Virus record (IMG/VR): IMGVR_UViG_3300042294_005067 | Span: 1-23,109 of that record | Direction: 5' to 3' (one strand) | DNA length: 23,109 nt | Source: a virus | Shown here: positions 1 through 23,109 of the stretch, one piece after another | How positions within the stretch are numbered: position 1 is the first letter of the stretch | Layout: the number at the start of each line of letters is the position of its first letter | Position numbers and translations under genes: made by a program | Notes under the pieces: generated by a model | The model's input: the letters and a program-made list of their open reading frames with translations, nothing else | Told to the model about the DNA's origin: nothing | Databases searched by the model: none

Positions 1-204
1 TATCAAGACATTGAATGTATCGAATCAATTGATACATCTAACCCAATTATGGCAGCACTAGATGGTAATGCTATTGAATTTTATGGTTTACTTGAAAAAC
101 CAGAATCTAATATGAATAATTTTCAAGATTTACCTTTTGAAGATATTGATTTAGATCTTGTTGATAATAATATTGAAATGTTTCGTTTAATTAATAATTT
201 ATAA
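1..204 (+). CDS. C-terminal end of an unidentified protein (5' truncated)
   Basis: An open frame enters from the left edge and stops at TAA 202-204, giving 67 residues with no start in view. The tail is acidic and Asn-rich, with an internal QDLPFEDIDLDL stretch and the end EMFRLINNL. I do not recognise a family. The next gene starts 3 bases after the stop, so it is probably part of the same operon. The upstream sequence is needed to name it. Confidence 0.6.
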   Translation, partial: YQDIECIESIDTSNPIMAALDGNAIEFYGLLEKPESNMNNFQDLPFEDIDLDLVDNNIEMFRLINNL

Positions 205-207
205 GTT

Positions 208-444
208 ATGAATATGTTAAGTTTATATGATTACCTAGGTTATGCCGCAGGTAATGAATTAGGTAAAGAAGTAGCTGAAGCAGCTGCCAAAGCAAACGTA
301 GGATATAAATTACGTGAAGTATCAAACCCAAAATATACAGGTAAAGTAATGCTTTATCCTGAAGATTTTTTAACGGAATTTTTTAAATCGAAACAACCAA
401 AAGTAGTATCACCATCTTATGAAGATGATGAATTACCTTTCTAA
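208..444 (+). CDS. Small phage protein with an SSB-like acidic C-terminal tip
   Basis: This is a 78-residue protein with no family I can name. The N-terminal half (LYDYLGYAAGNELGKEVAEA) looks helical and is followed by a basic middle part. The last residues are EDDELPF, the same kind of acidic-plus-Pro-Phe tip that ends bacterial SSB proteins (DDDIPF in E. coli) and recruits their partner proteins. The ATG at 208 directly follows the previous stop; a second in-frame ATG at 214 is an alternative start. There is no Shine-Dalgarno. Role unknown; possible mimicry of the SSB tail is inference. Confidence 0.7.
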   Translation: MNMLSLYDYLGYAAGNELGKEVAEAAAKANVGYKLREVSNPKYTGKVMLYPEDFLTEFFKSKQPKVVSPSYEDDELPF

Positions 445-445
445 T

Positions 446-589
446 ATGACTAAACAAGAATTCGAACATCAACGTTCAGTATGGAAATACGAATGGTACA
501 ATCATTGGAGACTTCTAGATATTGATTTTGAAGCTTATATGTTGATGAAAGGATTATCAAAAGAAGAATATAATAAATTAAATAATTAA
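446..589 (+). CDS. Very small Trp/Tyr-rich protein, unknown
   Basis: This 47-residue open frame starts one base after the preceding stop and ends two bases before queC. It therefore exactly fills what would otherwise be a 147-base hole in a tightly packed operon, which is the main reason to call it. The protein is rich in aromatic and charged residues (VWKYEWYNHWR) and ends in a helix-like segment with KGLSKEEYNKL. No family recognised and no membrane segment seen. Confidence 0.6.
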   Translation: MTKQEFEHQRSVWKYEWYNHWRLLDIDFEAYMLMKGLSKEEYNKLNN

Positions 590-591
590 TT

Positions 592-1431
592 ATGGCAAAA
601 CATGTAGTAGTTAGTCTTAGTGGAGGGATGGACTCCTCAACATTGTTGCTTCGTTGCTTGAAAGAATACGATACCGTAACAGCACTCTCATTTGACTATG
701 GTCAAAAACATAAAGTTGAGCTTGAACGCGCTCAATCATTGGTAGATTATATTAATTCTTCCTACTCTCCAATTCGTTATCGTCAAATTCAATTAAATGG
801 ATTATCCGACCTATTAAACTCAGCTTTAGTAACAGGTGGAGATGAAGTACCTGAAGGACATTATGCTGAGGAAAACATGAAAGCAACAGTTGTTCCAAAT
901 AGAAATAAAATATTTGCTTCAATTGTACAAGCAGTTGCACTTTCAATTGCTGATGAAACAGATGAGCAATGTGACATTGCTTTAGGAATCCATGCAGGTG
1001 ATCATGCAATTTATCCTGATTGTAGACAAGAATTTCGCGATGCAGATGATGCAGCATTTAGAATTGGAAATTGGGGTTCTGAAAAAGTAGGTTATTTTAC
1101 ACCATATCTTGAAGGTGATAAATTTACTATCTTGCAAGATGGAGAAGTATTGTGTGATGAATTAGGTTTAGATTTTAATGAAGTATACAAACGTACAAAC
1201 ACTTCATACAAACCAATCTTTCTTAATTTAGCATTTGTAAACAATGAAGATGAAATAGTTGATTGTTCTGATTGGTTTTCTGATTACAAATCAGCATCGT
1301 CTGTTGAACGTGTAGAAGCGTTTATTAAATTAGGTCGTCCTGATCCTGTAGCTTATGCTGATGAAACAGGTCCTGTAACTTGGGAACATGTAGTAACCGA
1401 AGTATCTAAAGTATTAGCTAGCCATGAGTGA
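592..1431 (+). CDS. queC: QueC-like 7-cyano-7-deazaguanine (preQ0) synthase lacking zinc cysteines
   Basis: QueC enzymes use ATP and ammonia to turn 7-carboxy-7-deazaguanine (CDG) into preQ0. The 279-residue protein has the N-type PP-loop SGGMDSST (10-17), VPNRN (101-105) and the QueC signature YPDCRQEF (141-148). The C-terminal VERVEAFIKLGRPDP (238-252) also matches the family. Typical QueC binds zinc through a Cys in a TCY/SCY motif and three in CGxCxxC. Here the aligned residues are Ser205 (TSY), Asp231, Ser234 and Ser237, with an insertion of about 20 residues between them, so the site is gone. The gene starts 2 bases after the previous stop and overlaps the next gene by 8. Product identity is good; whether it makes preQ0, the amide intermediate or something else is open. 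Confidence 0.9.
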   Translation: MAKHVVVSLSGGMDSSTLLLRCLKEYDTVTALSFDYGQKHKVELERAQSLVDYINSSYSPIRYRQIQLNGLSDLLNSALVTGGDEVPEGHYAEENMKATVVPNRNKIFASIVQAVALSIADETDEQCDIALGIHAGDHAIYPDCRQEFRDADDAAFRIGNWGSEKVGYFTPYLEGDKFTILQDGEVLCDELGLDFNEVYKRTNTSYKPIFLNLAFVNNEDEIVDCSDWFSDYKSASSVERVEAFIKLGRPDPVAYADETGPVTWEHVVTEVSKVLASHE

Positions 1432-1717
1432 TGGAATTACAGAAGCTCGTAGAGGTACTTATTTTGAAAACGACAAATACGACAAGAGTATAATTAATTG
1501 GGAACTACATCAAAAAATGAATACTAAAAAATCTAAAATAGATAAAGAATTTAAAGACTTTAAACATATGCCTAATCAAAAATGGCACAAATATGTTAGT
1601 TTTATTAAATCGGGAGTGCGTATCTTAGGATACGCATTTCTTCCATTTAATTTGGTTGTTGCAACAATTATTCTTATATTTAGTGAAATTATTGGAATTA
1701 TAGAAGAACTAGTATGA
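1424..1717 (+). CDS. Small single-pass membrane protein, unknown
   Basis: 97 residues. The first ~60 are hydrophilic and Lys-rich (NTKKSKIDKEFKDFKHM), and the C-terminal third, about residues 67-92, is a continuous hydrophobic stretch that should cross the membrane, ending in EELV. There is no signal peptide, so the topology is probably N-in with a C-terminal anchor. The start ATGAGTGA overlaps the queC stop by 8 bases, a geometry that recurs in this window. It sits inside the deazaguanine cluster, but nothing in it points to that pathway. Confidence 0.7.
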   Translation: MSDGITEARRGTYFENDKYDKSIINWELHQKMNTKKSKIDKEFKDFKHMPNQKWHKYVSFIKSGVRILGYAFLPFNLVVATIILIFSEIIGIIEELV

Positions 1718-1914
1718 TAAGAAAACGCCACAAACCAATTCAACCTGAAACATATGTTGTTGTTGATAAAAATGGTAGAGCATTTATTGGATTAAAAGGT
1801 GGTTACCCCGAATACTCGGATGATTGGTCTGAAGCCAAACCATTATTTATAGAAAATACAGAAATGTTACTCCGTGAACACGGAACAGAGTTAATTAAAG
1901 AATCAGAATTATGA
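1714..1914 (+). CDS. Small conserved-looking phage protein, unknown
   Basis: 66 residues, joined to its neighbours by 4-base ATGA overlaps on both sides, which argues for translation as part of the operon. The N-terminus is basic (IRKRHKP). The middle, YVVVDKNGRAFIGLKGGYP, suggests a short beta hairpin with a Gly-rich turn. The C-terminus is acidic and helical. No family recognised and no membrane segment. Confidence 0.65.
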   Translation: MIRKRHKPIQPETYVVVDKNGRAFIGLKGGYPEYSDDWSEAKPLFIENTEMLLREHGTELIKESEL

Positions 1915-2297
1915 CAAAAGAAGAATTTATAGTTTATGTAAAAGCTATTATCGATATGGAAATCGAAACAGCTAAAAGAACAAATCCTATCTTTCCTAAA
2001 GATGAAAGATACAAAACAGCAGAAGGATTAAAAGAATTTGTTTCTGACCCTACAGTAGTATCTCAGGAACCACAGTATGAATTGATTGGTGCACTTAAAC
2101 TTATTGAAGAAGCATTGAATAAGGTTAACCAACCCCTACCTCAACCTGCACCATTTTATCCAATTTCTCCTAATTTAAATCCTCCATATATTCCAAGTAT
2201 TGGAGTCCCTAATACATCCCCAGATTGGACTTATCGTCCTGAACATCAACCTTATTACACAGTTACTTGTACAACTAACACAACACAACAAAAATGA
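1911..2297 (+). CDS. Unknown protein with a Pro/Tyr-rich C-terminal tail
   Basis: 128 residues. The N-terminal ~75 residues look helical and soluble (TKEEFIVYVKAIIDMEIETA; GALKLIEEALNKV). From about residue 77 the protein changes to a low-complexity tail rich in Pro, Tyr, Asn and Thr (LPQPAPFYPISPNLNPPYIP), which is likely disordered. The gene has 4-base overlaps with both neighbours. The N-terminal part may be a small folded domain with the tail as a linker or binding segment; no function can be assigned. Confidence 0.65.
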   Translation: MTKEEFIVYVKAIIDMEIETAKRTNPIFPKDERYKTAEGLKEFVSDPTVVSQEPQYELIGALKLIEEALNKVNQPLPQPAPFYPISPNLNPPYIPSIGVPNTSPDWTYRPEHQPYYTVTCTTNTTQQK

Positions 2298-2539
2298 AAC
2301 AACTTTGGTATTTTACAGCAGATTGGTGTGCACCATGTAAAGCACTAGGACCTACTATGAATAGAGTGTCTGAACAAATTTCAGTTAATAAAATTAACAT
2401 TGACTACGAAGCAGATGTAGTACAAAAATATGGAGTAAGAAATATCCCAACAGTAATACTCGTGGAAAACGGACAAGAAGTTCGTAGATTCAGTGGAAAT
2501 AGAAGTTATAATGATGTAATGAATTTTATTAATGGGTAG
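2294..2539 (+). CDS. Thioredoxin-like protein (CAPC active site)
   Basis: Thioredoxins reduce disulfides in the cytoplasm through a CxxC pair. This 81-residue protein has the pair as WCAPC (Cys12, Cys15), preceded by the FTADW strand, and the cis-proline motif NIPTVIL near residue 52. It then has a GQEVRRFSG hairpin and a final helix. It is shorter than the usual ~105 residues and lacks the first helix and strand, closer to compact phage forms. It overlaps the upstream gene by 4 and the QueD-like gene by 8 bases. It could support ribonucleotide reductase or keep the iron-sulfur enzyme QueE reduced; both are inference. Confidence 0.9.
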   Translation: MKQLWYFTADWCAPCKALGPTMNRVSEQISVNKINIDYEADVVQKYGVRNIPTVILVENGQEVRRFSGNRSYNDVMNFING

Positions 2540-2996
2540 TTTTAGATCAACAAAAATATTTGACGGTTATTCAACAGTATTCCGTCAATGGAAAGCAGAA
2601 GGAACACACTGTAGATTTCTTCATGGTTATGGAGTAAGTTTAAAGGTATGGTTTGAAGGTGAACTTGATGAACGTAATTGGGTTTGGGACTTTGGAGGTA
2701 TGAAACGCGCTAAAGGTACTATTGATGGTATGAATCCTAAAGCATGGATGGATTATATGCTTGACCATACTACAATAATTGCTGAAGATGATCCTGAATT
2801 TAATAATTTTAAAGATATGGATGCTCGAGGTATAATTCAAATGAGAGTTATTCCTGGAGTTGGAGCAGAACGTTTTGCTGAATATTTTTACAATAAACTT
2901 AATGAATTTGTTCAAACAGAAACTGATGGTCGTGTAAAAGTAGTACAAGTTGAATTCCGCGAACATGAAAAAAACACAGCATTTTATAAAGGATAA
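2532..2996 (+). CDS. queD: QueD-like / 6-pyruvoyltetrahydropterin synthase family protein
   Basis: QueD converts dihydroneopterin triphosphate, the FolE product, to 6-carboxytetrahydropterin, the QueE substrate. The 154-residue protein keeps the family order: CRFLHGYG (Cys27 as candidate nucleophile, His31), WVWDFGGMK (50-58), MLDHT (Asp78-His79) and GVGAERFAEYFY with Glu113. Canonical QueD binds zinc with three histidines (AAH and both His of HGH). Here the HGH motif is HGY (Tyr33), and no His is present near residue 16, where VFRQW stands. This looks like a variant subfamily that I believe also occurs in other T4-like phages. The gene lies 2 bases before queE, so pathway membership is likely; the exact reaction is less sure. 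Confidence 0.8.
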   Translation: MGSFRSTKIFDGYSTVFRQWKAEGTHCRFLHGYGVSLKVWFEGELDERNWVWDFGGMKRAKGTIDGMNPKAWMDYMLDHTTIIAEDDPEFNNFKDMDARGIIQMRVIPGVGAERFAEYFYNKLNEFVQTETDGRVKVVQVEFREHEKNTAFYKG

Positions 2997-2998
2997 TT

Positions 2999-3775
2999 AT
3001 GGCACTAGGTAGAATAACAGATTATGATAAAGTTTTACCAATTGTAGAATTGTATCGTTGCGTTCAAAGCGAGGGATCTCGTTTTGGACGTCCAACAATC
3101 GCAGTTCGTACAACAGGTTGTACTCACAGATGTTACTTTGGTGAAGGTGGTTGGTGTGATTCTTGGTATACAAGTATCCATCCCGAAAAAGGTACATTTA
3201 ACTTCAACGATATTATTCGTATTTATGATGAAAACCCTCATATCAAGGAAATGATGTTAACAGGTGGTTCACCTACAATGCATCCTGCACTTGTAAATGA
3301 ATTAACACATTTTGCTCATGAAAGAGGTATTATTATTACTATTGAAACCGAAGGTTCTCATTTCCTCGCTACTGATTTTCCTATATCTCTTATATCGCTC
3401 AGTCCTAAATTTAGTAATAGTGTTCCCGTACTTGGAGTTAAAACGCCTCAAGGAGCGACTGTTGATCAAAAAATGATTGATAAACACAATAAAGATAGAC
3501 TTAAAATTGAAGCTATTAGACTTACTATTGATTATCATGCTGATTATCACTATAAACCAGTGTGGGATGGTACTGAAGAAAATTTAGAGGAAATTGAATC
3601 ATTTAGAGTAGCATTAAATATCCCAAAACATAAAACATTTATTATGCCAGCTGGTGATTCACGTGAAGAACTTATTAAAATGTATCCTCTTGTATTTGAA
3701 ATGTGTGCTGAACAAGGATACAACATGACAGGTAGAGATCACATTATTGCTTACGATACAAAAAGAGGAGTATAA
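2999..3775 (+). CDS. queE: 7-carboxy-7-deazaguanine synthase (radical SAM QueE)
   Basis: QueE rearranges 6-carboxytetrahydropterin into CDG using SAM and a 4Fe-4S cluster. The 258-residue protein opens with the QueE hallmark QSEGSRFGRPTIAVRTTGC, where the family has QGEGxxxGxP. The cluster cysteines are Cys41, Cys45 and Cys53 (GCTHRC then GGWCD). The spacing is CX3CX7C instead of the classic CX3CX2C, a loop insertion of the kind known in QueE. A SAM-binding GGSP follows at 89-92, then TIETEGS and SLSPKFSN. AAAGGA lies 7 bases upstream of the ATG and resembles a ribosome site. The last stop base is the A of the next ATG. Confidence 0.92.
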   Translation: MALGRITDYDKVLPIVELYRCVQSEGSRFGRPTIAVRTTGCTHRCYFGEGGWCDSWYTSIHPEKGTFNFNDIIRIYDENPHIKEMMLTGGSPTMHPALVNELTHFAHERGIIITIETEGSHFLATDFPISLISLSPKFSNSVPVLGVKTPQGATVDQKMIDKHNKDRLKIEAIRLTIDYHADYHYKPVWDGTEENLEEIESFRVALNIPKHKTFIMPAGDSREELIKMYPLVFEMCAEQGYNMTGRDHIIAYDTKRGV

Positions 3776-4173
3776 TGGATTTACTTTCTACACACCCCGT
3801 TAAAAAATCAGACCTAGGTTTCCATGGGAATTTATTTGGTGGTAAACTTCTTTCATGGCTAGATGCTGCACTTGCGGCATACGCCATGGAAAAGTGTAGA
3901 AGTCAAAGTATGATTACTGTTGCTTTAGATAAATGTGTATTTAAAAAACCTGCTAAAGAAAAAAATCTAGTAAAAATATATGCTGAAGTAGAAAGTATTG
4001 GAAATACTTCGGCTACTTTTAGAGTAGAAGCTAGAGCATATAATGTTTTTAGAGGAGATGAATCTACACTACTAGAAACAAAAATGACTTTCGTTAGAGT
4101 AGACGACGAAGGAGTACCTATTAAAATTTCAGAACAAGTAAGAAGAGAATTTCAAGAAAAGAAAAACCAATGA
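3775..4173 (+). CDS. Hotdog-fold acyl-CoA thioesterase-like protein
   Basis: 132 residues with the hotdog thioesterase pattern: HGNLFGGKLLSWLDAA (17-32), then a strand with ITVALDKCVFKKPAKEKN and a strand with FRVEARAYNV. The GG followed by Asp30 on the central helix matches the catalytic region of YciA/ACOT-type acyl-CoA thioesterases, which hydrolyse CoA thioesters in the cytoplasm. It starts at the last base of the queE stop, with GAGGAG just upstream, and overlaps the next gene by 4 bases, so it is co-expressed with the deazaguanine genes. Its substrate cannot be read from sequence; a non-CoA substrate such as a modified base is possible. Fold call is fairly safe. Confidence 0.82.
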   Translation: MDLLSTHPVKKSDLGFHGNLFGGKLLSWLDAALAAYAMEKCRSQSMITVALDKCVFKKPAKEKNLVKIYAEVESIGNTSATFRVEARAYNVFRGDESTLLETKMTFVRVDDEGVPIKISEQVRREFQEKKNQ

Positions 4174-4679
4174 AACCCCAAGTTTTATTTACCGAAACCG
4201 AACTTAAAAATAAAGTAGGCGAAATTGCTTACTCTTTAAACAAAACTAAACACGAACAAGCTCCTGTGTTTATATGTGTTTTAAATGGAGCATTTATGTT
4301 TTTTACGGATTTAGTGAAACACATAAATGAATGCAAAATAGACTTTATACAAGCGAAATCTTACACAGGTACAACGCAGGGTGAGATTAAACTTTTAAAG
4401 GATATTACAACAGATATTAAAGGAAAAAATGTGTATTTAATAGATGATATTTTTGATTCTGGGAATACTATTAGATTTTTGATTAAACATTTAGCTTTTA
4501 AAGAACCTAAATCAATTACTCCTATTACACTATTTAAAAAATGGTATTCACATCATCCTGAGTTAATTTATGGTTTTGAATTACAAGATGAAAGTTGGCT
4601 TATAGGTTATGGTTTAGACGATGAAAAAGGACTTCGCAGAAATCTTAAACATATTGTTGGATTATCAGGAGAAAATTAG
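4170..4679 (+). CDS. Hypoxanthine/guanine-type purine phosphoribosyltransferase
   Basis: These enzymes join a purine base to PRPP to make a nucleoside monophosphate. The 169-residue protein has the family's order: VLNGAFMFFTDL (37-48), KSYTGTTQGEIKLLKDI (63-79, flexible catalytic loop), the PRPP-binding motif YLIDDIFDSGNT (89-100), LFKKW with the purine-contacting Lys near 123-124, and ESWLIGYGLDD (141-151), where Trp143 takes the place of the base-stacking aromatic. Length is normal for HPRT. It is coupled by a 4-base overlap to the thioesterase of the preQ0 cluster. Ordinary purine salvage or activation of a deazaguanine base are both possible; the second is speculation. Confidence 0.9.
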   Translation: MKPQVLFTETELKNKVGEIAYSLNKTKHEQAPVFICVLNGAFMFFTDLVKHINECKIDFIQAKSYTGTTQGEIKLLKDITTDIKGKNVYLIDDIFDSGNTIRFLIKHLAFKEPKSITPITLFKKWYSHHPELIYGFELQDESWLIGYGLDDEKGLRRNLKHIVGLSGEN

Positions 4680-4686
4680 TATATTA

Positions 4687-4696
4687 TATAAAAATA
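4687..4696 (+). promoter_or_regulatory. AT-box TATAAAAATA, candidate late-type promoter
   Basis: The only 23 bases between the phosphoribosyltransferase stop and the coiled-coil gene hold TATAAAAATA, which resembles the T4 late promoter box TATAAATA. Similar boxes occur before the genes at 11408 and 17104. The box ends 6 bases before the ATG, so a transcript started from it would be nearly leaderless. It could instead be an A/T-rich translation enhancer. Confidence 0.3.
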
Positions 4697-4702
4697 AAAG
4701 TC

Positions 4703-5131
4703 ATGAATGTATCTCAAGCATTAAAGCAAAAAAACAAGTTAATTGTTGAATTAAAAAAGCAATACCAAATTGCACAAAAATTTAATTCCCAAGAAGAAGG
4801 GAATGTTAGACGTTATTCGGTGCAAGCCGCATTGGATAAAGCCGCTGAATTAACTTTAGAGTTAACTGCTCTAAAAACCAAAATCCATCTAGCCAACTCC
4901 CCAGTATACGATAAGATTTTTCGTATGGCTGAGTTGAAAAACCGTATTAAAGAATTGAAAAAAATTCCAACGGAAGAAGGAAAAACAGAAGCTAGATTTA
5001 GTTCCGTAGCATCTGTAAAAGAAGTAGAGATTAACATCGCTCAAATTGATGAAATGGTTCAAACATTAGAAGCAAGAATTGAAGAAATTCAAGCTGAATT
5101 GGACATTCATAACGCAACAACACAAATCTAA
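4703..5131 (+). CDS. Coiled-coil protein, DIP1984-like
   Basis: 142 residues, almost entirely helical with long heptad-like runs (QALKQKNKLIVELKKQYQIA; VETHs absent; EINIAQIDEMVQTLEARIEE). The layout of a first helix, a polar segment, a second helix, the turn HLANSPVYDKIF and RMAELKNRIKEL resembles the DIP1984 family, whose role is unknown, but this is a weak match. No catalytic motif or membrane segment is seen. It is preceded by an AT-box and followed by the largest gap in the window, so it may end the upstream operon. Confidence 0.65.
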   Translation: MNVSQALKQKNKLIVELKKQYQIAQKFNSQEEGNVRRYSVQAALDKAAELTLELTALKTKIHLANSPVYDKIFRMAELKNRIKELKKIPTEEGKTEARFSSVASVKEVEINIAQIDEMVQTLEARIEEIQAELDIHNATTQI

Positions 5132-5388
5132 AGTGAGTAGGGAGTGATGATGAGTTAATTTTTGATGTCCTTACAATTCTACTATGAGCCGAATAGCGGA
5201 TAAGTGATAATGATAAGGTACGCCAATCTCAAAATTCAAAAACTCAAAACATCAATCTTCGCGCATTTTCAATAAATTTAAACCTCTTTGAACCCGGACT
5301 AAATTATTGATTCTGATTCGCTCCCCTCATTTTAATTTGGATATCTTAAAGATTATCCATACATTCAAATATAAAATTAATTAGTTAT
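5132..5388 (+). other. 257-base intergenic region before folE
   Basis: This is the longest stretch without a convincing gene. It is less AT-rich than the coding flanks in places (GGATAAG, GCGCATTTTC, GAACCCGGAC, CGCTCCCCTC). Only tiny open frames are present: 12 residues from 5165 and 21 residues from 5210, both without support. I see no tRNA cloverleaf, no CRISPR repeat and no clear terminator with a T-run. An AT-rich box TATAAAATT (5370-5378) lies 10 bases before the folE start. It probably holds a promoter for the folE-polymerase operon and perhaps a structured RNA. Confidence 0.5.
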
Positions 5389-6084
5389 ATGGAAAACAAA
5401 AGACGAAAAAACCACACTGATTTAGAGTGTGTTAAAACAGGTTTCGCTAATGGAGTTGCGCCTGGGTTCCCACTTACCGAAGAACAAAAATGGGATATGG
5501 TTGATAAAGCCGAAAAAGCATATGGTGAATTTCTTACTGCTTTAGGATGTGATTGGGAAAATGATCCAAATTCAATGGAAACTCCTCGACGTGTAGCTAA
5601 AGCTTATGTATTTGATTTATGGGTTGGTCGTTACAATGCAATGTCTGATATTACTTCATTCCCATCAGATGGTTATGATGGTATTGTAATTGAACGAAAT
5701 ATCCCAATTCATTCAATGTGTTCTCACCACCACCAAACAATTGGAGGTGTAGTTCATATTGGTTATGTAGTAGGTAAAGATGGTCAAGTAATTGGATTGT
5801 CGAAATTAAACCGAATTGTAGAATTGTTTGGTCGTAGAGGAGCAATTCAAGAACAATTAACATCTGCTATTCATAATGCTGTAGATAAAATTTGTGAAAA
5901 CAATATTGGTGTTATTGTAACAGTGGTTGCAACTCACAATTGTGTTTCATGTCGTGGTATTAAACACCAAGGTGCATCTATGGTTACAACTAAAGCATCA
6001 GGAGTGTTTATGGACAATAGTAATCAAGCACGCAAAGAATTCTTTGATTCAATCAAAATTAATAACGGAGGACATCAAATTTAA
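5389..6084 (+). CDS. folE: GTP cyclohydrolase I
   Basis: FolE converts GTP to dihydroneopterin triphosphate, the entry step to folate and 7-deazaguanine synthesis. In a phage with queD-like, queE and queC genes the latter is the likely purpose. The 231-residue protein has METPRRVAKAY (63-73), the zinc motif MCSHHH (Cys111, His114), VIGLSKLNRIVELFGRR (134-150), QEQLT (155-158) and HNCVSCRGIKHQG (183-195), where Cys185 completes the zinc site. Unlike QueC and QueD here, the metal ligands are intact. About 25 extra residues precede the core. It is separated from its pathway partners by a coiled-coil gene and the 257-base gap. Confidence 0.95.
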   Translation: MENKRRKNHTDLECVKTGFANGVAPGFPLTEEQKWDMVDKAEKAYGEFLTALGCDWENDPNSMETPRRVAKAYVFDLWVGRYNAMSDITSFPSDGYDGIVIERNIPIHSMCSHHHQTIGGVVHIGYVVGKDGQVIGLSKLNRIVELFGRRGAIQEQLTSAIHNAVDKICENNIGVIVTVVATHNCVSCRGIKHQGASMVTTKASGVFMDNSNQARKEFFDSIKINNGGHQI

Positions 6085-6088
6085 GGTT

Positions 6089-6568
6089 ATGAGTAAAAAA
6101 GAAAATTATGTGCCTTTTGTTAGTGAGGTAGAAACGTTTAACGCCACAATGGGAAAACCTAACAATTATGAGCCAATTATCCCCGAAGAAAAAGAATGGA
6201 TGTTTGTTTACAATTTCATCCTTGAAGAACTTGAAGAGTACAAACATGCTTGTGAAACGGGAGACATTGTTGAAGTACTTGATGCTCTATGTGACATTGC
6301 CTACGTCTCGATTGGTAACGGAGCTATGCTTCATGGTCTTAAAGATAAGCTATGGCCAGCATATCAAGAAGTACAAGCGTCAAATATGTCTAAAGCTTGT
6401 ATTAGTGAAGAAGAGGCACAAGAAACCGTTAGAGTTCGTTCCGCAGAGCAAAAGGAACCATGTCACTACGAGAAGGTTGGAGAATATTATATTGTCTATA
6501 GAACACGTGATCGTAAAGTCATGAAAAACATCAATTATTTTAGACCTGATTTGAAAAAATTCTTTTAA
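6089..6568 (+). CDS. MazG/PRA-PH-like nucleoside triphosphate pyrophosphohydrolase
   Basis: All-alpha NTP pyrophosphohydrolases cleave (d)NTPs to monophosphates. The 159-residue protein has the metal-binding pattern ILEELEEYKHA (Glu46, Glu47, Glu50) followed by EVLDALCDIAYV (Glu62, Asp65, Asp69), then the LKDKLWPAYQEVQASNMSK segment typical of phage members. The C-terminal ~40 residues (YYIVYRTRDRKVM) are an extra basic part. The frame stays open upstream to 5927, but the ATG at 6089 lies 4 bases after the folE stop and begins the family domain, so it is chosen. It ends on the first base of the polymerase ATG. It may remove canonical dGTP or other nucleotides next to FolE; that is inference. 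Confidence 0.85.
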   Translation: MSKKENYVPFVSEVETFNATMGKPNNYEPIIPEEKEWMFVYNFILEELEEYKHACETGDIVEVLDALCDIAYVSIGNGAMLHGLKDKLWPAYQEVQASNMSKACISEEEAQETVRVRSAEQKEPCHYEKVGEYYIVYRTRDRKVMKNINYFRPDLKKFF

Positions 6569-9171
6569 TGTATCAATCGATATACTACGACAGAGAGAGT
6601 TATCAATATCATTTAAGAGACGACAAGCGAGGTTGGAAGGTATTTAATTACCAACCAACCTGCTATGTTTCTGATATTGATGGTGAGTACGAAACATTAG
6701 ATGGTACTAGAGTATCACCTGTCAAGAAAATTGACTGGAAAGATCCTAGATACTATGAAAAGGATGTTGATAAGAACACTAGAGTATTAGTAGATTTTTA
6801 TTACGAATCAGATGATACTCCTTCATATCATAATTTAGTATATCTCGATATTGAGTGTGAAATCGCAGGAGCACTTACACCTGAAAACATTAAAGACCCT
6901 AAAGGTAAAATTACATCAGTTGCTTTATATGATAATAATAGTAAAAAATATTACTGTTTATTATTAGATGAAAAACAATTACTTCAAAAAGCAAACGATG
7001 AAAATAAAGAAATTATTCCATTTAAATCTGAAAAAGATTTACTTAGTGGATTCCTTGATTTATGGATTAAATTAGATCCTACTATAATTTCAGGATGGAA
7101 TAGTGAATTCTTTGATATTCCTTATTTGTATTATCGTATTTCAAAAGTATTAAGTGAAGAAGTAGCCCAATATTTATCTCCTATTCAAAAAGTCAAACCA
7201 ACTACTATGTTTGATGCTGGAGCTATGACTGATTTTGTAGTTGTAGGTGGTATTAATCACTTGGACTATATGAATTTGTTTAAAAAGTTTATTACTAAAC
7301 AAGAACCTAGTTATGCTTTAGGTAATATTGGAGAAAAATATGTTAAATTAGGTAAGGTTGAATATAAAGGATCTCTTGATAGATTATTTCAAGATGATAT
7401 AAATAAGTTTATTGAATATAACATTCGAGACGTTGAAATTATTGTTGAACTAGAGAAAGCACTTAAGTTTATCGAATTAACAGTTACAATTGCTCACTTA
7501 TGTCATACAACTTACGAATCAATTTATTACTCTACAGTATTAAATGATGGAGCTATTTTAACATACCTAAAACGTAAAGGTATTGTTTCACCTAATAAAC
7601 CTACTACATATAATCCTGCTCTTAAGGAAATTAAGGAAGAATACGCTGGTGGTTATTTAAAAGATCCTGTACCTGGTTTATATGAATGGGTTATTGACCT
7701 CGATTTTACTTCGTTGTATCCGTCGATTATTCGATCGCTCAATATGGGTATTGAAACATTAGTAGGACGCGTTGTAAACCGAGATAAATTCGATAATCAA
7801 TGGTCTTTACGTGAATTAAAGGCAATGGATCCTAACAAAATGATCGAAATTGAAAAGGTTAAAAAAGATAGATCATTAGTTCGTTCTGAAGTTAGAGTTC
7901 AAGACATTATTAATCTTATTGAAGAAGGAGATTTACTCATTTCAGCACCAGGAGTAATATTCCGTAAAGATAAATCAAGTGTTGTTTGTGAAATTCTAGC
8001 TGACTGGTTTGCTAAACGTCAAGAATATAAAAAACTGATGAAAAAGGCATACAAGGAAGATAATGATCCTGTTATGGGAGAATTTTATAACAAACGTCAA
8101 CACGCCTATAAGATTAAATTAAATGACGTTTATGGTGTATTCGCTATTAATGGATGGCGGTACACAGATGGTCATAAGTTTATTTCAAAAGCTATTACAT
8201 TAACCGGTCAAAGATTAACTCAAGAATCTATTAAATTTGTTAATAAGTGGATGAATGAAGAATTGAATACTAAAGACATAGATTATATTGTTACATCAGA
8301 TACTGATTCACTCTTTATTCAAGTTAAAGATTTAATTTTACAACGTGATCCTGAATTAGCAAGTGGTACACAAGATGAAATTGTAAAAGCAGTACTTAAA
8401 GTTGCTACTGAAATTCAAAAGTTAGCAAACGATAATCTTCATCAATTAGTTCAAGAATTATTTAATGTTAAATATCCTGATGAACCTCATTATTTTGAAT
8501 TAAAACAGGAGGTTGTACTTGATAGAGGTTATTTTGCTGGTAAACGTAGATATGCAATGCATATTGTAAATAAAGAAGGTGTACCAACAGATGAACTAGA
8601 TATGAAAGGTTTAGATTTGATGAAATCCAATTTCCCACCATTGTTTAGAAGATTTGGTGAACATATCTTAAATGAAATTATGTTTGGTACTTCTAAAGCT
8701 AGTATTGATAAACAAGTACTTGAATTTAGAGAATCACTTAGAACAGTTGGTTGGGAACAAATTCTAAAACCTACTGGACTTAAGAAAATGAAAGAATACC
8801 TTGCAGCCCCTCCAGGTGCTGGAGAAATATTTAGTAAATTAGGTTTAAAATGCCCTATTAATACTAAAGCTGCAATTTATTATAATGATTTGCTTCGATT
8901 TAAGAAATTAGATAAAACTTATCCAACTTTCCAGATTGGAGATAAAATGTACATTGGATATCTGAAAGAAAATCCGTATCGTATCGACGTAATTGGATTT
9001 AATGGATATAATGATCCTCCGGAAATTATGGAATTTATTGAAAAATATATTGATAGAGATGGATTATTTGATTCAGTAATGAAAAACAAACTAGAAGGTA
9101 TTTACATGGATTTAGGATGGGGAATGCCTGTATTTAATAAAAAAATAAATAAATTCTTTATATTTGACTAA
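6568..9171 (+). CDS. 43: Family B DNA polymerase (T4 gp43-like)
   Basis: The phage replicative polymerase with 3'-5' proofreading, 867 residues against 898 in T4. Exonuclease motifs: YLDIECE (Asp94, Glu96), GWNSEFFDIP (Asp183) and YNIRDVEI (Asp288). Polymerase motifs: A as DLDFTSLYPS (Asp379), B as KIKLNDVYGVFA (515-526) and C as SDTDS (577-581, Asp580). All catalytic residues are present and there is no intein or break. The gene starts on the last base of the upstream stop and its own stop gives its last base to the next ATG, so both flanks are coupled. It would work with the sliding clamp and clamp loader encoded downstream. Confidence 0.97.
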   Translation: MYQSIYYDRESYQYHLRDDKRGWKVFNYQPTCYVSDIDGEYETLDGTRVSPVKKIDWKDPRYYEKDVDKNTRVLVDFYYESDDTPSYHNLVYLDIECEIAGALTPENIKDPKGKITSVALYDNNSKKYYCLLLDEKQLLQKANDENKEIIPFKSEKDLLSGFLDLWIKLDPTIISGWNSEFFDIPYLYYRISKVLSEEVAQYLSPIQKVKPTTMFDAGAMTDFVVVGGINHLDYMNLFKKFITKQEPSYALGNIGEKYVKLGKVEYKGSLDRLFQDDINKFIEYNIRDVEIIVELEKALKFIELTVTIAHLCHTTYESIYYSTVLNDGAILTYLKRKGIVSPNKPTTYNPALKEIKEEYAGGYLKDPVPGLYEWVIDLDFTSLYPSIIRSLNMGIETLVGRVVNRDKFDNQWSLRELKAMDPNKMIEIEKVKKDRSLVRSEVRVQDIINLIEEGDLLISAPGVIFRKDKSSVVCEILADWFAKRQEYKKLMKKAYKEDNDPVMGEFYNKRQHAYKIKLNDVYGVFAINGWRYTDGHKFISKAITLTGQRLTQESIKFVNKWMNEELNTKDIDYIVTSDTDSLFIQVKDLILQRDPELASGTQDEIVKAVLKVATEIQKLANDNLHQLVQELFNVKYPDEPHYFELKQEVVLDRGYFAGKRRYAMHIVNKEGVPTDELDMKGLDLMKSNFPPLFRRFGEHILNEIMFGTSKASIDKQVLEFRESLRTVGWEQILKPTGLKKMKEYLAAPPGAGEIFSKLGLKCPINTKAAIYYNDLLRFKKLDKTYPTFQIGDKMYIGYLKENPYRIDVIGFNGYNDPPEIMEFIEKYIDRDGLFDSVMKNKLEGIYMDLGWGMPVFNKKINKFFIFD

Positions 9172-10073
9172 TGATACAAACAACTTTTAACTCGGAAACT
9201 AATGAATTCCTTTTTTACTCAACATACGAAGAAAATGTTAAAGTAGATTTTATACTTCTTGATTTAAATACTAACTTAGGAGTTACTGCTTGGTGGATTG
9301 GTATTGGAAATGGACAGTATTGTAATTGGGTTATTCCAAAAAACTACACCACCACCAATTACTATTCAGGTTTTATTCTTAAAGGATATATTGGAGATAA
9401 ATTAGTAATAGATGAAAAATACCAATTTAAAAAATCAGATGATAGATTTAAATTTATAACTACTGAAAGAGAAATATGTTTTGGTTCATGGGATAGTTTA
9501 GTACATGGAGACGAATATTTATCTAATTTTACTACTGAAGATGTAGTATATGATTTAGGAGCTAATTTTGGTGTTTATACTATGTGGGCTCATTATCATA
9601 AAGTAAAACAAATATATGCATTTGAACCTACTCCTAAAAATGCTGAATGTCTAAGAGAAACTTTTAAATGGGATAATAATATTCAAATTATTGAAAAAGC
9701 CATTTCCAACAAACACGAAATCAAAAAGTTTTATACTCATGAACATTCTATAGCTAATAGTTTAAATTATGATGCTTCTGAAACATTTGTAGAAGTAGAA
9801 TGTATTAATTTAGAACAATACATTAAAGAAAATAATTTATTGCCTCCTACAATTGTAAAATGTGATATTGAAGGTTCCGAATATGAATTTATTGAATCAT
9901 TAAATGGTGGTTTTTTCCAATTAATTAAAACATTTATTGTTGAATTCCATTTAAATAATGAAAATAAAGTTTGGCCTATTATATCAAAGTTATTAAATTT
10001 AGGATATAGTGTAAAAATGGTTCAAAATAATTACACAACAGAAGAAATGGGAACATTAATTGCTAAACGATAA
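9171..10073 (+). CDS. FkbM family SAM-dependent methyltransferase
   Basis: 300 residues. The C-terminal two thirds carry FkbM motifs: VVYDLGANFGVYTMWA (125-140, SAM-binding motif I), YAFEPTPKNAECL (149-161), the acidic IVKCDIEGSEYEFIE near 228-242, and FIVEFH. FkbM enzymes O-methylate sugars or natural products. The first ~90 residues are a separate beta-rich region (FNSETNEFLFYSTY; WWIGIGNGQY) that may bind a glycan. It lies between the polymerase and the clamp, with TAATG coupling upstream, yet belongs functionally with the glycan genes at 16-23 kb. It looks like a later insertion into the replication operon. Confidence 0.85.
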   Translation: MIQTTFNSETNEFLFYSTYEENVKVDFILLDLNTNLGVTAWWIGIGNGQYCNWVIPKNYTTTNYYSGFILKGYIGDKLVIDEKYQFKKSDDRFKFITTEREICFGSWDSLVHGDEYLSNFTTEDVVYDLGANFGVYTMWAHYHKVKQIYAFEPTPKNAECLRETFKWDNNIQIIEKAISNKHEIKKFYTHEHSIANSLNYDASETFVEVECINLEQYIKENNLLPPTIVKCDIEGSEYEFIESLNGGFFQLIKTFIVEFHLNNENKVWPIISKLLNLGYSVKMVQNNYTTEEMGTLIAKR

Positions 10074-10075
10074 AC

Positions 10076-10816
10076 ATGATAAATAAACTAGATCTCACAT
10101 CAGTTATTTCAAAATACTACCTTAACGGAATGGTAGAAGCAGTTAAATGGGATATTCAAGATGAAACTATGGTTATTAAATTTAATGCACCTACAAAAGA
10201 AATGATTGGTAGGGTTGAATATAAAGGTATGCCCCTTGAAGATTCAACAATTGCTATTAGTAACACTACTCAATTAAATAAACTAATTGCTATTACAAAT
10301 GGTTATTTGGATTTGAGTTATACCAAAATTAATAAATTTATTACTAAACTTATTATAGCAGACAATCAGTTTACACTTAACTATGCTTTAGCAGATACAA
10401 TGATTATTCCTAAAGCTGGAGAAGTAACCGGTGAAATGTCTTGGAATATTGAAGCTCCACTTGATAATGAAAGTATTAATGCTATTGTAAAAGCTAAATC
10501 TGCATTAGCAGAAAGTGAAACCGTAGTTATTAAACCATTTGAAAATGCTGATGGAGAATTTCAAATTGAAATGCAATTTGGAGGTAATGTAGAACATGCC
10601 AACAAAGTATCATTCTATATTCCAGGAGCTGAATCAATTGATTTACCTGATGATTTTAAAGAACATTACAATTCAAACATGATTAAAGAAATTATGTATT
10701 GTAATAAAGATATGGCTCGAGGTACTATCAGTATTAACTTAGAAGGTATTATGAAACTTGAATTTGAAAACGATTCTTTAAAAAGTACTTACTACGTTGT
10801 GTCGAAAGAAATCTAG
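10076..10816 (+). CDS. 45: DNA polymerase sliding clamp (T4 gp45-like)
   Basis: 246 residues, against 228 in T4. The sequence is beta-rich without catalytic motifs, as expected of a processivity clamp. The stretch QLNKLIAITNGYLDLSY followed by KLIIADNQFTLNYALADTM parallels the gp45 region with LNGFLGIL, then IKIADARSTIFWPAAD. Two similar halves (NKLIAITNG; NAIVKAKSALAE) fit the internally repeated clamp fold. Position supports the call: polymerase just upstream, clamp loader subunits downstream. It starts 2 bases after the FkbM stop. Sequence similarity alone is modest, hence the confidence. Confidence 0.78.
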   Translation: MINKLDLTSVISKYYLNGMVEAVKWDIQDETMVIKFNAPTKEMIGRVEYKGMPLEDSTIAISNTTQLNKLIAITNGYLDLSYTKINKFITKLIIADNQFTLNYALADTMIIPKAGEVTGEMSWNIEAPLDNESINAIVKAKSALAESETVVIKPFENADGEFQIEMQFGGNVEHANKVSFYIPGAESIDLPDDFKEHYNSNMIKEIMYCNKDMARGTISINLEGIMKLEFENDSLKSTYYVVSKEI

Positions 10817-10911
10817 TCATATATGTATATAAGACAAAACCATGACTTTAGGGAGCAAGTTTTGTTAATGTTTAACCCGCTGATCCTAGGACGGCACAAA
10901 TTTAAAATGAT
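10817..10911 (+). promoter_or_regulatory. 95-base leader region before hsp20
   Basis: The region contains TATATAA (10826-10832), a local hairpin ACAAAAC/GTTTTGT (10834-10840 with 10859-10865) and a second small hairpin GTTAA-TGT-TTAAC (10864-10876). The upstream arm of the inverted repeat that brackets hsp20 sits within and overlaps the first hairpin. An open frame of 30 codons also spans it (10823-10915). Together these suggest a structured 5' leader that may control the heat-shock gene; no known thermometer motif such as FourU or ROSE is recognised. Confidence 0.4.
10836..10856 (+). repeat. Upstream arm of an inverted repeat flanking hsp20
   Basis: AAAACCA, three bases, then CTTTAGGGAGC. 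The reverse complement occurs at 11347-11366 with two bases in the middle instead of three, so 18 positions pair perfectly. The CTTTAGGGAGC block alone is an 11-base exact match between two short intergenic regions, which is unlikely by chance. Confidence 0.7.
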
Positions 10912-11340
10912 ATGAGTACATTATTTAGAGAGAATTATTTCTCACCATTTGATTTATTATTCAAAGACTTCTTTAAGTCTGAACTAGATTTCCAACCGGC
11001 TATCCAAGCCAAATTATCCCACCCTGTAGACATTTTCGAAAACTCAGAAGGACTTCACTTTGAAGTTGCCTGTACGGGTCTTTCTAAGGAAGATGTTGAA
11101 CTTCATATTGAAGGAGATTTACTCGTTATTCGATATGATAAAAATAACCAAAAACCTGAAGATAAAGAAAGCCATAACTATATCCAAAGAGGTATTGCTA
11201 GACGTTCTTTTAGTTTAGGTTATAAGATTGCTTCTAAATTCAATCTTGCTAAAGCTGAAGCATCTATGGAAAATGGATTATTAAGTATTGATATTCCATT
11301 CGCCGAAGAATCAAAACCAAAATCCCTTAAAATTAAGTAA
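10912..11340 (+). CDS. Small heat-shock protein (Hsp20 / alpha-crystallin)
   Basis: An ATP-independent holdase that binds unfolding proteins. The 142-residue protein has an N-terminal arm with FRENYFSPFDLLFKDFF, an alpha-crystallin domain from HPVDIFENSEGLHFEV (37-52) through GLSKEDVELHIEGDLLVI (56-73), and the conserved AxxxNGLLSIDIP end (117-129). A short C-terminal tail follows with SLKIK as a weak I-x-I-like motif. The gene stands between two non-coding segments that carry the arms of an inverted repeat, and is followed by a terminator-like hairpin. It heads the chaperone cassette with groES and groEL. Hsp20 genes are common in T4-like phages of marine bacteria. Confidence 0.92.
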   Translation: MSTLFRENYFSPFDLLFKDFFKSELDFQPAIQAKLSHPVDIFENSEGLHFEVACTGLSKEDVELHIEGDLLVIRYDKNNQKPEDKESHNYIQRGIARRSFSLGYKIASKFNLAKAEASMENGLLSIDIPFAEESKPKSLKIK

Positions 11341-11344
11341 TTAA

Positions 11345-11368
11345 AAGCTCCCTAAAGCTTGGTTTTTT
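11345..11368 (+). terminator. Possible weak intrinsic terminator after hsp20
   Basis: Four bases after the hsp20 stop, AAGCT and AGCTT form a 5-bp stem around CCCTAA (11345-11360). This is followed by GG and six T (11363-11368). The stem is short and weak. The same bases can instead pair with the upstream repeat arm, so the two structures would exclude each other. Confidence 0.4.
11347..11366 (+). repeat. Downstream arm of the inverted repeat flanking hsp20
   Basis: GCTCCCTAAAG, two bases, then TGGTTTT: the reverse complement of the arm at 10836-10856. The arms enclose the whole hsp20 gene (about 490 bases between them). Either a long-range RNA stem or terminal repeats of an inserted cassette would explain it; no target-site duplication was recognised. 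Confidence 0.7.
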
Positions 11369-11392
11369 CAAGAATATTTCGTATATTCACGT

Positions 11393-11401
11393 TATAAAAT
11401 A
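11393..11401 (+). promoter_or_regulatory. AT-box TATAAAATA before the groES operon
   Basis: TATAAAATA, overlapping a second ATAAAATA copy, stands 6 bases before the ATG at 11408. It resembles the T4 late promoter consensus TATAAATA and the boxes before 4703 and 17104. It could restart transcription after the terminator-like hairpin behind hsp20. Start-site mapping would decide. Confidence 0.35.
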
Positions 11402-11407
11402 TAAAAT

Positions 11408-11703
11408 ATGAGTTATACTATTATTAAAGACCCGGTTCTCGAACCATTTTTCCTTTCCAAAGATCAATACTGTTACACAGTATATGAAAATGTAACCCCT
11501 GATCCAGCTAATTTGGAAGCAGGTAGTAAAGGTAAGGATTACCAAAAAGCATTAGGTTACTATACAAAGCTTTCCCACGCTTTGAATGCCATTGCTAAAT
11601 CAAAATTAGATCATAAAGCCGAATATAACTCAATTAAAGAGTATATTCAAGAATGGGAAAAAAATAAACTAGCAGTAGAAAATCTATTAGAATCATTAGG
11701 ACT

Positions 11704-11707
<4 letters not shown>
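11408..11707 (+). CDS. Small protein preceding groES, unknown
   Basis: 99 residues. The N-terminal part is beta-like (YTIIKDPVLEPFFLSKDQYC) with a YCYTVYENV strand. The rest is helical (KALGYYTKLSHALNAIAKSK; IKEYIQEWEKNKLAVENLL). It resembles small phage proteins of unknown role that have a short strand followed by a YYxxLxxAL helix. It is linked to groES by a 4-base ATGA overlap, so it should be made together with the chaperonin. A role as a client-specific or assembly factor is only a guess from position. Confidence 0.7.
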
Positions 11708-13612
<1,905 letters not shown>

Positions 13613-13623
13613 ATTTAAATAAT

Positions 13624-13821
13624 ATGAGAGACGCAGTAGATCTTATAGGAAAACCAATTGTGGTTAAAGAAAAAAAATATGTTATAAGTACTGTTTATTT
13701 TCTTACAACCCCAGTCCAACCCGGTAATTATATTTGGTTTGGATTATCAACAAGTGGGTCAATTTTGAATTATCCCTATGAAGATCTACTGCCTTATCTT
13801 AAAGAACAAATTAAGTTATGA
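13624..13821 (+). CDS. Small beta-rich protein, unknown
   Basis: 65 residues. Strands such as KPIVVKEKKYVISTVYFL and NYIWFGLSTSGSI alternate with turns, and a short helix (YEDLLPYLKEQI) ends it; a small barrel is plausible. It follows groEL by 11 bases and overlaps the next gene by 4. No family recognised and no cysteine or metal motif. Confidence 0.6.
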   Translation: MRDAVDLIGKPIVVKEKKYVISTVYFLTTPVQPGNYIWFGLSTSGSILNYPYEDLLPYLKEQIKL

Positions 13822-14081
13822 AAACAGAAGTCCAAGAAAAACTAATAGAAATAGCAAACCGAGTAAAAGGTAAAGGTGATACTTGGGAAGTAGTAGGTGT
13901 TGAAACATCCCAAAATTCACTTACAGATGCTTTAGAAGCATGGTTTGAAATAGCAACTATTAAACCAAAAGCATTTCGTTTAGATTTGGCTCAAGGTAAA
14001 CTTTATAGTATCTTCCCTCAAGAAATACAAATCGAAGAACCAAAACCTAAAAAATATAACATTTACGGAGACTATGAGTAG
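13818..14081 (+). CDS. Small protein upstream of the clamp loader, unknown
   Basis: 87 residues. It has an N-terminal helix (TEVQEKLIEIANRVKGKG), a strand WEVVGVET, a helix SLTDALEAWFEIATI, then KAFRLDLAQGKLYSI and a charged Pro/Lys tail. It is coupled to both neighbours, by a 4-base overlap upstream and an 8-base overlap (ATGAGTAG) with the clamp loader gene. No family recognised. Confidence 0.6.
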   Translation: MKTEVQEKLIEIANRVKGKGDTWEVVGVETSQNSLTDALEAWFEIATIKPKAFRLDLAQGKLYSIFPQEIQIEEPKPKKYNIYGDYE

Positions 14082-14988
14082 AAAAGCACATACACTTTGG
14101 GTTGAAAAACATCGCAGTTCGAACCTAGATTCGTATGTTGGTAACGAAGTTATTAAAAAAACAATCCAACAATACTTAGATCAAAATGATATTCAAAATT
14201 TTATTTTCTACGGTCCAGCTGGAACTGGTAAAACTACTCTTGCTAAACTCATTGTTCATAATCTTGATTGCGATTTTCTCTATATTAATGCTTCCGATGA
14301 ACGTGGTATTGAAACTATTAGAGATAAAGTACAAGGTTTTGCATCAGTGGCTTCCTTCAAGTCTCTTAAAGTTGTTATCTTGGATGAAGCAGATTTTCTC
14401 ACAATCCAAGCACAAGCATCACTCCGAAACATAATTGAGACTTATTCACGCACAACTCGTTTTATTTTAACTTGTAATTTTGTTGAGCGAATCATTGATC
14501 CTCTTCAATCACGTTGCCAGGTATTAAAAATTATACCTCCTTCAAAACAAGAAATTGCTAAACATGTTGCTGGTATTTTAGAACAAGAAGAAGTATCATA
14601 TACTATGGATGATATTAAACTCCTAGTAAACCAATTCTATCCAGATTTACGTAAAATGTTAAATACAGCTCAATTATCTAATCATGATAATGAGCTCAAA
14701 ATTGATAAATCAGTAATTGTATCTTCCAATTACATGGTTCAAGTAGTTAAAGAATTATCTAAACCTAAACCAAGTTTTAATGAAATACGTCAAATTATTG
14801 CAAACGCAAATGTCCAAGATTATGAGGAACTTTATCGTTTCTTGTATGATAATTCTTCTCAATACGCAGCAAGCAGTGAAGGAATGGTGGCGATCTATGT
14901 AAACGAATATTCATATCAAGCTAACTTCCGCATTGATAAAGAAATTAATTGTATGGCATTAATTGCTAGATTAGTTGAATTAAAATGA
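14074..14988 (+). CDS. 44: Clamp loader ATPase subunit (T4 gp44 / RFC small-subunit-like)
   Basis: An AAA+ ATPase that opens the sliding clamp and places it on primed DNA. The 304-residue protein has LWVEKHRSSNLDSYVG (8-23), Walker A GPAGTGKTT (47-55), Walker B VVILDEAD (100-107), sensor 1 LTCN (132-135) and the RFC-type SRC box (146-148). The C-terminal third is the helical collar. Length is close to T4 gp44 (319). It overlaps the preceding small gene by 8 and the next by 4 bases. Its partners in the window are the clamp at 10076 and the gp62-like gene at 15422. Confidence 0.95.
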   Translation: MSRKAHTLWVEKHRSSNLDSYVGNEVIKKTIQQYLDQNDIQNFIFYGPAGTGKTTLAKLIVHNLDCDFLYINASDERGIETIRDKVQGFASVASFKSLKVVILDEADFLTIQAQASLRNIIETYSRTTRFILTCNFVERIIDPLQSRCQVLKIIPPSKQEIAKHVAGILEQEEVSYTMDDIKLLVNQFYPDLRKMLNTAQLSNHDNELKIDKSVIVSSNYMVQVVKELSKPKPSFNEIRQIIANANVQDYEELYRFLYDNSSQYAASSEGMVAIYVNEYSYQANFRIDKEINCMALIARLVELK

Positions 14989-15188
14989 AATATTTTTTAA
15001 AATATACATTATCATGGGTTTCAAGTAACTTATCAGTACCGTTTTGGACTGTAGGTCATATTCATTTAATGACGTCTATATACGCGGATATACACGAATT
15101 ATTAATGTCATTGGGTATGAATATTGTAGTTGCAGCTGGATTTATCCACGATTTTATAGAATATAAACGCGAAAAAACAAATAAATAA
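14985..15188 (+). CDS. Small hydrophobic, probably membrane-associated protein
   Basis: 67 residues. It starts with a short basic-aromatic segment (KYFLKYTLSWV) and has one or two hydrophobic stretches (about residues 15-30 and 38-55, including GMNIVVAAGFI), then a charged tail EYKREKTNK. Several His and Trp residues lie within the hydrophobic part. It overlaps the clamp loader by 4 bases. It could tether something to the membrane; no family recognised. Confidence 0.6.
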   Translation: MKYFLKYTLSWVSSNLSVPFWTVGHIHLMTSIYADIHELLMSLGMNIVVAAGFIHDFIEYKREKTNK

Positions 15189-15189
15189 C

Positions 15190-15435
15190 ATGAATCAAAA
15201 ACCACAAATGAATGTCAACATTGACATTAAAAACACTCAACCAATTACTTCACCTGAGGGCAATCAAGTATTTCAAGAAGGTGTAATCTTACGTAAAGTA
15301 TCTCGTTTTGTAACAGGTACCCAAGAAGACGGGATCATCCCAGTTCCAGTATTTTTTGATGTACAAACTGGAAAAGTATTAGTAGAATTATTGCCTAAAG
15401 AATTACGAGCTGAATTCGAAGATGACGCTGTTTGA
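15190..15435 (+). CDS. Small phage protein, possibly a zinc-ribbon relative without cysteines
   Basis: 81 residues: NVNIDIKNTQPIT, then SPEGNQVFQEGVILRKVSRF, VPVFFDVQTGKV and an acidic end. The layout resembles small T4-like phage proteins in which CxxCG and CxxCG pairs surround the central LRKVSRF segment. Here no cysteine is present at either place. I recall this family only from general knowledge, so the link is tentative. It lies between the two clamp loader genes and overlaps the gp62-like gene by 14 bases. Confidence 0.6.
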   Translation: MNQKPQMNVNIDIKNTQPITSPEGNQVFQEGVILRKVSRFVTGTQEDGIIPVPVFFDVQTGKVLVELLPKELRAEFEDDAV

Positions 15436-15844
15436 TTGGCTTAATGAGTTAACCTTTAATAAAAGGGACTGGTCAACTTTTTCGGAAGATCAGCGGGAAT
15501 CGTTCAATTCTTACATGGTACATAGATATGTATCGATGTATATAGGTTATGTAGAAATAGCCAATGTTGCACAAAAACTCCCACTTGCTGAAAAAGAAAA
15601 AATATATAACATCTATAAAACCATGCTCCCAAAGAAAAAAATGTTCCTTAAGTATGTAAAGAACCAAAACAAAAAACCATACGACGATTTATTAAAATAC
15701 GTATCTGATTATTATCACTGTAGTCTTGGAGAAGCAGAACATTATATCGATATTATACGAGAAGCTGGTGTAAGAGGTATTCTTTGGGAAATGGGAATTC
15801 AAGAAAAAGAAGCAGATAAATTAATTAAAAAAGCAAAGTTATGA
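15422..15844 (+). CDS. 62: Clamp loader small subunit, T4 gp62-like
   Basis: T4 gp62 is the single non-ATPase subunit that completes the gp44 tetramer. The 140-residue protein is helical, with DWLNELTFNKRDWSTFSEDQ, FNSYMVHRYVSMYIGYVEIA and LPKKKMFLKYVKNQNK, features I associate with the gp62-like proteins of marine T4-like phages. The C-terminal HCSLGEAEHYIDIIREAG is also in that style. It is shorter than T4 gp62 (187). Position shortly after gp44 agrees with the T4 order 44-62. It starts within the preceding gene and overlaps the next by 4 bases. Confidence 0.65.
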   Translation: MTLFDWLNELTFNKRDWSTFSEDQRESFNSYMVHRYVSMYIGYVEIANVAQKLPLAEKEKIYNIYKTMLPKKKMFLKYVKNQNKKPYDDLLKYVSDYYHCSLGEAEHYIDIIREAGVRGILWEMGIQEKEADKLIKKAKL

Positions 15845-16062
15845 GAAATCTTTTATTAGATGCAGTTTACAAACATGCCGAAGGTCATGTTGCAAAACAT
15901 AGAGCCAACGTTGAAGTTTATCTTCACCAACCAGTTGGAATTGGAGAACACTCTGATATTATAGAAGCAATTGAAATCGAATTAGAAGCAATTGCTAAGT
16001 ATCAAGATCAAATTGAAATTTTAAATCATTATTTCCCAAGAGAAAAACAAACAATTTTATAA
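15841..16062 (+). CDS. Small helical phage protein, unknown
   Basis: 73 residues, mostly helical: LLLDAVYKHAEGHVAKHRAN, then VEVYLHQPVGIGEHSDIIEA and IEIELEAIAKYQDQIEILNHY. It looks like a conserved small phage protein, but I know no function. T4 has the translational repressor regA in this place (after 62); this protein is shorter and shows no RegA features. It overlaps the gp62-like gene by 4 bases. Confidence 0.65.
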   Translation: MRNLLLDAVYKHAEGHVAKHRANVEVYLHQPVGIGEHSDIIEAIEIELEAIAKYQDQIEILNHYFPREKQTIL

Positions 16063-16065
16063 GTT

Positions 16066-16443
16066 ATGATTACTGAAAATCAAGGTTACGATCCTACAGG
16101 AGCTAGTAAAGCTATTTCGGATTTTGAACAAACATATCCAACATTAGCTGAAGCATTTAAAGAAAACCAACAAGAACAATACGAGTTGTTTGCTCGTAAA
16201 ATGATGGATTATGGTTTAGCAAATATTTCTCTCGGTACTACACTTGAGGAATCTGATGATATACAACTTTCATTGACTGGAATTTGGTTGCGTTGTAATG
16301 ACAAAATAAATCGTTTGAAAAACATGCTAAAACGCAAAGGTCGTAATTACGTTCAAGACGAACCAATGATTGATAGTTTTATAGATATTGCTAATTATGG
16401 AATTATTGCTCAATTAGTAATGAAAGGTAAATGGAAGAAATAA
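16066..16443 (+). CDS. Nmad1 / DUF1599-like nucleotide-modification-associated protein
   Basis: 125 residues with the two ends of the DUF1599 (Nmad1) pattern: FARKMMDYGLANISLG (42-57) and DSFIDIANYGIIAQLV (103-118), joined by LSLTGIWLRCNDKINRLKNML (69-88). The family is all-alpha and related in outline to MazG-type NTP pyrophosphohydrolases. It is linked by gene neighbourhood to phage base modification. That fits the deazaguanine genes here, though it lies 10 kb away. The biochemical reaction is not established to my knowledge. Confidence 0.8.
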   Translation: MITENQGYDPTGASKAISDFEQTYPTLAEAFKENQQEQYELFARKMMDYGLANISLGTTLEESDDIQLSLTGIWLRCNDKINRLKNMLKRKGRNYVQDEPMIDSFIDIANYGIIAQLVMKGKWKK

Positions 16444-16444
16444 A

Positions 16445-17077
16445 ATGAGTAGGATTATTACTATAAATCATATTATAAAAAAATATGAGTTTAATAAATA
16501 TCTAGAAATAGGAATTAGATTCCCAGACGATTGTTTTAATCATATCGAATGTGAATTAAAAGATTCAGTTGATCCTGGATATGAAAATAGTAATAATCCT
16601 GCTATTTATCCTTACACCTCAGATTCATTTTTTAATTTATTAGAAACAAATCAAACTGATAAACCTAGTGATTATAAATGGGATGTTATTTTTATTGATG
16701 GTCTTCATATTTCACATCAAGTAGAAAAAGATATTTTAAATTCCTTAAATCACTTATCAGAAAATGGAGTAATAGTTTTACATGATTGTAATCCTCCTAG
16801 TATTGATCGTGCAATAGAAGATTTTTGGGGTCAAGCTTGGAATGGAACTGTTTGGAAAACAATTTATAAACTTAGATGTAGTAAATCTGATGTAGATATT
16901 TGTGTTTTAGATTGGGATGAAGGTGTAGGTATTATAAAAAAAGGTAATCAAAAATTACATAGTTTTACCAATCCCTATTTTGAATATAGGTTATTTGAAA
17001 AAGAAAGAAATCAAGCCTTAAATTTAATATACCCACAAGACTTAGATTCATGGCTAGATAATCCGTTTTATGTCTAA
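16445..17077 (+). CDS. Class I SAM methyltransferase-like protein (Methyltransf_24 type)
   Basis: 210 residues. YLEIGIRFPDDCF (19-31) stands where SAM motif I is expected but lacks the usual Gly-x-Gly loop. The strongest part is WDVIFIDGLHISHQVEKDIL with GVIVLHDCNPP, the pattern of Methyltransf_24 enzymes, many of which act on sugars or peptides. The C-terminal segment (NPYFEYRLFEKERNQALNLI) is typical of versions found in glycan clusters. It begins the glycan cassette, one base after the previous stop. Because motif I is weak, it may be a divergent or non-catalytic member. Confidence 0.7.
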   Translation: MSRIITINHIIKKYEFNKYLEIGIRFPDDCFNHIECELKDSVDPGYENSNNPAIYPYTSDSFFNLLETNQTDKPSDYKWDVIFIDGLHISHQVEKDILNSLNHLSENGVIVLHDCNPPSIDRAIEDFWGQAWNGTVWKTIYKLRCSKSDVDICVLDWDEGVGIIKKGNQKLHSFTNPYFEYRLFEKERNQALNLIYPQDLDSWLDNPFYV

Positions 17078-17084
17078 AAAATAC

Positions 17085-17100
17085 TATAAATTATAAAATA
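17085..17100 (+). promoter_or_regulatory. Double AT-box before the aminotransferase gene
   Basis: TATAAATTATAAAATA fills most of the 26-base gap between the methyltransferase stop and the ATG at 17104. It holds two overlapping matches to a TATAAA(A)TA-like late promoter box. The similar boxes before 4703 and 11408 make a shared regulatory role plausible. Confidence 0.35.
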
Positions 17101-17103
17101 AAT

Positions 17104-18249
17104 ATGAAAGATCAAATACAGTTATTTAAAGTGCATATGGCACCAACAGCTGCTGACGAAGTTGCTAAAATTCTTAATAGTGGTTATATAGGTCAAGGAC
17201 CTAAAGTTGATGAATTTGAAGATCAACTTAAAGACTACTTTAATCATGATTTTGTCCAAACAGTAAACTCAGGTACTTCTGCTCTCCATATGGCTTTACA
17301 TTTATTAAAAAAACCAAATAATAAATGGCCTGGTATCCAAGAAGGTGATGAAATATTAGCTACTGCTTTAACTTGCACTGCATCTAATTTTCCAATTTTA
17401 GCTAATGGATTAAAAATTAAATGGGTAGATATTGATCCTACTACACTTAATATGGATTTAGACGATTTAGCACGTAAAATAACTCCAACAACCAAAGCTA
17501 TTATTTTAGTCCATTGGGGTGGCTACCCTAGTGATTTAGATAGAGTTAAACAAATTCAACAAAAATCAGAAGAACTTTACGGATTTAAACCAGCAGTTAT
17601 TGAAGATGGAGCACATTCATTTGGTTCCAAATATAAAGGAAAAATTATTGGAACTCATGGTAATTTAACTATGTATTCACTCCAAGCTATTAAACATATT
17701 ACTTCAATTGACGGTGGTTTACTTTTAAGCCCACACCAAGAATTGCATAGAAGAGGAAAATTAATTCGATGGTATGGAATTGATAGAGACAGTAATAGAA
17801 AAGATTTTAGATGTGAAGCTGACATTGAAGAATGGGGTTTTAAATTTCATATGAATGACATTTGCGCTACAGTAGGAATTGAAAATTTAAAGCATGCTGA
17901 TGAAATTATTAAAAAACATCAATCAAATGCTGCTTATTATGATAAACATTTAAAAAATATTAAAGGTGTTACTTTACTAGATAGACACGAAGGACATGAA
18001 TCAGCATTTTGGATTTATTCTATGTTAGTTGATGATCGAGATGGTTTTTATAAATGGATGAAAGAATGTAATATTGTTGTTTCTCAAGTTCACGAACGAA
18101 ATGATAAACATACTTCTGTTCAAGAATTTAAAACTCAACTTCCTAATTTAGATAAAACTATTGGAAAAATTGTTTCAATTCCTGTTGGATGGTGGGTAAC
18201 TAATGAACAGAGAGAATATATTGTTGATTGTATTAAAAAAGGATGGTAA
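17104..18249 (+). CDS. DegT/DnrJ/EryC1/StrS-family PLP-dependent sugar aminotransferase
   Basis: These enzymes transfer an amino group to nucleotide-linked keto-sugars, giving amino-deoxy sugars. The 381-residue protein has SGYIGQGPKVDEFE (26-39), the PLP-phosphate contact NSGTSALHMAL (55-65), AVIEDGAHSFGS with Asp168, and the Schiff-base lysine in YSLQAIKHITSIDGG (Lys197). RWYGIDRD, FHMNDICATVGIENL and IPVGWW complete the family pattern. All catalytic residues are present. The next gene is a GNAT acetyltransferase overlapping by 7 bases, a pair that would make an N-acetylated amino sugar. No nucleotide-sugar dehydratase is in view, so the substrate may come from the host or from genes outside the window. 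Confidence 0.93.
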   Translation: MKDQIQLFKVHMAPTAADEVAKILNSGYIGQGPKVDEFEDQLKDYFNHDFVQTVNSGTSALHMALHLLKKPNNKWPGIQEGDEILATALTCTASNFPILANGLKIKWVDIDPTTLNMDLDDLARKITPTTKAIILVHWGGYPSDLDRVKQIQQKSEELYGFKPAVIEDGAHSFGSKYKGKIIGTHGNLTMYSLQAIKHITSIDGGLLLSPHQELHRRGKLIRWYGIDRDSNRKDFRCEADIEEWGFKFHMNDICATVGIENLKHADEIIKKHQSNAAYYDKHLKNIKGVTLLDRHEGHESAFWIYSMLVDDRDGFYKWMKECNIVVSQVHERNDKHTSVQEFKTQLPNLDKTIGKIVSIPVGWWVTNEQREYIVDCIKKGW

Positions 18250-18659
18250 CACTAAGACCACTACTCATTACAGATTTACCTTTTTTATTAGAGGTAAGAA
18301 ACCATGAATCTACTAAAATAAATTTAGAAAATGATTCAACATTTACTTTAAATGAATGTGAAAAATGGTTTGGAAATCTAAAATCCCCTTGGTATATTGT
18401 TGAAGTAAATACAGAAAAAGTAGGATATTTTAGAACTAATGAAAATGAAATAGGTTGCGATATTCATCCTAACCACAGAAGAAAAGGATATGCTAAAACA
18501 GCTTATGAAATTTATCTTAAAAACAAAAAATATGCTAGTTTATGGGTATTTAATGATAATTTTGCTAAACAATTATATCTAAATCTAGGTTTTAAACCCA
18601 CAGGAGATATAAAAATTATTAGAGAACGTCCTTATATTAAAATGGAATATTTTGGCTAA
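18243..18659 (+). CDS. GNAT-family N-acetyltransferase
   Basis: 138 residues with the GNAT layout: LRPLLITDLPFLLEVRNHES (4-23), strands VGYFRTN and EIGCDIHP, the acetyl-CoA loop HPNHRRKGYAKTAYEIYL (about 76-93), and the late WVFNDNFAKQLYLNLGFKPTG. It resembles the GNAT partners of DegT aminotransferases that acetylate amino-deoxy sugars, and it overlaps the DegT gene by 7 bases. Acetylation of a protein or small molecule cannot be excluded. Confidence 0.85.
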   Translation: MVTLRPLLITDLPFLLEVRNHESTKINLENDSTFTLNECEKWFGNLKSPWYIVEVNTEKVGYFRTNENEIGCDIHPNHRRKGYAKTAYEIYLKNKKYASLWVFNDNFAKQLYLNLGFKPTGDIKIIRERPYIKMEYFG

Positions 18660-19602
18660 AAAGAAAAAAATACCCCAAATTCTTAAACAGATTAAGAACC
18701 AACCTTTAAGGGAAATGAATTATGCTTTTGAAAAAGCAATCTCATATAGTCAATTCTCAGTATTTCAATCATGTCCTCGTAAATGGTCTCTACAGTATAG
18801 AGACGGTTTTTATACGTCTGAACAATCGATCTACATGACTTTTGGAACAGCGTTGCATGAAGCTATACAGCATTATATAACAACTATATATGAACAAAGT
18901 GGTGCAGCTGCTGATCGAATTGACCTAAAAGAATATTTTGAAGAACGTTTCCGAGAAACTTATTTGAAAGATTATAAATCTAATAAAAATACTCACTTCA
19001 GTAATTCAGTTGAAATGAATGAATTTTTTGAAGATGGGGTTGAAATATTAAAATTTATTAAGAAAAAACGAGGTGGTTATTTTGGAAAAAGAGGTTGGCA
19101 TTTAGTAGGATGTGAAGTACCTCTTATGGTAACTCCAAATCCTAAATATTCTAATATTTTATATAAAGGATACTTAGATGTTGTTTTGTATAATGAAACT
19201 TTAAACAAGTTTAAAATTTTAGATATTAAAACATCTACTAGAGGTTGGGGTGACAAAGAAAAAAAAGATGAAACCAAACAATTTCAACTTGTTCTTTACA
19301 AAAAATACTACAGCCAACAATTTAATATTCCTGAGGATAATATTGATGTTGAATTTTTTATTGTAAAACGTAAAGTTTGGGAAAATAGTGATTTTCCAAT
19401 CTCACGAATCCAAGAATTCAGACCAGCTGCAGGTAAAGTAAAATTAAATAAAGCTACTAATGCAATTAATAGTTTTATAGAAGAAGTATTCAATATAGAC
19501 GGTTCTCATAATTCTAAAGAATATCCACCCAACCCTTCAGCTCATAATTGTAAATTTTGTCCCTTTAAAGACAATAAAGAACTTTGTAATAAAGGATTAT
19601 GA
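18652..19602 (+). CDS. PD-(D/E)XK nuclease, RecB/Cas4-like with a probable Fe-S cluster
   Basis: 316 residues if started at TTG 18652, whose 8-base overlap with the GNAT stop (TTGGCTAA) repeats the geometry used at four other junctions here. The next in-frame ATG is at 18715 and would drop a Lys-rich leader. The domain begins SYSQFSVFQSCPRKW with Cys41. GTALHEA (His69), GYLDVVL (Asp176), ILDIKTS (Asp191, Lys193) and QLVLY (Gln212-Tyr216) form the RecB-type nuclease core. Cys300, Cys303 and Cys312 near the end join Cys41 to hold a 4Fe-4S cluster, as in Cas4 and AddB. It may process DNA ends in recombination or replication, or degrade host DNA. It interrupts the glycan genes. Confidence 0.9.
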   Translation: MAKKKKIPQILKQIKNQPLREMNYAFEKAISYSQFSVFQSCPRKWSLQYRDGFYTSEQSIYMTFGTALHEAIQHYITTIYEQSGAAADRIDLKEYFEERFRETYLKDYKSNKNTHFSNSVEMNEFFEDGVEILKFIKKKRGGYFGKRGWHLVGCEVPLMVTPNPKYSNILYKGYLDVVLYNETLNKFKILDIKTSTRGWGDKEKKDETKQFQLVLYKKYYSQQFNIPEDNIDVEFFIVKRKVWENSDFPISRIQEFRPAAGKVKLNKATNAINSFIEEVFNIDGSHNSKEYPPNPSAHNCKFCPFKDNKELCNKGL

Positions 19603-20612
19603 AAGAAATTGTATTAATATCCGCATACACCCCAGATGTTGAAAGACAAGATAATTTAAGAGATTTAATTAAATCCTTAAAAAAATTTAATTATAGAGTA
19701 TGTTTAATTACTCATACTTCTACTCCTCAAGATATTATTGATAAATGTGATTATTTTATCTTTGATAAAGAAAATGAAATTTTATATGATCCCAATATGA
19801 AATATCATTACTATTTTTATTTAAATGATTTGTCCATAAGATTTAAAGATTATATTTCTATGGCTACTCATATGATTCCTGTTTTTAGAATGTATTTAGG
19901 AGGTTTGTCTTATTTAAAATCAATGGGAGAAGAAATTATTCATATGATAGAATATGATACTATTGTAAAAAATAGAAATATATGGGATAGAAATAATAAA
20001 CTTTTAGAAGAAAAAGATGCAGTTTTGTATTCTCTTCCTAGATTTTATGAAAATGATAAATTAAAATGTGTATATAGTTTTCAAAGTTTAAATGTAAAAA
20101 ATATTCCACATAAATTTTTAAATTTTAATAAATCTGAATTAATTAATCAATATAGTCAATATGTTAATGAAGAAAAAGTTCCTATATTTGAAAGAATGAT
20201 TTTTGATAATATGTGGAGTAAATTAAATTTTCATTTAGAAAAATTATCTTCTGAAGAGGATTTAGAAGAATCTTTTACCACTAATATTATCAGAGTCGGT
20301 ACTACCTCAGATACCCCACCATTAGAAAAAACTAATATAAATTATTATAATAATAAATTTCACTTTTTTCATCATAATGATTCTTCTAGTTCAAACAATT
20401 TTTTGGTTATAATAAATAAAGATAAAATTTTAAATTTTGAAATTCAACCTACTTATTGGAATTGGATTCCCTTAGATTATGATGAAATTTACCATATTCA
20501 AATTTTTAAAAATAATGTTTTATTAAAAGAATTAGATTTAACAACTAAAGAAGGAAGAGATTGGGTTTTTAAACATTCTTATGCTAATATTTTACATTCT
20601 CAAGAATCCTAA
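19599..20612 (+). CDS. Probable glycosyltransferase-like protein of the glycan cassette
   Basis: 337 residues. The start KEIVLISAYTPDVERQDNLR followed by YRVCLITHTSTPQDIIDKCD resembles the first beta-alpha-beta units of GT-A glycosyltransferases. IIHMIEYDTIV (about 113-123) could stand for the metal-binding DxD region, but it is not a clean DxD. The C-terminal ~90 residues are beta-like and may be an added binding domain (NFLVIINKDKILNFEIQPT). It is very AT-rich and overlaps the nuclease gene by 4 bases. Its position between other glycosyltransferases supports the call; the sequence match is weak. Confidence 0.6.
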   Translation: MKEIVLISAYTPDVERQDNLRDLIKSLKKFNYRVCLITHTSTPQDIIDKCDYFIFDKENEILYDPNMKYHYYFYLNDLSIRFKDYISMATHMIPVFRMYLGGLSYLKSMGEEIIHMIEYDTIVKNRNIWDRNNKLLEEKDAVLYSLPRFYENDKLKCVYSFQSLNVKNIPHKFLNFNKSELINQYSQYVNEEKVPIFERMIFDNMWSKLNFHLEKLSSEEDLEESFTTNIIRVGTTSDTPPLEKTNINYYNNKFHFFHHNDSSSSNNFLVIINKDKILNFEIQPTYWNWIPLDYDEIYHIQIFKNNVLLKELDLTTKEGRDWVFKHSYANILHSQES

Positions 20613-20645
20613 TATATTTATATACAACAATTAATAATAAAAGCT

Positions 20646-20837
20646 ATGAATAAAAAAGATATGACATTAACTTCTGTCAAAGTACAGAGTGAGTTATTCG
20701 AAGATTTCAAAATTGCTTGTGTGAAATACAAATTTTCTCTACAAAAGCTTGCTGACCGTACAATTCATTTGTATCTTACTGATGAAGATTTTAGAAAAAA
20801 AGTACATAATCACACAAATTTAGAAATCACAGAATAA
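20646..20837 (+). CDS. Small ribbon-helix-helix-like protein, candidate regulator
   Basis: 63 residues. A strand TLTSVKVQSELFEDFKIACV is followed by a helix, a turn at KYKFS and a second helix LQKLADRTIHLYLTD. This is the beta-alpha-alpha layout of Arc/MetJ-type DNA-binding proteins, which act as dimers and insert the paired strand into the major groove. It stands alone, with 33 bases before it (TATTTATATA, then AATAATAAAAGCT) and 21 after it, unlike the overlapping genes around it. That fits separate control. Targets unknown. Confidence 0.65.
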   Translation: MNKKDMTLTSVKVQSELFEDFKIACVKYKFSLQKLADRTIHLYLTDEDFRKKVHNHTNLEITE

Positions 20838-20858
20838 AAATTAAATTAAAAAAGTTAC

Positions 20859-22301
20859 ATGAATAATAGTTTTGAATATCTGCCTTTAGAGCAGCGTAAA
20901 AAAATTCTACTAATCTGCGATGATATTAGAGTTCATTCCGGAGTAGCAACAGTAGGACGAGAAGTAGTAATTCATACAGCACACCACTTCAATTGGGTAA
21001 ATATTGCTGGTTCTATTCAACACCCTGAAGTTGGAAAACGTTTAGATTTATCAGCCGATACTAATAAAACAGCAGGTATCCAAGATTCCTCAGTAATCCT
21101 ATATCCAGCTAATGATTATGGAGGACCTGATATGCTCCGCCAATTAATTAAAACAGAAAAACCAGATGCTATAATGTTGATTACTGATCCACGTTATTTT
21201 GTTTGGTTGTTCTCAATAGAAAATGAAATTCGTAAAAATATCCCTATTACTTATTTAAATATTTGGGATGATTATCCGGCACCACACTATAATAAAGCAT
21301 TTTATGAAGCTTGTGATTTGTTAATGGGAATTTCAAAACAAACAGTAAATATTAATAAATTAGTATTAAGAGATAAAGCTGATAGTAAAATTTTACGTTA
21401 TATTCCTCATGGATTAAATGAAAATTTATTTTATCCTATTGATAAAAATCATGAACAATGGGAAAATCTCCAACAATTTAAAAAAGGATATTTTAACGGT
21501 AAAGAATATGAATTTGCAGTTTTCTTTAATTCAAGAAACATCCGCCGTAAGCAAATCCCAGACACAATGTTAGCTTACAAATATTTTGTTGATCAACTTC
21601 CTATTGAACAAGCTAAAAAATGTGTATTAGTACTCCATACTGAGTTAGTAAGTGACCACGGAACAGATCTACCAGCAGTACAAGAATTACTATTAAATGG
21701 TGAACAATATAATGTTGTTTATACAAATAAAATTCTTAATGCTATGGAAATGAATTTACTTTATAATAGCACAGATTGTCAAATCCTTTTAACATCCAAT
21801 GAAGGTTGGGGGTTAAGTTTAACTGAAGCTATTTTAGTAGGTAATCCGATTATTGCTAATGTAACAGGAGGTATGCAAGACCAAATGGGATTTGAAGATG
21901 AAAACGGAGAATGGTTTACCCCATCACCAGAAATTCCTTCAAACCATACAGGAAAATATAAAAAATGTGGTAAATGGGCCTTCCCAGTATTTCCAAGTAA
22001 CCGTTCACTTCAAGGTTCACCTCAAACTCCTTATATTTGGGATGATAGATGTCGCCCTGAAGATGCTGCTGAACAAATTATGAATATTTATTCTTTGAGT
22101 AAAGAAGAACGTAAAAATAGAGGTTTAGCAGGTAGAGAATGGGCTATAAACACAGCTGGATTTACTGGAGAAAAACAAGGTAAAAGAATTATTGAAGCAT
22201 TTGATACATTATTTGAAACTTGGAAACCAAGAGAAAAATTTGAATTTATTAATGCTAATGAAGTAGAAGATAGAATTGTAAACCACGAATTGTTATATTA
22301 A
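20859..22301 (+). CDS. GT-B glycosyltransferase (GT4-like)
   Basis: 480 residues. The N-terminal domain starts with KKILLICDDIRVHSGVATVG (14-33), where the SGVATVGRE turn is the usual acceptor-side Gly-rich loop. ISKQTVN and YIPHGLNENLFYP (181-193) mark the domain linker. The C-terminal nucleotide-sugar site is NEGWGLSLTEAILVGNPIIA (314-333), the GT4-type E-x7-E motif. AVFFNSRNIRRKQIP (220-234) is where the family has its donor-phosphate contacts. A segment after residue 340 with PSPEIPSNHTGKYKKCGKWA is an insertion. It probably transfers a sugar in the same pathway as the DegT/GNAT pair. It starts 21 bases after the RHH gene. Confidence 0.88.
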   Translation: MNNSFEYLPLEQRKKILLICDDIRVHSGVATVGREVVIHTAHHFNWVNIAGSIQHPEVGKRLDLSADTNKTAGIQDSSVILYPANDYGGPDMLRQLIKTEKPDAIMLITDPRYFVWLFSIENEIRKNIPITYLNIWDDYPAPHYNKAFYEACDLLMGISKQTVNINKLVLRDKADSKILRYIPHGLNENLFYPIDKNHEQWENLQQFKKGYFNGKEYEFAVFFNSRNIRRKQIPDTMLAYKYFVDQLPIEQAKKCVLVLHTELVSDHGTDLPAVQELLLNGEQYNVVYTNKILNAMEMNLLYNSTDCQILLTSNEGWGLSLTEAILVGNPIIANVTGGMQDQMGFEDENGEWFTPSPEIPSNHTGKYKKCGKWAFPVFPSNRSLQGSPQTPYIWDDRCRPEDAAEQIMNIYSLSKEERKNRGLAGREWAINTAGFTGEKQGKRIIEAFDTLFETWKPREKFEFINANEVEDRIVNHELLY

Positions 22302-22302
22302 T

Positions 22303-23109
22303 ATGAAACCGTTATTTGTAATAAGTTCCCCTTTTGACACCTATAGTGGCTATGGTGCTCGTTCAAGAGATTTAATTAAAGCCATTATTGAAACTAATAA
22401 ATACGAAGTAAAGCTTTTATCTCAAAGATGGGGTGCTACACCTTTTGGATTCTGTGAAGACAACCCAGAATGGAAATTTTTATTAGATTTAATATTACCT
22501 CATAATCAACTTCCTAAACAACCTGAAATTTGGGCTCAAGTAACTATCCCAAGTGAATTTCAACCAGTTGGAAAATATAATATCGGATTCACAGCTGGTA
22601 TTGAAACAACAATATGCCCAGCTGAATGGGTTGAAGGGATGAACAGAATGAACCTTAATATTGTATCCTCAGAACATTCTAAAAAAGTATTTATTGAAAC
22701 TCAATTCGAGAAAAGAAATAAACAAACAAATGCTCTGGAAGGTCATGTAAAACTAGAAAAACCAGTTGAAGTATTATTCGAAGGAGTTGATATTAAAACA
22801 TATTTTCAAGATGACAGACCATGTTTAATTGATTTTAACATTCCTGAAAAATTTGCTTATTTATTTGTAGGACATTGGATTACTGGAGATGTAGGTGAGG
22901 ATAGAAAAAATGTTGGTTTATTAATAAAAGCGTTTTATGAAGTTTTTAAAAACAAACAAAATAAACCTGCTTTAATTTTAAAAACCTCCCAAGTAGGATC
23001 ATCATATGCTGATAGAGAAGAAATTCTTAAAAAAATCAAACAAATTCGAAAATCAGTAAATTCAAAAAACTTACCTAATGTTTATTTGCTCCATGGTGAA
23101 TTTACAGAT
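22303..23109 (+). CDS. Second GT-B glycosyltransferase (3' end outside the window)
   Basis: An open frame of 269 codons runs from ATG 22303, one base after the previous stop, to the window edge without a stop. It begins KPLFVISSPFDTYSGYGARS with the SGYGARSRD loop typical of GT4-like enzymes. NIVSSEHSKKVF and VEVLFEGVDIKTYFQ form the linker region, and FAYLFVGHWITGDVGEDRKN with VGLLIKAF is the start of the donor domain. The E-x7-E motif should lie beyond the edge. It is related in layout to the upstream glycosyltransferase, possibly an old duplication or a pair acting in sequence. Confidence 0.85.
   Translation, partial: MKPLFVISSPFDTYSGYGARSRDLIKAIIETNKYEVKLLSQRWGATPFGFCEDNPEWKFLLDLILPHNQLPKQPEIWAQVTIPSEFQPVGKYNIGFTAGIETTICPAEWVEGMNRMNLNIVSSEHSKKVFIETQFEKRNKQTNALEGHVKLEKPVEVLFEGVDIKTYFQDDRPCLIDFNIPEKFAYLFVGHWITGDVGEDRKNVGLLIKAFYEVFKNKQNKPALILKTSQVGSSYADREEILKKIKQIRKSVNSKNLPNVYLLHGEFTD

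Follow-up and report, generated by a model that had tools for sequence, protein, structure and literature searches.

A phage QueC with conserved polar residues in place of its four zinc-binding cysteines is probably still a preQ0 synthase

We found that a phage protein of the QueC family has exchanged all four cysteines that bind the structural zinc of ordinary QueC for polar residues, and that its catalytic residues are unchanged. The gene lies in a stretch of viral DNA of 23,109 nucleotides (IMG/VR record IMGVR_UViG_3300042294_005067), referred to below as the window, whose relevant features are listed in Table 1. Comparison with viral and cellular relatives suggests that the protein is most probably a working preQ0 synthase, in which the structural zinc was replaced by a metal-free polar loop, an exchange that would have happened at least twice in the family. 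In a family survey from 2026 the zinc motif counts among the hallmarks of canonical QueC, and our literature searches, which covered part of the relevant papers, brought up no earlier description of a cysteine-less variant.

Table 1 The queC-like gene, its motifs, and the pathway genes encoded in the window
Feature	Position	Strand	Evidence
DpdA-like DNA transglycosylase, C-terminal end, cut by the window start	1..204	+	tblastn to DpdA of Flavobacterium phage immuto, E 2e-5; 48% identity to DpdA of L005
queC-like gene without zinc cysteines, 279 aa	592..1431	+	Pfam PF06508 (QueC), E 1.4e-36; AlphaFold2 pLDDT 94.2; Foldseek to 2PG3/3BL5
PP-loop SGGMDS (residues 10-15), ATP site	619..636	+	S, G, G, D, S invariant in 78 aligned QueCs
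YxQxHxxE motif (residues 36-43); Y36 = essential E. coli Y35	697..720	+	Alignment; PMC13329287
VPNRN motif (residues 101-105); R104 = essential E. coli R99	892..906	+	Alignment; PMC13329287
YPDC motif (residues 141-144); Y141 = essential E. coli Y131	1012..1023	+	Alignment; PMC13329287
TSY (residues 204-206); Ser205 replaces zinc Cys188; Tyr206 = essential E. coli Y189	1201..1209	+	Alignment; mutagenesis, PMC13329287
Variable insert (residues 209-230), predicted beta-hairpin	1216..1281	+	AlphaFold2 secondary structure; length variation
SDYKSASS (residues 230-237); Asp231, Ser234, Ser237 replace zinc Cys197, Cys200, Cys203	1279..1302	+	Identical in 82/82 relatives
VERVEAFIKLGRPDP (residues 238-252), flanking helix common to Cys-bearing QueC	1303..1347	+	Alignment
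queD-like gene, FRQW/HGY type	2532..2996	+	Pfam PTPS, 1.3e-15; alignment
queE-like radical SAM gene, CX3CX7C	2999..3775	+	NCBIfam QueE, 1.4e-14
folE (GTP cyclohydrolase I), Cys/His ligands retained	5389..6084	+	Pfam, 3e-42; sequence read directly

As the preliminary description of the window had proposed, the alignment pairs C188, C197, C200, and C203 of E. coli QueC with S205, D231, S234, and S237 of the window protein. The E. coli reference sequence was checked against the structures 2PG3 and 3BL5, in which the four cysteines are identical. Since the zinc motif C(x)8CxxCxxC is absent, we term the protein a variant and not a canonical member. The replaced positions are strictly conserved among close relatives (clade A), for which we assembled 82 sequences: the best 80 of at least 600 viral-contig relatives, Flavobacterium phage immuto (Immutovirus), an isolate whose host is Flavobacterium sp. 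LMO8, and the window itself. Overall identity is 69-91%, yet none of the 82 sequences deviates at any of the four positions. Nearly the whole block SDYKSASSVERxEAF is invariant as well, and every member carries TSYKP...SDY(K)SASSVERxEAF. Ser205, Ser234, and Ser237 are each encoded by both TCN and AGY codons among clade-A members. This synonymous variation at invariant residues indicates purifying selection on the replacements, and together with the 82/82 conservation it rules out sequencing error, chance, or decay. The earlier view of a coherent replacement that marks a QueC subfamily is therefore borne out, and the subfamily is under strong selection.

The same description had noted an insertion of about 20 residues between the ligand positions. 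The insert is indeed present, with strands at residues 209-216 and 222-230 in the AlphaFold2 model, but it does not belong to the cysteine replacement. It measures about 20-22 residues, varies in length within clade A, and is absent from some members with the same S, D, S, S residues, for example contig L054 (TSYKPYPSGNSDYKS), which separates it from the exchange of the cysteines. The idea that the insert is itself the replacement was thus discarded.

The predicted fold is that of QueC. Confidence in the AlphaFold2 model is about 87-95 over the loop and the hairpin, the top Foldseek matches are the QueC structures, and the next structural match is Cap9 (9NTO). Y35, R99, Y131, and Y189 of E. 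coli QueC are essential for queuosine in vivo according to a 2026 study (PMC13329287), and the corresponding Y36, R104, Y141, and Y206 are invariant among 78 aligned phage QueCs, Cys-bearing and Cys-less alike. In this alignment the PP-loop (SGGMDS, 10-15) and YPDC (141-144) are intact, in agreement with what had been noted from the sequence. Because Y189 directly follows the first zinc cysteine in E. coli, the catalytic role of this segment appears to have been kept when the neighbouring ligand was lost. The window protein thus shares with canonical QueC (E. coli; 2PG3, 3BL5) the fold, the PP-loop SGGxDS, YxQxHxxE, VPxRN, YPDC, the tyrosine of (T/S)CY after the first ligand position, and the pathway neighbours FolE, QueD, and QueE; it differs in having S, D, S, S for the four cysteines, in the beta-hairpin insert, and in an NCBIfam score below the cut-off. 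A similar comparison can be made with QueC of Rosebush-type Mycobacterium phages, which are dPreQ0 phages. This protein is 35-43% identical to the window QueC and has the segment P(E/H)GHYAEDNM, VPNRN, GDHAxYPDC, and VERxEAF in common with it, but unlike the window QueC it keeps all four cysteines. The ATPase domains of LarE and GMP synthase belong to the same superfamily and likewise have no QueC zinc motif; however, they also lack the QueC catalytic motifs, which are intact here.

The window encodes FolE, QueD, QueE, QueC, and DpdA, the full set of the DpdA-type 7-deazaguanine DNA modification pathway, and DpdA was found in 20 of 21 long clade-A records. QueF is encoded in eight clade-A records, namely immuto and seven others; the immuto protein has the motifs LRSNCRVTNQPDW and ESKSIKLYL and scores 262.9 bits against TIGR03138, below the model cut-off of 293.45. 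DpdA, a small formyltransferase, and QueF occur together in all eight QueF-bearing records (L001, positions 33474-36400, and seven other clade-A records). The remaining 13 clade-A records have no QueF, and the formyltransferase is also absent from them except for one weak match. By its gene content, the trio suggests a formylated preQ1-type DNA base. The nearest long relatives of the window, L004 and L005, carry no QueF, which therefore gives no indication of their product, and dPreQ0 would be the simplest expectation for the DNA of the window phage.

Several neighbouring genes deserve mention in their own right. The window QueD has Phe/Ile/Leu and Tyr in place of the E. coli zinc histidines H16 and H33 and keeps the catalytic Cys27, His71, and Glu110; QueDs of this FRQW/HGY type also occur in other phages and in two Poseidoniales. 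The radical SAM cysteines of the window QueE are spaced CX3CX7C (CTHRCYFGEGGWC), as in 47 of 51 clade-A phages, the spacing in other QueC groups being mostly CX3CX2C. A phosphoribosyltransferase gene lies between queE and folE (4170-4679); the corresponding place in immuto is taken by another phosphoribosyltransferase, with no tblastn match between the two. Further downstream, a GroES-like open reading frame (11704-12006) precedes one resembling full-length GroEL (11999-13612, 537 aa), both read from the sequence.

Cysteine-less QueC is not confined to phages. Scanning genomes of bacteria and archaea, we found it in Poseidoniales (marine group II) archaea, in Pirellulaceae (Planctomycetota), and in one Neomarinimicrobiota bin, with the signature TSY(N/Q/E/S)P...D(V/I)ERILAF and S, S/D/H, S/T, D at the ligand positions. 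The signature is present in 42 of 60 Poseidoniia genomes. In most sampled Poseidoniales, where the gene order is folE-queE-queC-queD, it belongs to the only strong QueC, and an archaeal TGT was found in 11 of 12 Poseidoniales genomes. The AlphaFold2 model of an archaeal protein reached a pLDDT of 92.5, with about 91 over the loop. Some Poseidoniales, including L241 and L243, fuse the protein C-terminally to an MsrB (SelR, PF01641) methionine sulfoxide reductase domain. Four Pirellulaceae genomes each encode one strong QueC, which is Cys-less, along with TGT and QueF; one of these QueFs keeps VCPKTGQPD and ELKSLKLYL and adjoins queE. As QueF reduces the nitrile preQ0 (PMC5485725), the Cys-less QueC of these bacteria should make preQ0. 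These cellular genomes are metagenome-assembled and possibly incomplete, and a second QueC could be missing from them. A search for D(V/I)ERILAF in 294 Planctomycetota genomes returned the starting genome as the sole match, which indicates that the cellular form is rare there.

A second cysteine-less group, clade B, has a different site, roughly HT(A/S)YDGxYPPxxx(D/N)HA(S/N/T). Its members include Rhizobium phage RHEph06, Pseudomonas Iggyvirus phages, Dinoroseobacter phage R26L, Microcystis phage Me-ZS1, and many viral contigs. Two contigs of the clade-B group, L227 and L233, carry all four cysteines in a matching frame, HTCYAGE(Y/F)PPCGKCHACVLRA. The ligand positions read S, D, S, S in clade A, mostly S, S, S, D in archaea, and A/S, mostly T/V, D/N, and S/N/T in clade B. 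Mixtures with one to three cysteines were found in none of 214 rows. With the zinc columns left out, a QueC tree unites clade A and the cellular Cys-less group at a support of 100/100 and puts clade B in another place, amid Cys-bearing proteins. Explaining this tree takes five state changes, four of which are forced by well-supported branches. Judged from this topology, the four cysteines appear to have been lost separately in clade A and clade B, hence at least twice in the family. Three Cys-bearing rows fall inside clade B, so that either the exchange happened more than once there or recombination brought the loop back.

Why the zinc was given up is a separate matter. One answer, already raised in the preliminary description and compatible with a working preQ0 synthase, is adaptation to low zinc, in which phages and marine cells would spare the metal through a metal-free QueC; on balance we consider it unlikely. 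Many carriers of Cys-less QueC are aquatic, and Zur regulation of queC and queF has been reported in P. aeruginosa (PMC8000910). The zinc-free (C-minus) paralogues of the ribosomal proteins L31 and L33 offer an analogy for zinc sparing, as their structural zinc cysteines were likewise lost as a set with the role kept. They are Zur-switched paralogues, however, whereas we saw no Cys-bearing copy beside the window QueC and no evidence of its regulation by zinc. In addition, two of the three E. coli QueD histidine ligands are missing from the QueD of Cys-less phages at 54 of 56 loci in clade A and 23 of 28 in clade B. On the other hand, FolE retains its cysteine and histidine ligands, QueD is of the zinc type in most Poseidoniales whose QueC is Cys-less, and Cellulophaga and Synechococcus phages pair the variant QueD with a Cys-bearing QueC. 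Clade B also includes Rhizobium phages. The MsrB family, to which some Poseidoniales fuse their Cys-less QueC, usually binds zinc. Zinc sparing by the whole pathway looked strong by the QueD counts, but was weakened by the archaeal zinc-type QueD and by a phylogeny-aware test that had four independent pairs only. The broader proposal that the zinc is a dispensable structural element, replaced in one piece by metal-free polar loops on several occasions, and that the phage pathway is zinc-sparing in general, with the neighbouring QueD perhaps metal-free or with another metal arrangement, strikes us as quite unlikely.

Alternatively, the protein could bind another metal or use a site rebuilt from other residues, such as Asp231, Cys188 (window numbering), or histidines. 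Cys188 is present in 82 of 83 rows of clade A and in 11 of 17 cellular Cys-less rows, and in Pirellulaceae two of the ligand positions are occupied by His and Asp. However, Cys188 sits in a segment that is absent from Cys-bearing QueC, and no conserved set of four metal-type residues extends across clade A, archaea, and clade B. Cysteines elsewhere that restore the site would have spoken against the original description; the only cysteine columns kept in at least 80% of clade A are 22, 127, 144 (the cysteine of YPDC), and 188, and a search of the conserved cysteine and histidine columns gave no suitable set. Another metal or a rebuilt site is thus very unlikely.

The suggestion that the loss of the cysteines changed the chemistry, such that the enzyme halts at the amide ADG and the phages carry dADG, is not supported. 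ADG is a known QueC intermediate (PMC13329287), dADG is known from phages (PMC6884629), with Campylobacter phages of the Eucampyvirinae kind among the reported carriers (PMC6884629; PMC10273834), and the absence of QueF from the nearest long relatives of the window would fit. Yet an ADG stop would predict Cys-less QueC in the company of dADG and not of QueF or dPreQ0, and we observed the opposite. Cys-less QueC co-occurs with QueF in three separate settings, i.e. in clade-A phages, in Dinoroseobacter phage R26L of clade B, where QueF lies nearby, and in Pirellulaceae. It is also the only strong QueC in TGT-bearing organisms that need preQ0 (most sampled Poseidoniales and the four Pirellulaceae). 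Phage Iggy carries a Cys-less QueC, and dPreQ0 is reported in the DNA of its lineage (PMC11008142). Conversely, all four cysteines are kept in the QueC of Campylobacter phage WX1 (178 kb, Eucampyvirinae), a phage whose group is reported to carry dADG. Neither the Iggy nor the WX1 case is decisive alone. P. aeruginosa has its own QueC, and a host QueC could supply preQ0, so that phage QueF or dPreQ0 alone is no proof of the product of the phage QueC. Taken together, these observations led us to reject an ADG-only enzyme as highly improbable.

Finally, a QueC-derived ligase with another substrate, as in QatC and Cap9, or a non-functional relic would agree with a score of 126.9 bits, under the NCBIfam TIGR00364 equivalog cut-off of 150.3, but is extremely improbable, given that the QueC-specific motifs lost in QatC (YxQxHxxE, VPxRN, YPDC; PMC13329287) are all intact, that the gene stands in a folE-queD-queE neighbourhood with DpdA, and that strong purifying selection speaks against a relic. 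Cys-less QueCs of archaea and Pirellulaceae score 132 and 128 bits, and that of a Rhizobium phage 155.7. QatC is further marked by N- and C-terminal extensions and by qatA, qatB, and qatD as neighbours, whereas the neighbours of the window QueC are queD, queE, folE, and DpdA. The deazaguanylating defence proteins QatC and Cap9, which are also QueC relatives, have the QueC fold and the PP-loop as well, but they keep the zinc cysteine site and differ in partners and neighbours. As a separate observation, Vibrio phage GR11A (L236, positions 486-3043) encodes two adjacent QueC-family proteins, one with a stretched cysteine site and one divergent, beside an ArcS-like DUF5591 protein.

If the window protein is a preQ0 synthase, the FolE-QueD-QueE-QueC-DpdA pathway would put a 7-deazaguanine base into the phage DNA. 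In ordinary QueC a zinc pins the C-terminal loop; here this metal would have disappeared along with the four cysteines, leaving a loop that binds none. The structural role of the zinc would fall to the fixed polar residues Ser205, Asp231, Tyr232, Lys233, Ser234, and Ser237, which presumably hold the loop by hydrogen bonding and a salt bridge, with the variable beta-hairpin added beside it in many relatives, the window included. Because the catalytic residues are unchanged, among them the tyrosine that adjoins the first lost ligand, CDG should still pass via ADG to the nitrile preQ0, a conversion suggested by the pathway context.

Overall, the same kind of swap occurs in marine archaea and some bacteria in which QueC must do its normal job, so that a dispensable zinc seems more plausible than an altered chemistry. 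Annotation by motif or by score cut-off will miss such proteins. The large natural set of Cys-less QueCs in phages, abundant marine archaea, and some Pirellulaceae provides ready material for testing the role of zinc, and it suggests that the metal is not needed for the nitrile-forming chemistry of the family.
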